The notes below the pieces were generated by a model. That model was not told the origin of the DNA. It saw only the letters and a program-made list of their open reading frames with translations, and ran no database searches. Positions 1-64,000 of a stretch of 64,000 bases of DNA are shown here, piece by piece. Location: contig WGER01000082.1 in assembly GCA_015492645.1 (NCBI GenBank), forward strand, positions 61,155 through 125,154. The letters are read 5' to 3'. This DNA is from Nitrospirota bacterium (GTDB lineage Bacteria > Nitrospirota > Thermodesulfovibrionia > Thermodesulfovibrionales > JdFR-85). The translations under genes and the position numbers were made by a program. The first letter of the stretch is position 1, and each line of letters begins with the position of its first letter.

Positions 1-88
1 TTAATCTTGCCCTTCTAAGGATTTTTGCACAGACTCCCTCTGTAATAAGGGCAGATATATAGACATTGGTGTCAAATACCACTGTCAC
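1..88 (-). CDS. PIN-domain toxin, N-terminal fragment (runs off window)
   Basis: Too short for the ORF track. Reading from GTG at 88 gives VTVVFDTNVYISALI..., the N-terminal strand and first acidic residue (FDTN) of a PIN-domain ribonuclease of the 'putative toxin' type. The GTG overlaps the TGA of the upstream RHH antitoxin (GTGA), the usual arrangement of a toxin-antitoxin pair with translational coupling. PIN toxins cleave RNA using a cluster of acidic residues; only the first is inside the window. The 3' part lies beyond base 1. The family call rests on 29 residues plus context. Confidence 0.7.
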   Translation of the reverse strand, partial: MTVVFDTNVYISALITEGVCAKILRRARL

Positions 89-303
89 GATATATTCTTA
101 TAGACATCCTCTTCAGTTACTATGCCGAGTTTCTTTGCGCGAGGAGACAGTCTCTTTTGAAATTCTTTAAATTTCATCTCCCACAAAAATAGGCTCAGGG
201 ATTCTTTTACAATGTCACTTTTATTACGCCCGGTCTTTTTAGCAAAGTTGTTGAGTTCCTTTGCAAGTTCCTCTGGCAGACTTATAGAGATAATCGTTCT
301 CAT
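85..303 (-). CDS. RHH (CopG-type) antitoxin
   Basis: 72 aa. Residues 3-45 (IISISLPEELAKELNNFAKKTGRNKSDIVKESL) fit a ribbon-helix-helix DNA-binding domain: a short beta strand, two helices and a conserved K/R-S motif at the start of helix 2. The C-terminal tail (about 46-72) is charged and would bind and block the PIN toxin encoded immediately downstream with a 4-base overlap. A good SD (AGGAGGT) precedes the ATG. An inverted repeat over the -10 box upstream fits autoregulation, as known for this class. No named family can be assigned from sequence alone. Confidence 0.75.
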   Translation of the reverse strand: MRTIISISLPEELAKELNNFAKKTGRNKSDIVKESLSLFLWEMKFKEFQKRLSPRAKKLGIVTEEDVYKNIS

Positions 304-314
304 ATAGCACCTCC

Positions 315-350
315 TGTATTACAATACACTACAATAAACAAAAAATTCAA
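315..350 (-). promoter_or_regulatory. Promoter and probable operator of the RHH/PIN operon
   Basis: On the - strand TTGAAT (350-345), an 18-base spacer and TATTGT (326-321) form a -35/-10 pair. The inverted repeat TGTATTACAATACA (315-328) covers the -10 and a further ACAATA follows at 331-336, giving repeated half-sites typical of RHH autoregulators. Confidence 0.5.
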
Positions 351-406
351 CTATTGTTCTTTTTCCATAATATGAGTCCAAATTTCTCCCCTTAATGGTC
401 TCATCC

Positions 407-652
407 TCAAAACAACCTCCCACTCCTTAAATCCGCCTTTAATCTTTCCTTGTCCCCCAGAAAACCGTCAAGGAGTTTTTTCTCTTTGCTATCAAGGGGC
501 AGGGTCTCGGAGATTGCCTGTGCTACTCTGTAGAATGCCTCGGCTCTGCCGTATCCTGTTTCAGAGACCCTGCATAGTGTGCGTTCAACGAGTTTTTGTG
601 GTACAGTAACAGTAATTTCCAGCTTCAGCAGTGTATCATCAGGTTTAACCAT
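407..652 (-). CDS. Small protein of unknown function
   Basis: 81 aa, not recognised. It is charged, apparently mostly helical, with no membrane segment or Cys motif. The central part (VTVPQKLVERTLCRVSETGYGRAEAFYRVAQAI) looks like a short strand followed by two helices and could be a ribbon-helix-helix-like fold, but the match is weak. The ATG at 652 lies only 21 bases past the encoded CCA end of tRNA-Thr on the same strand, so it may be co-transcribed with the tRNA or be a remnant of something inserted there. Codon choice looks compatible with a real gene. Confidence 0.4.
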   Translation of the reverse strand: MVKPDDTLLKLEITVTVPQKLVERTLCRVSETGYGRAEAFYRVAQAISETLPLDSKEKKLLDGFLGDKERLKADLRSGRLF

Positions 653-673
653 CTGAAATTGCGGAAAGGCTCC

Positions 674-749
674 TGGAGCCAGGGAGGGGATTCGAACCCC
701 CGACCTGCGGATTACGAATCCGATGCTCTGCCGGCTGAGCTACCCTGGC
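674..749 (-). tRNA. tRNA-Thr (anticodon CGT), CCA encoded
   Basis: The - strand folds as a cloverleaf: acceptor GCCAGGG/CCCTGGC, D arm GCTC...GAGC, anticodon loop TTCGTAA (anticodon CGT, reading ACG), T arm GGGGG-TTCGAAT-CCCCT (one G.U pair). The discriminator is U and the CCA end is in the DNA (676-674). The first anticodon-stem pair (T27/C43) is a mismatch; the other four pair. Confidence 0.93.
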
Positions 750-800
750 TTTATGTTGATTTTAATGGTTTTTCAGGGGTTCAGTCAAACATGATGGAGG

Positions 801-1898
801 TTATCTCAGCAGATGGACATTTCCGAGCCGGACATTCCTCACTCCTGCCTCCTTTGCCACAGAGACCATCCTCATCGCAAACTCCCTTGTGTTCAGCCCC
901 AGGTCATCCATGTAGAAGTGAGGGTAGAATGCGAGGAGGCTGTAAGGGATGTCAGGGGAGAGGGAGGCGACAAAGGTGGCTATTCCTCTTATCTCCTCCT
1001 CATCTATATATCCAGGAACAAGTAATGTACTTGCAACCAGGAGGGGAAGCTCGGGCCTGAGTCCTATAGAGTCAGCCACAAAGGAGAAGTTGTCAAGGGT
1101 CCTCCTGTTTGTTACCCCTGTAAGTGCGATATGGACGTTCTCATTCCACGCCTTGAGATCAAACTTTATGGTCCCCCCGGACTGGAGCGACAGTTCCAGC
1201 ATCTGCTTCAATAGAGCCCTGTTCATCGTCCCGTTGGTCTCCCAGCATATCCTCAGCGGACGGCCCTTGACCCTCTTCAGTGCCTCTCTGGAGGCCCTGA
1301 TCGCAAAGGGGAGTTGGGCAGTGGGGTCCCCACCAAAGTAACATATACAGGTGGTCCTTGAGTCCACAGCATCTACCAGTTCTTCAACCGTCCTGTAACT
1401 TTCCCTGAGGGTATACTCCCTGTAGTGCCAGTTCTGGCAGAAGAGGCAGTCGAAGGTACAGGCGTGGAAGAATACTGCCAGGTTTTTGAACCCATACTCA
1501 GGTCCCCTTTTTAGGGCATATCTCGGGTAACCCGCCCCTGTACCCCCTGCACACACCCAATCAGCAACGCAGTTTGTGGGGAGCGGGTCATGATACCAGG
1601 AGAGTTTACCCCTTTCAGAGGTCACCCCTGTGAGTATACCGTCTCTGTTTTTCCTGAGGCCACAATAACCGAGTTCACCAGGGCCTATCTCACATTCATT
1701 CACGCAGATGTTGCACCTCGCACCGCCTCTGTGTCTCGGTGGTTCCTCAGGAAGTCCGAAGGCCCTCCGTGCCTGCCGATGGGCCTCCATCGCTACTGGT
1801 AAAGCCTCCTTCCCTCGTTGCCTCAGACAGTCCAGACAGACGCCAAGGGCCCTGCTTAGGGGTGTGTACTCCTCTCCACAGATGCTGCACCTGCCCAT
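801..1898 (-). CDS. Radical SAM protein, PflA-like
   Basis: 365 aa. It opens with a Cys pair zinc-ribbon-like motif (CSICGEEY...CLDC), then a second Cys cluster (CNICVNECEIGPGELGYC, about 62-79), then the radical SAM [4Fe-4S] motif CTFDCLFC (CxxxCxxC, about 147-154). This layout belongs to the uncharacterised PflA-like radical SAM group seen in anaerobes. Such enzymes cleave S-adenosylmethionine; the substrate is unknown. It is a single gene with its own promoter (TTGTAG-18-TATGAT) whose -10 ends 6 bases before the ATG, and no SD is present. Confidence 0.85.
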   Translation of the reverse strand: MGRCSICGEEYTPLSRALGVCLDCLRQRGKEALPVAMEAHRQARRAFGLPEEPPRHRGGARCNICVNECEIGPGELGYCGLRKNRDGILTGVTSERGKLSWYHDPLPTNCVADWVCAGGTGAGYPRYALKRGPEYGFKNLAVFFHACTFDCLFCQNWHYREYTLRESYRTVEELVDAVDSRTTCICYFGGDPTAQLPFAIRASREALKRVKGRPLRICWETNGTMNRALLKQMLELSLQSGGTIKFDLKAWNENVHIALTGVTNRRTLDNFSFVADSIGLRPELPLLVASTLLVPGYIDEEEIRGIATFVASLSPDIPYSLLAFYPHFYMDDLGLNTREFAMRMVSVAKEAGVRNVRLGNVHLLR

Positions 1899-1904
1899 AT
1901 CTTA

Positions 1905-1934
1905 ATCATAGAAGAAAGGCATCCAATTCTACAA
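1905..1934 (-). promoter_or_regulatory. Promoter of the radical SAM gene (leaderless type)
   Basis: TTGTAG (1934-1929), 18 bases, TATGAT (1910-1905), then TAAGAT and the ATG at 1898. The expected start of transcription falls on or next to the ATG. Confidence 0.55.
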
Positions 1935-1942
1935 TCGCTGTA

Positions 1943-1976
1943 GTTTTTGACCAAAGGTCTAAACGACAATCTACGG
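1943..1976 (+). repeat. Fragment of the dispersed intergenic repeat (one end)
   Basis: This stretch, ending GACAATCTACGG, resembles the end at 19615-19645 (ending GGCAATCTACGG) and, inverted, those at 13316 and 35633. It is one end only, without a partner end nearby, so it is a decayed copy of the family whose intact members are at 40489 and 43642. Confidence 0.5.
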
Positions 1977-1991
1977 TAACCACCGAATTGA

Positions 1992-2021
1992 TTGCAAAAC
2001 CCCGTAAATAACAATTAAAAT
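1992..2021 (+). promoter_or_regulatory. Promoter of the trpE-kdsB gene run (leaderless type)
   Basis: TTGCAA (1992-1997), an 18-base spacer and TAAAAT (2016-2021). The ATG at 2028 is 6 bases after the -10, about where transcription should begin, and no SD precedes it. I see no leader peptide or attenuator hairpin pair before trpE. Confidence 0.55.
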
Positions 2022-2027
2022 ATTTTG

Positions 2028-3524
2028 ATGGTACCAACAAAGGAGGAGTTTCTAAGACTCTCAGAAAAGGGCAACCTTGTGCCTGTTTACAGGGAGGTGC
2101 TTGCCGACCTTGAAACCCCTGTGTCTTCTTACCTTAAGGTCGCCGGGAGGCCCTCATTCCTGCTTGAGAGTGTGGAGGGGGGAGAGAAGTGGGGCAGATA
2201 CTCCATAATCGGCACAGCGATCAGAAGGGTAATAAGGGCAGAAGGGACAAGAGTGTCATTCCTGAAGGACGGGGTGGTGGAGAGAGAGACCGAGTATGAT
2301 GATCCGATGGAGGCGTTGAGAGAGGAACTGTCTCGATACAGACTGATCACCTATTCGGAGATGCCCAGGTTTGTGGGCGGACTTGTGGGGTATGTTGGAT
2401 ATGACATGGTGAGGTTCTTTGAGGATATCCGCTACCAGGAGAGGCCATCCCTGGGATTCCCTGACCTTTACATGATGATCCCGGAAGTGGTGATTATATT
2501 TGACAACCTGAAACACACCATGAGGATACTATGTCCGGTGCATATAGAGGGTGATCCAGAGGATGCCTATTTTACAGCCTTACAGAGGATCGAAGAGACG
2601 ATAGACAGACTGAAGGATACGAGGGTCACTCCTCCACTGAACGATGGTACCCCTGCAGATGAGGTCTTCACCTCCTCCTTTGGTAGCAGAGAGGCATTTG
2701 AGGAGGCGGTGAGAAAGGCGAAGGAATACATAGTGGCTGGAGATGTGGTGCAGGTTGTGCTATCCCAGAGGTTTGAGAGGACCTGTGGAGTTCACCCCTT
2801 CAATGTCTACCGTTGTCTCAGGCTCATAAACCCATCACCCTACATGTATTACATTGAGACCGAGGATGGCCACATAGTGGGTTCCTCCCCTGAGATACTC
2901 GTGAGGCTGGAGGGCAGGAGGATAACCCTCAGGCCCATAGCAGGGACCCGCAGGAGGGGCAGGAGCGATGATGAGGACAGGGCCCTTGAGAAGGAACTCC
3001 TGAACGACCCAAAGGAGAGGGCTGAGCATATAATGCTGGTGGACCTCGGCAGAAACGATGTGGGCAGGGTGGCTGAGATAGGCAGTGTGAGGGTTACAGA
3101 GTTGATGACCGTGGAGAGATACAGCCATGTGATGCATCTCGTATCCAATGTTGAGGGCATCCTGAGGGAGGGCCTTGATGGTGTGGACCTCTTCAGGGCC
3201 ACCTTCCCTGCAGGCACTGTTACAGGTGCACCAAAGGTGAGGGCGATGCAGATAATTGAGGAACTCGAGCCAGTACACAGGGGCCCCTATGCAGGGGCAG
3301 TCGGCTACCTCTCATACACAGGCAACATGGACTTCTGTATTACGATAAGGACGCTCCTGATAAAGGACCGGAGGGTGCATGTCCAGGCCGGTGCAGGGAT
3401 AGTGGCAGATTCAGTGCCGGAAAGGGAGTACAAGGAGACGGTAAACAAGGCGATGGGGATGATAAAGGCGGTGGAGATGGCTGAGAAGACGGAGGCCCCG
3501 ATCACTGAACTGGTGAGGTCCTGA
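2028..3524 (+). CDS. trpE: Anthranilate synthase component I
   Basis: 498 aa, a normal TrpE length. It converts chorismate and ammonia to anthranilate, the first committed step of tryptophan synthesis. An N-terminal Anth_synt_I_N domain (about 25-165, with the LLES motif that binds Trp for feedback inhibition) is followed by the chorismate-binding domain (about 230-485) with [34 protein letters not shown] and [15 protein letters not shown]. The track starts at TTG 2025; ATG 2028 is preferred because the -10 box places the RNA start there. trpG begins two bases after the stop. Confidence 0.97.
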
Positions 3525-3525
3525 T

Positions 3526-4113
3526 ATGCTTCTTATGATAGACAACTACGACTCCTTTACCTACAATCTCGTCCAGTACTTTGGTGAATTGGGCGAGGAT
3601 ATAAGGGTATACAGGAACGACAGGATAACCATAGAGGAGATCGACAGACTCAACCCGGAAAGGATTGTGATCTCACCCGGCCCCTGCACCCCAAAGGAGG
3701 CCGGAATCTCGGTGGATGTTATAAGACACTTTGCCGGTAAGAAACCGATACTCGGTGTATGTCTCGGTCACCAGGCGATAGGGGCCGCCTTTGGAGGCAG
3801 GATTGTGGGTGCTCCACGACTCATGCACGGAAAGACCTCTCTCATCTATCACGATGGCAGATGGCTCTTTGAGGCACTTCCAAACCCATTTGAGGCGACC
3901 CGTTATCACTCCTTGGTGATTGAGAGGGAGTCACTGCCAGAATGCTTAGAGATTACGGCATGGACAGAGGAGGGTGAGATTATGGGCGTCAGACACAGGG
4001 AGTATGTGATCTTAGGGGTACAGTTTCATCCTGAGTCAATACTTACTGCAGTGGGTAAGGACCTCCTCAGAAACTTTCTCAATATAAAGTACTCGAAATG
4101 GGAGGAGAGATGA
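3526..4113 (+). CDS. trpG: Anthranilate synthase component II (glutamine amidotransferase)
   Basis: 195 aa class I glutamine amidotransferase that supplies ammonia to TrpE. The nucleophile elbow [10 protein letters not shown] (Cys about 80) and the His-Glu pair in QFHPESI complete the catalytic triad; the oxyanion region PGP is at about 50-53. It is a stand-alone subunit, not fused to TrpD. The trpD start ATG overlaps its TGA (ATGA), indicating coupled translation. Such subunits can also serve as PabA for folate synthesis, a dual use that sequence cannot exclude. Confidence 0.96.
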
Positions 4114-5120
4114 TTAAAGAGGCTATCAATATGGTGGTCCAGGGGATGGACCTCTCAGAAGAGGAGATGACCCAGTGCATGGAGGAGATAATGGAGGGCA
4201 GGGCCACCCCTGCACAGATAGGCGCCTTCCTTACAGCCCTGAGGATAAAAGGTGAGACAGTGGAAGAGATAACAGCAGCAGCCACTGTGATGAGACAGAA
4301 GGCGGCCACAATCCAGGCACCTGAGGGTGTGGTGGACACCTGCGGTACAGGAGGAGACATGGCCCATACCTTCAACATCTCCACCACTGCTGCACTGGTG
4401 GTGGCTACAACAGGGGTGCCTGTGGCAAAGCACGGAAACAGGTCAGTATCAAGCCGTTCTGGCAGTGCCGATGTCCTTGAGGCCCTGGGTGTGAAGATCG
4501 ATCTGGAGCCTGAGAAGGTCCAGAAGTGCCTCTTCGATACCAACTTCGGGTTCCTGTTCGCCCCTCTCTTTCACCCTGCCATGAGGTATGCCATCGGTCC
4601 CCGTAGAGAGATAGGAATAAGGACAATATTCAACATCCTCGGTCCGCTCACAAACCCGGCAGGGGCAAGGCGGCAGATTATGGGCGTCTTTACAGATAGG
4701 CTCACAACTGTGCTTGCAGAGGTGCTGGGTAGACTGGGGGCAGAGGATGTTATGGTCTTTCATGGAGAGGATGGCCTGGATGAGATAACAATCACCGATG
4801 GGACCAAGGTGAGCAGATACAGAGATGGGAAGGTGGAAGAGTTTATATTCTCCCCTGAGGACTTTGGGTTCAGAAGGGCATCAATTACGGATATAGCAGG
4901 GGGCACAGCAGAGGAGAATGCAGAGATAACCCTCCAGGTACTCAGGGGACAGAAGGGGCCACGGAGGGATATAGTCCTGATGAATGCAGCAGCCACGTTG
5001 ATGGTGGCAGGCAGGACTGAAGAACCGAAGGAGGCTGTGAGGATGGCAGAGGAGGCGATAGACTCGGGTGAGGCGATGAAGAAATTGAAAGAGATCATAG
5101 AGGCGACAAACAGCCTGTAG
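4110..5120 (+). CDS. trpD: Anthranilate phosphoribosyltransferase
   Basis: 336 aa. It transfers the phosphoribosyl group of PRPP to anthranilate. The PRPP-binding DTCGTGGD motif, [15 protein letters not shown] and the GPLTNPAGA segment are all present in order. The track begins at ATG 4098, but ATG 4110 is the better start: it overlaps the trpG stop as ATGA and follows GGGAGGAGAG, a good SD. trpC, trpF, trpB and trpA are not in the window, so the pathway is split, and the genes that follow are for lipid A. Confidence 0.96.
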
Positions 5121-5129
5121 GGTGGTGGT

Positions 5130-6050
5130 GTGTTAGAGATCGGGGTTATTGGTGTAGGCTATCTCGGGAGTCTGCATGCGAGGGTGCTGAGCGAGTTAGA
5201 CGATGTTGCCCTTGTCGGGGTTGCAGATATCAGGTCTGAGAGGGCCGAAGAGGTAGCCTTTAAGTATGGATGCAGATGGTTCAGGGACTACAGGGACCTC
5301 CTCCCCCTCGCAGAGGCGATGGTGATCGCTACACCCACAATCACCCACTACGAGATCGCCCTTGAGTGTCTGAACAACAACAAAGACCTCTTTATTGAAA
5401 AACCGATCACCGATTCCCTCTGCCGTGCCGACCACCTCATTGAGGAGGCCCACAGGAGGGGAAGGATCATCCAGGTCGGACACCTTGAGAGGTTCAACTC
5501 AGCCCTGCTCCTCGCAGAAAGGTATCTGAGGAGGCCCCTCTTCTTTGAATCACTGAGGCTTTCACCTTACCTGAAGAGGGGAACCGATGTGGACATAACC
5601 CTTGACCTGATGATACATGACATTGATATCATACTCAGCCTGACCCGAAGCACGGTAGAGGAGATACATGCCACAGGTGCCAGTGTGCTTTCAGGGACCA
5701 TTGACGTGGCGAAGGCATGGCTGGTGATGAAGGACGGCACCCAGGCCCTTGTGACAGCCAGCAGGCTCTCGGCCGAGAAGAAGAGACAACTCCGTGCATA
5801 CCAGGCCGACGGGATGGTCTATGTGGACTATCTGAACCAGGAGGTGACTGTCTTCAGAAAGACCCTGGATGGACAGATCCAGAAGCAGACACTGAAACCT
5901 GAGGAGAAGGAGCCCCTGAAGGAGGAACTTATGGAGTTTGTTAATGCGGTCTCACAGAGGAGACAGCCCAAGGTGAATGGAATACACGGAAGGGAGGCCC
6001 TGAAGGTGGCGATTGATGTCTCAAGGAGGATCAAGGGTGAAGGGACCTGA
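5130..6050 (+). CDS. gnnA: Gfo/Idh/MocA oxidoreductase, probable GnnA (UDP-GlcNAc 3-dehydrogenase)
   Basis: 306 aa. An N-terminal Rossmann fold (IGVIGVGYLGSLHARVL), the EKPITDS motif of the Gfo/Idh/MocA family and the typical C-terminal alpha/beta domain are present. With the aminotransferase downstream and lpxB next, the best reading is the GnnA/GnnB pair known from Acidithiobacillus, in which GnnA oxidises the 3-OH of UDP-GlcNAc so that GnnB can aminate it. The product, UDP-GlcNAc3N, yields lipid A with an amide-linked 3-acyl chain. The family is certain; the substrate is inferred from neighbours. GTG start nine bases after trpD. Confidence 0.7.
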   Translation: MLEIGVIGVGYLGSLHARVLSELDDVALVGVADIRSERAEEVAFKYGCRWFRDYRDLLPLAEAMVIATPTITHYEIALECLNNNKDLFIEKPITDSLCRADHLIEEAHRRGRIIQVGHLERFNSALLLAERYLRRPLFFESLRLSPYLKRGTDVDITLDLMIHDIDIILSLTRSTVEEIHATGASVLSGTIDVAKAWLVMKDGTQALVTASRLSAEKKRQLRAYQADGMVYVDYLNQEVTVFRKTLDGQIQKQTLKPEEKEPLKEELMEFVNAVSQRRQPKVNGIHGREALKVAIDVSRRIKGEGT

Positions 6051-7146
6051 GATACCGATGCTTGACCTGAAGAGGACATTCAAGGAGATCAGAGAAGAGG
6101 TGATGGATGCCTTCCGTGAGGTCCTCGAAAGCGGTAGATACATACTGGGGCCAAAGGTGGAGAGTTTGGAGAAAGAGGTGGCCCGGTACTGCGGGGTGAG
6201 GTATGGGATCGGGGTCGCCTCAGGTACAGATGCCCTTCACCTCAGTCTCCATGCCGCAGGGGTGGGGCCTGGTGATGAGGTGATAACCACTCCATTCACA
6301 TTTTTTGCCACTGTGGAGGCGATTCTTTACAGGGGGGCCATACCCAGGTTCATTGATATAGAACCCGATACGATGAATCTCAACCCCGACCTTGTTGAGG
6401 AGGCGGTATCCGAGAAGACGAAGGCGATACTGCCGGTACATCTGTTTGGATTGCCTGCTGACATGCCAAAGATTATGGAGGTGGCCAAGAGGTATAACCT
6501 GGCCGTTATAGAGGATGCGGCCCAGGCCTTCGGGGCCTCTATCCAGAGTAGAAGGGTTGGCAGTTTCGGGCTGACTGGTTGTTTCTCCTTTTACCCGAGC
6601 AAGAACCTCGGTGGATGCGGAGATGGCGGTATGGTGGTGACCGATGACCCTGCCACTGCGGAGAAACTCCGGAGTCTCAGGAACCACTGCACAGATGGCA
6701 GGTATCTCCACCACTGTATCGGCTACAACAGCCGGCTCGGTGAACTCCAGGCAGCCTTTTTGCTGGTAAAACTGAAGAGGATAGATGAGTATAACAGGGC
6801 ACGGAGGCAGAAGGCCCTCTTTTATACTGAACAACTGAAGGAGTATGTCCGGTGTCCAGTGGAAAGGACCGGCTTCTATCATGTCTACCATCAGTACACA
6901 ATAAGGACACCCCTCAGGGATAAACTGAGAGAAACCCTGAAGAAAGAGGGGATCGCCTCTGTGGTGTACTACCCTCTGCCGATGCATCTTCAGGATGCTG
7001 TTAGATGGCTTGGTTACAAAGAGGGAGACTTTCCAGAGGCTGAGAAGGCATCCGGGGAGGTGCTCTCCCTGCCGGTGTATCCTGAACTCACCGAGGAACA
7101 GCAGTTAAGGGTCTGTGAGGTGATAAAGAGGGCCGTGGATGGATAG
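6037..7146 (+). CDS. gnnB: DegT/DnrJ/EryC1 aminotransferase, probable GnnB
   Basis: 369 aa PLP-dependent sugar aminotransferase. It has the family signature GVASGTDALHLSL, the EDAAQAFGA aspartate that contacts the PLP pyridine nitrogen, and the Schiff-base lysine in SFYPSKNLGG. The track start (TTG 6013) is unlikely; GTG 6037 lies 7 bases after AGGAGG and overlaps the previous gene by 14 bases. In this position it most likely aminates the 3-keto sugar made by the upstream dehydrogenase to give UDP-GlcNAc3N for lipid A. Another 3-amino sugar nucleotide is possible. Confidence 0.72.
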   Translation: MKGPEIPMLDLKRTFKEIREEVMDAFREVLESGRYILGPKVESLEKEVARYCGVRYGIGVASGTDALHLSLHAAGVGPGDEVITTPFTFFATVEAILYRGAIPRFIDIEPDTMNLNPDLVEEAVSEKTKAILPVHLFGLPADMPKIMEVAKRYNLAVIEDAAQAFGASIQSRRVGSFGLTGCFSFYPSKNLGGCGDGGMVVTDDPATAEKLRSLRNHCTDGRYLHHCIGYNSRLGELQAAFLLVKLKRIDEYNRARRQKALFYTEQLKEYVRCPVERTGFYHVYHQYTIRTPLRDKLRETLKKEGIASVVYYPLPMHLQDAVRWLGYKEGDFPEAEKASGEVLSLPVYPELTEEQQLRVCEVIKRAVDG

Positions 7147-8275
7147 GACGGTCCTGATTGTAACCGGTGAGAGTTCAGGTGACCTCTATGGTTCACTTCT
7201 GGCAAGGAGACTGAAGATGCTCTACCCGGGTGTTGAAGTATATGGGGTTGGCGGTGAGAGGATGAAGAGGGAGGGGGTGAGGCTTATAGGTGCCATTACA
7301 GGGGCCTTTGGCCTGGTAGAGGCCCTTCATCATCTATCCACCCTGAAGAAGAACCTCCAGGGTCTCAGGGATGCTATAGATCGCCTCAGACCCCAGATAG
7401 GTGTCCTCATAGACTTTCCAGAGTTCAACCTCAGAGTGGCTGAGATGCTTAGAGATCGAGGGATCAAGGTCCTCTATTATGTGAGCCCCCAGATATGGGC
7501 CTGGAGGAGGGGCAGGTGGAAGAAGATGAAGAGGCTCTGTGATATGGTGGCAGTGATTCTGCCCTTTGAGGAGGAGTTCTACAGACAGAAAGGGGTAAGG
7601 GCAGAGTTTGTTGGCCATCCTGTGATGGAAGAGATTGAGGTGATCAAGGGAGGAAAGGGTTATCAGAGGGAAAGCCTGGGGCTAAAGAGAGAGGTCCCGC
7701 TGGTGGCCCTGTTGCCTGGCAGCCGGAGGAGTGAACTGAAGAGGCATCTGCCCCTGTATCAGGAGGTGGTAGAGGGGTTATTAAACAGGCTGAAGAGTAT
7801 CCAGTTTGTTATGCCCCTTGCCCCGGGTGTTGATGAAGAGGAGTTTAAAGGGGATATGGAGGTCTTTGAGGCCATGGGGGTGAAGGTCCTGAAAGGGAGG
7901 GCAACTGAGGCACTTTCAGCCTCTAACAGTGCGGTTGTGGCCTCAGGGACAGCAACACTACAGGCGGCACTCCTGGGGACCCCCATGGTTGTGGTCTACA
8001 AACTCTCCCCTCTCACCTATCTCATAGGTCGCCTCCTGGTTAATGTGAAATACATAAGTCTGGTAAACCTTCTGCTTAACAGGCAGGTGGTGAAGGAACT
8101 GATCCAGTGGGAGGCAACCCCTGAGAGGGTCATGAAGGAGGTCCTGAGGACCCTTAATGACGACAGTCTCAGACAGTATATGCACAGGTCCTTCCATGAG
8201 ATAAGGACCCTTTATGAGGGGAAGAACGCCTCCCAGAGGGTTGCAGAACTGGTGGGTGAGTGTGCTGGATGGTAG
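7139..8275 (+). CDS. lpxB: Lipid-A-disaccharide synthase
   Basis: 378 aa, the usual LpxB size. It joins lipid X and UDP-2,3-diacylglucosamine into the beta-1,6 disaccharide of lipid A at the inner face of the cytoplasmic membrane. It opens with VTGESSGDLYGS and carries YYVSPQIWAWRRGR, FVGHPVME, LLPGSRRSE and VVASGTATLQAALLGTPMVV, the conserved GT19 blocks in order. It overlaps gnnB by 8 bases, so the amino-sugar genes and lpxB are one unit. Confidence 0.97.
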   Translation: MDRTVLIVTGESSGDLYGSLLARRLKMLYPGVEVYGVGGERMKREGVRLIGAITGAFGLVEALHHLSTLKKNLQGLRDAIDRLRPQIGVLIDFPEFNLRVAEMLRDRGIKVLYYVSPQIWAWRRGRWKKMKRLCDMVAVILPFEEEFYRQKGVRAEFVGHPVMEEIEVIKGGKGYQRESLGLKREVPLVALLPGSRRSELKRHLPLYQEVVEGLLNRLKSIQFVMPLAPGVDEEEFKGDMEVFEAMGVKVLKGRATEALSASNSAVVASGTATLQAALLGTPMVVVYKLSPLTYLIGRLLVNVKYISLVNLLLNRQVVKELIQWEATPERVMKEVLRTLNDDSLRQYMHRSFHEIRTLYEGKNASQRVAELVGECAGW

Positions 8276-9510
8276 TGTTCAGAGTGACGAGGCCCCTGTA
8301 TGACATCCTCTTTCTGCTGGCAGTCCCCTTTTTACTCCCCTCACACTATCTCAGGCGTCCAGAGGCCCTGAGGTCACTCTGGATAAAAGAGAGGTTCGGA
8401 AGGATAAGGACAGAGGATGGGCCGATATGGGTACACGCCGTGTCTGTGGGTGAGGCGATGGCATCAAGACCACTGCTCTCCAGGTTGATACAGACACACA
8501 GGGTTATGGTGACCACTGTGACAGATACCGGCAGGAAGGTGATGAATGCCTATCTGAAGGGGAGGGGAGACCTCTTTTATGCACCCCTGGACCTGTCCTT
8601 TGTTATCAGGGGGCTGCTCAGGAGGATAAGGCCACGGGCCATACTCGTAATGGAGACCGAACTATGGCCAAACCTCTTCTATTATGCCCATAGAGAGGGG
8701 ATCCCCCTCGTAGTGGTGAACGGGAGGATCTCCTCAAGGTCGTTCCGGAGGTACAGAAGGATAAAGTGGTTCATGAAGGGGATGCTCAGGTGTGGAAGGC
8801 TCTACTGTATGCAGACCGAGAGGGACAGAGAGAGACTGCTGGAACTGGGAGCACCGGCAGACAGGGTGATCGTGACAGGAAATCTGAAACTGGATGTGAG
8901 CCCTCCTTCTGATCCACCCCACTGGATGGATAAATTGGGGCATCCTGTTGTGGTGGCAGGTAGCACCCACAGAGGTGAAGAGGAGGTGATACTGTCAGCA
9001 TTCAGTAGGGTGAAAGAAGAACACCCCTCTGCCACCCTGATTATGGCACCCAGACACCCCGAGAGGTTCTCAGAGGTGGAAGAGATCATCCAGAAGGCAG
9101 GGGTGAGTTACTGCAGGAGGTCTCAGGAGGTGAGAGATGTGGATGTGGTTCTGCTTGACACCATGGGAGAGTTACAATCTGTATATGGCGGGGCAGATGT
9201 GTGTATAATTGGAGGGAGTTTTGTCCCGAAGGGTGGACATAACCTCTTTGAGGCGGCCTGCTGGGGGAAGCCGATACTCACAGGTCCCTTCATGGACAAC
9301 TTCCCCCTTGCAGAGGATTTCTTCAATCAGGGGGCTGCCATAAAGACAGGGCCTGATAACCTGAGGGAGGCCCTGATGGAACTCCTGAAAGACAGGGAAC
9401 CGGCCCGGCAGATGGGCAGAAGGGCCATGGACCTCTACAGGGGTTATCAGGGGGCGGTGGAACAGACCTATAGCCAGATTATGAAAATACTTCAGGAGGT
9501 TGAGGGATGA
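8260..9510 (+). CDS. waaA: 3-deoxy-D-manno-octulosonic acid transferase
   Basis: 416 aa, GT30 family. It adds KDO to lipid IVA. An N-terminal hydrophobic anchor ([14 protein letters not shown]), the catalytic-region VHAVSVGEA, the [11 protein letters not shown] motif, APRHPERF and the [16 protein letters not shown] nucleotide-binding block are all present. The start is uncertain: GTG 8260 overlaps lpxB by 16 bases, and ATG 8269 is an alternative. The selB start overlaps its stop as ATGA. Number of KDO residues added cannot be told. Confidence 0.95.
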
Positions 9511-11402
9511 GTGAGAGATATATCATCCTTGGTACTGCCGGACATATTGACCATGGTAAGAGCGCCCTTGTGAAGGCCCTGACAGGGATTGACCCCGACA
9601 GACTAAAAGAAGAAAAGGAGAGGGGCATCACCATAGACCTCGGCTTTGCCTACCTCAGGTACCCGGACGGAGTGGTTGTTGGGATAGTGGATGTGCCAGG
9701 ACATGAGAGGCTGGTGAGGAATATGCTTGCAGGCGCGGGTGGTATAGACATACTGCTCCTTGTGGTGGCCGCAGATGAGGGTGTGATGCCCCAGACAAGG
9801 GAGCACCTCGCCATATGTAACCTCCTTGGTATAGAGAAGGGACTTATTGCAATCACAAAGACAGACCTGGTAGATGAGGAATGGCTACAACTGGTGATAG
9901 AGGATGTGAGGGAGTTTGTGAAGGGGACATTCCTTGAGGGCTCTGAGATCGTGCCTGTGTCATCAAGGACAGGAGAAAACATCCAGACACTGAAAGACAA
10001 GATCCATGAGTATGCACTGAAGACGAGACAGAAGTCCACAGAGGGTTACTTCAGATTGCCCATTGACAGGGTCTTCACATTGAAGGGGTTCGGTACAGTG
10101 GTAACAGGTACTGCACTCTCAGGCATTCTCACTGCAGAACAGACGGTGGAGATACTTCCTGCAGGTATAAGGTGCAGGGTGAGAGGGCTACAGAGCCATG
10201 GAAGACCCCTCAAGCAGGCAAGGGCAGGTCAGAGGGTTGCCATAAACCTTCAGGGGGTGGAGAAGGAAGATCTCAAAAGGGGCGATATGATACTTGAGCC
10301 AGAGGTCTTCACCACCACACAGGCGATTGATGTGAAACTCCATCTCATCCCTGACGCACCTGAACTGAAGACCAAACAGCCTGTGCATCTGCACCTTTAC
10401 ACCTCGGAGGTGATAGGCAGGGTCATTCTCTATGACAGGGAACTGCTCAGGCCGGGTGAGTCCTCCTATGCCCAGATCAGGCTCCAGAGCCCGGTGGTTG
10501 CAGTATCAGGTGACAGGTTCATTATACGGAGGTTCTCACCTGTGGAGACGATAGGCGGTGGTATCGTCCTCGATCCCATTGCCAGGAAAAGGAGAAGGAG
10601 GGAGGGCCTGGAGGACCTTGAGGTATTTGAAAGGGGAGACCTGAAGGAGAGGATTCAGATGAAGGTCCTCAGGTCAGGGCTCATGGGTATCTCTGCAGGA
10701 AGGTTAAGAGGATGGGTCAATGCCTCAAAAACGGACATAGAGGAGGCTATTAAGGAACTCATCCAACAGGGTGTGGTCTTCCGGTATGACAGCACCCTTA
10801 TACATGAAAGGGTGTACAACTCCATAAAAGACAGACTGGTAGACACCCTCAGGAGATTCCACAGGAACAACCCCCTGAAACCCGGCATGCCTATGGAGAC
10901 ACTCAGGTCACTCTTCAGGTTGCCCCCCTCGGCCTTTGAGGGGATCCTGAAAATCAGCAGAGAGATAGTAGTGGAGAGGGATACCGTAAGGCTGAGGGAG
11001 TTTACTGTTTCGGTCACTGACAGGTTCAAACAGATCAAGGAAGAGACCCTCAACCTCCTCAGACAGAAGACCTTTCAACCACTCTCAAGGGATGAACTGG
11101 CGGAGCACTTCAGACTGAGACCTGCTGAGATGGATGACATCCTGAGGTTAATGGAGAAGGAGGGCCTGCTGAAGAGGATCAATGACCTCTTCTATCTAAC
11201 CAGAGAGGATTATCACAGGATGCTCAACCTGTTGAAGGGGTACTTCGAGAGGAAGGATACAATGACCGTGGCTGAGTTTAGAGACCTCCTGGGTACAACA
11301 AGGAAGTACGCACTCCCATTCCTTGAACATCTCGACTCCAACAAGGTGACCCTACGGGTGGGGGATGTGAGAAAGAGACACCCCTCTTTCAAACTCCCAT
11401 GA
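9507..11402 (+). CDS. selB: Selenocysteine-specific elongation factor
   Basis: 631 aa. Translational GTPase that carries Sec-tRNA to in-frame UGA codons by binding a SECIS hairpin. G1 GHIDHGKS, G3 DVPGHE and G4 TKTD are at the N terminus, followed by EF-Tu-like domains 2 and 3 and a C-terminal half (about 370-631) with the repeated winged helices that bind SECIS RNA. It sits between waaA and kdsB with ATGA overlaps on both sides, an unusual setting. selA and selC are not in the window, but selD (45183) is, and itself contains UGA. Confidence 0.96.
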
Positions 11403-12172
11403 AGGCGACAGTGGTGATACCGGCCAGGTTTGCCTCTGAGAGGCTTCCGGGAAAGGTGATAAGACCGATCCTCGGAAGACCGATGATCCAGTATGTCTAT
11501 GAGGGTTGCAGGGGGGCCTCACTTGTGGATGAGGTGGTGGTGGCCACAGACAGTGAGGAGGTGATAGAGGTGGTCGAGTCCTTTGGCGGGACCGCCATAC
11601 TCACCTCACCTGAGCATCCCTCAGGCACAGACAGGGTGGCAGAGGTAGTGACAGACAGACCATCCGACATAGTGGTAAACGTCCAGGGGGATGAGCCGAT
11701 GATAAGGCCCGAGATGGTGGATGAGGTGGTAAGGGTCCTCCTTGAAGAGCCATCGGCTGATATAGGGACCCTTGTGAAACAGACAGAGGATCCCGGAGAG
11801 GTCTTCAGTCCAGATGTGGTGAAGGTGGTCTTTGATGATAGGGGCTTTGCCCTTTACTTCTCAAGGTCACCTATCCCCTACTACAGGGATGAGGTGGTGT
11901 CTAAGAGGGATGAAAGGGGGGTCCTCTACACCCCGCCTTCTCGCCTGAGGGTCTACAAGCATATAGGGATTTACAGTTATAGAAAGGAGAGTCTTCTGAG
12001 GTTTGTTGCCCTGAAGCAGGGATGGCTTGAGAGGGCTGAGAGACTGGAACAGTTGAGGGCACTGCAGAATGGTATGAGGATAAAGGTAAGGGAGACGCCT
12101 TATGAAACGATAGGTGTGGATACAGAGGAGGACCTCAGACGTGTAGAGGAGTTCATGAGAGGAGGCCCTTGA
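11399..12172 (+). CDS. kdsB: 3-deoxy-manno-octulosonate cytidylyltransferase
   Basis: 257 aa, normal size. It makes CMP-KDO, the donor for WaaA. VIPARFASERLPGK at the N terminus, VVATDSEE, PSGTDRVAE, VVNVQGDEPMI and YFSRSPIPY are the family signatures. Last gene of the trpE-kdsB run; its start overlaps the selB stop (ATGA) and its 3' end overlaps the convergent DUF362 gene by 20 bases. Confidence 0.97.
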   Translation: MKATVVIPARFASERLPGKVIRPILGRPMIQYVYEGCRGASLVDEVVVATDSEEVIEVVESFGGTAILTSPEHPSGTDRVAEVVTDRPSDIVVNVQGDEPMIRPEMVDEVVRVLLEEPSADIGTLVKQTEDPGEVFSPDVVKVVFDDRGFALYFSRSPIPYYRDEVVSKRDERGVLYTPPSRLRVYKHIGIYSYRKESLLRFVALKQGWLERAERLEQLRALQNGMRIKVRETPYETIGVDTEEDLRRVEEFMRGGP

Positions 12173-13256
12173 GGATCCGGCCGCCTATGGGGGTGTGTTT
12201 CCTGAGGGCACCTTCCGGGCAGACCTCAATACAGCAGCAGCACCTGATACACCTGTCGTAGTCAAATTTCACCGCATCTGTGTCCTTCCTGATAGCCTTT
12301 GCTGAACAGATACTCCAGCACTTGCCGCATTGCCTGCAGAGTTCAGGTCTCACCACTGGTCTCTCAACCAGGTAGCGTCTCATGTAGGGATGGAGTATCT
12401 CAGGCCCAAAGAGGAGGGGCCCGATCTCAGGTAACCTGAACCCCCTTAATGGCTTACAATCTCCAGATATCTTCACTGTATCCGGTCTGTATCCCCGCTG
12501 GATTGCGACCCTGTTTGTTAGTAACCTCTCAGGCTCTATCTGGAGTAAACGGCAGACTGCTATATCCATAGCCACCATGTCCGTACTTACAAGGAGGAGT
12601 CCAAGTTCAACCGGGCTTCCACCCTTGCCAGGTCCATCCCCCTCCAGTGCAAGGATACCATCCATAATGTTCAGCACCGGTGCGACCTTCCTTGCTATCA
12701 GGTACAGCAGTTCAGCAAACCTGAGTCTGTCCACACCTGTCCTGAGGTGCCACTCTGACTTCCTGATTCCAACCACTGTGCCGAAGAGGTTCTTTACAGC
12801 CAGTGTCAGGAGCATCTGGCTGTGGGTCTTGAGTTTGGGCATGTTCACCACATGGTCCGCCTCAATCACCTCCTTCGAGATCTCAACCTCTCCAAAGGGC
12901 TCTCCCACCTCTACCCTTACTGATTCTCTCAGTTCTGAAAACTCCACAGGTAGGCCCTCCATCTCCTCTAAGTATCCCCCTTCCCTCAGGACCCTCCTGA
13001 ACCCCTTCAGGGGCGGGCTATCTGAGATCGTCACCCGTGCCCCCAACTCCAGGAGGTATTCAGCAACCACCCTCACAACCAGTGGATGGGTGGTCACCGC
13101 CCTGTCAGGTGGCGCTGGGGAGAGGAGGTTGGGTTTGAGGATGACCCTGTCGCCCCTGCTTATCCCTTCACCTATGGTCTCCTGCAGGAGTGGTAGAAGG
13201 GTCTCCCTCAGGACCCTGTACTCATATCTCGCTCTTGTCACAAATACATCTGGCAT
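12153..13256 (-). CDS. DUF362 protein with C-terminal 2x[4Fe-4S] ferredoxin domain
   Basis: 367 aa. The N-terminal two thirds is the DUF362 domain (VILKPNLLSPAPPDRAVTTHP, HVVNMPKLKTHSQMLLTLAVKNLFG, MDGILALEGDGPGKGG). The C terminus has two Cys clusters, CRQCGKCWSICSAKAI and CIRCCCCIEVCPEGAL, each fitting CxxCxxCxxxC for [4Fe-4S]. DUF362 proteins are common in anaerobes and their function is not established. It is a single gene with a plausible short leader and SD-like AGGACTGAAGG, unlike most first genes here. Confidence 0.88.
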   Translation of the reverse strand: MPDVFVTRARYEYRVLRETLLPLLQETIGEGISRGDRVILKPNLLSPAPPDRAVTTHPLVVRVVAEYLLELGARVTISDSPPLKGFRRVLREGGYLEEMEGLPVEFSELRESVRVEVGEPFGEVEISKEVIEADHVVNMPKLKTHSQMLLTLAVKNLFGTVVGIRKSEWHLRTGVDRLRFAELLYLIARKVAPVLNIMDGILALEGDGPGKGGSPVELGLLLVSTDMVAMDIAVCRLLQIEPERLLTNRVAIQRGYRPDTVKISGDCKPLRGFRLPEIGPLLFGPEILHPYMRRYLVERPVVRPELCRQCGKCWSICSAKAIRKDTDAVKFDYDRCIRCCCCIEVCPEGALRKHTPIGGRILKGLLS

Positions 13257-13315
13257 CCTTCAGTCCTTTACCTTTGATTTTATCAGATCATTAGCCCGAG
13301 ATTGCTTGATCCTCC

Positions 13316-13348
13316 AGAAATTGTTGATTGACTTTCGGTCAAAACTGT
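13316..13348 (-). repeat. Fragment of the dispersed intergenic repeat (one end)
   Basis: Read on the - strand, this segment (GTTTTGACCGAAAGTCAATC then AACAATTTCTGG) parallels 1943-1976. It is a single decayed end in the 185-base gap between DUF362 and brkB. Confidence 0.4.
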
Positions 13349-13430
13349 GGTAAGTGTTAGGCTTCCCTTAAAATCTCCTGTCATAGTCTTGTTAAAAGTC
13401 AATGGGCAACACGAGATCTTACGTTTTTTA

Positions 13431-13436
13431 TAAAAT
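13431..13436 (+). promoter_or_regulatory. -10 box of brkB (leaderless type)
   Basis: TAAAAT, or the overlapping TATAAA at 13429, lies 5 to 7 bases before the ATG at 13442. There is no SD. No good -35 is visible. Confidence 0.45.
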
Positions 13437-13441
13437 AAAGC

Positions 13442-14761
13442 ATGCAGTTTCTGGACAGGATAAAGAGGTTTATGAGTCAGGACATCTGGCGTAAGGACGT
13501 GGAGAGAAGCCCCTTTCTGTCACCCTTCATAAAGGTCCTCCGGTTTATCTATGTGGTCGTAAGGGAGTTTTACAGGGGTGAACTGAATCTGAGGGCGATG
13601 AGCCTGGTATACACCACACTCCTTTCAATAGTGCCTCTACTTGCGGTCAGTTTCTCGGTACTGAAGGCCTTTGGTGTGCATAATCAACTGGAGCCCTTTC
13701 TGTACAGGTTCTTTGAGCCGCTTGGACCAAGGGCAGAGGAGACGGTCCAGAGGATTCTGGGATTTGTGGAGAATGTAAAGGCAGGAATACTCGGCTCAGC
13801 AGGTCTCGCCCTTCTGATCTATACCGTCATCTCTCTGATAAAGAAGATTGAGGATACCTTCAACCAGATATGGCGTGTGAAGAGCCCAAGGAGTTTCGCC
13901 AGGAGGTTCAGTGACTACATGAGTGTGTTGTTGATCGGCCCTGTACTCGTCTTTTCGTCACTCGGCCTTACCGCCTCCCTGATGAGCACGAGGTTTGTAC
14001 AGAAACTCACCTCAATAGAGCCCTTTGGCACCTTCATCACCTATCTCGGTAAGGGTGTGCCCTACATACTGATCTGTGCCGCCTTCACCTTTGTTTATAT
14101 ATTCGTGCCTAACACAAAGGTAAAATGGTCAGCAGCACTGGCAGGTGGGGTCTTTGGCGGAATCCTCTGGGAAACAATGGGCTGGGCCTTTGCATCCTTT
14201 GTGGTTACCTCCACAAAGTATGCTGCCATATACTCAGGTTTTGCCATCCTGATACTCTTCTTCATCTGGCTCTATCTGAGTTGGCTTATTGTTTTAACAG
14301 GTGCAACCGTCTCATATTACTTCCAATATCCGCAGATGATAAATGTGAGGCCTGAGACACTTACGATGAGCAATAGTTTCAGGGAGAAACTCGGCCTCAC
14401 AATCATGTATCTGATAGGCAAAAGCCACTACAGAGGTACTCATCCCTGGAGTGTGGAGACCCTGGCCCAGCATCTCGAACTCCCTCTCGAACCTGTAAGT
14501 GAGACCGTGGCTCATCTGAGGAGGAATGGCTTTGTTGTGGAGACCATTGATGATCCTCCAGGTTATCTGCCTGCCAGGGCAATTGACCAGATAGGGCTTG
14601 GAGAACTCCTGAAGGCAATAAGAGGAGGACCGGACAGGGAAGAGATACTGAAGGTATCCTCTCCTGTGGAGGAGATTTTTCGGAAGGTTGATGAAGCAAT
14701 GGAGGAGACCCTCAGGGATACCACACTGAAGGATGTAATAGTGGACAGAGATGGTGTATAA
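13442..14761 (+). CDS. YihY/BrkB family membrane protein
   Basis: 439 aa. Residues about 30-300 form the YihY/BrkB domain with about six membrane segments (LAVSFSVLKAF, ILGSAGLALLIYTVISLI, YMSVLLIGPVLVFSSLGLTASL, YILICAAFTFVYIFVP, AIYSGFAILILFFIWLYLSWLIVLTGA). The soluble C terminus (about 320-439) looks like a winged helix (TLAQHLELPLEPVSETVAHLRRNGFV). The family was once misnamed ribonuclease BN; its role is unsettled, with lipid or glycan export suggested. It leads a run with a small membrane protein and two dehydrogenases. Confidence 0.9.
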   Translation: MQFLDRIKRFMSQDIWRKDVERSPFLSPFIKVLRFIYVVVREFYRGELNLRAMSLVYTTLLSIVPLLAVSFSVLKAFGVHNQLEPFLYRFFEPLGPRAEETVQRILGFVENVKAGILGSAGLALLIYTVISLIKKIEDTFNQIWRVKSPRSFARRFSDYMSVLLIGPVLVFSSLGLTASLMSTRFVQKLTSIEPFGTFITYLGKGVPYILICAAFTFVYIFVPNTKVKWSAALAGGVFGGILWETMGWAFASFVVTSTKYAAIYSGFAILILFFIWLYLSWLIVLTGATVSYYFQYPQMINVRPETLTMSNSFREKLGLTIMYLIGKSHYRGTHPWSVETLAQHLELPLEPVSETVAHLRRNGFVVETIDDPPGYLPARAIDQIGLGELLKAIRGGPDREEILKVSSPVEEIFRKVDEAMEETLRDTTLKDVIVDRDGV

Positions 14762-14772
14762 TTGATAATGAA

Positions 14773-15015
14773 ATGATAGCACGATTTGCATTGGTCTTCT
14801 TTCTTTTTTCCTTCACCTACATGATAAATCTACCCTTCGGGATACTGAGGGCCAAGAGCAGAAGGTACTCCCTGAGGTGGTTCCTCTTCATTCATGCCCC
14901 TATACCTCTTGTGTATCTCTTGAGGGTTATCTCAGGACTTGACTATCACTATATCCCCGTTCTCGTACTGGCGGCTGTGCTTGGCCAGTTAATGGGGGGA
15001 AAGATACAGACCTGA
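14773..15015 (+). CDS. Small membrane protein of unknown function
   Basis: 80 aa, not recognised. Two or three hydrophobic segments (FALVFFLFSFTYMINLPFG, FLFIHAPIPLVYLLRVI, YIPVLVLAAVLGQLMGG) with basic residues between suggest an inner-membrane protein. It begins 11 bases after brkB, and the next dehydrogenase begins at its last base, so it is almost surely part of the same operon. No SD is clear (AATGAAATG). Confidence 0.65.
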   Translation: MIARFALVFFLFSFTYMINLPFGILRAKSRRYSLRWFLFIHAPIPLVYLLRVISGLDYHYIPVLVLAAVLGQLMGGKIQT

Positions 15016-16031
15016 TGCTCCAGGCGGTCCTTGTCAGTCCCGGTAGAATTGAACTGAAAGAGGTTCCTGAGCCAGAACCGGGTCCTGGCGAGGTGGTTAT
15101 AAGGGTCTCCTCTGCACTCAGTTGTGGCACAGACCTCAAGGCATACCTGAGGGGACATCACCTTATCCCGATGCCAGGACCTTTCGGCCATGAGTACAGC
15201 GGAACCGTAGCCAAGGTTGGTCCCGGAGTGAATGGATTCAGAGAGGGGGACCCTGTAATGGGTGTTCATACCGCACCATGCAATCAATGTAAGTACTGCA
15301 GGAAGGGCCTCTTCAACCTCTGTGAGAGCCTGATGAGAGAGATGGTGCTGGGCAGTTATGCTGAATATCTGCTCCTTAAGGCCCCTGTGGTCAGGCAGAA
15401 CCTGTTCATCAAGCCCTCAGGAGTGCCCTTCACAGAGGCAGGTCTGCTGGAACCTCTTTCCTGTGTTGTCCATCCCTATCAGAAGATTCAATTCCAGGGC
15501 ATAGAGAATGCCCTTGTCCTTGGGGCCGGCCCAATAGGTCTCCTACATCTCTTATTTCTCAGGTCAAGAGGGATCGAGGTGGTCGTGTTTGATAAAAACA
15601 CCCTGAGGCTCAGTCATGCCACAGAGTTAGGTGCAAGGGCCTCTCTGAGACCCAATGAGGCACAGGATGCAATCGAGGAGTATACTGATGGAATGGGGTT
15701 CGATCTCGTGGTTGAGTGTACAGGTAACCCAGAGGTCTGGCAGAGTGCTGTAGAGTACTGCAGGAAGGGAGGAATGGTGGTCCTCTTTGGTGGGTGTAAG
15801 GCAGGCACCACGGTCACCTATAGAACAGAGAGACTGCACTACGATGAAATCACCCTGATGGGCTCATTCCATTTTACCCCTCAGGATGTAAGAGTAGCAG
15901 TGGATCTGATCTCACAGAGGTCTCTTCCACTCTCCAGTCTCATCACAGAGGTGTACCCACTCCGGCAGATACACAGGGTCTTTGAACTCCTCTCAGAGGG
16001 CAGAGGGATAAAGTACTCCTTAGAACCATGA
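15015..16031 (+). CDS. Zinc-dependent medium-chain dehydrogenase (first of tandem pair)
   Basis: 338 aa MDR family protein. Structural zinc site CNQCKYCRKGLFNLC (about 93-107), catalytic zinc ligands in LSCGTD and GHEYSG, and the NAD(P) loop GAGPIG (about 172-177). These are features of the sorbitol/threonine dehydrogenase branch, which oxidise or reduce polyols, alcohols or amino alcohols. The substrate is unknown. The next gene, its distant paralogue, starts inside its stop codon (ATGA), so the two subunits should be made in equal amounts and may form one heteromer. Confidence 0.87.
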   Translation: MLQAVLVSPGRIELKEVPEPEPGPGEVVIRVSSALSCGTDLKAYLRGHHLIPMPGPFGHEYSGTVAKVGPGVNGFREGDPVMGVHTAPCNQCKYCRKGLFNLCESLMREMVLGSYAEYLLLKAPVVRQNLFIKPSGVPFTEAGLLEPLSCVVHPYQKIQFQGIENALVLGAGPIGLLHLLFLRSRGIEVVVFDKNTLRLSHATELGARASLRPNEAQDAIEEYTDGMGFDLVVECTGNPEVWQSAVEYCRKGGMVVLFGGCKAGTTVTYRTERLHYDEITLMGSFHFTPQDVRVAVDLISQRSLPLSSLITEVYPLRQIHRVFELLSEGRGIKYSLEP

Positions 16032-17050
16032 AGGTTGCAAGGCTCTACAGGTACAGGGATATAAGGATAGAGGACGAACCGGTACCAGAGATCTCTGACA
16101 ACGAGGTCCTTGTGAAGACAGGGGCCTGTGGCATCTGTACAGGCGATGTGATGCCCTGGTACATAGAAAAGAAGGCCCCTCTCGTACTTGGACATGAACC
16201 GGCAGGCACGATCGTGAAGAAGGGAAAGAATGTGAAGGGAGTGAAGGAGGGTGACAGGGTCTTTATTCATCATCATGCCCCCTGTATGGGATGTTTATAT
16301 TGCAAGAGGGGCGATTATGTGCAGTGTGAGACCTGGAGAAGGTCCCGTATCATCCCTGGTGGTCTGTCTGAGTATATAAGAGTGCCTGAGGTGAACCTCC
16401 GTACTGATACACTCCTTCTGCCTGACGATATGGAGTTTGAAGTTGCAACACTCGTGGAACCCACTGCCTGCGTGGTCAAGTCCCTCAGGAGGGCCTCAGT
16501 AAAGGAGGGAGACACTATTCTTGTTATAGGGCTTGGTATTATGGGGATCCTTCATGTACTCCTTGCTAAGAATCTTGGAGTAAAGACAGTAATAGGGGCA
16601 GACATGGTCCATTTCAGGTTAAAAAAGGCACTTGAACTTGGTGCTGACCATGTAATAGATGTGAGAGAGGCACCTCTGAAAGAGGCGGTCATGCAGATGA
16701 CTTCCAGTAAAGGGGCAGAGGTGGTCATTGTAGGGCCTGGGAGTGTGGAGGCCATAGAGTCCGCTCTTGAGGTGGTGAGTAGAGGGGGGACTGTGGTGAT
16801 CTTCACACCCACCCCTGAAGGTGAAACACTCTCTCTTGACCCCAATAGCCTCTACTTCAGAGATATAACACTTACCACTTCCTATTCCTGTGGTCCCGAG
16901 GATACCAGAGAGGCCCTCCAGATTCTATCCTCTGGTGCATTTGACCCGAAGGTGTTGATTACCCACCGATTCAGTCTCAAGGATGTCTCTAAGGCCTACG
17001 ATCTGGTGGCCTCCAGGGGTGAATGTCTCAAGGTGGTGGTGGTCTTCTGA
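16028..17050 (+). CDS. Zinc-dependent medium-chain dehydrogenase (second of tandem pair)
   Basis: 340 aa MDR family protein. Catalytic zinc ligands lie in GACGICTGD and LGHEPAG, the structural zinc site is CMGCLYCKRGDYVQC (about 95-109), and the nucleotide-binding loop is GLGIMG. It is clearly a different subfamily from its upstream neighbour. Both keep every metal ligand I can identify, so neither looks like a dead copy. Its stop faces the convergent cyclophilin-like gene 7 bases away. Confidence 0.87.
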   Translation: MKVARLYRYRDIRIEDEPVPEISDNEVLVKTGACGICTGDVMPWYIEKKAPLVLGHEPAGTIVKKGKNVKGVKEGDRVFIHHHAPCMGCLYCKRGDYVQCETWRRSRIIPGGLSEYIRVPEVNLRTDTLLLPDDMEFEVATLVEPTACVVKSLRRASVKEGDTILVIGLGIMGILHVLLAKNLGVKTVIGADMVHFRLKKALELGADHVIDVREAPLKEAVMQMTSSKGAEVVIVGPGSVEAIESALEVVSRGGTVVIFTPTPEGETLSLDPNSLYFRDITLTTSYSCGPEDTREALQILSSGAFDPKVLITHRFSLKDVSKAYDLVASRGECLKVVVVF

Positions 17051-17057
17051 GGGGAAG

Positions 17058-17435
17058 TCAGGTTACTGCCCGGATCTCGATCCTTCTGGCATCCTTGTAC
17101 TCCCTCAGCCTTTCAGCCCCTGAGTGGATCCTGCCAATCAGATTCACCTCACTGGCTGGCACAGGCTTATCACCGCTGCTCAGGGGAGTAGGGCCAAAGA
17201 ATATGGCGATTGCCCTGCCCGGTGGCCAGTAACCTATATCACCCACATCCACATTGGTGGTTGCCGTCCTGTCCGGGGGAAGCCTCAGGTTTATCTCAAA
17301 GTAGAACTCATCACCCCACACATTGAATTCTGATTCGATCGGTAACAGTTCTGCCACCGCCTTTGCAGTGGGGGTATCATAGAGTTCGCCCCTCAGGACC
17401 AGATCACCTATTCTTATCTCTACAGGTGTGGGCAT
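17058..17435 (-). CDS. Cyclophilin-like fold protein (TM1367/DUF369 type)
   Basis: 125 aa from ATG 17435 (MPTPVEIRIGDLVLRGELYD...), matching the usual 120-125 aa of the TM1367 group. Typical blocks are FEINLRLPPD, VGDIGYWPPGRAIAIFFGPTP and ASEVNLIGRI. The fold is cyclophilin-like but prolyl isomerase activity is not established. The longer track start (17537) is rejected: TATAAT at 17451-17446 lies 10 bases before ATG 17435, and the extra residues are translated repeat sequence. Confidence 0.82.
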   Translation of the reverse strand: MPTPVEIRIGDLVLRGELYDTPTAKAVAELLPIESEFNVWGDEFYFEINLRLPPDRTATTNVDVGDIGYWPPGRAIAIFFGPTPLSSGDKPVPASEVNLIGRIHSGAERLREYKDARRIEIRAVT

Positions 17436-17445
17436 AGTTTTTAAT

Positions 17446-17451
17446 ATTATA
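17446..17451 (-). promoter_or_regulatory. -10 box of the cyclophilin-like gene (leaderless type)
   Basis: TATAAT with 10 bases (ATTAAAAACT) to the ATG and no SD. No clear -35. Confidence 0.5.
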
Positions 17452-17480
17452 CACGACAGGAGTTCTCTTAGTGTTGTTAT

Positions 17481-17575
17481 CCCTGAATTACCAATAAGAA
17501 ATGGATTTTTAAGGCAGGGTTCTCTGCCGCTTACCATGGTTTTGACTGGAAGCCAATCGCCGCTTCTGATACAGG
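17481..17575. repeat. Degenerate copy of the dispersed intergenic repeat
   Basis: The left end CCCTGAATTACCAATAAG runs to a GGCAGG block, like the left ends at 40489 and 43642. The right part (GGTTTTGACTGGAAGCCAAT) resembles 19615-19645. Both ends are present but eroded, with about 20 bases between them. Confidence 0.45.
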
Positions 17576-17630
17576 CACGGTTCTTGCTTTAAATTACGAG
17601 TTTAGGAATTTTAATGATACTAATTTTTGT

Positions 17631-17636
17631 TATAAT
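17631..17636 (+). promoter_or_regulatory. Extended -10 box of the hybrid kinase gene
   Basis: TGT-TATAAT, a perfect extended -10. The ATG is 51 bases further on, so this gene has a real leader, with only a weak AGAGGT directly before the start. Confidence 0.5.
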
Positions 17637-17687
17637 AGTTAATGTCTAAAAAAAATATACACCTTGTGTGTGAAATAACTCAGAGGT

Positions 17688-19208
17688 ATGAGTGAAATGA
17701 CACAGAAGAGCCTTCTGGAAGGTAATGAGAGGCTTATCTTCGAGGCCCTTCCGACAGGCGTCTTCATTGTGGATGAGCAGAAGAGGGTTGTGGATATAAA
17801 TACACTTGCCCTTGACATTCTCAAGTATGTGAAGAGGGAGATTTTAGGAAGGGTCTGTCATGAATTCATATGTCCAAAAAAGGAGGGGGCCTGTCCTATA
17901 TTTGATAAAGGTGAGGAGGTGTACAACCTGGAGACAGTGATTATAAGGAAAGACGGGAAAAGGATACCTGTGTTGAAGAGTTGTCAGAAGGTGGAACTGG
18001 AGGGCAGGACTTATATCATTGAGGGATTTGTGGACATCTCAGAGAGAAAAAGGATAGAGGAGGAGAACCTGAAACTTCAGGAGCAGTTATTTCATTCCCA
18101 GAAGATGGAGGCGGTGGGCACCCTGGCAAGTGGGGTCGCCCATGAGTTCAAGAACATTCTTACCCCTATCTCTGGGTATGCAGAGTTCCTTGAGGAGATG
18201 GTGGAGGACCCTGAAGGAAAGATGTACTTGGATATAATCAAAGGGGCCGCAGAGAGGGGTGCCGAGATAGCGAATAAGATGCTCGGGTTTTCGAGAAAGA
18301 CACCCGTAGATCTGAGAAAGTTTAACTTCCGGTCTCTCATGGGTAATTTTGTAGGTCTCCTGAAGACAACTATCCCGAAGAACATAAGGCTCGATTTTCA
18401 TTACAGGACCAGGGTGAGAACAATATTTGGAGACCCCAGACTGATTGAGCAGGCCCTCATGAATATTGTAATAAATGCCTGTGAGGCGATGGCCGATGGT
18501 GGAGTGCTATCAATAGTGGTCGAAGATGTGGACAGACCCGCCTCATGTAAGTTCAGACAACTGGAACGATTTGTGAAGGTGGGCATCAGTGATACAGGCC
18601 ACGGGATGGATGAGGCAACAAAGGTAAAGATATTTGATCCATTCTTTACTACAAAACAAAGTGGTTCTGGACTGGGTTTGTACACCACCTATAACATAAT
18701 AGACAGACATGGTGGATGTATAACCGTCTACAGTGAAAAGGGAGTGGGGACAACCTTCAACATATACCTGCCTGTTTTAAAGAAGAAAGAGAAAAAGAGA
18801 AGAGAAGTCAAAGAACCTGTAGAGAGTGATGGGATAGGCAGACCCCTCGTGTTTGTGGTCGAAGACGAAAAGGAGATAAGAGATATGATAAGGATAACCC
18901 TTAGGAGGAGGGGCTTTGATGTGGTGGATGCCTCAAACCTGACAGAGGCGATGAAACTGTATGAGAGGATAAAAGACGAGATCGGCCTTGTCATTCTTGA
19001 TGTGGTACTTCCTGATGGTATGGGTACTGCACTGCTGAACCAGATCAGAAAGGAGAAGGGAGAGACACTCAGGGTGATCGTCGTATCTGGTTATCCAAAG
19101 GAGTTTAGCGAGATAAGAAAGATAATGAAATATGGAAGGATTGAGTACCTGCCCAAACCTTTTAAACCACAGACCCTTCTGAATATGGTCCTGTTGGGCC
19201 CAATGTGA
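17688..19208 (+). CDS. Hybrid sensor histidine kinase/response regulator
   Basis: 506 aa, cytoplasmic (no membrane segment). Order: PAS (about 12-115, with Cys residues in CHEFICPKKEGACPIFDKG), HisKA with the phospho-acceptor H-box SGVAHEFKNILTP (about 148-160), HATPase with N box (NIVINACEAM), G1 (DTGHGM) and G2 (GSGLGLYT), then a receiver domain (about 385-506) with DVVLPDG as phospho-Asp and the PKPFKP lysine. Such NtrB-like hybrids sense cytoplasmic signals; the Cys-rich PAS may bind a metal or heme, which is a guess. It lies just upstream of cstA and could act on it. Confidence 0.93.
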   Translation: MSEMTQKSLLEGNERLIFEALPTGVFIVDEQKRVVDINTLALDILKYVKREILGRVCHEFICPKKEGACPIFDKGEEVYNLETVIIRKDGKRIPVLKSCQKVELEGRTYIIEGFVDISERKRIEEENLKLQEQLFHSQKMEAVGTLASGVAHEFKNILTPISGYAEFLEEMVEDPEGKMYLDIIKGAAERGAEIANKMLGFSRKTPVDLRKFNFRSLMGNFVGLLKTTIPKNIRLDFHYRTRVRTIFGDPRLIEQALMNIVINACEAMADGGVLSIVVEDVDRPASCKFRQLERFVKVGISDTGHGMDEATKVKIFDPFFTTKQSGSGLGLYTTYNIIDRHGGCITVYSEKGVGTTFNIYLPVLKKKEKKRREVKEPVESDGIGRPLVFVVEDEKEIRDMIRITLRRRGFDVVDASNLTEAMKLYERIKDEIGLVILDVVLPDGMGTALLNQIRKEKGETLRVIVVSGYPKEFSEIRKIMKYGRIEYLPKPFKPQTLLNMVLLGPM

Positions 19209-19360
19209 GTATAATCTCTTTTTGAGGGCATGAGATATTCAGCATACACTATCACAGGGCAAGCCTCATGTTTAACCCAAATACAAATTTCGGGTGCGGG
19301 GGTTGAATTTGCTAAGAGAATACGGTTAATAGTGGCGAGGATTACCTCAAGTTATTCGAC

Positions 19361-19645
19361 AGGACTGGTTCGGACACAAAGAGGCAAAAGGCGATAGGCG
19401 ATGGGCAATAGGCAGCACTGCCTGTCTCTTCAATCCCTTTTCATCCCATGGTTGACCCTTCTTACATTGGGCACGGCAGTATCGCTGAACTGAACTCTGA
19501 AGTCAGAGGATCTTCTGACCTCTGACTTCAGAGTTCTGATTTCTGTCTTTCGGCAGAGGGCACCCAGAAGAATCGTGGATTTTTCTGGGCAGGAACTCCC
19601 ACCACCTGTAATGTCTTTTTGACTAAAGCCAACGGCAATCTACGG
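19361..19645 (+). repeat. Dispersed intergenic repeat with a 17-bp perfect hairpin, in a 528-base gap
   Basis: The gap 19209-19736 has no gene. It holds, in order: the GGTTCGGACA module and AATAGGC short repeats ending GGCAGCACTGCC (19410-19421), as at 35708 and 43800; a perfect hairpin AACTCTGAAGTCAGAGG/CCTCTGACTTCAGAGTT (19493-19509, 19519-19535) whose counterpart is near 44010-44075; the CCCAGAAGAATC/GATTTTTCTGGG hairpin; and the end ...GGCAATCTACGG at 19645. The other outer end is missing, so this is a truncated copy. Bases 19209-19360 show nothing recognisable. Confidence 0.6.
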
Positions 19646-19722
19646 AAAAGTATGCCTCTTGATAGTTTTGAACAAAAAGGAAGATAATATTTAACAACCC
19701 TTTCTGGCTAACGGAGATGCTT

Positions 19723-19728
19723 TATAAT
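19723..19728 (+). promoter_or_regulatory. -10 box of cstA (leaderless type)
   Basis: TATAAT with 8 bases (AAAGAGAG) before the ATG at 19737. GAGAG is at most a weak SD. Confidence 0.5.
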
Positions 19729-19736
19729 AAAGAGAG

Positions 19737-21476
19737 ATGAATGTTACCCTGTTGCTGATAGGTGGTGTTGTCCTTTATGCCTTCCTGTACAGGTCCTATG
19801 GGAGGTATCTACAGAGGTCTGTAGTCGGCAGGCCCGAAAGGGATGTTCCCTCCAGGAGGCTTTACGACGGGGTGGACTTCGTACCTGCCAACCGATATGT
19901 CCTCTTCGGACACCACTTCGCCTCTGTTGCAGGTGCAGCCCCAATAGTGGGACCTGCTATAGCCCTGATATGGGGGTGGCTTCCCGCCCTTCTCTGGATA
20001 TGGGTTGGTAATATCTTCATCGGTGCGGTACACGATTATCTATCCCTGATGTCCTCAGTACGACATGACGGCCATTCAATCCAGTGGATTGCCGGCAGGA
20101 TAATAAGACGGAGGACAGGCTACGCCTTTGCCCTGTTCATCTTCTTTGTCCTTATACTGGTGGTAGCAGCCTTCTCAGCGGTCCTCGGAAACCTCTATAT
20201 CAAACAGCCGGCCGTTCCAACAGCCTATCTATTCAAGATAGGAGCCGCCCTGCTGCTCGGGATATTGCTCTACAGGTTAAGGGTTGACCTGAAGATAGCA
20301 ACACTGATAGGCATCACCCTGCTTCTGGCCTCAATCCTGCTGGGAAAACAACTGCCCATCAGGACCACCTACCACGTCTGGCTCATGGTATTTTTTGTGT
20401 ACATAATAGTGGCCTCATCAATACCCGTGAATATACTGCTCCAGCCAAGGGACTACCTGAATGCCTGGCTCCTTCTTGGTGGTCTCATCCTGGGAGGTCT
20501 GGCTGTACTGCTCTCCTTCCAGAGGGTTACCATCCCTGCCTTTACCGTCTTTTCAGCACCTGTCATCTCTGGCAAGCCAACACCGTTCTGGCCTGTTATA
20601 CCGTTGATCATAGCCTGTGGCTCACTGTCAGGTTTCCACTCCATAGTAGCCTCTGGAACCACCTCAAAGCAGATCTCACGGGAGGAAGATGGACTCTTCA
20701 TAGGTTATGGAGGCATGCTGACAGAGGGGTTCCTTTCAACCCTGGTTGTGGTAACAATAAGTGCCTATGGATTCAGCGTGATACCACCTGAGCAGGCAGT
20801 TCAGTTGAAGTCTTCTGTACAGGCCTTTGCTGGTGGTTATCTGGATGCTGTAAAAGGGGCGGGAGGTCCAATCGGCATCTTCTCAAAGGCCTATGGTGAG
20901 GTGACGAACAGGGTACTCCATCTTCCGAGGGAGATAATGGTGATAGTCGCCTCAATGTGGGTCGCCTCCTTTGCGATGACCACCCTGGATACCACGAACC
21001 GTCTTGCCAGATACACCTTCTCCGAACTGCTTGAGCCCCTGAGAAAGCCGATGCCTGAACTGTATAGGAGGCTCTCAAACCGCTGGATTTCATCCACAGT
21101 GCCTGCCTTTATAGGTATAGGCCTTGCCTGGACAGGTGCCTGGAATGTCCTCTGGCCTGCCTTTGGGGGAGCAAACCAGATGCTCGCATCAGTGGCCATG
21201 ATGACCGTGGCAGCATGGACAATAAGGGTCCAGAAGGCACGGGGCCTAAACATCCTCATACCGGCACTCTTTCTCTGGCTCACTGTCACCCTGGCCATGC
21301 TATGGTATCTCTTTGTGGCTGTACCGGAGTTCTATCTGAAGAATCCGATACAGGCCGTGGTCCTTGCTATAATGGCCCTGGTTATGGTCTTTCTCAATGT
21401 CTTACTCATCTATGACTTCTTCAGACCCACAGCCAGGACTGTGGAGGAGGGCCTGAGGGGTGGGGTGGTTAAATAA
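19737..21476 (+). CDS. cstA: CstA-family membrane transporter (carbon starvation protein A)
   Basis: 579 aa with about 14 to 16 membrane segments. CstA signatures: YGRYLQRSVVG near the N terminus, DFVPANRYVLFGHHFASVAGAAPIVGPA (about 48-75), SGFHSIVASGTTSKQI and MTTLDTTNRLARY. Known members import peptides or pyruvate at the cytoplasmic membrane. It heads a four-gene run, and each following gene overlaps the one before, including an ArsA-type ATPase. That partner is not known to me for CstA. Confidence 0.93.
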   Translation: MNVTLLLIGGVVLYAFLYRSYGRYLQRSVVGRPERDVPSRRLYDGVDFVPANRYVLFGHHFASVAGAAPIVGPAIALIWGWLPALLWIWVGNIFIGAVHDYLSLMSSVRHDGHSIQWIAGRIIRRRTGYAFALFIFFVLILVVAAFSAVLGNLYIKQPAVPTAYLFKIGAALLLGILLYRLRVDLKIATLIGITLLLASILLGKQLPIRTTYHVWLMVFFVYIIVASSIPVNILLQPRDYLNAWLLLGGLILGGLAVLLSFQRVTIPAFTVFSAPVISGKPTPFWPVIPLIIACGSLSGFHSIVASGTTSKQISREEDGLFIGYGGMLTEGFLSTLVVVTISAYGFSVIPPEQAVQLKSSVQAFAGGYLDAVKGAGGPIGIFSKAYGEVTNRVLHLPREIMVIVASMWVASFAMTTLDTTNRLARYTFSELLEPLRKPMPELYRRLSNRWISSTVPAFIGIGLAWTGAWNVLWPAFGGANQMLASVAMMTVAAWTIRVQKARGLNILIPALFLWLTVTLAMLWYLFVAVPEFYLKNPIQAVVLAIMALVMVFLNVLLIYDFFRPTARTVEEGLRGGVVK

Positions 21477-21723
21477 TATCCTTGACTTCTTCAGGGGTTT
21501 TTTCAGTTCAGGCACCTCAGTTGTCGAGGAAGAGTTGAAGGAGATGGAGAACGCCTTTGCGGTGATCCTGCTTGGTGCACTGGTTGGCATACCCTCTCCC
21601 CCTTCCTACATCTCTGTAAAACTGCTCCCACACATGGAGAGGGAGATCCTCATCATGTTCTCAAGGAGTGTCCCATCTGAAGACATTCTTGCCCACTGGT
21701 TCAGCACCCTTGAGTTTGGATGA
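21460..21723 (+). CDS. Small protein of unknown function between cstA and the ArsA-type ATPase
   Basis: 87 aa, not recognised. GTG start, overlapping the cstA end by 17 bases; the ATPase start overlaps its TGA (ATGA). Residues 1-16 are amphipathic (WLNNILDFFRGFF), 17-30 acidic (VVEEELKEME), then a moderately hydrophobic stretch AVILLGALVGIPSPPSYISVKLLP. It might be a peripheral membrane subunit or adaptor. The tight overlaps on both sides argue that it is a real gene. Confidence 0.7.
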   Translation: MGWLNNILDFFRGFFSSGTSVVEEELKEMENAFAVILLGALVGIPSPPSYISVKLLPHMEREILIMFSRSVPSEDILAHWFSTLEFG

Positions 21724-22664
21724 CAGAGGTCTTCTTCTTCATCGGTAAGGGAGGCGTTGGAAAGACCACTCTATCCTCTGCCCTCTCCTTTTACCTCGCC
21801 GAGCAGGGCAACCCGACCCTCCTTGTCTCACTTGACCCTGCCCACAACCTCTTTGACTTTTTCGATCTGGAGCCGGTTAAAGGACCCTTCAGAATAAAGG
21901 AGGACCTCTGGATCCTTGAGATAGATGAAGAGGAACAGATAAGAGATGCCTTGAAAGAGGTGACAGAGAGGATGAAACAGACATACAGGCATCTGCAGAT
22001 CCTGAACCTGGAGGGGATGTTTGATGTGCTGAAGTACTCACCAGGGATGCTGGAGCATGCCCTGCTCGTCGCCCTTGATGAGACACTCAGGCAATGGAAA
22101 GGGCGGGTTAGATACTTTGTGGTTGATACACCTCCCACAGGCCTTGCCATGAGACTGTTTGGACTCCCACGGGTCAGTATGCTCTGGCTAAAGAAACTGA
22201 GGGAACTGAGGAGAAAGATACTGAAAAGGAGGGATGAGATAACCTCTGTAAGGGGGAAGTCATATCTGGGCGAGGATGTAAGCACTGAAGAGGATGAAGA
22301 CCCTGTAATGCTGGAACTCCTGAGCCAGTATGAGGTGGCAGAAGAAATGGATTCCCTGCTTAGGGACAGGAACCGCTCTCGTAAGAGCCTCGTGGTAAAT
22401 CATGAGGAACTCTCGATGAGGGAGGCGATAATGATTGCTGAGGAGTTCAGGACCTTAGGGCTCGGCATAGACCTTGTAGTGTACAACAAGGCCGCTGCAG
22501 GGGTTCCAAGACAGGACATCCATACAAGACTCAGGGACCTCACAGAAGAGGCAGAACACCTTGAACTGCCCCATTTCGGTAATATGGAATCACTGAGGGC
22601 CCGCCTCTCACAGGTGGGAGGGACCCTCGCAGAGAAACTCCTCAGAGATGGCATTCAGCACTGA
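21720..22664 (+). CDS. ArsA/Get3-type ATPase
   Basis: 314 aa, a single ArsA half. Deviant P-loop GKGGVGKTT (residues 9-17), switch regions SLDPAHNLFDFF and DTPPTGLAMRLFGLP, and the adenine-binding VVYNKAA region are present. In Get3 and ArsA such ATPases insert tail-anchored proteins or energise arsenite export. No arsenical pump or ars regulator is nearby, and no Cys pair for arsenite is evident. In this operon it more likely serves CstA or the two unknown membrane-linked proteins. Function unproven. Confidence 0.85.
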   Translation: MTEVFFFIGKGGVGKTTLSSALSFYLAEQGNPTLLVSLDPAHNLFDFFDLEPVKGPFRIKEDLWILEIDEEEQIRDALKEVTERMKQTYRHLQILNLEGMFDVLKYSPGMLEHALLVALDETLRQWKGRVRYFVVDTPPTGLAMRLFGLPRVSMLWLKKLRELRRKILKRRDEITSVRGKSYLGEDVSTEEDEDPVMLELLSQYEVAEEMDSLLRDRNRSRKSLVVNHEELSMREAIMIAEEFRTLGLGIDLVVYNKAAAGVPRQDIHTRLRDLTEEAEHLELPHFGNMESLRARLSQVGGTLAEKLLRDGIQH

Positions 22665-23283
22665 GTGGTTCATACTCCTTTTCGTCATCAGTCTGATCCT
22701 CGTATGGGGCTATCACTGGGGAGTCAAGACGAACAGGGCCCTTATGAGTGAGGTAGCCGCTGTCCTTGAAGAGGCGCTGACCCCGGAGTGTAAGGAGTAC
22801 ACACTGCTGGGAGGGGTGATCGGATTTCGGGCGAGATACGAGACAGAAAAGGCAGGCACAGTAAGGGCACTATTCACCACCCTGCCAAGACAGAGCCTCC
22901 TTTATCTGCCGGTGAGCCTTATGATGGGGCAGACAGACCGTCTTGAAGTCCTCTTCACGCCTTCAGGCAGGCCCAGAGGTCTTGTCCTGATGAGCACCAC
23001 ACTGCCAGGGCGTCAGAAGGCGAGACTCCTTCAGGGCAGGTGGTCTGAACCGAAAAAAATCACCATTAACGGAAGGGCATTCCTCTACTCCTCACATACA
23101 GACACTCCGGGTTCAGAAATCATCTCTCTCCTGTCCGGTCTCCGGTCAGTCAGGGATATTGAGTGTCTAACAGTCTCACCAGAAGAGGTATTTATAAGAC
23201 TCAGGACATCAAGAAAGAGACTCAATGACCTGAAGACATTACTGCAGGGGATGATTGTACACCTCCGAAGTGCAAGTTTTTAA
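22648..23283 (+). CDS. Membrane-anchored protein of unknown function
   Basis: 211 aa, not recognised. One N-terminal membrane helix (WFILLFVISLILVWGYHWGV) is followed by a soluble domain of about 185 aa that looks alpha/beta with a strand-rich middle (VRALFTTLPRQSLLYLPVSLMMGQTDRLEVLFTP). Probably faces the cytoplasm, given basic residues after the helix (KTNRALM). It overlaps the ATPase end by 17 bases and is the last gene of the cstA operon. Confidence 0.75.
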   Translation: MAFSTEWFILLFVISLILVWGYHWGVKTNRALMSEVAAVLEEALTPECKEYTLLGGVIGFRARYETEKAGTVRALFTTLPRQSLLYLPVSLMMGQTDRLEVLFTPSGRPRGLVLMSTTLPGRQKARLLQGRWSEPKKITINGRAFLYSSHTDTPGSEIISLLSGLRSVRDIECLTVSPEEVFIRLRTSRKRLNDLKTLLQGMIVHLRSASF

Positions 23284-23286
23284 CGA

Positions 23287-23697
23287 TCAGGTTACAGCCT
23301 TTTCAATCTGTTCTAAGAAGACCTTCACATCTTCCATCTTTGCCAGGATGGCATTGCATATGAAATCCTTCTGGACATTTTCATAATCGTGTGCAAGGAA
23401 GTTTCTGAAGCCTGCAATGCCTGCAAAATCATAGGCAAACTCGGGCTCAAGTATCCCGTTTTCACCAAGGATATCGATAGCATCGTGGTATGACTGGGGA
23501 GGCCTCAGGCCCTTATATCGTATAACCATCTCTGCCAGAGATATACAACTGTCTGCTACCAGGTATAGGTAATGAAGAATCGAACCTCTGTAGATAGGGT
23601 CAGTGTCAAACTTTTCAAGACAATCATTCTTTATTCTATCTATGATATTCAGGTATTGTCTGATCCTGGAAGCCTTATACAGTAGTCTCTCTCTCAT
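23287..23697 (-). CDS. hepT: HepT-like HEPN toxin
   Basis: 136 aa, DUF86/HEPN. The RNase motif Rx4-6H is seen as RNFLAHDY (about 104-111). In known HepT/MntA pairs, the HEPN protein is an RNase silenced when MntA adds AMP to the Tyr in this motif; the Tyr is present here. The start overlaps the upstream nucleotidyltransferase stop by 4 bases (ATGA). Confidence 0.85.
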   Translation of the reverse strand: MRERLLYKASRIRQYLNIIDRIKNDCLEKFDTDPIYRGSILHYLYLVADSCISLAEMVIRYKGLRPPQSYHDAIDILGENGILEPEFAYDFAGIAGFRNFLAHDYENVQKDFICNAILAKMEDVKVFLEQIEKAVT

Positions 23698-24068
23698 AGC
23701 CCTACCAGGGCCCTTCGTTGTGTCTTGAAGTCAATTGCTCTATGCAGTGTCAATGCCTCGTATTCTATTCTTCTTGAAGGATCTTTATCGTAAAGGAGTA
23801 CCCCCTTTGTAATAATTTCTTCGAGAAGTATCAGGTTTTTTGTGTTGTTCAGGACTACAAGGTCAATATCGCTTCTTTTGAGTGCACGGGCAAGTGCGGT
23901 GTGGAGTCTTATGTAAGTTTCGTGGGAGTAGGGGTCCATATAAACGGCAATATCAATGTCACTGATGGGCCCTTCAGACCCCCCTGCCATTGAGCCAAAG
24001 ATATAACCAAAGATAACCTCAGGGAATTCTCTAAAAACCCTTGGTATTTCGTTCCTGATTTCTTTCAT
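23694..24068 (-). CDS. mntA: MntA-like minimal nucleotidyltransferase antitoxin
   Basis: 124 aa. Pol-beta-type fold with GSMAGG-x5-DIDIAV (about 26-41), the GSx10DxD active site of minimal nucleotidyltransferases, and a third acid in SDIDLVVLN. With the HEPN gene it forms a HepT/MntA module. TAAAAT (TGA-TAAAAT, 24082-24077) is 8 bases before the ATG, with no SD, so it looks leaderless. Confidence 0.85.
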   Translation of the reverse strand: MKEIRNEIPRVFREFPEVIFGYIFGSMAGGSEGPISDIDIAVYMDPYSHETYIRLHTALARALKRSDIDLVVLNNTKNLILLEEIITKGVLLYDKDPSRRIEYEALTLHRAIDFKTQRRALVGL

Positions 24069-24128
24069 TGATGCCTATTTTATCATAAACATGGCAAATA
24101 TAAGACAACCTAACTCTGATGAAGGGAT

Positions 24129-24599
24129 TCAGGACCTGAGGGTGGCCTTAAGTCTCTGGGGTATTAAAAGCAGGTCAAGCCCGTCGAGGGGACTCTTGAC
24201 CACGATGTCTGCTGACATCATTGCCTCTACTGAACACCCCTCCTTCAGGATGACCGCCACTCCAATCTTCGCAACTCGGAGCATCCTTCTGTCGTTGTTG
24301 CCATTGCCCATTGCAAAGACTTTCTCCTTACCGAGTGCCTCCACATATCTTTCCTTCTGAAGGTCGTGGTCAGTGCCAGTGAGGATCTGTACCCTGCAGG
24401 GTATACCCTGGAGTTGAGACCTCGCTGTACCAAAGGTGTCCGCCGTGAGGATATGTATCTCAACACGCCCTGAAAGACTCTGGAGCCTTTCTCTCACACC
24501 CTCAAGAAGGACACCATCTTCCGACAGTGTTCCGGTAAAGTCAGAGACGAGGTGTTCTATTTCAACCAGACCAAAACCGGGTATCTCGACACTTATCAT
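24129..24599 (-). CDS. HAD-family phosphatase, soluble P-type-ATPase-like
   Basis: 156 aa. Motif I is DFTGTLSEDG (Asp nucleophile; Thr replaces the second Asp of DxDGT, as in P-type ATPases), motif II ILTADTFG, motif III/IV GNGNNDRRML. This matches the small stand-alone group related to P-type ATPase catalytic domains, of unknown substrate. Last gene of a four-gene overlapping operon; its ATG overlaps the stop of the phosphatase before it (ATGA). Confidence 0.8.
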   Translation of the reverse strand: MISVEIPGFGLVEIEHLVSDFTGTLSEDGVLLEGVRERLQSLSGRVEIHILTADTFGTARSQLQGIPCRVQILTGTDHDLQKERYVEALGKEKVFAMGNGNNDRRMLRVAKIGVAVILKEGCSVEAMMSADIVVKSPLDGLDLLLIPQRLKATLRS

Positions 24600-25249
24600 C
24601 TGAGAACCCCATCATATGGAACCAGGTTGAGCCTCCTGACAACTGGCCAGAGTGCATCTAAGGACCCAGGCTGGCCTGAGCCGTTGTGGTGGAGTTCTAT
24701 CAGGTTCAGACATCCGTAGTCCTGCTCTATCCTGAAGATATTCTCCAGAGGTATGTCCAGAAGGTGACAGAGGAGTACCCTGTTTACACCCCCATGAGAG
24801 ACCACTACAATATCCCCCTGCGTGACCTCCTCCAGTATCTCCTCTACGGCCCTCTTGACCCTGTCTCTCACATCAAGGGTACTCTCACCCTCTGGTGGCT
24901 TATACCTCAAAGGGTTGTTTCTCCACTTCTCAAACTCACGGGGATACCTCTGTTCGATCTCTTCAAGGCTCATCCCCTCCCACAGCCCAAAGTTCCTCTC
25001 TCTCAGGAGCGTCTTTTTCACCACCGGAACCCCGAGGGCCTCTGATATTATCTCTGCTGTCTCAGCGGCCCTCTTCAGGTCTGAAGAGTACACTGCCGGT
25101 CCGTTTACCCCCTCCCTTTTAAGGTAATCGGCAAGTGCCTCAATCTGACCCCTGCCCTTCTCGGATAGTGGAACATCGGTATGACCCTTGTATCTGAGTT
25201 CGTCACCGCCTACCGTATGTCCATGCCTCAGAAGGTAGAGCCTCCTCAT
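24596..25249 (-). CDS. Histidine phosphatase family protein
   Basis: 217 aa. N-terminal LLRHGHTVGG gives the phospho-histidine motif, followed by YSSDLKRAAETAE and VVSHGGVNRVLL with the second catalytic His. Family members include cobalamin phosphatase (CobC) and phosphoglycerate mutase-like phosphatases; the substrate cannot be read from this sequence and no cobalamin gene is nearby. ATGA overlap with the isochorismatase-like gene. Confidence 0.88.
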   Translation of the reverse strand: MRRLYLLRHGHTVGGDELRYKGHTDVPLSEKGRGQIEALADYLKREGVNGPAVYSSDLKRAAETAEIISEALGVPVVKKTLLRERNFGLWEGMSLEEIEQRYPREFEKWRNNPLRYKPPEGESTLDVRDRVKRAVEEILEEVTQGDIVVVSHGGVNRVLLCHLLDIPLENIFRIEQDYGCLNLIELHHNGSGQPGSLDALWPVVRRLNLVPYDGVLR

Positions 25250-25806
25250 TTTATCCTTCTGGACAGTAGCCTGAATTCCTCTGTCCCGGCCCTTTTAAGG
25301 ACCTGAAAGAGGACCGTTTCAGTACAGGTCACCACAGCACCAGCGGTCTGCATAATGTTCAATCCCACTTCCTTGTCCTCCAATTTCCTTGAGGTTACAG
25401 CATCCCTCACCACATGTACGTTATACCCCTCTTCAAGCAGATCGAGGCAGGTCTGTAGCACGCAGACATGAGTCTCCATGCCTGTAAGGATAACCTTCCT
25501 TTTTTGTAGCTCATTAAGTGCCCTTCTGAAGGTATCCTCATCCCAACAACTGAATGTAATTTTCTCCACGGGCCTCACATCCCTCAGTGATTCCCTCAGT
25601 TCCCCCACAGTGGGACCGAGCCCCTTTGGATATTGTTCTGTAAGGATTACAGGTATTTGATAGAGTCTTGCCATCTCAACGAGGTGGCCTACAGAGCGGA
25701 CCACCTTCTCCCTCTCCTCCATAACACTGGCGAGTCTCTCCTGGATATCAACAATAACCAGGACGGTCTCGGTCGGCTGGATTTTAAATCTACCAACCGC
25801 CTTCAA
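25246..25806 (-). CDS. Isochorismatase-like cysteine hydrolase
   Basis: About 186 aa. Catalytic Asp in VLVIVDIQERL, Lys region EKITFSCW, and the Cys nucleophile in ILTGMETHVCVLQTCLDLLEEGY. Members hydrolyse amides or vinyl ethers (nicotinamide, N-carbamoyl compounds, isochorismate). Start uncertain: the track uses TTG 25842; TTG 25806 follows GAGGAGG by about 11 bases and still overlaps the creatininase-like gene. Context with an amidohydrolase suggests amide cleavage. Confidence 0.8.
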   Translation of the reverse strand: MKAVGRFKIQPTETVLVIVDIQERLASVMEEREKVVRSVGHLVEMARLYQIPVILTEQYPKGLGPTVGELRESLRDVRPVEKITFSCWDEDTFRRALNELQKRKVILTGMETHVCVLQTCLDLLEEGYNVHVVRDAVTSRKLEDKEVGLNIMQTAGAVVTCTETVLFQVLKRAGTEEFRLLSRRIK

Positions 25807-26506
25807 GGAGATCGAGTACCTCCTCAACCTTTCTAAGGACAATCTCTATCACCCTCTCACCCTTCTCAGCAGAGGCCTTCGCCGGATTGCCCCATACACC
25901 ACCGGGCCAGTATCTGAGTTTCTCCCTCACCACAAGGGGTTTTGGGAAGGAGGGATATTCCTCCTCCGATGAGCCCTTCACCAGCATCGGTCTCAGGGCG
26001 AGCACCAGAGAGGTCTCTATCTCCCCTGCGTGGGAGTCGTTTTCTGTCTCTGCAATCTCGGCCAGTTCCCTTGAAAGCATCTCATAGGGACTCACCACGG
26101 CCACCCTTATATCCTCAAACTCCTCCACCAATTCCTCCGCCACCTCCTTCAGACAACTGATGTGAAGTCCTCCACCATGGCCGCTCAGGAGGAGAAAGCA
26201 CCTGAGCCCCTTTCTGTAGGCTTCCCTTAGTATGTCCCTCGTGAACCTACGGAGTGTTTCCGGGGAGAGGGTGATGGTGCCGGGGTGCTGACGGGTTGAG
26301 GTGCAGACCCCATAGTGGAGGGGAGGAGCCACAAACACATCCCTCTTTAACCTCCTCAGGATCTCCACCGGGATTAGGGTATCGGTGCTCAGTGGCAGGT
26401 GTCTTCCGTGCTCCTCAACAGTGCCAAAGGGCAGAATCATCGTCCTTGTCCTGGTGAGGGCCTCCTTAAACTCCTCCATGGTAATCTCTTCCAGAAAAAT
26501 CGCCAT
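25790..26506 (-). CDS. Creatininase-family amidohydrolase
   Basis: 238 aa. Signature LPFGTVEEHGRHLPLSTD (metal ligands Glu, His, Asp), PPLHYGVCTSTRQHPGTI, LLSGHGGG and NDSHAGEIETS fit the creatininase family. Members cleave cyclic or formyl amides (creatinine, the archaeal riboflavin/F420 formamide ArfB). First gene of the operon; extended -10 TGA-TATAAT ends 8 bases before its ATG. Confidence 0.86.
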   Translation of the reverse strand: MAIFLEEITMEEFKEALTRTRTMILPFGTVEEHGRHLPLSTDTLIPVEILRRLKRDVFVAPPLHYGVCTSTRQHPGTITLSPETLRRFTRDILREAYRKGLRCFLLLSGHGGGLHISCLKEVAEELVEEFEDIRVAVVSPYEMLSRELAEIAETENDSHAGEIETSLVLALRPMLVKGSSEEEYPSFPKPLVVREKLRYWPGGVWGNPAKASAEKGERVIEIVLRKVEEVLDLLEGGW

Positions 26507-26514
26507 AGGTGTTT

Positions 26515-26523
26515 ATTATATCA
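26515..26523 (-). promoter_or_regulatory. Extended -10 box of the creatininase-like operon (leaderless type)
   Basis: TGATATAAT (26523-26515), then 8 bases and ATG 26506; no SD. Confidence 0.5.
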
Positions 26524-26530
26524 GATTCCC

Positions 26531-27262
26531 TCAGTATATCTCTCCATTGAGGAACCTCCTTCCAGCCTCAGAGACGGGTCTGGTGAGGAACACCTCTGTG
26601 GGCTGATGTTCAAGTATCCTGCCCCTGTAGAGGAAGTAGACCTCTTCGGAAAGTCTCTTTGCCTGAAAGAGGTTATGCGTTACGATCACAACAATACCCT
26701 CTCTTTTGCTTATATATCCCCTTATCGTCTCCTCAATGATCTCTGTGTTTTCAGGGTCAAGACTGACAGTGGGTTCGTCGAGGAAGAGGACCTCCGGTCC
26801 TGCAACCAGTGCCCTTGCAAGTGCAAGCCTCTGTGCCTCACCGGCAGACAGCCTCCTTGCCTGCAGGTGCATCCTGTCGGCCAGACCTACCAGATGGAGG
26901 ACCTCTTCCACCCTCTGTCGGGCGCCTGGGCCTCTAAATCCCCTCAACCTCAAGGGATAGGCCACATTCTCATAGACCGTCTCATTGAAGATGGCAGACC
27001 TTGTGGGGACAAGGATGACCCTCCTTTTGATGTCCATGTTGTGATAGGGATTCCTCAGGTCCTTTCCTCCAACTGTATAAATAATCTCACCACTGTCAGG
27101 TCTCTCATTCAAGGAGAGAATCCTCAGGAGTGTCGATTTTCCACTACCATTCGGCCCCACCAACGCGTAAATCCTGCCTCTCTGGAGATTGAGGCTTACA
27201 CGGAGTGAGAAGGCCCTGTTGTAACTCTTGCATACATCTACCGCCTCAATCTGCTGTATCAT
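26531..27262 (-). CDS. tupC: Tungstate ABC transporter ATPase
   Basis: 243 aa ATPase of the tungstate importer. Walker A GPNGSGKST, signature LSAGEAQRLALARAL, Walker B VLFLDEPT and the switch His (IVIVTHNLF) are all intact. Its start overlaps tupB by 4 bases. The specificity call comes from TupA two genes upstream; by itself the ATPase would only be called an oxyanion importer subunit. Confidence 0.9.
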   Translation of the reverse strand: MIQQIEAVDVCKSYNRAFSLRVSLNLQRGRIYALVGPNGSGKSTLLRILSLNERPDSGEIIYTVGGKDLRNPYHNMDIKRRVILVPTRSAIFNETVYENVAYPLRLRGFRGPGARQRVEEVLHLVGLADRMHLQARRLSAGEAQRLALARALVAGPEVLFLDEPTVSLDPENTEIIEETIRGYISKREGIVVIVTHNLFQAKRLSEEVYFLYRGRILEHQPTEVFLTRPVSEAGRRFLNGEIY

Positions 27263-27960
27263 CGGATCTCTGCCTTCTGTTGCAGGAGATACATACAGAT
27301 GTTGACCATCAATGCAAGTGCGAGCAGTATAATGCCCAGGGCTATGGCAAGTATAAAGTCTCCCCTGTCAGCCTCAAGGGCTATTGCCGTGGTCATCACC
27401 CTCGTATATCCCGCAATATTGCCTCCCACTATGAGTACAGCACCCACCTCTGCCACTATCCTGCCCAGGCCTGCGACTACCGCACCCACAATCGCATATC
27501 TCGCCTCTTTCAGTTGCCTCATGGTTGCCTGAAACTCCGTTGCCCCAAGGCAGTAAGCAGTAAACCTTATATTTGGGTCTGAGGATGCCAATGTGGAGTG
27601 GACAATACCTGCCACTATGGGGGTAGCCAGTATGTACTGGGCGAGTACCATGGCTGTGGGGGTATAGAGTATATTGAGCCATCCCAGGGGACCTGACCTC
27701 GACAGGATGAGATAGAGCCCGAGCCCCACCACCACCGGCGGCAGCCCCATCGAGGTGTTTACCAGAACAACGAGCACTCTTTTCAGGGGGCCTGAGTGCA
27801 TCCGGTAGAGGATGATACCAAGGGTGATACCCGTAATACTTGCAAGCAGAATTGCCGTGCCTGAGACCCTCAGTGAGAGGACCACTATCCTGACCAGTTC
27901 AGGGTCCATAGAAAGGGTCAACTCAACAGCCCTTCTGAGTGAGTCAACAAGGAATCCCAT
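27259..27960 (-). CDS. tupB: Tungstate ABC transporter permease
   Basis: 233 aa with about five membrane helices. The permease EAA-like loop is in YCLGATEFQATMRQLKEARYAIVGAVVAGLGRIVAEVGAVLIVGGNI, the segment that docks with the ATPase. Similar to TupB/WtpB rather than the larger phosphate permeases. Follows tupA by 55 bases. Confidence 0.9.
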   Translation of the reverse strand: MGFLVDSLRRAVELTLSMDPELVRIVVLSLRVSGTAILLASITGITLGIILYRMHSGPLKRVLVVLVNTSMGLPPVVVGLGLYLILSRSGPLGWLNILYTPTAMVLAQYILATPIVAGIVHSTLASSDPNIRFTAYCLGATEFQATMRQLKEARYAIVGAVVAGLGRIVAEVGAVLIVGGNIAGYTRVMTTAIALEADRGDFILAIALGIILLALALMVNICMYLLQQKAEIR

Positions 27961-28015
27961 CGTGTCTCTCCCGGGTCCGTGAAGATCCCTATTGGATACT
28001 AAAGAAACGATACAG

Positions 28016-28879
28016 TCAATTCTTTATCTGAGGCATGCCACCCTGAGTTGGTTCTGTATTAGCGGGGAAGAACAACTGGTTACCCTTGGAGTCTCTGTAG
28101 GATCCGATCGCCTTCTGGGCCTCCTCCGAGACGAGCCATTCAATAAACCTCATCGCCTCTCTGTACCTCACATGTGGATGCCTGTCCGGATTTACAGCCA
28201 TAACACCATATTCATTTAATAGCACCCTGTCGCCTTCAAGCAATACTGATAGATTCAGATCCTCGTGGTCCATCAGGGCAAGGTATGTCCCCTTATCCGT
28301 AAGTGTGTATCCACCCAACTGGGAGGCGATCCTCAGGGTCTTTGCCATGCCCTGACCGACCTCCATATACCATTTATGTCCTTTTGGGGATAGACCCGCC
28401 ATTTGCCAGATCTTCAGTTCCCTCTTGTGGGTGCCGGAATTGTCACCCCTTGAAATGAACCTCGCCCCTTTCTCAAATATCCTTCTGAATGCCTCTACTA
28501 CGGATGCAACACCCCTCACCCCTGCAGGGTCCTCTGGAGGACCCACCAGGACAAACCAGTTGTACATCACGGTCTGCCTGTTCACGAACCACCCCTCTCT
28601 TAGCATCCTCAACTCGTCTTCCTTAGAATGAACCAACACCACATCAACATCGCCCCTCTTACCAATCTGGAGTGCCGCCCCGGTGCCAACTGCTATTACG
28701 TCCACTCTTATCCCGGTCTTCTTCTGGAACAGGGGCAGGAGGTAGTCAAAGAGGCCCGAATTCTGTGTGCTCGTGGTGGAGGCACACCTTATCCTTTCAG
28801 CCCCCATTGAGGCCCCATGGAAGACACTGATGAGAACGAGAGACAGAAGTAAGACAGCCAGTCTTCTCCGTATGCCCAT
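28016..28879 (-). CDS. tupA: Tungstate-binding periplasmic protein
   Basis: 287 aa. Signal peptide RLAVLLLSLVLISVFHGASMGA, then IRCASTTSTQNSGLFDYLLPLF, the TTS motif that binds the oxyanion in TupA, VGTGAALQIGKRGDVDVVLVHSK and SRGDNSGTHKRE, the other anion-binding loops. This set points to tungstate. First gene of tupABC; here a -10 (TATAAT, about 31 bases upstream) gives a short leader with a real SD (GAGAGGAGAT). Tungsten would supply formate dehydrogenase or aldehyde oxidoreductases encoded elsewhere. Confidence 0.92.
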   Translation of the reverse strand: MGIRRRLAVLLLSLVLISVFHGASMGAERIRCASTTSTQNSGLFDYLLPLFQKKTGIRVDVIAVGTGAALQIGKRGDVDVVLVHSKEDELRMLREGWFVNRQTVMYNWFVLVGPPEDPAGVRGVASVVEAFRRIFEKGARFISRGDNSGTHKRELKIWQMAGLSPKGHKWYMEVGQGMAKTLRIASQLGGYTLTDKGTYLALMDHEDLNLSVLLEGDRVLLNEYGVMAVNPDRHPHVRYREAMRFIEWLVSEEAQKAIGSYRDSKGNQLFFPANTEPTQGGMPQIKN

Positions 28880-29024
28880 ATCTCCTCTCAGGGGACAGGA
28901 GTTACGAGATAATTATACCAGTTTCCCCCGAATTGATGTCTTCCCAATTGTCAATCTACTTGGGTGAGTTTGTGGCATGGGCACTGTCAAATGTTAATTT
29001 AAGGCCGTCCAGCCTCTGATCGGT

Positions 29025-29030
29025 TATAAT
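29025..29030 (+). promoter_or_regulatory. -10 box of the DUF72 gene (leaderless type)
   Basis: TATAAT then TAGTT and ATG 29036. The 156-base gap to tupA otherwise shows nothing clear. Confidence 0.5.
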
Positions 29031-29035
29031 TAGTT

Positions 29036-29746
29036 ATGAAGGAGATAAAGGTGGGATGTTGTGGCTTCCCTGTATCAAGAAAGAAGTACTATGATGAGTT
29101 CAAAACAGTGGAGGTCCAGCAGACCTTTTATGATCCCCCATCAGTTGAGACCTTAAAGAGGTGGCGACAGGAAGCACCTCCTGATTTTGAGTTTACGGTA
29201 AAGGCCTGGCAGGTGATAACCCACCCCCCTGGGAGTCCCACATACAGGAGACTTAAAAGGCCCTTCGGTAATCCAGAAAACTATGGTTCTTTCAGAAACA
29301 CAGAGGAGGTGCTCACGGCATGGGAGGTGACACTTCAGGCTGTCAGGCAACTGCGGGCCAAGGTGGTGCTGTTTCAGACACCAAGGAGTTTCAGGGATAC
29401 AGAGGAGAACATCCGCAATGTGATGGAGTTCTTTAAAGAGGTCTCCAGCCATGGAGTACTCGTTGCCTTTGAACCCAGGGGATGGCAGAGGGATTCCGTT
29501 CTGAAGGTATCAAAAGGACTGCCCGTCATCCATGTGGTAGACCCCTTTCAGGATAGCCCTGTCACTGAAGGCACCTTCTACTTCCGGCTTCACGGTATCG
29601 GGGGTTACAGATACAGGTACACAGGAGACGACCTGCTAAGACTGGCAGAGATTGTTGCTGGATACGAGGGGGGGTATGTATTCTTTAATAACATATCCAT
29701 GTTTGAAGACGCAAAGAGATTCAGGCAGACCCTTCCGCGTGGGTGA
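29036..29746 (+). CDS. DUF72 family protein
   Basis: 236 aa. Begins KVGCCGFPVSRKKYYDEF, with FYDPPSVETLKRW, DFEFTVKAWQVITHP, VVLFQTPRSF, VAFEPRGWQ and YFRLHG, all typical of DUF72 (a TIM-barrel-like family, YecE in enterics). The biochemical role is unknown. It stands alone. Confidence 0.88.
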   Translation: MKEIKVGCCGFPVSRKKYYDEFKTVEVQQTFYDPPSVETLKRWRQEAPPDFEFTVKAWQVITHPPGSPTYRRLKRPFGNPENYGSFRNTEEVLTAWEVTLQAVRQLRAKVVLFQTPRSFRDTEENIRNVMEFFKEVSSHGVLVAFEPRGWQRDSVLKVSKGLPVIHVVDPFQDSPVTEGTFYFRLHGIGGYRYRYTGDDLLRLAEIVAGYEGGYVFFNNISMFEDAKRFRQTLPRG

Positions 29747-29968
29747 GTGAACCTCCCCATAACGGAGACTTTGGACTCAATATACCTCGCTTCGTTTTTT
29801 TGAACTCACTCAAGGTTAAACAACAAAAAATGCCCTCTCGGATACTCTGCACGCCAGGTTGTGTGTCCAAGATTTCCGTAAAATTTGTTCAAGATCATTG
29901 TCCTTTACTCCATCCAGATCACAACGGGTCTCGGGATAGGACGGGGTTAATTAACTCTCATCAGGTTT
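29747..29968. other. Gap between DUF72 and ftsK without a recognised feature
   Basis: 222 bases between convergent genes. No hairpin terminator stands out and it does not align by eye with the dispersed repeats. Confidence 0.5.
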
Positions 29969-31990
29969 TCAGGACCGGCCCAGAAAGTCTCTCGGTTTGC
30001 CTGCCCCCTTGGGTGGACCAACCAGGCCGTCTTCCTCGAGCATCTGCATTATCCTCGCTGCCCTGTTGTAACCTATTTTGAACCTCCTCTGGATCGCCGA
30101 GATGGAGACCTCTCCTACACTCTCTGCATAACGGATCACCTCTTGGTAGAGTTCATCTCTGTCCTCCTGTATCTCCTCTTCAGGGGATTCCATAGCAATC
30201 GCCTCAAATATCGAATAATCAGGGCCGCCCTGGGACTTTACGAATTCCACCACTGAGTGTATCTCCTCCTCTGAGACATAGGCCCCGTGTAGCCTCTGAA
30301 GCCTCGCACCAGGCGTCATTAGGAGCATGTCTCCCATCCCGATCAACTTCTCGGCCCCCTGGACATCTATAATAGTCCTTGAGTCGATCTTGGAGGAGAC
30401 CTGAAAGGCAACCCTGGTGGGGAAGTTTGCCTTTATGATCCCTGTTATGACATCTACAGAGGGCCTCTGGGTTGCTACAATGAGGTGGATCCCTGATGCC
30501 CGTGCCATCTGAGCCAGTCTCACGATGGAGTTTTCCACCTCCTTTGATGCGGTAAACATCAGGTCTGCCAGTTCATCTATCACGACCACAATGAAGGGTA
30601 ACCTCTCGGACTCGGGGACCAGCCTGTTGTAGTTTTCGATATTCCTTGCGCCCATCTCTGCGATCAATCTGTAGCGTCTCTCCATCTCTAAGACCATCCT
30701 CTTCAGGGCAGATGTTGCCTCCTTCGGGTTGGTAATCACAGGGGCTACTAAATGGGGGATACCGTCATACCTTGAGAGTTCCAGTAACTTGGGATCAATC
30801 ATCATCAACTTCACCTGCTCAGGGGTCGCCTTGTAGAGGATGCTTATTACAATTGAGTTGATAAGTACACTCTTGCCCGAGCCGGTTCTACCAGCCACCA
30901 GCAGATGGGGCATCCTCTCAAGGGTCGCCACCACAGGACTACCATAGATGTCCTTACCAAGGGCAAGGGTGAGAAGAGACCTGCTCTTACGAAATGTCTC
31001 TGAAGCGATTATCTCTTTCAGATACACCACTGCCCTCTGTCTGTTCGGGACCTCGATACCCAACTGGGTCTTCCCCGGTATGGTGGATATCCTGATGCTT
31101 AGACCACCGAGGGCCCTGCCCAGGTCATCCGTGAGGGATGTCACCTTGCTTATCTTGATTCCTGGTGCAGGCTCAAACTCGTAAAGGGTCACCACAGGAC
31201 CGGGATGCACCTGTGTTACCTTTCCAATAACATTGAAGTCGGCGAGTTTCTCTTCCAGGAGTCTCGCCCTTTCAAGCATCTCCTCCCTTGGTGGCCCGGG
31301 CAACTCCTGGTAGGTATGAAGGAGTTGAAGTGGTGGTAGGTTGTATGGCCCCACCTGCCTCGGTTCTTCGAGTTCAGCAAGGTCATCCTTTTTCCTCCTT
31401 ACATGTCTGATTGGAGGGCTGGAAGTGATCTCAGGCCCCTTGACTTGAGACCCTCTGCCCCTGAACCTCCCCTCTATTTGAGAGAGAACATCCCTGGCAG
31501 ACAGGGGGCTCAGAACCACAAGGGAAGAGAAGAGGAGGCTGAGTGTAAATATATACGAACCCGGCAGTGAGAGATACCTCAACATCAGGGTGGAGATCAC
31601 CTCTCCCAGCATCCCTCCTGGTTCAATAGAGGTCCATCTAAGGTGGGTGCTCCTGTAAAGGAGGCTTAAGAGAAGAGAAGCAGACAGAATAAAACCTGAT
31701 ATCCCGATCGCAAACCACTCCCTCTTTGGTCTACCAAGGAGTCTCTTTATACCATAGGCAGCAAGTAAAACTGGTATCAGATAAGAGGGGTAGCCGATGA
31801 CAGTCATGAGGGCATCTGATATATAGGAGCCCACTATCCCCCCATAGTTTCTTACCGGTCCGGGACTCTCTGTAAAGAATGAGGGATCCCATCTGTAGTA
31901 GGTAAAAAGGCAGAGCCCCAGGTATAAACTAAAGAGTGTAAAGAAGATCCCTGATATCTCTTCCTTAAGCCTCTTCAGCCTCGAAGCCAT
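29969..31990 (-). CDS. ftsK: DNA translocase FtsK/SpoIIIE
   Basis: 673 aa from ATG 31990 (MASRLKRLKEEISG). About four N-terminal membrane helices, a short linker, then the motor: Walker A GRTGSGKSVLINS, Walker B FIVVVIDELADLM, and the C-terminal gamma winged helix (SISAIQRRFKIGYNRAARIMQMLEEDGLV) that reads polar KOPS sites. It pumps DNA at the septum for chromosome separation. The track start 32137 adds 49 residues lying inside uppP and is rejected: extended -10 TGG-TATAAT (32011-32003) is 12 bases before ATG 31990. The linker is short, as in SpoIIIE. Confidence 0.95.
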   Translation of the reverse strand: MASRLKRLKEEISGIFFTLFSLYLGLCLFTYYRWDPSFFTESPGPVRNYGGIVGSYISDALMTVIGYPSYLIPVLLAAYGIKRLLGRPKREWFAIGISGFILSASLLLSLLYRSTHLRWTSIEPGGMLGEVISTLMLRYLSLPGSYIFTLSLLFSSLVVLSPLSARDVLSQIEGRFRGRGSQVKGPEITSSPPIRHVRRKKDDLAELEEPRQVGPYNLPPLQLLHTYQELPGPPREEMLERARLLEEKLADFNVIGKVTQVHPGPVVTLYEFEPAPGIKISKVTSLTDDLGRALGGLSIRISTIPGKTQLGIEVPNRQRAVVYLKEIIASETFRKSRSLLTLALGKDIYGSPVVATLERMPHLLVAGRTGSGKSVLINSIVISILYKATPEQVKLMMIDPKLLELSRYDGIPHLVAPVITNPKEATSALKRMVLEMERRYRLIAEMGARNIENYNRLVPESERLPFIVVVIDELADLMFTASKEVENSIVRLAQMARASGIHLIVATQRPSVDVITGIIKANFPTRVAFQVSSKIDSRTIIDVQGAEKLIGMGDMLLMTPGARLQRLHGAYVSEEEIHSVVEFVKSQGGPDYSIFEAIAMESPEEEIQEDRDELYQEVIRYAESVGEVSISAIQRRFKIGYNRAARIMQMLEEDGLVGPPKGAGKPRDFLGRS

Positions 31991-32748
31991 AGTACCGTTA
32001 ATATTATACCAGCAAGGACAAACCTGTAGTAAGCAAATGTTTTCATAGAGAATCCCCTGAAGAACCAGAGGAGGAACCTGAGGCAGATTAACCCCACCAC
32101 AAATGATGACAATGCCCCTAACAGAAAGAGTTCCCAATCCACTGTCGTCCCCTCACTGTATCCCTCAACTGTGTCCAGGACCACCGCCCCTCCTACTGCA
32201 GGCAGGGAGAGGAGAAATGAGAATCTGGCCGAAGAGACCCTGTCAATACCGAGCAGTAAGCCTGTGGAGATGGTTATCCCTGATCTCGATACACCGGGCA
32301 GGAGGGCGATCGCCTGAGAGACCCCTATCACCATTGCGTCCTTCAGGCCAATTCCCGACATGCCTCTTCTTGTCTCTGCCTTTTCTGCAAAGAGCATGTA
32401 GAAACCAAAGACCACGAGGTTCAAGGCCACAAGGAAGGGTGTCCGTAGTGGACCCTCCACAAGGTCTTTGAAGAGCAGACCGACAACTGCTGCAGGGAGC
32501 GTACCCAGCAGGAGAAGCAAGATCAGCCTTCTGTCCCCCCTCAGGCTTTCTATGAGGTCTCTGAAAAAGTATAACAGGAGGGCGAGAAGGGTACCCCCGT
32601 GAAGGGCTATATCAAAGGAGAGGGTGTTAACCGGTCCTTCCCATCCGAGCAGTGAAGGAACAACTATGAGATGGGCAGTGCTGCTGATGGGCAGGAATTC
32701 GGTGATTCCCTGTATCACACCGAGCAGGAGGGCCTGAATTTCCATCAC
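31975..32748 (-). CDS. uppP: Undecaprenyl-diphosphatase
   Basis: 257 aa integral membrane protein. GVIQGITEFLPISSTAHL and PGVSRSGITISTGL are the two catalytic UppP/BacA motifs, with Glu, Ser and Arg residues in place. It recycles undecaprenyl diphosphate to the carrier lipid used for peptidoglycan and polysaccharide export. Its 3' end carries the ftsK promoter and overlaps ftsK by 16 bases. Directly follows the AAA gene (stop at 32749). Confidence 0.96.
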   Translation of the reverse strand: MMEIQALLLGVIQGITEFLPISSTAHLIVVPSLLGWEGPVNTLSFDIALHGGTLLALLLYFFRDLIESLRGDRRLILLLLLGTLPAAVVGLLFKDLVEGPLRTPFLVALNLVVFGFYMLFAEKAETRRGMSGIGLKDAMVIGVSQAIALLPGVSRSGITISTGLLLGIDRVSSARFSFLLSLPAVGGAVVLDTVEGYSEGTTVDWELFLLGALSSFVVGLICLRFLLWFFRGFSMKTFAYYRFVLAGIILTVLWLRG

Positions 32749-33600
32749 TCAATTCTCTCCCTCTATGGTATCAACAAACTGCCGGGCAGTCCTGCCTGAG
32801 AAATTGCCATGTCCCATCGCCCATTCAAGGGCCCTCTGCCTCAGGAGATCTTCTTCAATCCTGATCCCCCGCAACTGCACGTAGTTCTTAACGATCCCAA
32901 GATAGGTCTCCTGTGAAAAGATGCCAGTGAAGAGCCTGAGACCGAACCTGTCACTCAGAGAGACCTTCTCATCGCCTGACTCTTCTGGATGGAGGTCATC
33001 GTCTTGAGAGGGGAGATTGTCCCTGAAGGTCTCTCTGATGAGGTGACGCCTGTTGGAGGTTGCATAGATCAGTATATTTTTTGGCCTTGCCCTCAATCCT
33101 CCCTCAAGGGCCACCTTGAGTTGTAGAAATCCCCTGTCAGGCCTGTCAAAGGAGAGGTCATCGCAGAAGAGGATACAGGGGTGGTCCAGATTATACCTCA
33201 GGGTCTCAATAAGTTCGTCGAGGTGACAGAGTATCTCCGGTGAGACCTCCACTATCCGGAGCCCCTGGTCTCTATATTCATTAAAAAGGGCCTTAACCAG
33301 AGAGGACTTCCCGGTCCCCCTGGGGCCATATATGAGGGTATCCTGGGCGGGGAGACCCTTCAGAAACCGTTCTATGTTTTTCCTCGCCTCCTGTATGACA
33401 TGGTCTATCCCCTTGAGTTCCTTCAGGGTTACCGGGTCGACCTCTCCAACCCCTTTAATCAGCACCTTCCCTCCCTTCATTTCTGCCCTGAATGCCTGAT
33501 ACTCATGAAACACCTGCGGGTCCTGAGCAGGGGCCAGGTACTCCAAGAGCCGATTCAGGTTGATATTCAGTCTTCTCAGTTCTTCAAGTATATGGTTCAT
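32749..33600 (-). CDS. DUF815 AAA ATPase
   Basis: 283 aa. Walker A YGPRGTGKSSLVKAL (about 90-104), Walker B ILFCDDLSF, then ATSNRRHLI (sensor I) and FGLRLFTGIF, a typical DUF815 layout. Function unknown; related to AAA+ loaders. Overlaps the phosphatase upstream by 4 bases (ATGA) and abuts uppP. Confidence 0.88.
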   Translation of the reverse strand: MNHILEELRRLNINLNRLLEYLAPAQDPQVFHEYQAFRAEMKGGKVLIKGVGEVDPVTLKELKGIDHVIQEARKNIERFLKGLPAQDTLIYGPRGTGKSSLVKALFNEYRDQGLRIVEVSPEILCHLDELIETLRYNLDHPCILFCDDLSFDRPDRGFLQLKVALEGGLRARPKNILIYATSNRRHLIRETFRDNLPSQDDDLHPEESGDEKVSLSDRFGLRLFTGIFSQETYLGIVKNYVQLRGIRIEEDLLRQRALEWAMGHGNFSGRTARQFVDTIEGEN

Positions 33601-34394
33601 TCGTTGAGGGCTTCAAGGGCCTTCTCGTGTATCTGCCTGTTTGCCGACACAAGCAGAGGAGATGTCCTCTTCATGGAGAGTTCCATTTGAGAGAGGTCTT
33701 CTCCCTTCAAATCTGTAACGATACCTCCGGCCTCCTTGACAAGGAGCACTCCTGCTGCAAAGTCAAAACTCCGTGTGGGAGCAGGATTCACATAGACACT
33801 GGCACCTCCAGAGGCGAGGAAGGCAAGGTCAAGGGCTGTTGCCCCAAGACATCTCGTCCTGTTCGCAAGCCCCAGAAGTGGCATTATAACAGGTATATCC
33901 CTGCCCGGTCTCTGGGTCTCGTATAGGACGACCCTTATCTCCTCTACGGTATCTGTCTCGAGCCTCCTGCCGTTCAGATAGGCACCTCTACCCCTCTCTG
34001 CCCAGTACTCATCACCTGTGATGATGTTATATATATAGGCAAGCCTGAGGCCCTGAAGTGTGTCATCCTCACTCACCGCAACAGAGGTACAGTAAAGGGG
34101 GATACCAGATACAGCATTCTTGCTTCCGTCTATTGGATCGAGCAGTACCCTCTCACCACCACCCCTCAGTGGGACTATCCCCCTCTCCTCTGAGACCACC
34201 GTGAGTGGCACTGACGACTCCCTCAGGAATTCAAACACCACATCTTCTGCGACCTTATCAATCTGGAATGTCTTGTCGCCAGCCGCGCCCTTCTGGATCA
34301 CCTCCCCGGCCCTGTAGTCAAGCCTCAGGGGTAGAACCCTCTGGCGGAGTGGCTCCCCCAGTCTTCTCAGGTCTTCAATACCAAGCCGTCTCAT
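33597..34394 (-). CDS. Inositol monophosphatase-family phosphatase
   Basis: 265 aa. Metal-binding blocks VVSEERGI, LLDPIDGSKNAVSGIPLYC and the C-terminal SFDFAAGVLLVKEAGGIV match the IMPase/FBPase IV/CysQ superfamily. The form resembles the archaeal dual inositol-phosphatase/fructose-1,6-bisphosphatase group; gluconeogenic use is possible but not shown. Ten bases after the GlcF-like gene, with a possible own -10 (TAATAT) in the gap. Confidence 0.85.
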   Translation of the reverse strand: MRRLGIEDLRRLGEPLRQRVLPLRLDYRAGEVIQKGAAGDKTFQIDKVAEDVVFEFLRESSVPLTVVSEERGIVPLRGGGERVLLDPIDGSKNAVSGIPLYCTSVAVSEDDTLQGLRLAYIYNIITGDEYWAERGRGAYLNGRRLETDTVEEIRVVLYETQRPGRDIPVIMPLLGLANRTRCLGATALDLAFLASGGASVYVNPAPTRSFDFAAGVLLVKEAGGIVTDLKGEDLSQMELSMKRTSPLLVSANRQIHEKALEALNE

Positions 34395-34403
34395 CCTGAT
34401 ATA

Positions 34404-35591
34404 TTAACATACATTGCTATCCAGCATCTCCGCTACCACCTCAACAATATGTAGCACCCTTTCAGGACCTATCCCCCTGGCCAACTGCATCACACAACCC
34501 GGACATGAGGTGACAAGTAGAGATGCATTGGCCTTCTGAAACTCTCCGATTCTTCTGCTGAGTAGGGAGTCTGAAAGGGCTTTAAATCTCAAAGGGAAGG
34601 TCCCTGCAAGGCCACAGCAACCCTTCAGAGACCCCTTTATGGGTAGCCCCATTGTATTAAGGACTGCGAGAGGGGTCTCCTTTTGTCCAAGAGAATAAAG
34701 ACCGTGGCAGGGGTGGTGATAGATGAGACCTTCCAGTTCGGGTGTCTCTTCTTTCTGAGAGATGATCCGCAACAGGTCCTTTGAGTGGCCTGACAAAAAA
34801 TCTACCGAGTCTACAACCTTCAGTGATTCACCAAAAAGTTCTCTGTATCTATTCTGCATGGTATAAACACAGGTGGGACAGACAGAGACGATGATATCCA
34901 CATCCATGATCGCGAAGGTCTCAAGGTTTTTCCTTCCAGCGGTCTCTGCCTCTCTTATCATTCCGTTGGCCATCAGTGGTGCACCGCAGCAGGCCTCCTT
35001 GGGTGATATTACAACCTCATAACCCAACCTCTCACACACCTCTACAAAGGCTGAACCTATGTAGGGCTGAAGGTACCTGACAGAGCATCCCACAAACAGT
35101 GCAATCCTTCCCCTCTTTATTCCTCTTTCAGAATTAAAGACCCCATGAGGGTGGGGCAATTGAGGTTCAAAACCTTCATAGAGCAGACCCCTTTTGATAA
35201 GGGGTCTCTTCAGCAGGGGATAGAGTCTCCTGAAGAGGAGGTGGTAGGCTCTGGGGTTGGTAAAACCACCCTTTAAAAAGGCCCTAAGGAGACGGCCTGA
35301 CAGGCCTACAGACAGCCTTGACCTGATGAGAGAAAGGGCCATCGGTACATCCACTTCTGCAGGGCACCTCTTCTTGCAGGCCCCACAGAGGAGACAACTG
35401 TAGAGCCTCTGGTACACCTGTGCCGTATCGGTCAACTCCCCGTGTAATAATGCCCAGAGGAGGTGCATCCTCCCCCTGGGACCGAAGGATTCCTTCAGCA
35501 CAATCTCATAGGTGGGGCACTCCGCCTTGCAACTCCCGCAGAGTACACACTTTTCAGTCTCTCTGAGCATCCGGTTGTTGATATCTTCCAT
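34404..35591 (-). CDS. GlcF/GlpC-like iron-sulfur protein with two CCG domains
   Basis: 395 aa. Two [4Fe-4S] motifs, CVLCGSCKAECP (about 15-26) and CLLCGACKKRCP (about 67-78), followed by two Cys-rich CCG domains (KEACCGAPLM; LKGCCGLAGTFPLR then TSCPGC). This is the architecture of glycolate oxidase subunit GlcF and related HdrD-like electron-transfer subunits. No FAD subunit (GlcD/GlcE) is next to it, so the dehydrogenase partner is elsewhere. TAAAAT ends 6 bases before the ATG; no SD. Confidence 0.88.
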   Translation of the reverse strand: MEDINNRMLRETEKCVLCGSCKAECPTYEIVLKESFGPRGRMHLLWALLHGELTDTAQVYQRLYSCLLCGACKKRCPAEVDVPMALSLIRSRLSVGLSGRLLRAFLKGGFTNPRAYHLLFRRLYPLLKRPLIKRGLLYEGFEPQLPHPHGVFNSERGIKRGRIALFVGCSVRYLQPYIGSAFVEVCERLGYEVVISPKEACCGAPLMANGMIREAETAGRKNLETFAIMDVDIIVSVCPTCVYTMQNRYRELFGESLKVVDSVDFLSGHSKDLLRIISQKEETPELEGLIYHHPCHGLYSLGQKETPLAVLNTMGLPIKGSLKGCCGLAGTFPLRFKALSDSLLSRRIGEFQKANASLLVTSCPGCVMQLARGIGPERVLHIVEVVAEMLDSNVC

Positions 35592-35597
35592 AAGAGT

Positions 35598-35603
35598 ATT
35601 TTA
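35598..35603 (-). promoter_or_regulatory. -10 box of the GlcF-like gene (leaderless type)
   Basis: TAAAAT, then ACTCTT and ATG 35591; no SD. Confidence 0.45.
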
Positions 35604-35635
35604 GAACATATCTACTCTAAATGGGATTAATTCAC

Positions 35636-35803
35636 CCCAGATTGTCGATTGGTCTTTTCGGTTGGGACTCCCTCAAACCAGGATTTATGCGACGGATTTC
35701 TCAGAGGGGCAGTGCTGGTTCGGACAGAGAGGGCAAGAGACAATAGGCAAGCGGCAACAGGCAATAGGCAACACTGCCCACCTCCTTTAATCTTCCCGGG
35801 CAG
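35636..35803. repeat. Truncated dispersed repeat with nested GGGCAGTG inverted-repeat unit
   Basis: One outer end is at 35636 (CCCAGATTGTCGATTGGTC). Inside lies a nested unit bounded by GGGCAGTGCTGG (35708-35719) and CACTGCCC (35771-35778), containing repeated AATAGGCAA and the GGTTCGGACA module also found at 19361 and 43800. The second outer end is lost. Confidence 0.55.
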
Positions 35804-35831
35804 GAAGGGAGGACCCCCTCTGGTCCTCCCT
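35804..35831 (-). terminator. Hairpin after the octaheme cytochrome gene
   Basis: AAGGGAGGACC/GGTCCTCCCTT, 11 perfect pairs with a 6-base loop, six bases beyond the stop codon. No T run, so an atypical terminator or an mRNA 3' stabiliser. Confidence 0.55.
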
Positions 35832-35836
35832 TGGGC

Positions 35837-37054
35837 CTATCTCGAATATTCCGCCCTTAGTTTTTTTGCCTCATCTTTTATCTTCTGAAGCGTCTCCTTC
35901 ATGGGGGCCCATCCGTACCAGTGCATGTAATCGGCATTCATGTGGAAGGCTCCCTGAAAGGCACGCATACGGTATTCGAGGAACATCACATACAGGTCCT
36001 GTTCAATAGAACTCTTTGCCTCATAGAACTGAAGCAGGTCAGGGGCGAATTTCCATCCAGCGGGCCTCTTCAGTATCCCGTCCCTGTAAAGGGCGCTGAC
36101 GGTCCTTATAGCCTCTGCCATGAGTTTGTCTGCCTCACGGATTATCCTGTCGCCCGCATCCAGTTGGGCCTTTGCATAGGAACGGCTATGGCACTTTGAA
36201 CAGACCTGGAGCATCTTCTGTCTTTCTGCCTGAAACTCCTCCTTGGTCAATCTCGCCACCTCCCCTGCCTTCACTACCTCAAGCCTTTCGGTTGGTTTGC
36301 CAGCCTCATCAAGTACTCCAAGGGCCTGAAGAATCGTTATCCTGTCCTTCAGCCATTCCTGATCATCCTCGGGGAGCCTTACTGCAAGGAATCCCCATGC
36401 TGTCATAACCCTGTGGTTCCCGTCAGGCATATGGCAGGTCTGGCAGGTGGGTGCCCTCTCACTTTCCGGACCCTCTATCTGCCAGATGGTACCGTGCTTT
36501 GAGGTTGACCACATCTCCCACTGGGGGTGGTCAAAACCCATATGACAGGACTGGCAGGCCCTTGGGTCTCTTGCCTCTCTAACTGAGAAGGTATGTCTCG
36601 TGTGGCAGGAGTCACAGGCGCCACTGCCATATCTATACCTCTTTGCCTCTTCCTCTGACTTAATACCGATCTTGTGACATCCTGAGCACCCCTTGTATCC
36701 CTCACCCACAATCATGGTTGGTTGATGTTGTAACATGGGCATCGCCTTCATTGCTATCCAGCCCAGTGAGTGTTTACCGTCCTTGAACTGTGAGACCTGC
36801 TCGGGATGACATTTATTACAGGTCTCAGGGGTTGGTAGTTTTGCGAGTGAGGCATCCTCTGCCCCCTTCTGGTGGTCCTTACCATGACAGGTTGAACAAT
36901 CAAGCCCCACCCTGCCCATCTTCCCATCAAGAAACTGTTTCACAATTCCCGGGGTCTCTTTTTCATGACAGGTTATACAATTACTTCTGGCCTCACCTGA
37001 AGAGACTGTTGTAAGGAAAAACAAAAGAGACAGTATCGGGACAAACAATCTCAT
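35837..37054 (-). CDS. Octaheme cytochrome c, hydroxylamine oxidoreductase-like
   Basis: 405 aa, with signal peptide MRLFVPILSLLFFLTTVSSGEA. Exactly eight CxxCH sites (CITCH, CSTCH, CNKCH, CSGCH, CDSCH, CQSCH, CQTCH, CSKCH), as in the HAO family, then a helical C-terminal domain ending in ADYMHWYGWAPM, a block typical of HAO-like proteins. In anaerobes such proteins are thought to reduce nitrite or other small nitrogen compounds in the periplasm; substrate unproven here. ATG 37054 is used (SD GAGGAGGTG), not the track start. It is a lone gene with a palindromic site upstream. Its long helical C-terminal part has no CxxCH. Confidence 0.88.
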   Translation of the reverse strand: MRLFVPILSLLFFLTTVSSGEARSNCITCHEKETPGIVKQFLDGKMGRVGLDCSTCHGKDHQKGAEDASLAKLPTPETCNKCHPEQVSQFKDGKHSLGWIAMKAMPMLQHQPTMIVGEGYKGCSGCHKIGIKSEEEAKRYRYGSGACDSCHTRHTFSVREARDPRACQSCHMGFDHPQWEMWSTSKHGTIWQIEGPESERAPTCQTCHMPDGNHRVMTAWGFLAVRLPEDDQEWLKDRITILQALGVLDEAGKPTERLEVVKAGEVARLTKEEFQAERQKMLQVCSKCHSRSYAKAQLDAGDRIIREADKLMAEAIRTVSALYRDGILKRPAGWKFAPDLLQFYEAKSSIEQDLYVMFLEYRMRAFQGAFHMNADYMHWYGWAPMKETLQKIKDEAKKLRAEYSR

Positions 37055-37149
37055 CTTACACCTCCTCATCTGTTAATTTTAAGTCCACAAATGATATCTC
37101 ATGAAACTCACTATCACCCCCCTTCTGGATAAGACCAAAAATTTTAATA

Positions 37150-37193
37150 ACTATATCATCTTAAAATTACAAATAAATATGATCTGTATCATA
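37150..37193 (-). promoter_or_regulatory. FNR/CRP-type palindrome and extended -10 for the octaheme cytochrome
   Basis: TATGAT-CTGT-ATCATA (37178-37193) is a perfect 6-4-6 palindrome like the FNR/DNR half-site arrangement (TTGAT-N4-ATCAA). The extended -10 TGA-TATAGT (37150-37155 for TATAGT, - strand) puts the predicted RNA start near 37143, about 42 bases from the palindrome centre, the classic activator spacing. The leader would be about 90 bases. AT-rich, otherwise empty. Confidence 0.5.
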
Positions 37194-37234
37194 ATATATC
37201 ATATCAACTGTGATTGAAACCCTTGGCTGGTCTT

Positions 37235-37612
37235 TTATGGGAGGATCTTTGTTTTAACGATCATCCTGTCTGTTGTGAGGATAGCAACAAATGCCCCTGA
37301 TATATCAGCGATGAGGTCAAACGGGGAGGCATCCCTCATCGGGACAAAGTACTGATGAATCTCGTCAGTGAGGGAATAGAGTATGGAACACAGGAGTGCG
37401 ATGGCAAAGGGGTGTCTGTAACCGGAGTATCTGAGGCTTATATAAAGGAGGGTGCCAAGCACCGCATACTCAACGAAGTGGAGCACCTTGTCAACACCTG
37501 AGGGTATAGAGACAGGCAAAGGAGACCTGAGGTGCGAGAAATAAAAGATCAGCAACATGTAAGAGAGGGTTATAACCCAGAGGAATAACTTATGGAGACC
37601 TGATTGGCCCAT
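37235..37612 (-). CDS. VanZ-like membrane protein
   Basis: 125 aa, four membrane helices. SGVDKVLHFVEYAVLGTLLY and SLTDEIHQYFVPMRDASPFDLIADISGAFVA are the conserved VanZ family blocks (His-Glu and DEIHQ...D). Function unknown. Its first base is shared with the end of manC, so it is the last gene of the manB-manC-vanZ unit. Confidence 0.88.
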   Translation of the reverse strand: MGQSGLHKLFLWVITLSYMLLIFYFSHLRSPLPVSIPSGVDKVLHFVEYAVLGTLLYISLRYSGYRHPFAIALLCSILYSLTDEIHQYFVPMRDASPFDLIADISGAFVAILTTDRMIVKTKILP

Positions 37613-39018
37613 TAAGGTCTGTGGTGTCTGCCGTAATGGTCATCTATCCGCTCAATATCGTCCTCCTCCACATACTCTCCGTTCTGTACTTCTATTATTT
37701 CAAGGGGGATCTTCCCGGGATTCTCAAGCCTGTGCAATGTCGACTTGGGCACATAGGCGGATTCGTTCTCATGGACATACACCTCTCTGTCTCCGATCCT
37801 CACCTTCGCTGTCCCCTTTACCACCACCCAGTGTTCTGAACGGTGGTAGTGTTTCTGGAGGCTCAACTTCTGTCCAGGATAGACCACTATCCTCTTTATC
37901 TTGTACCTCTCACCCCTTTCAAGAACGGTGTAATACCCCCACGGACGGTATGTGGTGAGGTGATCAGAGGCCTCAGACCTCTTCTTCTCCTCAAGTATCT
38001 TCACAATCTCTCTCACCCTCTGGGCCTGCCCCTTCCTGGCGATCAGTATAGCATCATCCGTCTCAATCACAAGGCAGTCCTCTATGCCTACTGTGGCAAT
38101 AAGCCTCTTGTTGCCCATGATCAAACTCTCTCTGGTCTGTACAGTGAAGACATCTCCACTCTTGATGTTACCCTCTTTATCCTTTTCATAAAACTCATAA
38201 AGGGAATCCCACGAACCTATGTCGTTCCAGTAGAGATCAAGCGGCAGTGTAGCAACCCTGGTAGATTTCTCCATAACTGCATAATCTATTGATATATCTG
38301 GCAGCCGTGAAAAGCCATCAATCATCTCCTGAAAGGACCCTTCCAGGGCCTCCCCCACCTCTGGTAGGTAGTTCCGGTATTCTTCGATAATGGTGTCCAT
38401 CCTGAAGGCAAACATACCAGAATTCCAGTAAAAGTCTCCACTCTGTAAGTATTCCTCTGCCTTTTCCAGGCTCGGTTTCTCTGTGAACATCTCGACCCTG
38501 TAGGCCATTCTATCTGGGTCAACGGGGCTGTTCCTGTCGGCCTTGATGTAGCCATAGCCAGTCTCTGCTCTGGTGGGTCTTATTCCAAATGTTACTATAT
38601 AACCTCCTGAAGCGACTTCCTCTCCGACCCTGAGATACTGAATGAATCTGTCCTGAGGTGAGATGAGATGATCCGATGGACAGACAAAGACCACCTCCTC
38701 CGGATTAGAGCCGAGTTTCTCAATACAGTATTTTATCCCGAGTGCTATGGCTGGAGCGGTATTCCTGCCAACCGGCTCCAAGACCAGGTTCTCCTCCCTG
38801 AATGAAAAGGGCATCAACTGTGAAAGGACAAAGAAGCGGTACTCACTGTTGGTCAGGACAATGATATCCTCTGGTCTGATAAATCCGAGCAACCTCTCCA
38901 CTGTCTGCTGAAGGAGTGAGGCCTCTCCGTTCAGTTTCAGAAACTGTTTTGGGTATCTCTTCCTGGACAGTGGCCAGAGGCGGGTGCCACTGCCGCCTGC
39001 AAGGACAAGGGCCTTCAT
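37612..39018 (-). CDS. manC: Mannose-1-phosphate guanylyltransferase/mannose-6-phosphate isomerase
   Basis: 468 aa bifunctional type. N-terminal nucleotidyltransferase begins LAGGSGTRLWPLSRKRYPKQFLKL with FVCPSDHLI and FTEKPSLEKAEEYL; the C-terminal cupin (about 350-468) has the metal-binding KHYHRSEHWVVVKGTA and is the isomerase half. Together with manB it makes GDP-mannose for LPS O-chain or exopolysaccharide. ATGA overlap with manB. Confidence 0.96.
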   Translation of the reverse strand: MKALVLAGGSGTRLWPLSRKRYPKQFLKLNGEASLLQQTVERLLGFIRPEDIIVLTNSEYRFFVLSQLMPFSFREENLVLEPVGRNTAPAIALGIKYCIEKLGSNPEEVVFVCPSDHLISPQDRFIQYLRVGEEVASGGYIVTFGIRPTRAETGYGYIKADRNSPVDPDRMAYRVEMFTEKPSLEKAEEYLQSGDFYWNSGMFAFRMDTIIEEYRNYLPEVGEALEGSFQEMIDGFSRLPDISIDYAVMEKSTRVATLPLDLYWNDIGSWDSLYEFYEKDKEGNIKSGDVFTVQTRESLIMGNKRLIATVGIEDCLVIETDDAILIARKGQAQRVREIVKILEEKKRSEASDHLTTYRPWGYYTVLERGERYKIKRIVVYPGQKLSLQKHYHRSEHWVVVKGTAKVRIGDREVYVHENESAYVPKSTLHRLENPGKIPLEIIEVQNGEYVEEDDIERIDDHYGRHHRP

Positions 39019-40436
39019 ATCTCCTCCATTGCGATCTCAAATTCTTTCATCATATAGACCTTCAATTTCTCAAGGGTCTCTTCATCATCAGCCTCCGCTC
39101 TCATCACCACAACTGGCTGGGTGTTGCTTGACCTTAAAAGCACCCATCCCCTCTCAAAGACGGCCCTCACTCCATCTATATCATATATCTCCTTCAATTC
39201 GTAGGGACAACCACCATTCCTCATATATCCCCTGAATCGCTCCACCACACGCTGAACCACCGCCCTTTTCTTTTCTTCTGGACACTCTATTCTTATCTCC
39301 GGGGTATTGTATCTCGTAGGGACATCAGCAAGGAGTTCCTCTATCCCCTTACCCTCCTTCTTCATCACCTCTATCAGCCGAAGGGTCGTGTAAATTGCAT
39401 CATCGTAACCAAAGTACCTGTCTGCAATGAATATATGCCCGCTCAACTCCCCTGCCAGGATCGCCCCTTCCTGCTTCATCTTCTCCTTTACAAGGGAGTG
39501 ACCGGTCTTCCACATGATAGGCACTCCCCCGGCCTTCTTCACCTCTTTAAACATAAAATCGGAACACTTCACATCCCCTATCACCTTTGCACCAGGATGG
39601 CTCTTCAGTATATCCCTTGCGAGGATGACAAGGATCTGGTCGCCCCATATGATCCTCCCTCTGGGGTCAACTACGCCAATCCTGTCAACATCACCGTCAT
39701 ATCCGACACCCAGGTCAGCCCCTGTACGGACCGTTGTCTCTATCAGGTCCTGCATGTTCTCAATCACAGTAGGATCTGGGTGATGGTTTGGGAATCTACC
39801 GTCAGGCTCACAGTACAGTTCCACTACCTCACATCCCAGATGCCTCAACAGTTCAGGAGCAACAAGCCCTCCCGTGCCATTTCCGGCATCAACAACCACC
39901 CTGAAGACCCTGTAATTCGAGTCTCTTAATGAAGAAAAATGCTCCTGCATGTATTGCCTGTATGCGTTGATTATATCATATGCCACTACATCACCCTGCC
40001 GGGGCGAAAGATGATAATCGCCTCTTTCTATGATATGCCTCAGTTGTTGTATAGCAGCTCCGTGGATTGTCTCTCTCCCAATACTCAGTTTAAAGCCATT
40101 GTACTCTGGGGGGTTGTGGCTGCCTGTAACCATAACCCCACCAGACAGACCGAGACGATGCAACGAGAAGTACTGCAGGGGAGTGGGACAGATCCCCAGG
40201 TCATACACGCCAACTCCTGTTGCCACAATGCCCTCTATCAGTGCCTCTGTGAGTTCATCTGAGGATAGCCTCGCATCCCTTCCTACACTCACCCTCAAAT
40301 CTTCGTCCCTATGGATGGCCTTCACCAGCGTCCCAAAGGCCCTTCCCACAAGGCGGGCAATCTCCCCGGTAAGATCCCTCCCTGCAATCCCCCTGATATC
40401 GTATTCCCTGAAGATAAGAGGACTGACCTTTCCCAT
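39015..40436 (-). CDS. manB: Phosphomannomutase/phosphoglucomutase
   Basis: 473 aa from ATG 40436 (MGKVSPLIFREYDIRG). Phosphoserine loop TGSHNPPEYNG, metal loop GYDGDVDRIG, sugar loop GELSGH and phosphate loop RSSNTQPVVVMR define the alpha-D-phosphohexomutase family of the AlgC type. It makes mannose-1-phosphate for ManC. The track start (40475) is impossible if the strong promoter at 40475-40447 is real, since those codons overlap the -35 and -10. Confidence 0.95.
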   Translation of the reverse strand: MGKVSPLIFREYDIRGIAGRDLTGEIARLVGRAFGTLVKAIHRDEDLRVSVGRDARLSSDELTEALIEGIVATGVGVYDLGICPTPLQYFSLHRLGLSGGVMVTGSHNPPEYNGFKLSIGRETIHGAAIQQLRHIIERGDYHLSPRQGDVVAYDIINAYRQYMQEHFSSLRDSNYRVFRVVVDAGNGTGGLVAPELLRHLGCEVVELYCEPDGRFPNHHPDPTVIENMQDLIETTVRTGADLGVGYDGDVDRIGVVDPRGRIIWGDQILVILARDILKSHPGAKVIGDVKCSDFMFKEVKKAGGVPIMWKTGHSLVKEKMKQEGAILAGELSGHIFIADRYFGYDDAIYTTLRLIEVMKKEGKGIEELLADVPTRYNTPEIRIECPEEKKRAVVQRVVERFRGYMRNGGCPYELKEIYDIDGVRAVFERGWVLLRSSNTQPVVVMRAEADDEETLEKLKVYMMKEFEIAMEEI

Positions 40437-40446
40437 CGCCTCTTTC

Positions 40447-40475
40447 ATTATAAAGCAAGACAGTCCTTTTTTCAA
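40447..40475 (-). promoter_or_regulatory. Near-consensus promoter of manB-manC-vanZ
   Basis: TTGAAA (40475-40470), 17 bases, TATAAT (40452-40447), then 10 bases to ATG 40436. Best sigma70-type promoter in the window; expected leader 3 to 4 bases. Confidence 0.75.
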
Positions 40476-40488
40476 CTATGCACTTTCA

Positions 40489-40823
40489 CCCTAAATTGCC
40501 GATAGAATTTCAATCAAAACTTTGGAAGGCGGCAGGGGGTCCCCACAAGATCAGAAGATCTTGTGGGGCAGTGGAACTCAGCCCAGGAAAATCCACGATT
40601 TTCCTGGGAACCCTTGCCGAAAAATCAGGATTTCAGCAACACCACAAGTGCCATTACCAATGTAACAACCTTCACCCTATAAGTGAACAAGGGTTAGAAC
40701 TGTATGAATTAAATCTGTCGCATAAATTCAGTTTTCTGCCCCGAAAATCAAAGATTTTCGGGGACCCCCATTTTGAGGCAACCCCCGCCGTCTTTTAATC
40801 GTATTTCTAACGGCTAACCTGGG
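40489..40823. mobile_element. MITE-like element, 335 bp, with 5-bp target duplication TTTCA
   Basis: Inverted ends CCCTAAATTGCCGATAGAAT and (read inward from the right) CCCAGGTTAGCCGTTAGAAA, each followed within about 50 bases by a GGC(A)GGGGG block. Flanking TTTCA occurs at both sides (40484-40488, 40824-40828). Inside are three perfect hairpins: CCCCACAAGATC/GATCTTGTGGGG (40541-40568), CCCAGGAAAATC/GATTTTCCTGGG (40582-40608) and CCCCGAAAATC/GATTTTCGGGG (40739-40763). No transposase; ORF 40478..40798 is translated repeat. This fills most of the gap between manB and the unknown gene. Confidence 0.75.
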
Positions 40824-40828
40824 TTTCA

Positions 40829-40865
40829 CCCAGATTTACCGCTAGACCTTCAATCAATATTATAC
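40829..40865. repeat. Second, orphan end of the same repeat family
   Basis: CCCAGATTTACCGCTAGACC follows directly after the TTTCA duplication and matches the outer end at 43642. The 335-bp copy seems to have landed at the border of an older, now lost copy. Confidence 0.5.
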
Positions 40866-40889
40866 TTTCACATTCATCCTGTTTGCTTG

Positions 40890-40898
40890 TGTTAAAAT
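40890..40898 (+). promoter_or_regulatory. Extended -10 box of the unknown gene at 40906 (leaderless type)
   Basis: TGT-TAAAAT, then TATCTTG and ATG 40906; no SD. Confidence 0.45.
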
Positions 40899-40905
40899 TA
40901 TCTTG

Positions 40906-41529
40906 ATGGCAGAACTGGGAGAAATAAAGAAACCTTCTATAAATCAATACATTGAAAGGAGGAAGGTCTACTGTGTGAATAATATCCTGATAGGGAGGGA
41001 TACTCCTGACGACCTGAAGGGGATCGTCCAGAAGTACTGGCATCAGGTAGAGGAACAACTTGAGAGACTGGAACTGGCAGGAAGAGTCAAAAAGGTCTTT
41101 TGTGAGGCTATTTACACAGGGGGTGAAGAGGCCCTCCGTACACTATCAGAGATAAATGAATATGCAGGAAGGATTGTTAAGAAGAAATTAGAAGAAGGGG
41201 CGGAACTTCTGCCCCTGGAAGACCCATCTATTTACGGCCCCTACTTAGACTGGCGAAATTGTCTCGTAGTGGTTCAGACAGAGGAGGTCTACAGGAAGGT
41301 TGCAGAGTTTTTTCAGCAATATCATAAACTCAGGCTTCAGCATATCCAGAAACGGCTTCAGGACAGCATCGGACCTGCAGAGGCCGCCCTTCTTATAATG
41401 GCCGATGAGGAGAGGGCAAAGATTCAGTTTCCTCCGGATATGGAGGTCTTTCTTGTAACACCTCCAGCCCACGATGAGATCCTGAAGTGGTTCAGGGACA
41501 ACCTCAGGAACAAGACAGAGGGGTCATAA
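40906..41529 (+). CDS. Conserved-looking protein of unknown function
   Basis: 207 aa, soluble, not recognised. Charged helical N-terminal half (DDLKGIVQKYWHQVEEQLERLELAGRVKKVFCEAIYTGGEEALRTLSEINEYAGRIVKKKLEEGAELLPLEDPSIYGPYLDWRNCLVVVQTEEVYRKV shown only in outline: helix-strand-helix pattern) followed by helices with HIQKRLQDSI and a C-terminal strand-helix FLVTPPAHDEIL. No membrane segment or metal motif. Codon use is like its neighbours, and the end overlaps the convergent fmdB gene by 6 bases. ATG 40906 chosen over TTG 40903. Confidence 0.7.
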   Translation: MAELGEIKKPSINQYIERRKVYCVNNILIGRDTPDDLKGIVQKYWHQVEEQLERLELAGRVKKVFCEAIYTGGEEALRTLSEINEYAGRIVKKKLEEGAELLPLEDPSIYGPYLDWRNCLVVVQTEEVYRKVAEFFQQYHKLRLQHIQKRLQDSIGPAEAALLIMADEERAKIQFPPDMEVFLVTPPAHDEILKWFRDNLRNKTEGS

Positions 41530-42003
41530 TTCATAGATACCCTCATCCCTCTCAGGGGGTCTGAACCTTGGGAACCTCCGTCTCCTTTCCACTGCTATTG
41601 GTTCCTCTTCATCCAGACCTTCAGCCAGGTCATCCTCAATTGACTCCAGGTCTTCACCACTGGAGAGCCTTTCCAGGGCCTCCTCCCATCTGTCTCCCAG
41701 TCTCAATCCTGTCATCTGAGTGAATTTCCTCATCAGGCGTGCCACCTCTTTCGGGTTGTTCTCGTCTACGCCCTCTGCCTCTCTCTCCAGACTGTAGAGC
41801 GCATTCATCAACCTGCCTTCATCAATACCGAGTTCGTTAGAGCCCTCCTCTCCACCTCTTCTGGAGGTATGAAACTCTGACAGCAGTTTCCTCAATCCGG
41901 CACTGCACCTGGGGCACTGAGGTATCTTCTCTGTGTTGACCCTTCTGGAGTAAAAGGTGAAGATCCTGTGGCAGTCCTTACAGTAAAACTCGTAAAATGG
42001 CAT
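41524..42003 (-). CDS. FmdB-type zinc ribbon protein
   Basis: 159 aa. N-terminal MPFYEFYCKDCHRIFTFYSRRV...CPRCSAG is the FmdB/CxxC zinc-ribbon domain (two CxxC pairs, about 8-35). The rest is a charged helical extension with LYSLEREAEGVDENNPKEVARLMRKF, longer than most FmdB proteins (60-110 aa). Function unknown. Begins 2 bases after endonuclease V, so co-transcribed. Confidence 0.82.
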   Translation of the reverse strand: MPFYEFYCKDCHRIFTFYSRRVNTEKIPQCPRCSAGLRKLLSEFHTSRRGGEEGSNELGIDEGRLMNALYSLEREAEGVDENNPKEVARLMRKFTQMTGLRLGDRWEEALERLSSGEDLESIEDDLAEGLDEEEPIAVERRRRFPRFRPPERDEGIYEL

Positions 42004-42005
42004 CC

Positions 42006-42650
42006 CTATCCCTCCCTCTTGCTATGGTGTCTTGAAAGTATATCGGCCCTTCTGAGGGGTTCCGGGATCCTGTATCCCCTTGCAACATGCAGGACCACTT
42101 CAACCGCCTCCTCAAGGGTGAGCAGATGTCCGGGTGATACGAACACCGGCCTGACCGAGTCCCTCGTTCTCACCACTGCCCCTATCACCCTCCCCTCGTG
42201 TTGCAGGAGAGATACACTCCCCCTTTTAGATGAAGGTTCCCTATAGGTGCCCAGCAGTTTTGACTTGGCGCATCCTATGGTTGGAATACCAGTTGTGACC
42301 CCTATGTAAGAGGCGATACCTGCACCTGCCGGGTGTGCTATCCCCTGTCCGTCTACCAGCAACACATCCGGCCTTGTCTTTAATCCCTCCAGTGTCTTCT
42401 GCATAATGTGACCTTCTCTCAGGAAGAGGTATCCCGGAATATAGGGAGTATCGATCGTCTCCTTATACACCCTCTCCTCGATGATCTCATCAGTACAGTA
42501 CCTCATCACCACCACAGCACACACGCCCTTTTTGCCTCTGTATGCCACATCAATACCACCCACAGTACTTATCCGTCTCCTGAGAGGCTTGAGGTTCACC
42601 TTTGAGGCAGTCTCAAGGAGCACCTCTTTTGCCTCTGTAATGGTTACCAT
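42006..42650 (-). CDS. nfi: Endonuclease V
   Basis: 214 aa. GGIDVAYRGKKGVCAVVVM (catalytic Asp), PGYLFLREGH, LLVDGQGIAHPAGAGIASYIG (second catalytic Asp) and GCAKSKLLG are the EndoV signatures. It nicks DNA one base 3' of inosine, repairing deaminated adenine, useful under heat or nitrosative stress. First gene of a two-gene unit with fmdB; TGAGGA lies directly before the ATG, too close for a standard SD. Confidence 0.95.
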   Translation of the reverse strand: MVTITEAKEVLLETASKVNLKPLRRRISTVGGIDVAYRGKKGVCAVVVMRYCTDEIIEERVYKETIDTPYIPGYLFLREGHIMQKTLEGLKTRPDVLLVDGQGIAHPAGAGIASYIGVTTGIPTIGCAKSKLLGTYREPSSKRGSVSLLQHEGRVIGAVVRTRDSVRPVFVSPGHLLTLEEAVEVVLHVARGYRIPEPLRRADILSRHHSKREG

Positions 42651-42681
42651 TCCTCAACCTGGAGCACATCCTCTCTCAGAA

Positions 42682-42774
42682 CCTTTTTCACCCAGTGGGT
42701 GAAACACCACTGTATACGGCGTCTGTTGCTGAAATCCTGATATTTAAGTGTCTGAAAGTCTAACGGTAAACAGG
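42682..42774. repeat. Decayed dispersed repeat; rest of the 398-base gap empty
   Basis: CTTTTTCACCCAGTGGGTGA (palindromic core) matches 43949-43968 in the 575-bp element, and GTCTAACGGTAAACAGG matches the right end of the 335-bp element. From 42775 to 43048 I see no supported gene; ORF 42817..43122 (+) has no SD or family. Confidence 0.45.
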
Positions 42775-43048
42775 TACTAACTTGAATATATTCGAAAAGA
42801 GAGTTTATTTTCAAGAATGAGGCAGTTGTCTAAAATAATTCCCCTCTTTCTGCTGTTCGTCAACATCTCAAAGGGTTCTCCGGAGGTTCAGGCTCTTTTC
42901 CTTCATAAAGACCTCTCCCTTAATCTCCTGGATCCAGAAGTGAGAGACCACTGTAGAGTTGATGGGACCCTTGTGAGCAGGGACAGGTCCCCTGTAGATA
43001 ATCAAAGGCATATCTCATGGCTCTCTCTTGAGTTATCACCTTCGAGGC

Positions 43049-43597
43049 TCAGGTTCCTGACTCTACAGTCACTTTTATTCTTCGTAACCACTCCCTCAGG
43101 TCCTTCCTCAATTTTTCAATGAGTTGTTCCCTTGCCTTCACTTCCTCGGGGTGTCCATACAGAAGAAAGGCAAGGTCCTTGATTGCCTCTGCAATGTCTT
43201 TCAGGATACTGCCAGTTGAGGTCTTCTCCTCTGTCTCGGGGATATCCGTCAGTTTCTGAGGAAGTTCAAACTCCTCATCATGTGTGAGGAGAGTGGTGCC
43301 TCTGGATGTTCTCTTCAACTTCAATGTCAGTTTAAGCCCTCCATCAACCCTTTTTAACACGATCTTCCTGGGGGGCGTGAATCCTGAGACCTCACTGATG
43401 TACTCAACTATTTTTCCCTCAGCCTCAATTGTGGCCTTAAATCTCGTGCCCTTTCTTACAGGCCCTGGTGTCAGGAGTTCGAACTTCAACAGTTTATACG
43501 AGGGTGACAGTTCCATTCTTGATCTGATGTCCGAGAGGAATTGAAAGACCCTTTCAGGAGGTGCGTTGATCTCTATTGACTCTATGAGACGGTACAT
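43049..43597 (-). CDS. SRPBCC (START-like) family protein
   Basis: 182 aa. IESIEINAPPERVFQFLSDIRSRMELSPSYKLLKFE is the N-terminal strand-helix pattern of the SRPBCC/polyketide cyclase-like fold, followed by the expected strands (GTRFKATIEAEGKIVEYISEV). These form a hydrophobic ligand pocket; ligand unknown. A charged helical tail follows. ATG 43597 preferred over 43606 because extended -10 TGA-TATAAT (43616-43608) lies 10 bases before it. Confidence 0.82.
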   Translation of the reverse strand: MYRLIESIEINAPPERVFQFLSDIRSRMELSPSYKLLKFELLTPGPVRKGTRFKATIEAEGKIVEYISEVSGFTPPRKIVLKRVDGGLKLTLKLKRTSRGTTLLTHDEEFELPQKLTDIPETEEKTSTGSILKDIAEAIKDLAFLLYGHPEEVKAREQLIEKLRKDLREWLRRIKVTVESGT

Positions 43598-43607
43598 TTC
43601 TACCATT

Positions 43608-43616
43608 ATTATATCA
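43608..43616 (-). promoter_or_regulatory. Extended -10 box of the SRPBCC gene (leaderless type)
   Basis: TGATATAAT on the - strand; the track's first ATG (43606) would lie before the expected RNA start. Confidence 0.5.
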
Positions 43617-43641
43617 GCATTGTCCCGAATTTGACCCTAAT

Positions 43642-44216
43642 CCCAGATTTGCCATTAAAAATGAGTTTTTACAGCAGGGGTCTCCACAAAATCAGAGATT
43701 TTGTGGGGACTGAGGGACTCAGGTCATTGAAAAATCTACGATTTTTCAAGGGAGCCCTGTCTCAAAACATGATTTTTATACAACATGTCTTTGCAAGGAG
43801 GGCAGTGCTGGTTCGGACACAAATTATGCGATGAATTTTATTACATGAGGTTGTACCTTCTTCAGACACAGAGGTGGTGACATTGACCTCTGCACTTAAG
43901 GTATCGCTGAATTTGATGCCTCACCAGCACTGCCCTCCTCCTTCAACCCTTTTTCACCCAATGGGTGAGTCGTTACATTGGGCACTGCATCGGAGGTGTC
44001 GTTGAACAGAAGTCGGAAGCCAGAGGTCTGAACTCAGACAAAGGGATCTTCTGACCTCTGATTCCGACTTCTGATTTCTGTCTTTCAGCAAGGGTCCCCA
44101 GGAGGATCGTGGATTTTCCTGGGCTGAGTTCCTCTGCCCCACAAGATCTTCTGATCTTGTGGGGACCCCCTGCCGTCTTCTAAAGTTTTGATTTAAATTC
44201 TACCGGCAAATCTGGG
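43642..44216. mobile_element. MITE-like element, 575 bp, with 5-bp target duplication CTAAT
   Basis: Perfect outer 12 bases CCCAGATTTGCC and GGCAAATCTGGG, with similarity extending inward to a GCAGGGG block on both sides. CTAAT flanks both ends (43637-43641, 44217-44221). Hairpins inside include CCACAAAATC/GATTTTGTGG (43684-43706), TTGAAAAATC/GATTTTTCAA (43727-43749), an imperfect AGAAGTCGG.../...CCGACTTCT stem (about 44008-44073), CCCAGGAGGATC/GATTTTCCTGGG (44097-44123) and CCCCACAAGATC/GATCTTGTGGGG (44137-44164). No protein-coding gene. It occupies most of the 674-base gap between the SRPBCC gene and lysR. Confidence 0.8.
43800..43935. repeat. Nested unit with 12-bp perfect inverted ends
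   Basis: GGGCAGTGCTGG (43800-43811) and CCAGCACTGCCC (43924-43935) enclose GTTCGGACACAAATTATGCG. Shorter relatives are at 35708-35778 and 19361-19421, so this is a second repeat carried inside the first. Confidence 0.6.
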
Positions 44217-44229
44217 CTAATGCGGATAG

Positions 44230-44262
44230 TTGACAGAACATAAAATTTATTTATATTATAAT
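44230..44262 (+). promoter_or_regulatory. Promoter of the lysR gene
   Basis: TTGACA (44230-44235), then TATATT (44252-44257, spacer 16) overlapping TATAAT (44257-44262). ATG 44272 is 9 to 14 bases further; no SD. Confidence 0.55.
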
Positions 44263-44271
44263 TAACTTACG

Positions 44272-45186
44272 ATGGCGCTTGATGATCATAAATTACGTGT
44301 CTTCTGCACAGTTGCAGAGACAAAGAGTTTCTCCAAGGCCTCGGAGATCATACACCTGACTCAACCTGCTGTGAGTCTGCAGATCCAGGCCCTTGAGGAG
44401 ATGTATGAGACGAAACTCTTTGATCGGACCAGCAGTGCCGTGACCCTGACTCCTGCAGGAGAGATACTCTACAGGTATGCAAAACATATCCTCTCTCTGT
44501 ACGCACTTGCTGAGAAGGAGATAGGGGAGTTGACAGGACTTGTAAAGGGGAGTGTCTCAGTAGGGGCGAGCACCACGATAGCAAACTACCTTCTGCCGAG
44601 GGTGATAGCCGATTTCAAGAAGACCAGGCCAAAGGTGAAGATAAACATGCAGGTCGGCAACACCAAAAGGGTGGTTGAACTCCTCAAGGGTGGAAATATT
44701 GATATTGGACTGGTGGAAGGGGAAGTGGCGAGGCAGAAACTCACGATGGAGAAACTGATTGAAGACGAACTGGTCCTTATAGTGCCTCCCCAGCATCAGT
44801 TTGCGAAGAAGAAGGAGGTCTCTGTCTTTGAGGTCACATCTGAGCCTTTTATAATGAGAGAGGAGGGTTCAGGTACGAGGCAGATGATCGAAAAGTACCT
44901 TGAGAAGCATGGTATCACACCACAGAATATGAGGATTTCCATGATACTGGGGAGCACCGAGGCCATCAAACAGGCCGTGGAGAATGGTCTCGGCATCTCG
45001 ATCATCTCACGCTGGGCTGCACTGAAAGAGGTCAAATTTGAGACATTAAAGACGGTGAGTTTTAAGGAGGAGAGGTTTCTGAGAAACTTTACACTGATAT
45101 ACCCCAAGCATGAGGTCCTCTCCCATGCGGCAGAGGAGTTCCTTGATTATCTGAGAAAGTATGACTTCTTAAAACTCCTCAGTTAG
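44272..45186 (+). CDS. LysR-family transcriptional regulator
   Basis: 304 aa. N-terminal winged helix-turn-helix LRVFCTVAETKSFSKASEIIHLTQPAVSLQIQALEE (about 8-45) and a C-terminal periplasmic-binding-like effector domain (about 90-300) with VGASTTIANYLLPRVIADF. Close in layout to CysL/CbbR-type regulators of sulfur, selenium or carbon metabolism. Targets unknown; it faces selD tail to tail with a 4-base overlap, so it does not share selD's promoter. Confidence 0.92.
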   Translation: MALDDHKLRVFCTVAETKSFSKASEIIHLTQPAVSLQIQALEEMYETKLFDRTSSAVTLTPAGEILYRYAKHILSLYALAEKEIGELTGLVKGSVSVGASTTIANYLLPRVIADFKKTRPKVKINMQVGNTKRVVELLKGGNIDIGLVEGEVARQKLTMEKLIEDELVLIVPPQHQFAKKKEVSVFEVTSEPFIMREEGSGTRQMIEKYLEKHGITPQNMRISMILGSTEAIKQAVENGLGISIISRWAALKEVKFETLKTVSFKEERFLRNFTLIYPKHEVLSHAAEEFLDYLRKYDFLKLLS

Positions 45187-46193
45187 GTAACCCTTAATCT
45201 GCCTTTACCGCTCGTAACATGACCTATTTTTTTATAAAAGATACGGGCCTCTTCAAATTCCCTCAGTCCTTCCTCACTCAAAGTGATCAAAAGCCCCCCT
45301 GAGGTCTGAGGATCAGACAGGATCAGTTGTTTCTCCTCTGGGACCCCTGTAAAGTCAGCCACTCCCTGGAGGAACTTCAGGTTATCATAGGCCCCCTCAG
45401 GTACAATCCCCATCTCTACCAGATCCATCACCCCTGCCAACAGAGGCACACTGTCGGAGTCTATAACAAGGTCAAGGGGCTCCTCTCTTATAATGTTATA
45501 GGCATGTCCCAGTAACCCGAATCCGGTTACATCTGTACACGCGGTTGCACCTGCCCTCAGGGCCAACTCTGAGGCGGTTCTGTTAGACAGTGTCATCCAG
45601 GAAAGGGCCTCCTGCATCTCCTCATCTGTCAGTTTCTCTCCCTTCAATGCTGTAACTATTACACCAGTACCTATGGGTTTGGTCAGGAGGAGGATGTTCC
45701 CTTCCTCAGCCCCCTTTACTGTCAGGAGTCTGTCCTTGGTGGTGAGACCTGTGATAGAAAAGCCCACCTTCAGTTCTGGGTCCTCAAAGGTATGACCGCC
45801 GAGCAGGGCAACGCCTTCTCTCTGAAAGACCTCATCTGCACCTCTCAGGATCTCAAGGACTACCTCCCTTTCTGTATCACAGGAGGAGAAACCAAGAATA
45901 CAGAGGGCGGTCCTGGGCGTGGCCCCCATAGCAAAAATATCGCTCAAGGCATTTGTGGCCGCTATTGAACCAAATATATGGGGGTCGTTTGCCACAGGTG
46001 TGATCACATCCACTGTCTCAACAAGGAGGAGATCTTCAACCAGTTGGAATACTCCTGCATCATCTCCTGGAGGCACAAGTACTCCTGGCATATTCGCCTT
46101 TTGGAGGTCCTGGATAAGAACCTGCAGGTCCAACGGACCCATTTTGGCTGCTCAACCCGCTGCCCTTGTCTTCTCAAGAAGCCTGTAGGCCAT
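45183..46193 (-). CDS. selD: Selenide, water dikinase, itself a selenoprotein (UGA at codon 14)
   Basis: 336 aa counting Sec. The ORF track starts only at codon 18 (46142), after an in-frame TGA. Reading through from ATG 46193 gives MAYRLLEKTRAAG-U-AAKMGP, and G-(C/U)-xxK-xGP is the conserved catalytic Cys/Sec-Lys motif of SelD. Downstream are PGDDAGVF, EGNILLLTKPIGTG, CTDVTGFGLLGHA and LSDPQTSGGLLI, all typical. It makes selenophosphate from selenide and ATP. A hairpin fitting a bacterial SECIS follows the UGA. Divergent from the disulfide reductase gene 76 bases away. Confidence 0.93.
46127..46154 (-). promoter_or_regulatory. Sec codon UGA and candidate SECIS hairpin in selD
   Basis: UGA at 46154-46152; 12 bases later GGTCC-GTT-GGACC (46139-46127) makes a 5-bp stem with a GTT loop. 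Position, size and the G-U in the loop are as in bacterial SECIS elements bound by SelB. Confidence 0.7.
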
Positions 46194-46236
46194 AAGGTGA
46201 GTTTATCAAAATACCCCTCTTGCCATCAAATTCGAG

Positions 46237-46265
46237 TATAATAAAATGCAGTTCTTGAAGGAGGT
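46237..46265 (+). promoter_or_regulatory. -10 box and SD deciding the start of the disulfide reductase gene
   Basis: TATAAT (46237-46242) predicts RNA start near 46249, after the track's ATG 46246. AAGGAGGT (46258-46265) lies 4 bases before ATG 46270, so that is the start. Confidence 0.65.
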
Positions 46266-46269
46266 GCAC

Positions 46270-47877
46270 ATGGCAGAGGTGATACCCCCGGACGCAAAGG
46301 TATTGCTGAAGGAAGAACTCAAAAAACTCAGAGACGACATCTTTTTCTGGGTATTTACTGAAAAGGGAGTAAATCAGGACAGGGCCAGGTTCACCATCTC
46401 TCTCATAAAGGAACTCGTCTCCCTCAGTCCCAAGATCCATCTCAAGAGGTTAACACCTCAGAAGGCTAAGGTGTATGGTGTGACAGTGTCTCCCTCTGTG
46501 CTGATAAATCCTGACAGGTACAGAATCGCCTTTCTTGGCGCACCCACAGGTGAGGAGGGAAGGGGGCTCCTCATCACCATGCTCCTTGTCTCACAGGGCA
46601 GGGGTATACTCTCAGATGAGTCCTCAGAGAGGCTCAAAGGCCTGAAGGAGGACAGAGAGGTGGTGGTCCTCGTTAGTCCCACCTGCCCCTATTGTCCCCA
46701 GCAGGTGAGTCTTGCTGTGTCTGCAGCAGTTGAGGCGCCCGAAAGGGTATCGGTTAAGGTGGCCAGTATTGTGGAAAACAGGGACCTTGTTGACAGATAC
46801 GGGATCACCTCTGTACCTTCTACGGTGATAGATGGGAATCTGGTGGCCACAGGAGTGCAACCCGAGGAGGCCTTTGTGGACTCCCTCTTCACGGGTTCCC
46901 CACCAAAGGTGAAGGTTGTGGAACCCACTAAGGAGGTGGTTGAAAGGGATGTGGTGATCGTTGGTGCAGGCCCTGCAGGGCTCACTGCTGCCATCTATGC
47001 AGAGAGGGCAGGACTGGATACAGTAGTCCTGGAGAAGGGAGCGATTGGTGGTCAGGTGGCGATAACCCCGGTGGTGGAGAACTATCCAGGTTTCACCAGG
47101 ATCCCTGGCAAGACCCTGATGGACATGATGGCCCAGCAGGCGATGCAGTATGCAGAGATACACCTCTCAGAGGAGGTGCTGGATGTGAAGAGGAGAAGGG
47201 ATGGGAGATTTTTGGTAATCACCAACCGGGGTAGATACCTCTCAAGGGCCTTGATCCTTTGCACAGGGGCAACCCACAGGAGGCTGGGAGTACCGGGAGA
47301 GGAGAGGTTCCTCGGCAGAGGGGTGAGTTACTGTGCAACCTGCGATGGATACTTCTTTAAGGGGAAGAAGGTGATCATGGTAGGAGGAGGCAACTCTGCT
47401 GTAACAGAGGCCCTCTATCTTGACAGCATAGGGGTGGAAGTCACCTTAGTACACAGGAGAGATAAACTGAGGGCAGAGAAGAAATTGCAGGAGAGCCTCT
47501 TCCAGAGGGGCATACCTGTTTTATGGAACACAGTAGTTGAGGAGATAAAGGGAGAGGAGATGGTGACCGAGGTGAGGCTCAGGGACCTTAAAGAAAACAG
47601 GAGTTACACAATGAAGACAGATGGTGTATTTATTGCTGTAGGGTATGAGCCTGTAAATACAGTGGGAAAGAAACTCGGTCTCGAACTCACAGAGGATGGG
47701 TATATAAAGGTGGACTCAGCCCAGAGGACCTCTCTGCCGGGGGTTTATGCTGCAGGTGATATCACGGGTGGGATAAAACAGATAGTCACGGCAGTAGGGC
47801 AGGGCGCGGTAGCAGCAGTATCTGCCTTTGAAGACCTCACAACCCCCTACTGGAAGAGTAGCAGTGAGAAGTCTTAG
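46270..47877 (+). CDS. Protein disulfide oxidoreductase/thioredoxin reductase fusion (AhpF-like)
   Basis: 535 aa. Residues about 1-205 are two thioredoxin folds of the PDO/AhpF N-terminal type with active site SPTCPYCPQQV (about 137-147). Residues about 220-530 are a thioredoxin reductase: FAD loop GAGPAGLTAAIYAERAGL, redox CATCDGYFF, NADPH loop GGGNSAVTEALYL and the C-terminal GVYAAGDITGG. Electrons should pass NADPH-FAD-CATC-CPYC to a partner. Unlike AhpF it has no ahpC beside it; next to selD it may reduce selenium compounds as well as disulfides (inference). Confidence 0.9.
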   Translation: MAEVIPPDAKVLLKEELKKLRDDIFFWVFTEKGVNQDRARFTISLIKELVSLSPKIHLKRLTPQKAKVYGVTVSPSVLINPDRYRIAFLGAPTGEEGRGLLITMLLVSQGRGILSDESSERLKGLKEDREVVVLVSPTCPYCPQQVSLAVSAAVEAPERVSVKVASIVENRDLVDRYGITSVPSTVIDGNLVATGVQPEEAFVDSLFTGSPPKVKVVEPTKEVVERDVVIVGAGPAGLTAAIYAERAGLDTVVLEKGAIGGQVAITPVVENYPGFTRIPGKTLMDMMAQQAMQYAEIHLSEEVLDVKRRRDGRFLVITNRGRYLSRALILCTGATHRRLGVPGEERFLGRGVSYCATCDGYFFKGKKVIMVGGGNSAVTEALYLDSIGVEVTLVHRRDKLRAEKKLQESLFQRGIPVLWNTVVEEIKGEEMVTEVRLRDLKENRSYTMKTDGVFIAVGYEPVNTVGKKLGLELTEDGYIKVDSAQRTSLPGVYAAGDITGGIKQIVTAVGQGAVAAVSAFEDLTTPYWKSSSEKS

Positions 47878-47883
47878 TCAGGT

Positions 47884-47902
47884 GCCCTGACCTTGTCAGG
47901 GC
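47884..47902 (+). terminator. Hairpin after the disulfide reductase gene
   Basis: GCCCTGAC-CTT-GTCAGGGC, 8 perfect pairs, 6 bases past the stop; a weaker CCCTGA/TCAGGG pair follows at about 47909-47930. No T run. Confidence 0.55.
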
Positions 47903-47960
47903 GGTCTTCCCTGATCATCGATTTTCAGGGCGATGGAAAAAATGGAGCAAGGAGGTCAGG

Positions 47961-49301
47961 ATGCTGAGAGTTAATATTGGCAATGCGATGGAGGAGGTAT
48001 TGGGTGAAAAGGGCCTCACAGAAAAAGAGGTAGAGGCCCTTAGAGATAAACTCCAGGATGCCCTCAGCCAGATAAAAGAGAGACGGTGGAAAGAACTGGC
48101 CTTTCTTGACCTGCCAGAACAGGACCTCACAGAGGTGAAGAAGACAGGTGTAAGGATAAAGAAGGAGGCAGAGGCGTTCCTTCTGCTCGGAATCGGGGGC
48201 TCCGCCCTTGGACCAAAGGCGATACTGCATGCCCTCAGTCCCTTTCACAATTTGAGGAAGACCCCAAGGGTCTTTATTTATGATAATGTTGACCCGGTAA
48301 CACTGCGGCATATGCTGGAACTGATAGACCTGAGGAAGACGGTTGTGAATGTGGTGACAAAGTCTGGCAGCACTGCAGAGACGGTTGCATCCTTTATGAT
48401 TCTGTGGGAGATGATGGAAAAGACCCTCGGTGAAGATGCAAGAGAGCACTTTGTGGCCACCACAGATCCGGAGAAGGGCAATCTCCGTCAGATTGCCAGA
48501 CAGAATGGTCTCACTGCCCTTGATATACCGGAGGGTGTGGTGGGCAGGTACTCGGTGCTCAGCCCTGTGGGTCTGCTGCTCACAGAGGTGATAGGAGTGG
48601 ACAGCACCGAGATGCTCAAGGGTGCTCAGGAACTGAGGGACAGGGTGATGGAAGAGGAGCCCTGGAAGAACCCGGCCCTCCTGGTCTCTGCTGTGCTCTA
48701 CCTGTACGGAACAAAGTACCAGAGAGATATTGACGTGATGGTCCCCTATTCAGATGGCCTCAAGTACTTCAGTGAATGGTTCAGTCAACTGTGGGCCGAG
48801 AGTCTCGGGAAACTCGGGCTCGGGTTTACCCCCTATCCATCGGTGGGATGCACAGACCAGCACTCTCAGTTACAACTCTGGATGGATGGACCAGAGGACA
48901 AGGTGGTGGTATTCATAAGGATAGAGGAATACGGGGATGATATCAGAATACCCTTTGTGTTTCAGGAGATGGAGGGGCTCAGTTACCTGAGCGGTCACAT
49001 GCTCTCAGAACTGATAAAGGCAGAGCAGGAATCCACTGAACTGGCCCTTGCAAAGGCGGGTAGACCTAACCTCACCGTTATTATACCCAGACTCGATGCC
49101 TATTACATGGGCCAACTCTTCATGTTTTTCGAGATAGTAACGGCGATCACAGGCTTCCTGATCGGGATCAACCCCTTCAACCAGCCCGGTGTGGAAGAGG
49201 GCAAGAGGCTCACCTACGGGATGATGGGGAAAAGGGGGTTTGAGGAGAGAAGGAGAGAGGTGGAGGAGGCGAGAGAGAGGAAGAGGTGCTGGTGTCTATG
49301 A
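47961..49301 (+). CDS. pgi: Glucose-6-phosphate isomerase
   Basis: 446 aa, in the range of compact bacterial PGIs. GIGGSALGPKAILHA (phosphate site), VTKSGSTAETVASFMIL, GRYSVLSPVGLL and the C-terminal INPFNQPGVEEGKRL with catalytic Lys. Interconverts glucose-6-P and fructose-6-P, feeding the ManB/ManC pathway as well as glycolysis. Strong SD AAGGAGGT before the ATG. ATGA overlap with the nuclease gene. Confidence 0.95.
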   Translation: MLRVNIGNAMEEVLGEKGLTEKEVEALRDKLQDALSQIKERRWKELAFLDLPEQDLTEVKKTGVRIKKEAEAFLLLGIGGSALGPKAILHALSPFHNLRKTPRVFIYDNVDPVTLRHMLELIDLRKTVVNVVTKSGSTAETVASFMILWEMMEKTLGEDAREHFVATTDPEKGNLRQIARQNGLTALDIPEGVVGRYSVLSPVGLLLTEVIGVDSTEMLKGAQELRDRVMEEEPWKNPALLVSAVLYLYGTKYQRDIDVMVPYSDGLKYFSEWFSQLWAESLGKLGLGFTPYPSVGCTDQHSQLQLWMDGPEDKVVVFIRIEEYGDDIRIPFVFQEMEGLSYLSGHMLSELIKAEQESTELALAKAGRPNLTVIIPRLDAYYMGQLFMFFEIVTAITGFLIGINPFNQPGVEEGKRLTYGMMGKRGFEERRREVEEARERKRCWCL

Positions 49302-50119
49302 GGCACCTCCGGGGGGTCGTCATATGGTTCTCCCTGTTATTTATTACTTCAATATCAAATGCACAGGACTGTGAGTATCACAGGGTTGTAAGGGTCATCG
49401 ATGGCGATACCTTTGTGATAGACACAGCAGAGAGGGTGAGGCTACTCGGGGTTGATACACCTGAGACAGTGGACCCGAGAAGGGACGTGGAGTTTTTTGG
49501 GGTTGAGGCATCACGGTTTCTGAAGGGTCTCATACAGGGCAGGACGGTCTGTCTCAGAAGGGACAGAGACAGGACCATAAACCGTGACAGATACGGCAGG
49601 CTCCTCAGGTATGTATGGGTTGACGGGGTGTTTGTGAACAGGGAGATAATTAAGAGGGGTTACGGGTTTGTCTATACCGGGCATCCCTATGAACTGCTGG
49701 AGGAGTTCAGGAGACTCCAGAGGGAGGCAAGAGAGGCGAAAAGGGGGCTCTGGGATGACAGCAGATACAGGAGGTGGGCAGAGGCATACAGGAAGAACCT
49801 CAAAATGGCCCTGAGGTGTTCTATTAATGGCCTGATATGCCCATGGGAGGCAGGAGATCACATCGGAAAACGGGTGAGGGTGAGGATGTTTGTACGGAGG
49901 GTGGTTGAGTTTGACGATGTGGTACTCCTGAATAGTGAAAGGGATTACAGGGCCAGGACGAACCTGACTGTGGTAATTGAGAGGAGAGGGTTTAATGGAG
50001 AGTATGACTTTTACAGGTTCTGGAGCAGGTGTATTGAGGTTGATGGTAAGGTCACACTCTACAGGGACAGGCCAGAGATTGTGGTCAGAAGGGCAGACCA
50101 GATAGGTTACTGCAGATGA
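49298..50119 (+). CDS. Secreted thermonuclease (SNase-like)
   Basis: 273 aa. Signal peptide MRHLRGVVIWFSLLFITSISNA then SNase OB-fold: VVRVIDGDTFVI (Asp ligand), RVRLLGVDTPET (Arg and Glu) and RDRYGRLLRYVW (second Arg). The second half (about 165-273) is an extra small domain, perhaps another OB-fold, that I cannot name. Start ATG 49298 overlaps the pgi stop (ATGA); the track's GTG 49286 would spoil the signal peptide. Exported nuclease, possibly for DNA scavenging. Confidence 0.88.
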   Translation: MRHLRGVVIWFSLLFITSISNAQDCEYHRVVRVIDGDTFVIDTAERVRLLGVDTPETVDPRRDVEFFGVEASRFLKGLIQGRTVCLRRDRDRTINRDRYGRLLRYVWVDGVFVNREIIKRGYGFVYTGHPYELLEEFRRLQREAREAKRGLWDDSRYRRWAEAYRKNLKMALRCSINGLICPWEAGDHIGKRVRVRMFVRRVVEFDDVVLLNSERDYRARTNLTVVIERRGFNGEYDFYRFWSRCIEVDGKVTLYRDRPEIVVRRADQIGYCR

Positions 50120-50138
50120 GAAACAGAGGGAGGCTGTT

Positions 50139-51275
50139 ATGCTAACAAAGGCGGTAAGGGAGGTCTTCAGGACAAACCTGGGTGTGAAGAAGGGGGAGAG
50201 AGTCCTGGTATTTACAGATAGACCCACCCCGAAGGACAGGGTCTCCCAGGAGGACCTGAAGAGGTGGAAGAGTCTCAGGGATGTAGCAATGCTGATGGTT
50301 GAGACAGGCAGGGCCTTTGCAAGGGATGTCCTGTACCACTGCTACCCCTCACGGGGGGGCCATGGGAAGGAACCCCCCGAGGCGGTCTGGAGACTCGCCT
50401 TTGGGGAGCGGGCCTTTGGGAGGCTTAAGGAAGAGAGACTTCTGAGACCGATTATAATGAAGAGGGCATCTACAGATGCACTTGAGAAGGCATCCTCCAT
50501 CATCCAGAGATACTGCAGCGATGCAGTGGATGTGGTGATAGCCCTTTCTAACTATTCCACCAGTCATACCCGTTTCAGGGATATGCTCACGAGACTCTGT
50601 GGTTGTAGATACGCCAGTATGCCCCTGTTTGATGTCTCTATGTTTGAAGGGCCTATGAGTGTGGACTGGAGGGCACTGAAGAGGAGGTCAAATAACCTTG
50701 CGAGGAGGCTGAGGAAAGCGAGGGGGTTGAGGATAACCTCGCCCAACGGAACTGACCTGTCAGTGTTGAAGGGCAACAGAAGGGTCCATGTGGATTCAGG
50801 GGACCTGAGAAGAAAGGGGGCCTTCGGGAACCTTCCCGCAGGTGAGGTCTTCTTTGCACCCCTGGAAGGCACCGCAGAGGGGAGGTTGGTGCTTGAATGG
50901 GCACCTACCAGGCGACTCAACTCACCGATCAGCCTCATCGTGAGGCAGGGGATGGTCAGACAGATAGAGGGAGATGAAGATTTTGTCACGGTCCTGCAGG
51001 AGAGACTCTCTCAGGACCCAATGAACTCAAACATTGCCGAGGTCGGAATTGGCACAAACGACAGGGCCCGGAGACCCGACAACATCCTGGAGTCTGAGAA
51101 GATCATGGGGACAGTGCATATAGCCCTTGGTGATAACTCCTCCTTTGGGGGCATGGTGAGCACACCCTTTCATCAGGACTTTGTGGTCTTCAGACCCACA
51201 GTGGAGTTGTTCTATTCTGACAGCAGGTGGGAGACCATCATCGTAGAAGGTAACTGGAGGGAGGATCTGCTGTAG
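50139..51275 (+). CDS. M29-family aminopeptidase
   Basis: 378 aa. C-terminal blocks AEVGIGTNDRARRPDNILESEKIMGTVHIALGDN and FHQDFVV match the metal-binding part of the thermophilic aminopeptidase (AmpS/AmpT, M29) family; the middle has ITSPNGTDLSVLKGNR. It removes N-terminal residues from peptides using paired metals. N-terminal 120 residues are less typical. SD-like GGGAGG sits 8 bases before the ATG. Confidence 0.82.
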   Translation: MLTKAVREVFRTNLGVKKGERVLVFTDRPTPKDRVSQEDLKRWKSLRDVAMLMVETGRAFARDVLYHCYPSRGGHGKEPPEAVWRLAFGERAFGRLKEERLLRPIIMKRASTDALEKASSIIQRYCSDAVDVVIALSNYSTSHTRFRDMLTRLCGCRYASMPLFDVSMFEGPMSVDWRALKRRSNNLARRLRKARGLRITSPNGTDLSVLKGNRRVHVDSGDLRRKGAFGNLPAGEVFFAPLEGTAEGRLVLEWAPTRRLNSPISLIVRQGMVRQIEGDEDFVTVLQERLSQDPMNSNIAEVGIGTNDRARRPDNILESEKIMGTVHIALGDNSSFGGMVSTPFHQDFVVFRPTVELFYSDSRWETIIVEGNWREDLL

Positions 51276-51327
51276 TGATTCCGGAGGGGAAGGCGAGGTA
51301 AAGACGAGTCGTCGCATCCAGGTTATG

Positions 51328-51353
51328 GGGCTGAGGGGTGTTGCCCTCAGCCC
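51328..51353. terminator. Hairpin between the convergent peptidase and porin genes
   Basis: GGGCTGAGGG-GTGTTG-CCCTCAGCCC, 10 perfect pairs; can serve both directions. No T run. Confidence 0.55.
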
Positions 51354-51377
51354 GCGGAACCTCGGAGGTAGCCTCTC

Positions 51378-53117
51378 TTAGAACCTCACATCAAAGGTGA
51401 AGTAGATATCCTGTGCCTTCTTCAGTGGTGGCATAAACTGTGCACTCTCCGGGGTGAGTTCACTGATCTTGTGAGGTGAACCTATCCAGGAGTTGCTCCC
51501 TGTGTAGTCGAAGTCATAGTACTGATAGCCGAGCCTCAGGTAGGCATTGCCCAGTTTTGCCACAGGTATCTCGGGCAGTTCCTGTATCAGGTATGCCTCG
51601 TAGACCTTGCCTCGGGTACCAACCTTTGCGGTCCAGAGGTCATCTGCAGCGGGTGCGAAGGTGACCCAGTACTTAGAGCCGTAATTGAACTCAAGGCCGA
51701 TCTTCGTCTTTGTCTTCTTCAGGTCATACCTCGCACCAATCCAGAAGAAGTGGCCTGAGTGGTCGTCCTTGTCAACAGGCTGACCGGTGTTGGGGTCAAT
51801 GTCATAGAGGAGACCGGCCAGCGGGGCGTCAGGTATCATCACAACCGTGTCGGGAATCATGTCACCATCGGTATCAACAGGCTGCAGGATGTCCATCCTG
51901 AGGGTCTCGTCTGTGGGGTGTACCACTGACAGTGCCGCAGCACCAAAGAGGTTAAGGTCTCCAGGGCCTAAATCCTCAAATTTTGTCATTACAAGGGCAC
52001 CGAACTGGTCAATGTCACCGAGATTCGCCTTTACACCTGAGTCAGGAAAGGTGTCAAATATGTCAAAGGCCCTGTTCCACTGCAGTTCCACATGGAGCAT
52101 GTCAGTGTCCACTGGAACGATGTTTATACCTATCATGTTCACATCGTCAGGGGTGTTGTCTCCAGGCAGGTCCTTTCTGTATCCACTATCATAGCCCTTA
52201 CCATAACACAGTTTTGCATAGAAGCCTGGCAGTGCCTCAATATAGGGGGCAACCCCCACGGTAAGTCCGTCAAAGGCATAGTCCACCAAAAAGCAGGGTA
52301 CCCCTGCTGTACCCACCTTCTCTTCGTTCTGTTTCAGGTTTCCAGGCACTCCACCTGTTGAGGGCCTCCTGCCCACAGAGAACCAGACAGGCAGATCAAA
52401 GATATTACTCCATGTGGCATAGGCATAATCCACCCTGAGGACATTGTCCTGAGGAATGTGACCAGTGGTACCGTCAAAGGGTGCACCTTCAGGTATCATC
52501 CTGTCTGCAAAGAAACCCTCTCCAAGGACGGGCCCGGCGGTCTGATGCCCCCAGACCTTGTACATATTGAGTCTCGCCTTCACAGCGATATTCTCCGTCA
52601 CCTGTGCCTTCAGATTGAGCCTGAAACGGTTCAGGAGGAGGGAGTCGTTCTTGACATCATACTCACGCATGAAGGCAGCCTGTGACTGGATCTGCTGAAG
52701 GGTGCCGGGGTCAATTGGTACACCAATGGTCTGCAGGCCATTGGGCAGTGTTACAGGTACCACATTACCGAACATCACCTGTTGCTGGAAATGCTGGTAG
52801 AGGCCGTCACCAAAGGCAGGGAAACTGAAGTGCTCATTCACAGTTCCCTTAAGGGAGTCGAACCTGAACCTGTAGTCACCCCCGATTGTGAGCCAGGAGA
52901 ACCTCCCAGAGACCTCCTCTGCCTTTTCCTTTGCATCCATGATGTCGGCCTGCTGCTGCATCTGCTGATTCTGGAGTTCCTGCATCTGCTTCTTCAGTTG
53001 TTCCAACTGGCGGGAGAGTTCATCGATCTTCTGCTGGAGTTCTTCTTCGGTGACCGCGGCCACAGTGGCAGGCAGGCATAGGAGAAAGGCCAGGAGTAAT
53101 GCAACCAACCCTCTCAT
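51378..53117 (-). CDS. Outer-membrane porin with N-terminal coiled coil (DUF3373-like)
   Basis: 579 aa from ATG 53117 (SD AAGGAGG). Signal peptide MRGLVALLLAFLLCLPATVAA; coiled coil rich in Gln and Leu (QQKIDELSRQLEQLKKQMQELQNQQMQQQ, about 27-60, part quoted); then alternating strand pattern beginning WLTIGGDYRFRFDSLKG and ending in Phe (YFTFDVRF), the mark of an outer-membrane barrel. Substrate unknown. Codon use suggests high expression, but that is only an impression. Confidence 0.85.
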   Translation of the reverse strand: MRGLVALLLAFLLCLPATVAAVTEEELQQKIDELSRQLEQLKKQMQELQNQQMQQQADIMDAKEKAEEVSGRFSWLTIGGDYRFRFDSLKGTVNEHFSFPAFGDGLYQHFQQQVMFGNVVPVTLPNGLQTIGVPIDPGTLQQIQSQAAFMREYDVKNDSLLLNRFRLNLKAQVTENIAVKARLNMYKVWGHQTAGPVLGEGFFADRMIPEGAPFDGTTGHIPQDNVLRVDYAYATWSNIFDLPVWFSVGRRPSTGGVPGNLKQNEEKVGTAGVPCFLVDYAFDGLTVGVAPYIEALPGFYAKLCYGKGYDSGYRKDLPGDNTPDDVNMIGINIVPVDTDMLHVELQWNRAFDIFDTFPDSGVKANLGDIDQFGALVMTKFEDLGPGDLNLFGAAALSVVHPTDETLRMDILQPVDTDGDMIPDTVVMIPDAPLAGLLYDIDPNTGQPVDKDDHSGHFFWIGARYDLKKTKTKIGLEFNYGSKYWVTFAPAADDLWTAKVGTRGKVYEAYLIQELPEIPVAKLGNAYLRLGYQYYDFDYTGSNSWIGSPHKISELTPESAQFMPPLKKAQDIYFTFDVRF

Positions 53118-53230
53118 AAAACACCTCCTTTGCCCCAAAATGGGCTTGAACCAGTAAAACTGGTATTTAGTTTAGAATATTTTAACCTAATAAACTATGT
53201 TTGTCAATGAAAAAATGAGACCCAGGATAT

Positions 53231-53239
53231 TGTTATAAT
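53231..53239 (+). promoter_or_regulatory. Extended -10 box of plsC (near-leaderless)
   Basis: TGT-TATAAT (53231-53239), then 11 bases and ATG 53251. No SD. Confidence 0.5.
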
Positions 53240-53250
53240 AGAGAGTCAAG

Positions 53251-53865
53251 ATGAAGAATCTCCTGGACAGATTCCTTTATTATTTCTTCAAGGGGGTTTT
53301 GAAGGTTATCTACTGGGCCCTCTTCCGGTATACGGTTGAAGGGGCCGAAAATGTTCCATCCTCAGGGGGGGTGATAATAGCCTCCAACCATCTGAGTTAC
53401 ATTGATCCTCCGTTAATAGGGATTGCCCTGAAGAGGAGGCCCCTGTTTGTAGCAAAGGGCTCCCTTTTTGACAACCCCTTAATAGGCTGGTTCGTGAGGC
53501 TTTACAGTCTCCCAATCGACAGAGATAACCCCAAACCCTCCACACTTAAGGAGGCCGTGAGGGCATTGAGGTCTGGCAGGGTCCTGGTGATATTTCCAGA
53601 GGGTACAAGGAGCAGTGATGGTAGTATAGGGGAGGGCAAAAGGGGGGTGGGCCTGCTGGCCGCCCTCGGCAGGGTCCCTGTGGTGCCTACACTGGTGGAA
53701 GGGACCGAGAGGGCACTGCCAAGGGGTGCATTGTTTATAAGACCTGCAAAGGTGAGGGTGACCTTTGGCAGGCCCATTTATTACAATAGAGAAGGCACGG
53801 ATGAAGAATTTACAAAGGAGATTATGCAGAGGATAAGGGAGTTGAAGGCCAGCAGATGCAGGTGA
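53251..53865 (+). CDS. plsC: 1-acyl-sn-glycerol-3-phosphate acyltransferase
   Basis: 204 aa, one N-terminal membrane segment. ASNHLSYIDPPLIG (Hx4D catalytic pair) and IFPEGTRSSDGSI (substrate motif) are the PlsC signatures, with VPVVPTLVEG at the end. Makes phosphatidic acid. First gene of the run plsC-ispH-rpsA-sppA-HU; overlaps ispH by 10 bases. Confidence 0.94.
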   Translation: MKNLLDRFLYYFFKGVLKVIYWALFRYTVEGAENVPSSGGVIIASNHLSYIDPPLIGIALKRRPLFVAKGSLFDNPLIGWFVRLYSLPIDRDNPKPSTLKEAVRALRSGRVLVIFPEGTRSSDGSIGEGKRGVGLLAALGRVPVVPTLVEGTERALPRGALFIRPAKVRVTFGRPIYYNREGTDEEFTKEIMQRIRELKASRCR

Positions 53866-54677
53866 TTGTCGCAAAGAGGGCAGGTTTCTGTTTTGGTGTT
53901 AAGAGGGCTGTGGATATCGCCTTCAGGGAGTCAAAAAAGAGGAGAAAGGTGTGTACCCTGGGGCCAATAATCCATAACCCTCAGGTAGTGCAGGCCCTGA
54001 GAGAGGCGGGCGTGGAACCGGTAGAAGACCCAGTGGGGTATGAGGCGGTCCTGATAAGGACACATGGTGTGCCCAGGGACAGGATGGCAGTTCTTCAATC
54101 CAGTGGAGTGGAGATAATTGATGCGACCTGCCCATTTGTAAAAAAGGCACAGCGGTATGCTAAACTTCTCTTTGAAGAGGGTTATCAGGTCCTGATATTG
54201 GGAGATCCTGAGCACCCTGAGGTGAAGGGTATACTGAGTTATGCAGGAAGCGATGTGGTAGTGGTGACAAATATAGAAGAACTGCCACCCCTGAAAGAGA
54301 GAGTGGGTATAGTTGTCCAGACAACGCAGCCTGTTACATCTCTGAAGCAACTGGTTCAGAAGGTGATTGAGAGGACAAAGGAGTTAAAGGTCTTCAACAC
54401 CATATGTAATTCCACTGCCCTGAGATTAAAAGAGACTGAAGAGATAGCAAGGGAAGCAGATCTGATGATCGTTGTAGGTGGCAAAAACAGTGCGAATACA
54501 AAACAACTGGCATCCCTTTGCAGCAGTATGGGGAAAAGGGTTTATCATATAGAAGAGGTGAGTGAATTGAAAAGAGAATATTTCAATGGCGTTAAGAAGG
54601 TGGGTGTAACTGCCGGGGCATCAACGCCTGGGTGGATTATCCAGGAGGTGGTTGAATGGCTCCAGGCAGTGGGATAG
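53856..54677 (+). CDS. ispH: 4-hydroxy-3-methylbut-2-enyl diphosphate reductase
   Basis: 273 aa. The three cluster Cys residues lie in RAGFCFGVKRAV (12), DATCPFVKKA (about 92) and FNTICNSTALR; RTHGVP and DPEHPEV carry the substrate His residues. Last step of the MEP isoprenoid pathway, oxygen-sensitive [4Fe-4S] enzyme. The ispH-rpsA pairing is common in bacteria. Confidence 0.97.
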   Translation: MQVIVAKRAGFCFGVKRAVDIAFRESKKRRKVCTLGPIIHNPQVVQALREAGVEPVEDPVGYEAVLIRTHGVPRDRMAVLQSSGVEIIDATCPFVKKAQRYAKLLFEEGYQVLILGDPEHPEVKGILSYAGSDVVVVTNIEELPPLKERVGIVVQTTQPVTSLKQLVQKVIERTKELKVFNTICNSTALRLKETEEIAREADLMIVVGGKNSANTKQLASLCSSMGKRVYHIEEVSELKREYFNGVKKVGVTAGASTPGWIIQEVVEWLQAVG

Positions 54678-54706
54678 ATGCCGGGAATAAAACAAAGGAG
54701 GAGGTT

Positions 54707-56302
54707 GTGGCAGTAATGGAGACAGAAAAGAAACATCTGGAAGAACTAATCTCAGAGGCGTTCCCAGAGGTCCAGGAGGGAACAATAATGAAGGGCAGGG
54801 TGGTTTCTGTCCTGCCTGATGCAGTGGTGATTGATATAGGATACAAATCAGAGGGGTTTGTCCCTATAGAGGAGTTCAATGAAGAGGAGAAGGAATCCCT
54901 AAGAGAGGGTAGTGAGATAGAGGTCTTTCTGTCAAAGATAAACTCTGATGGTACAATCACGCTCTCTATTGAGAGGGTTAAGAAACTGAGATTGCTGAAT
55001 CTCCTGAAAGAGGCGACTACAGAGAACAGACCAATAGAGGTGACCGTTAAGGAGAGGATAAAGGGTGGATACAGGGTTCAGGTGGGTGATGCCTTTGGCT
55101 TTATGCCCCTGAGCCATGCAGACCTGCGGCCTCTGAAGGACCCTGATGAACTGGTGGGCCAGAGGCACCTGGTGAAGGTCCTGAAATACAACAACAAACT
55201 CACCAATATAATAGTATCCAGAAAGGAGTACCTTGAGGAGGAGAGAGAGAGGCTCAAGAGAAAGACACTGCAGAGGCTCCGAAAGGGTGAGAGACTGAAG
55301 GGTGTCGTGAAGAACATACTGGATTACGGGGTCTTCGTTGACCTTGGTGGAATTGACGGACTGCTCCATATCTCGGACATCTCCTGGGGGAAGGTGAGAC
55401 ACCCCTCTGATGTGTTCAGAGTGGGCCAGGAGATCGATGTTGTGGTCCTGAATTTCGATCCAGTTACAGAAAAGGTGACACTGGGATATAAACAGTTGAG
55501 GCCTGACCCATGGCTTTCGGTGGAGGACAAGTATCCCGTCGGCAGGATAGTCACAGGCAAGGTGGTGAGCCTTGCCAATTATGGTGCCTTTGTTGAACTG
55601 GAAGAGGGTGTTGAAGGGCTTATACATATAACAGAGTTTGACTGGTCTCCAAAGACGAGACATCCCTCTTATTATGTAGAGGTTGGTGATTATGTGGATG
55701 TAAAGGTGATTGAGGTGAACAGGGAGCAGAGGAGGATCTCTCTCAGTTTAAAACAACTGAAGCCTAAACCATGGGAACTGGTGGCAAAGAGATACAGGGT
55801 GGGACAGAAGGTTGCTGGAAGGGTGAAGAGCCTGACTGACTTTGGTGCCTTTATAGAACTGCCTGAAGGAGTGGATGCCCTGCTTCATGTGACAGATTTG
55901 AGTTGGACGAGACATGTCAGACATCCCTCTGAGGTGTTGAAGAAGGGACAGAGGATAGAGGCGGTGGTGCTGTCATTGAATCCTGAAGAAGAGAAGATGT
56001 CCCTCGGATTGAAACAACTCACCCCTAACCCATGGGAGGAGGAGATACCAAACCGCTTCCATCTGGGTGACGAGGTGAAGTGTCGTGTACTGAGGATTAC
56101 AGAATACGGGATATTTGTCGAGATAGAGGGACTGGTAGAGGGCCTCATATACTCATCAGAGATCGAGCCCTCCAACAAGAGGCCAGAGGAGGTCTATAAA
56201 GAGGGGGACGAGGTCTTGGCAAGGATAATAAAGATAGACCTCGAAAGACAGAAGATAGGGCTGAGCATGAAGAATCTCACCTATGTAAATAACGGAGAAT
56301 GA
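54707..56302 (+). CDS. rpsA: 30S ribosomal protein S1
   Basis: 531 aa with six S1 repeats: GTIMKGRVVSVLPDAVVIDIG, RPIEVTVKERIKGGYRV, RLKGVVKNILDYGVFVDLGG, VTGKVVSLANYGAFVELEEG, VAGRVKSLTDFGAFIELPEG and VKCRVLRITEYGIFVEIEG. The full six-domain form binds mRNA leaders on the 30S subunit. Start: GTG 54707, 5 bases after GGAGG of AAAGGAGGAGG; ATG 54716 is possible; the track start 54656 lies inside ispH. Interesting in a genome with many apparently leaderless mRNAs, which do not need S1. Confidence 0.95.
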   Translation: MAVMETEKKHLEELISEAFPEVQEGTIMKGRVVSVLPDAVVIDIGYKSEGFVPIEEFNEEEKESLREGSEIEVFLSKINSDGTITLSIERVKKLRLLNLLKEATTENRPIEVTVKERIKGGYRVQVGDAFGFMPLSHADLRPLKDPDELVGQRHLVKVLKYNNKLTNIIVSRKEYLEEERERLKRKTLQRLRKGERLKGVVKNILDYGVFVDLGGIDGLLHISDISWGKVRHPSDVFRVGQEIDVVVLNFDPVTEKVTLGYKQLRPDPWLSVEDKYPVGRIVTGKVVSLANYGAFVELEEGVEGLIHITEFDWSPKTRHPSYYVEVGDYVDVKVIEVNREQRRISLSLKQLKPKPWELVAKRYRVGQKVAGRVKSLTDFGAFIELPEGVDALLHVTDLSWTRHVRHPSEVLKKGQRIEAVVLSLNPEEEKMSLGLKQLTPNPWEEEIPNRFHLGDEVKCRVLRITEYGIFVEIEGLVEGLIYSSEIEPSNKRPEEVYKEGDEVLARIIKIDLERQKIGLSMKNLTYVNNGE

Positions 56303-57135
56303 AAAAGGTCTGTCTGATAATTGCAGTCCTCTTTATTGTGGTCCTGATTTTCAGTGCCACCGTTGCACTGCTGTCCTCTGAGATTCAGATGGGTGAGAAG
56401 GTGGCACTCGTCAGGATAGAGGGCCCGATCGTTGACTCAAAGGAGATCTTGGAAGAGTTAAAGAGGTATGAGAGGGACTCCTCTGTGAAGGCGATAGTTT
56501 TGAGGGTGGACAGCCCGGGAGGTGCAGTAGCCCCATCACAGGAGATATATGAACAGATAAAGAAACTGAAACAGAAGAAACCCGTGGTTGTCTCAATGGG
56601 TTCAGTGGCTGCCTCAGGCGGATACTATGTATCAGCAGCAGCAACAAAGATATTCGCCAGTCCAGGGACCGTTACGGGCTCCATTGGAGTGATCATGGAG
56701 ATACCTAACCTGAAGGGGTTGCTCGAGAAACTCGGTATAAAGACAGAGGTGATAAAGAGCGGAAAGCATAAGGACCTCGCCTCTGTGTTCAGGGGTATAG
56801 GTGAAGAGGAGAGAAAGATACTCCAGGAGGTCCTCAGGGATGTCCATGAACAGTTCATAAGGGCCGTGGCAGAGGGAAGGGGACTCCCCTATGAAAGGGT
56901 GAAGGAGATTGCTGATGGAAGGATCTTCACAGGTAGACAGGCAAAGGAACTGGGGCTTATTGACCAGTTGGGCAATCTTCAGGACGCTATAACAGAGGCA
57001 GCAAGACTTGGAGGGATAAAGGGAGAGCCAAAGGTGATCCAGAAGAAAGAAAGGGTCTCAATACTTGATCTGCTCATGGGTGAAGTCCACAGCAGATACG
57101 TAGACGAATTGACCAACTTTTTAAGAATCCATTAG
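56299..57135 (+). CDS. sppA: Signal peptide peptidase SppA
   Basis: 278 aa, the short form. One N-terminal membrane anchor (VCLIIAVLFIVVLIFSATVALL), LRVDSPGGAV, catalytic Ser in SMGSVAASGGYYVSAAA and catalytic Lys in SGKHKDLA. Degrades leftover signal peptides in the membrane. ATGA overlap with rpsA; HU follows. Confidence 0.95.
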   Translation: MKKVCLIIAVLFIVVLIFSATVALLSSEIQMGEKVALVRIEGPIVDSKEILEELKRYERDSSVKAIVLRVDSPGGAVAPSQEIYEQIKKLKQKKPVVVSMGSVAASGGYYVSAAATKIFASPGTVTGSIGVIMEIPNLKGLLEKLGIKTEVIKSGKHKDLASVFRGIGEEERKILQEVLRDVHEQFIRAVAEGRGLPYERVKEIADGRIFTGRQAKELGLIDQLGNLQDAITEAARLGGIKGEPKVIQKKERVSILDLLMGEVHSRYVDELTNFLRIH

Positions 57136-57145
57136 GAGGTATGGT

Positions 57146-57427
57146 ATGACGAGGTCAGAATTGATCGCCAGGATTACCGAGAAACTCGAGGGTTATACCC
57201 TGAAACAGACAGAGATTATTGTTGAGACCTTTTTCGATTCTATTAAGGAGGCACTGAAGGCTGGAGAGAAGGTTGAATTGAGAGGCTTCGGGAACTTCAG
57301 ACTGAAGAAACGGAGGGCGAGAAAGGCGCGAAACCCGAGGACCGGTGAATCTGTTGATGTCCCTGAAAAGAGGGTTGTCTATTTCAAGGCCGGAAAAGAA
57401 TTGAAGGAACTCCTTAATTCAGACTGA
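57146..57427 (+). CDS. HU/IHF-family DNA-binding protein
   Basis: 93 aa. MTRSELIARI, GEKVELRGFGNFRLKKRRARKARNPRTGE with the DNA-intercalating RNPRTGE beta arm, and VYFKAGKELKELL give an HU/IHF fold; nearest in form to IHF beta, which sits next to rpsA in many bacteria. Good SD (TAGGAGGT) before the ATG. Confidence 0.93.
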   Translation: MTRSELIARITEKLEGYTLKQTEIIVETFFDSIKEALKAGEKVELRGFGNFRLKKRRARKARNPRTGESVDVPEKRVVYFKAGKELKELLNSD

Positions 57428-57431
57428 GCGA

Positions 57432-57878
57432 TTGCAGAGAAGGGAATTCCTCAAGAAGGCTATAAAGTTCTTTTTTTCAGTCTTATTTATCTCTTCATCA
57501 GCAGTTGCAGGCCTGTTCCTCTATCCAAGCAAGATAAGAAAGAAGCAGGTAAGGTTCTTTGAGGTGATGAAGGAAGAGGAGCTTCCCAGGAGGGGGGTAA
57601 AGAAGGTGGTTTTCCAGATCCCCAGGGGTGATCACCTCATCAACACAAGGGTCTTCTTTGTGAATAATGGTGGTTCACTGTTTGTGCTTTCTCCGGTCTG
57701 TACCCATCTTGGCTGTCTGGTAAACTGGCACAGGCAGAAGGGTGAGTTTATCTGCCCCTGTCATGGGGGTAGATACAGCATTGAAGGTAAGGTGCTGGGT
57801 GGACCTCCACCGAGGCCACTTACCAGGCTCCCCTTTAAGGTGGAAAAGGGTAAGGTTTATGTCGGACTCAAGGTCTGA
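57432..57878 (+). CDS. Rieske [2Fe-2S] protein
   Basis: 148 aa from a TTG start 4 bases after the HU gene. Twin-arginine-like N terminus RREFLKKAIKFFFSVLFISSSAVAG with a membrane helix, then CTHLGC (about 95-100) and CPCHGG (about 114-119) holding the cluster. Component of a quinol oxidoreductase; the soluble domain faces the periplasm. Followed 2 bases later by cytochrome b. Confidence 0.92.
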   Translation: MQRREFLKKAIKFFFSVLFISSSAVAGLFLYPSKIRKKQVRFFEVMKEEELPRRGVKKVVFQIPRGDHLINTRVFFVNNGGSLFVLSPVCTHLGCLVNWHRQKGEFICPCHGGRYSIEGKVLGGPPPRPLTRLPFKVEKGKVYVGLKV

Positions 57879-57880
57879 GG

Positions 57881-58528
57881 ATGGGCAGGATCTTTGACTG
57901 GATAGACTCAAGGTTTGGCATTAAGGAACCCCACAGGAGATTCCTTCAGAGGAGACTGCCAGAAAGGCTGAGCTATCTCTACTGCCTCGGAGGGGTTGCC
58001 TTCACCCTGTTCCTCTGCCTTGTCTTTACAGGGCTGCTGCTCAGTATCTACTATGTCCCGTCAGAGAGGGAGGCCTTCCAGAGCGTGGTAAATATAACCA
58101 CCGAGGTGAGGCTGGGATGGTTTATAAGGAGTCTGCACCGCTGGTCTGCCCATCTGTTTATCGTTGCAATACTGCTTCATACTGCAAGAGTGATTATCCA
58201 TAGGGCGTATCGTCCACCGAGGGAGTTGAACTGGGTTGCTGGCTCTATGACCCTGGTGGTTGCCTTTGCCTCAGGTTTTACAGGCTATCTGCTTCCATGG
58301 GACCAGAAGGCCTACTGGGCAACAGAAGTGGGCACATCGATGGTTGCCACCGTGCCTGTTATAGGACGCCACCTGTTGTACATGGTGAGAGGCGGGGAGG
58401 ATATCACAGGGGCGACCCTTACACGGTTTTATTCACTTCATGTCCTCTGGCTTCCACTGATTATGGCACTGCTGCTCTGGGCCCACTTTCATATGGTAAA
58501 GAGGCAGGGTATATCAGGTGGTCTCTGA
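57881..58528 (+). CDS. Cytochrome b (b6-type N-terminal part)
   Basis: 215 aa, four membrane helices. Heme-binding His pairs in RSLHRWSAHLFIVAILLHTARVIIH and YSLHVLWLPLIMALLLWAHFHMVKR, plus FTGYLLPWDQKAYWATEV, match the b6 half of cytochrome b. Subunit IV and a c-type cytochrome, expected next in bc complexes, are absent: the following gene is livF on the other strand, one base away. The rest of the complex must be elsewhere or this is a reduced form. Confidence 0.92.
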   Translation: MGRIFDWIDSRFGIKEPHRRFLQRRLPERLSYLYCLGGVAFTLFLCLVFTGLLLSIYYVPSEREAFQSVVNITTEVRLGWFIRSLHRWSAHLFIVAILLHTARVIIHRAYRPPRELNWVAGSMTLVVAFASGFTGYLLPWDQKAYWATEVGTSMVATVPVIGRHLLYMVRGGEDITGATLTRFYSLHVLWLPLIMALLLWAHFHMVKRQGISGGL

Positions 58529-59266
58529 TCACTCCAGTTCCCTGTCCAGGTCCCTGCCGAGATAGGCCCTCTGGACCTCCCTGTCCTGAAGGAGGTCCTC
58601 TGAGGGGCCTTCCAGTATAATCCTGCCTGTCTCCAATACATATGCCCTGTCGGATATCCTGAGAGCGCTTCTTGCGTTCTGTTCAACAAGTAGCACTGTG
58701 AGACCGAGTTCCTTCCTCAACCTCACTATATAATTGAAAATCTCCCTAACAATATTCGGTGCGAGCCCCATGCTTGGCTCATCAAGAAGTAATAGTTCAG
58801 GCCTTGCCATCAATGCCCTGCCGATGGCAAGCATTTGCTGTTCACCTCCAGACAGTGTACCGGCAATCTGGTTCTGTCTGTCAGCGAGTTGGGGGAAAAG
58901 GCTATATATCCAGTTCATATCCCTTTCTATCTCACCATGGTCTCCCCTTTTAAGACGGACTGTTGCACCCAGTAGCAGGTTCTCCCTTACCGTCATTGTG
59001 GAGAAGACCTGGCGACCCTCAGGCACAAGCACACATCCGAGTTTCACTATCCTTTCGGCAGGGGTCCTTGTGATATCCTGTCCTCTGAACCATATCTGCC
59101 CTGACCATGGTTTGAGCAGTCCGGAGATACTCCTTAAGAGGGTGGTCTTACCAGCACCATTTGCGCCTATAATTGCAACGATCTCCCCCGGACTTACGTG
59201 GAGGGAGACCTTTCTCAGCACCTTTATGCTTCCATAACCTGACTCTATGTTTCTAATTCTGAGCAT
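58529..59266 (-). CDS. livF: Branched-chain amino acid ABC transporter ATPase LivF
   Basis: 245 aa. Walker A GANGAGKTTLLRS, signature TLSGGEQQMLAIGRAL, Walker B LLLLDEPSMGLAPN. The GxxGAGKTT form and the C-terminal end are LivF-like. Overlaps livG by 14 bases. Last gene of livHMGF. Confidence 0.93.
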   Translation of the reverse strand: MLRIRNIESGYGSIKVLRKVSLHVSPGEIVAIIGANGAGKTTLLRSISGLLKPWSGQIWFRGQDITRTPAERIVKLGCVLVPEGRQVFSTMTVRENLLLGATVRLKRGDHGEIERDMNWIYSLFPQLADRQNQIAGTLSGGEQQMLAIGRALMARPELLLLDEPSMGLAPNIVREIFNYIVRLRKELGLTVLLVEQNARSALRISDRAYVLETGRIILEGPSEDLLQDREVQRAYLGRDLDRELE

Positions 59267-60023
59267 CTTCCTCTCCCAGATATACCTTTATAACCTCTTC
59301 ATTCTTCTGTATAGCAAGTGGGTGGTCTTCGGCAATCTTTTCCCCGTAACTGAGAACCATCACCTCGTCCGAGATCTCCATAACAAGTGACATATCGTGT
59401 TCTACAATAAAAACCGTTACTCCGCTCTGTCTGATCTGATGGATGAGTATACCCATCTGTCTCGTCTCCCTTATGTTCAGACCTGCTGCAGGCTCGTCCA
59501 GCAGGAGCAACTTCGGTTTTTGGGCCAGAGCCCTTGCGATTTCAACGATCCTCTGCTGGCCGTAGGCCAGTCTGGTTGCCTCTCTGTCGGCAAGGTCTTC
59601 AATCCCCATCATTTTCAGCACCTGCATAGCCTCTTCCCTCACGAATCTCTCCTCGTTGCGCGTTCTGGGGAGCCTGAGCATGCTTGAGAGGAATCCTGAA
59701 CGGGTATGGGTATGGAGCCCAAGCATTACATTTTCAAGTACGGTCATCCCAGGGAAGAGCCTTATATGCTGGAATGTCCTTGCTATTCCGTAGGATGCGA
59801 TCCGGTGGGGAGGCAGTCCCTGGATCTGCCGTCCATCAAACACTATCACGCCAGAGTTTGGTTTGAGGTAGCCAGAGATGAGGTTGAAGAGGGTGGTCTT
59901 GCCTGCACCATTGGGGCCGATCAGGGCCTTGATGGTGCCAGGCTCGACGCTAAAACTCACGTCCTTTAACGCCTTCAGTCCTCCGAATGACATATTCAAC
60001 CCCTTTGCGCTCAGCAGGGCCAT
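59253..60023 (-). CDS. livG: Branched-chain amino acid ABC transporter ATPase LivG
   Basis: 256 aa. Walker A GPNGAGKTTLFNLISGY, the LivG-typical ARTFQHIRLFPGMTVLENVMLGLH segment, signature LAYGQQRIVEIARAL and Walker B LLLLDEPAAGLN. Seven bases after livM. Confidence 0.94.
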   Translation of the reverse strand: MALLSAKGLNMSFGGLKALKDVSFSVEPGTIKALIGPNGAGKTTLFNLISGYLKPNSGVIVFDGRQIQGLPPHRIASYGIARTFQHIRLFPGMTVLENVMLGLHTHTRSGFLSSMLRLPRTRNEERFVREEAMQVLKMMGIEDLADREATRLAYGQQRIVEIARALAQKPKLLLLDEPAAGLNIRETRQMGILIHQIRQSGVTVFIVEHDMSLVMEISDEVMVLSYGEKIAEDHPLAIQKNEEVIKVYLGEEDAQN

Positions 60024-60029
60024 CGCTTT

Positions 60030-61085
60030 TCAACTCCTCTTAAAGATGTTCTTTAAAAGGCCTGCTGGATTTACTCTCAGCAGACCCTCGGGAGCGAAGA
60101 GCATAATCAAGATCAATACTGCTCCAAAAACTGCATCGTCGTATTGACCAAAGTATCCCCTGAGAGAGAGAAAATTCAGTAACATGGCCATTGTAAGCCC
60201 ACCCCATATACTCGCCATACCACCAGCAGCGACAATTGCCACATATCTCACTGACTTCATTACTGATGCCTCAGAAGGCCCGATACCGCCATTGAAATGG
60301 GTAAGGAATGCACCTGCCAGTGCTGCGATCACAGCACTCATCACAAAGACCTTCAACTTATACTCTGCTGTGTCAACACCTGCTGACTCTGCTGCGTCTT
60401 CAGCACCGTGTATTGCCCTGAGTGCCCTCCCCACCCTCGAATTTATGAGGTTCGTCATTAGATACACAACAACTACTACCAGCAGTGAGGCAATATAATA
60501 GTTAGCCCTTCTTTCATCCATCTGTCCACTGATGCTCAGGCCTGGTAAGATCACAAAAGGCGGTACATCTGATACCCCATCTGCCTCACCAAAGATGGGT
60601 GTGCCGAGGACGATTCTGTAGACAATAATACCGAAACCGAGAGTGGCCATTGCAAGGTAATGCCCCTTGAGTTTGAGGACGGGTATTCCAATGAGATAGG
60701 CTACAGTAGCGGCAATTACAAGGGAGAGTAACACCCCAATCCAGGGATGAAAACTCAGTATCTGCTCTCCATAGAGATTCTCCCTCAAGGTGAGAAGACC
60801 GAGTTCTGAAGACACCTTCACGACAGCACTGTCTTTGTATTTCAGGAGATTGTAAGTTGAGAGCACAGCCGTAGTATACCCACCTATTGCAAAAAAACCG
60901 GCATGTCCAAGGGATATCTGCCCTGCATAACCCATCAGCAGTACAAGTCCGAGCACCACAAGGGTGTAATACAGGGACATGGTCAGTTGCGTGAGATAGT
61001 AAGTCCTGGCAACTGAAGTTGTTATCAGGTCAATAAGCACGAGCAACAGACACAGAAGCCCTATTTTAATCCTCTCTCCCTTCAT
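60030..61085 (-). CDS. livM: Branched-chain amino acid ABC transporter permease LivM
   Basis: 351 aa, about nine helices. GYAGQISLGHAGFFAIGGYTTAVL and GHYLAMATLGFGIIVYRIV are LivM signatures; GRALRAIHGAEDAAESAGVDTAEYKLKVFVMSA is the ATPase-docking loop. Its first base is shared with the livH end. Confidence 0.93.
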   Translation of the reverse strand: MKGERIKIGLLCLLLVLIDLITTSVARTYYLTQLTMSLYYTLVVLGLVLLMGYAGQISLGHAGFFAIGGYTTAVLSTYNLLKYKDSAVVKVSSELGLLTLRENLYGEQILSFHPWIGVLLSLVIAATVAYLIGIPVLKLKGHYLAMATLGFGIIVYRIVLGTPIFGEADGVSDVPPFVILPGLSISGQMDERRANYYIASLLVVVVVYLMTNLINSRVGRALRAIHGAEDAAESAGVDTAEYKLKVFVMSAVIAALAGAFLTHFNGGIGPSEASVMKSVRYVAIVAAGGMASIWGGLTMAMLLNFLSLRGYFGQYDDAVFGAVLILIMLFAPEGLLRVNPAGLLKNIFKRS

Positions 61086-61969
61086 CAGAACTCTCTCAGG
61101 TCCTCTTTTCTACCAAAGAGCCCTCGGGGTCTGAAAAAGAGGATTAGAAGGAGTATCGAGATGGCTATGGCATCCTTATATGCTGAGGGCATTATCCATA
61201 CGCTGAGGGATTCCAGAATCCCGAGGATCAACCCACCAGCAACGGCTGCTAAACTGTTACCGAGCCCGCCCAGGATCGCCACAGTGAACCCCTTAATTGC
61301 GAGGGGGACACCCATATTGTACTGACTATATGTGATAGGGGAGACAACACAGCCTGCTGTTGCACCCATGCCGGCGCTGAGGACAAATGAGAGGGTCACC
61401 ATGTTCTTTGTATTTATACCGCATAGTCTGGCCGCCTCCCGGTTGTCTGCACATGCCCTCATCTGTCTGCCAAACCGTGAGTATTTGAAGAACAACTGGA
61501 GTGCCAGGACCATCATGGAACACACACCGATCACCCACAGGACCTGGGGGGATATATGAACACCCCAGAATGAGACTGAGGAGACCTCATTGCCTGTAAA
61601 ATACGGGAGTGCTCTCACATTCACTCCCCATATTGCGAGGGCTATCTCTCTTATAATTATGGATAGGCCAATAGTTATGATTATCATCCTCAGCACAGTG
61701 GGAGACTCAAGCCATCTGAAAAAGAGTATCTCAATAACAGCACCAACGAGCATGGTTATCAGCACCGAAAGGACAATCGCAACTGGTAGGGGCAGAAAGG
61801 CATTCAGGGTGATGGCGGTCATGCTACCGAGCATAACGAATTCACCCTGGGCAAAGTTTATAATGCCCGTTGTATTGTAAATTATGTTAAAACCTATGGC
61901 CACAATGGCGTAAATAAAGCCATAGGTTATTCCTCCGGCGATGTACTGAAAGAAGAGTTCTATATTCAT
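61085..61969 (-). CDS. livH: Branched-chain amino acid ABC transporter permease LivH
   Basis: 294 aa, about eight helices. GFNIIYNTTGIINFAQGEFVMLGSMTAITL and GRQMRACADNREAARLCGINTKNMVTLSF are the LivH hallmarks. First gene of the unit; TATAAT (61987-61982) is 12 bases before the ATG and no SD is seen. The binding protein LivK is not in the window, so it is encoded elsewhere. Such systems also import urea or other amides. Confidence 0.93.
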   Translation of the reverse strand: MNIELFFQYIAGGITYGFIYAIVAIGFNIIYNTTGIINFAQGEFVMLGSMTAITLNAFLPLPVAIVLSVLITMLVGAVIEILFFRWLESPTVLRMIIITIGLSIIIREIALAIWGVNVRALPYFTGNEVSSVSFWGVHISPQVLWVIGVCSMMVLALQLFFKYSRFGRQMRACADNREAARLCGINTKNMVTLSFVLSAGMGATAGCVVSPITYSQYNMGVPLAIKGFTVAILGGLGNSLAAVAGGLILGILESLSVWIMPSAYKDAIAISILLLILFFRPRGLFGRKEDLREF

Positions 61970-61981
61970 ATGCAGTCTGAT

Positions 61982-61987
61982 ATTATA
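61982..61987 (-). promoter_or_regulatory. -10 box of livH (near-leaderless)
   Basis: TATAAT with 12 bases to ATG 61969, no SD. Confidence 0.45.
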
Positions 61988-62005
61988 CTAAAACGGGTAG
62001 AATAA

Positions 62006-62100
62006 CCCCAAATTCCATGAATTGCCCATAGAAATGGTTGCTTTTACGGCAGGAGGTTCCCACACCATTTATAAACCTCCCCACTTTGAGAAAATCCTCG
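62006..62100. repeat. Decayed dispersed repeat between livH and the res gene
   Basis: Left-end-like CCCCAAATTCC...ATTGCCCATAGAAATGG, then TTTTACGGCAGG, as in the left ends at 17481 and 43642, and CCCACTTTGAG, as in the 335-bp element. No right end remains; it marks the junction with the AT-rich res region. Confidence 0.45.
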
Positions 62101-62103
62101 CTC

Positions 62104-64000
62104 TTAAAATCGCAGGTCTTTCAAGATATTAGTCAATACTTTATCGATATTATCAAACCAATATCTTCTATATCCATTTTGTGGAAGTCTGTTTATATCG
62201 TCGGTTCTTAAAAATATATAAACTGTCCCTTTCAGACCTCCGATCTCAAAAACTTTCCTTTTGCCACCATTCTCTTCAAATATCATTTTATACCCATCAA
62301 CTTTATGCATATAATCTGTATGCTTTGTTCCTTTTGGGTCAATAAAAACAATAAAGTAATTATTACCCTTTTTTAACCAGAAGATAAAATCCGGATTAAA
62401 CCTGCTGATCCTGTTTGTATCTGGATTGTAATAAGGGATATAGACCTCATCAAGGGACTCATCTAATTTACTGAAAAGCCACCAGTCAAACTCACTGAAC
62501 TTATTTCTATCTTCTTCTAAATATTGCTCTAAGTCATTTATAAATTTTACTTCACTTGGAGTCTTAATTATATGCTTGATGTAATCTATCCTTTCTTCAT
62601 CAGATAAAATCAATGGAAGGTAATAGTGATTGGCAACATATTTAATCCTGATTTTTTTATGACCATCTTCAAAAATTACTTCCTTTTTTATTCCCTCTCT
62701 CTTTCTGTCATACTCATCTTGAGGTATTTTCCCGTACTGTTCCTGTAATTCTCTTATTTTCAATGGATAATCCTTTACTGTCTCAATGCCCCTCCGAACT
62801 TCATCGATACTTTTAAGATAGACCCTGATACTTCTAAAATGCCTTATCTCTTCTTCCAACTCTTTAAACTCCTTTAACTCTTCCGGGGTTACACTAAAAT
62901 AATTAAATAATCTCTGAACAAGGATATGAATATTCCTGAAATTTCGCTCTCCATATTTATAATACTGATCAGGCTTACATAAAGTTTCTCTCAAAACCTT
63001 GAGCTTTTCTGGTGTGGTCTCATAATTCACAAGAAAGACCCTATCATCATTTACATACTGAGAATATTTCTTTAGGACTTCAAAATCCCTCATTGAAATA
63101 TCAAACTTAGCCAATCCTCTTTTCTTCATCAAAGGATGATCCGCCAATTTATACACTGGTATTAAAAGGGGGTGTTTTTCAGCAGATTTGTTTACGAAAA
63201 GGGAAATTTGCTCACCCTTCTCTTTTTTCTCCTGTTTAAGTTCTTTTATAACTGTAAGTAAAGCATTTCTGTTTGTGCCAAAAACAAACAATGTCTCTAA
63301 AGGAAGACAAAAATCCTTTATTTTTCTAAATAGATCGTCATCTATTTCTTTATTGTTATAGAGTTCTATTAACCTTCGTCTTTTATTAGTGATCGGTTCA
63401 ATCCTTATGCCCCGTCCAATAGATTGGAGGATAAACTTTTTTGCATCTGTGCCTGTGCCAATGTTGATGAAGTTTATAATGTTCGGCCTATTAGAGTCCC
63501 ATCCTTCATAAAAGGCACGGGAACCCATTAAGATATTAATTGGAGAGTCATCCTGATTTATCCTTTCAAAGAATCCTTCCTCCTCAAACTGATGGTTTAC
63601 ATTGAATCGGGATAACTCTTCTTTTAACCAATTAGGAATATCACCGGTCCTACTTAAAGCAAAGTGTCTGTCAGATGTAGTAAGTTTAAAAGCGACCTGT
63701 TTTTTGTCTGATGGCCTGAAGGAGATTTCAATCTCACCAGGGCTGAGAGAATTGTAAACATACTTCCATATATCTTTCAGGGTAATGCTTTTAAACACTT
63801 TTTTGTCTATTTTTATCTTTCTTCCATCCTCAAAGACAAATTCAGGATCATGTTTCAACTCTTCCCAGAGTTCATCTATAGAATCTTTAAAAACATTAAC
63901 TTCTATATCTCCCTTTCCAATCCTCTCAAGTTCTCTAAAGAAGAGTTTTAAATCTGCATCCTCTGTATTGATTGAGTTAACAAGGGTCAAAAGTAATGGC
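62104..64000 (-). CDS. Type III restriction enzyme Res subunit, C-terminal part (runs off window)
   Basis: At least 632 codons; the frame stays open past 64000, so the track's TTG start (63990) is not a true start. Helicase motifs V/VI appear as ILMGSRAFYEGWDSNRPN and FILQSIGRGIRIEP; the C terminus has a PD-(D/E)xK-like nuclease core (RFNPDFIFWLKKGNNYFIVFIDPKGTKH). This is the Res (ATP-dependent translocase/nuclease) subunit. The region is clearly more AT-rich, with AAA/ATA-type codons, than the rest, suggesting transfer. The Mod subunit should lie beyond the window. Confidence 0.9.
   Translation of the reverse strand, partial: PLLLTLVNSINTEDADLKLFFRELERIGKGDIEVNVFKDSIDELWEELKHDPEFVFEDGRKIKIDKKVFKSITLKDIWKYVYNSLSPGEIEISFRPSDKKQVAFKLTTSDRHFALSRTGDIPNWLKEELSRFNVNHQFEEEGFFERINQDDSPINILMGSRAFYEGWDSNRPNIINFINIGTGTDAKKFILQSIGRGIRIEPITNKRRRLIELYNNKEIDDDLFRKIKDFCLPLETLFVFGTNRNALLTVIKELKQEKKEKGEQISLFVNKSAEKHPLLIPVYKLADHPLMKKRGLAKFDISMRDFEVLKKYSQYVNDDRVFLVNYETTPEKLKVLRETLCKPDQYYKYGERNFRNIHILVQRLFNYFSVTPEELKEFKELEEEIRHFRSIRVYLKSIDEVRRGIETVKDYPLKIRELQEQYGKIPQDEYDRKREGIKKEVIFEDGHKKIRIKYVANHYYLPLILSDEERIDYIKHIIKTPSEVKFINDLEQYLEEDRNKFSEFDWWLFSKLDESLDEVYIPYYNPDTNRISRFNPDFIFWLKKGNNYFIVFIDPKGTKHTDYMHKVDGYKMIFEENGGKRKVFEIGGLKGTVYIFLRTDDINRLPQNGYRRYWFDNIDKVLTNILKDLRF

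Follow-up and report, generated by a model that had tools for sequence, protein, structure and literature searches.

Our analysis shows that the 575-bp element at positions 43642-44216 of the window (the whole stretch of 64,000 nucleotides analysed; G000:C82:61155-125154, in a genome of 2.43 Mb in 91 contigs) belongs to a family of gene-less MITEs located at dozens to hundreds of places, 13-14 bases upstream of a predicted -35 box. We consider it likely that these MITEs are mobilised in trans by an IS1380 transposase, and that their insertion is directed upstream of promoters, probably via RNA polymerase or a preference for upstream DNA. The fixed promoter distance is the most unusual feature of the element and is absent from the initial annotation. 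The features of the element and its surroundings are as follows (strand in brackets; lines without one have none assigned).

40484..40828, second complete copy within the window, spanning 40489-40823 (335 bp), with TTTCA at 40484-40488 and 40824-40828
40829..40919, possible degenerate copy, 91 bp, adjoining the 40489-40823 copy; end matches at 40829 and 40908-40919
43637..43641, left CTAAT, 5-bp target duplication, significant at the family level
43642..44216, non-autonomous IS1380-family MITE, 575 bp; related autonomous element at locus L223
43642..43660 (+), left terminal inverted repeat, alpha-type end CCCAGATTTGCC-ATTAAAAATGAGTTTTT; 12 bp perfect, 19 bp imperfect
43680..43710, internal hairpin A, GTCTCCACAAAATC / GATTTTGTGGGGAC, of the covarying stem family
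43727..43749, internal hairpin B, TTGAAAAATC-TAC-GATTTTTCAA, read from the sequence, of the same stem family
43796..43939, nested repeat module AGGAGGGCAGTGCTGGTTCGG..., with inverted 37-nt arms at 43796-43832 and 43903-43939
43955..43967, hairpin CACCCAATGGGTG; same sequence directly upstream of the L275 IS1380 transposase gene
44007..44073, internal inverted repeat CAGAAGTCGGAA...TTCCGACTTCTG, also carried by another repeat that precedes the partial IS1380 gene of contig C50
44097..44123, internal hairpin B', CCCAGGAGGATC / GATTTTCCTGGG, read from the sequence, of the stem family
44137..44164, internal hairpin A', CCCCACAAGATC / GATCTTGTGGGG
44198..44216 (-), right terminal inverted repeat, beta-type end CCCAGATTTGCCGGTAGAATTTAAATCAAAACTTT (as read on the - strand)
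44217..44221, right CTAAT, copy of the target duplication
44230..44235 (+), predicted -35 box TTGACA of the downstream gene, starting 13 nt outside the right end of the element
44272..45186 (+), selenium-metabolism-associated LysR regulator whose promoter adjoins the element (NF040786, 298.8 bits, cut-off 250)

As the initial annotation had described, perfect 12-bp inverted ends (CCCAGATTTGCC at 43642-43653 and GGCAAATCTGGG at 44205-44216) are flanked by CTAAT, and the interior holds several hairpins and a nested inverted-repeat unit. It had likewise rightly stated that the element is devoid of a coding gene: none within the 575 bp is plausible, the only open reading frames being mechanical ones of 62 and 67 amino acids. 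Beyond the perfect 12 bp the terminal repeat continues imperfectly to reach 19 nt at 84%, and one half of the element aligns with the reverse complement of the other over ~110 bp (72%). Single-strand folding of the whole element gives -137 kcal/mol, compared with -70 +/- 5 in shuffles (z = -12.7). A search by DNA match for a plasmid-borne copy of the repeat yielded none, and the end pattern is absent among viral contigs, giving no sign of viral carriage.

In the fragmented assembly of its own genome, and counted from pattern and BLAST matches plus individual stretches, the family comprises ~100 ends (consensus CCCAGATTTGCCGTTAGAA) and copies of roughly 80-575 bp. Searching this genome with the ends, a check that the initial annotation had proposed, gave 56 matches to the end motif when up to one mismatch was allowed, versus 1 for a reversed control pattern. 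A longer end pattern (at most two mismatches) likewise occurs 56 times in the own genome, a few times in other genera of the same family and not at all in the same-genus genome G001, and a weight matrix (PWM >= 11) located 102 end-like sites in 321 kb of own-genome stretches versus 2 in shuffled sequence. A BLASTN search of the own genome with the element returned 64 matches, one of them near-full at 83% identity and many partial and modular. Two main subterminal types can be distinguished, alpha/gamma (AGAAATRNTTGTTTTT or AGAAATACGATTAAAA) and beta/delta (AGAATTTCAATCAAAACTYTGGAAGG or AGACTTTCGGTCAAAACTACAG). The two ends of a paired copy are usually of different type, as is expected of an insertion sequence whose left and right ends differ.

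Flanking repeats of at least 5 bp are present at 9 of 22 convergent end pairs in the own genome (lengths 5-7 bp), with 0.5 expected by chance and a maximum of 3 in 500 shuffles; at loci of other genomes (Nitrospirota and Acidulodesulfobacteriota MAGs) a duplication flanks 26 of 47 pairs, exactly 5 bp being repeated in 23, versus 0.8 expected. Judged at the family level, CTAAT is thus a genuine target duplication, and the many same-end copies with significant duplications bear out the earlier reading of a non-autonomous transposon. That reading had also held that copies should share the 5-bp duplication and the end positions, which agrees with the duplicated pairs and fails for the duplication-less copies, most of them with decayed ends. 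Further end-like or partial family matches in the window lie at 17481, 19413-19590 and 62015. The C16 region 71740-72901, considered as a gene-carrying copy, was rejected: it consists of two decayed ends around a carbonic-anhydrase-like host gene (identified by eye).

The initial annotation knew no named family with such ends, and it is here that its account has to be replaced. GTDB genome contigs were scanned for CCCARAWWTGCCGNTAGAAAW, giving at least 115 stretches; the matches listed are mostly from Candidatus Acididesulfobacter diazotrophicus, other MAGs and Nitrospirota/Thermodesulfovibrionales. At L223 (4098-5729), an element of 1,632 bp, bounded by CCCAAAATTGCCGATAGAAAT / CTGTAATTTGCCGATAGAAAC and flanked on either side by TTTAC, encodes a 425-aa IS1380-family DDE transposase (NF033539 IS1380, 228 bits versus a curated cut-off of 180; Pfam DDE_Tnp_1_4). 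At L275, whose source belongs to the order of the window genome, an IS1380 element has ends CCCTATTTTGCCGATAGAAAA / CCCTAAATTGCCGATAGGAAA and scores 243 bits (cut-off 180); no target duplication was seen there. The ends of both elements are close to, yet differ from, those of the window element. Since an IS1380 transposase is located between related ends, and since duplications are present, the window element can be classified as an IS1380-family MITE: it exhibits terminal inverted repeats, a duplication, many gene-less copies and ends of a type in common with autonomous elements (L223, L275), and L223 combines a transposase between such ends with a 5-bp duplication, five being the modal length. 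A 508-bp internal-deletion derivative (L309, 465-972), in which the ends and a transposase fragment are kept, represents an intermediate between insertion sequence and MITE.

The initial annotation had looked ahead to a transposase gene bounded by the same ends; such a gene exists at L223 in another genome, between ends that are related though not identical. Searches of the own genome brought no cognate transposase to light, a DDE_Tnp_1 search giving the C50 gene only. This sole IS1380 gene found there (L152 1456-2280; G000:C50:21556-22380) is truncated by the contig end and has relatives ~55% identical within the same class. To judge from L272 and from the sequence upstream of the C50 gene, its ends appear to be CCCAAAATCCGAAATAGG, unlike those of the MITEs, and it was rejected as the parent. 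As the gene is truncated and apparently has other ends, the cognate transposase would be lost, unassembled or too diverged. Also rejected as parents were the IS1380 genes of G011 (with a perfect TTAAACCTGAATCCTGCGT repeat and without window-type ends) and of G008 and G005 (likewise without such ends), and L179 136-1723, considered as an autonomous element, has AATTT flanks but encodes no transposase. A further IS1380 subgroup, with ends CCTTAACTCACCGTTAGAAAC, is represented by L295 1200-2818, L304 1192-2797 and L311 1395-3028, with 6-bp flanking repeats at L304 and L311 and a promoter at 14 nt in one of the three.

As judged from promoters predicted from sequence, the insertions precede the -35 hexamer of sigma-70 promoters by 13-14 nt, i.e., at ~-49 from the transcription start, with a sharpness near a single base. 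In the outward flanks of 80 own-genome ends TTGAC occurs 23 times, in 17 cases with its first base at a distance of 13-15 nt (6, 8 and 3 at 13, 14 and 15 nt), while TATAAT peaks at 38 (8 cases). Among 121 flanks from other genomes TTGAC is found at 13 and at 14 in 8 cases each and TATAAT at 35-37 in 20, the shuffle level for these flanks being ~0.45 (TTGAC) and ~2 (TATAAT) per 5-nt bin. Offsets 11-17 hold 24 of the 28 strong promoter matches in the own-genome flanks, and 23 of the 30 in those from other genomes (uniform-offset binomial 4e-17 and 2e-14, respectively). Scored per element by a sigma-70 weight matrix, 16 of the 21 elements of the own genome and 25 of the 46 from elsewhere have a predicted promoter at offset 12-15 on one or both sides, compared with 0-4 at other offsets and with 1.4 (own genome) and 2.4 (others) in shuffles; orthologous insertions from related MAGs were dropped if their first 60 flanking bases were identical, and some of those counted may be shared. 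For copies with intact duplications the corresponding figures are 5 of 8 and 14 of 26, and ~45% of the elements in AT-rich genomes are without a scored promoter at the site. The promoter may face either end type. The best promoter is at 13 for the autonomous elements L291 (= L223) and L275, and at 14 both for the derivative L309 and for L295, an IS1380 element with other ends; for L276 the peak is at 16.

The window provides two instances. Next to the TTGACA at 44230-44235, the best -10 box downstream of the 575-bp element is TATATT at 44252-44257, and the left end of the 40489-40823 copy lies 13 nt from the predicted -35 of a phosphomannomutase-type gene (39015-40475, - strand). The empty sites in relatives that the initial annotation had suggested to compare do exist: in the sister species G001 promoter-like sequence is kept and the element is absent at 4 of 4 comparable loci (the LysR gene, L322, L323 and L324), and the promoters thus exist independently of the element. 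The selenium-associated LysR gene stands beside an AIR-synthase-type (SelD-like) gene; this pair (together 44272-46142) is kept in G001, where the upstream neighbour differs.

In the account that we consider likely, an IS1380-family DDE transposase acts in trans on the MITE by recognising CCCARATTTGCCGNTAGAA-type ends, duplicates 5 (sometimes 6-7) bp of the target, and is directed to the site just upstream of a promoter, most probably because, as proposed for TnGBS, promoter-bound RNA polymerase recruits it or it prefers the DNA immediately upstream of that polymerase. Insertion would place a hairpin-rich block directly behind the promoter, so that upstream control sequences are separated while the -35 and -10 boxes stay intact. 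To the more far-reaching view that one IS1380 branch, unrelated to the Mutator-type TnGBS/ISLre2 elements, independently evolved RNA-polymerase-guided insertion at ~-49 of sigma-70 promoters, its MITEs having spread genome-wide in two phyla, we assign an even chance. On this view the duplication, centred ~11 bp ahead of the -35 box, would point to a single place of attachment on the initiation complex.

That TTGA at 13-14 is the sharpest feature of the flanks would also be expected if the transposase read the -35 sequence directly, without RNA polymerase. We regard this as improbable, though as the most credible of the alternatives: flanks lacking TTG are still enriched in TATAAT at 35-39 (11 in 118 flanks, the fullest bin; 8 in the second fullest), which weakly suggests that the whole promoter matters, and an unrelated transposase family inserts at nearly the same place. 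Random insertion, with purifying selection alone sparing copies upstream of promoters while others in promoters or genes are lost, appears a good deal less probable. It would account for the copies being mainly intergenic and upstream of genes, and insertion further downstream would indeed break the promoter; it does not, however, predict a peak only 1-2 bases wide (24 of the 28 strong matches at 11-17) that is already present among copies with intact duplications, where a one-sided plateau would be expected. Moreover, an iscR-like promoter in G001 tolerates ~60 bp of space upstream, and no such peak is exhibited by IS1678 (this analysis) or by IS256-type elements, which are without promoter-linked insertion (PMC3942029). 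Positive selection, in which the end acts as an upstream activator or UP-like site and only rightly spaced copies are kept, is more doubtful again. While the element end lies near the binding place of upstream activators, and the outer 18 bp common to both ends would allow either to act, such selection would have to hold at many loci, in two phyla, and for autonomous as well as intact-duplication copies. Finally, a structured RNA or regulatory repeat instead of a transposon, as the strong folding and the covarying hairpin stems might indicate, is hardly credible given the absence of an Rfam match within the element, the defined ends and duplications, and the fact that related ends bound an IS1380 transposase; once inserted, the element may still have such a role secondarily.

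Within the IS1380 family (ISEcp1, ISPme1, IS1678, ISSsu5) the likeness consists of (i) a transposase of the related autonomous elements that scores above the curated cut-off, (ii) short inverted ends starting with C, and (iii) a 5-bp duplication, which is seen for IS1678 too. The window element differs in being gene-less, and the ends of its family (CCCARATTTGCCGNTAGAA) can be set against CCTGAATAATTCATA for IS1678/ISSsu5. In contrast to the MITEs, IS1678 does not exhibit the sharp promoter position: in seven enterococcal insertions a score >= 6 near the site is reached on just two sides, and TTGA is never at 13-14; no clear peak was seen for IS1678, ISSsu5, IS613 and four other IS1380 elements. 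Promoter-fixed insertion hence seems to be the habit of one IS1380 branch.

TnGBS and ISLre2 have been described as inserting upstream of sigma-A promoters, 15-17 bp ahead of the -35 box, and the same holds for part of the ISKra4 group (PMC3942029). The same study calls promoter targeting unusual for prokaryotic transposases, proposes, with Ty3 as the analogue, that the polymerase initiation complex is contacted, and does not mention IS1380 (PMC3942029). Our family resembles TnGBS/ISLre2 (p-MULT 3) and the ISKra4 group (p-MULT 4) in its fixed distance upstream of a predicted sigma-A/70 -35 box, but the distance is 13-14 nt instead of 15-17 bp, and the transposase is IS1380 / DDE_Tnp_1_4 instead of Mutator-type; it works like these elements and is not one of them. 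In p-MULT 3 one end is oriented towards the promoter, whereas here it is either end, as in ISKra4-type elements with near-perfect inverted ends. Mutator-type (TnGBS/ISLre2) target duplications are ~8-9 bp long, which would place their centre ~12 bp away from the -35 box, near the value of 11 bp obtained here. With other bacterial MITEs, e.g., the TIMEs of Tn3 (PMC4133298), the element has in common that it is gene-less and short, with inverted ends, a duplication, many copies and a mosaic interior; it differs in its IS1380 origin. In the literature searched, promoter-fixed insertion was found neither for an IS1380-derived MITE nor for an IS1380 element.

Promoter-adjacent insertion has so far been known as an unusual trait of a few Mutator-type transposases. 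If our reading is true, a second, unrelated DDE family has the same habit, and promoter-bound polymerase may be a general landmark for bacterial transposons, much as the Pol III machinery is for Ty3 in yeast. The MITEs, which set strong hairpins directly behind unbroken promoters, supply dozens of natural insertion sites for the study of promoter-linked insertion, and their positions might serve to pinpoint real promoters of uncultured Nitrospirota and Acidulodesulfobacteriota.

As for the interior, an AAATC-NNN-GATTT core is common to the internal hairpins (43680-44164 in the window, and copies genome-wide). Their stems differ on both sides yet keep pairing in 46 cases, versus 0 in shuffled sequence, stem positions 2-4 being a mixture of G-C, C-G, A-T and T-A pairs; structural selection, template switching and module exchange are all candidate causes. 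The nested module also occurs elsewhere in the own genome and in G003. The CACCCAATGGGTG hairpin shared with L275 is a weak tie, suggestive only, the palindrome being short. A second repeat family (CTGTCCAAAATAACCTG...CAGGCGGTGTGCCGAA) is found at ~1100-1456 of L152 (G000:C50), at C52:67107 and at C65:14956, and its CAGAAGTCGGAA/TCAGAGGTC module is common to the window element, suggesting that modules may be exchanged among repeat families. Relatives of the MITE family in G003, G004, G006 and G011 (L114, L118, L120 and other loci) are similar elements with diverged ends CCCAAAAATGCCGATAGAAAA, in which an extended inverted repeat GCAGGNNGGTATTGGNTTTGAGCGG surrounds swappable hairpins.
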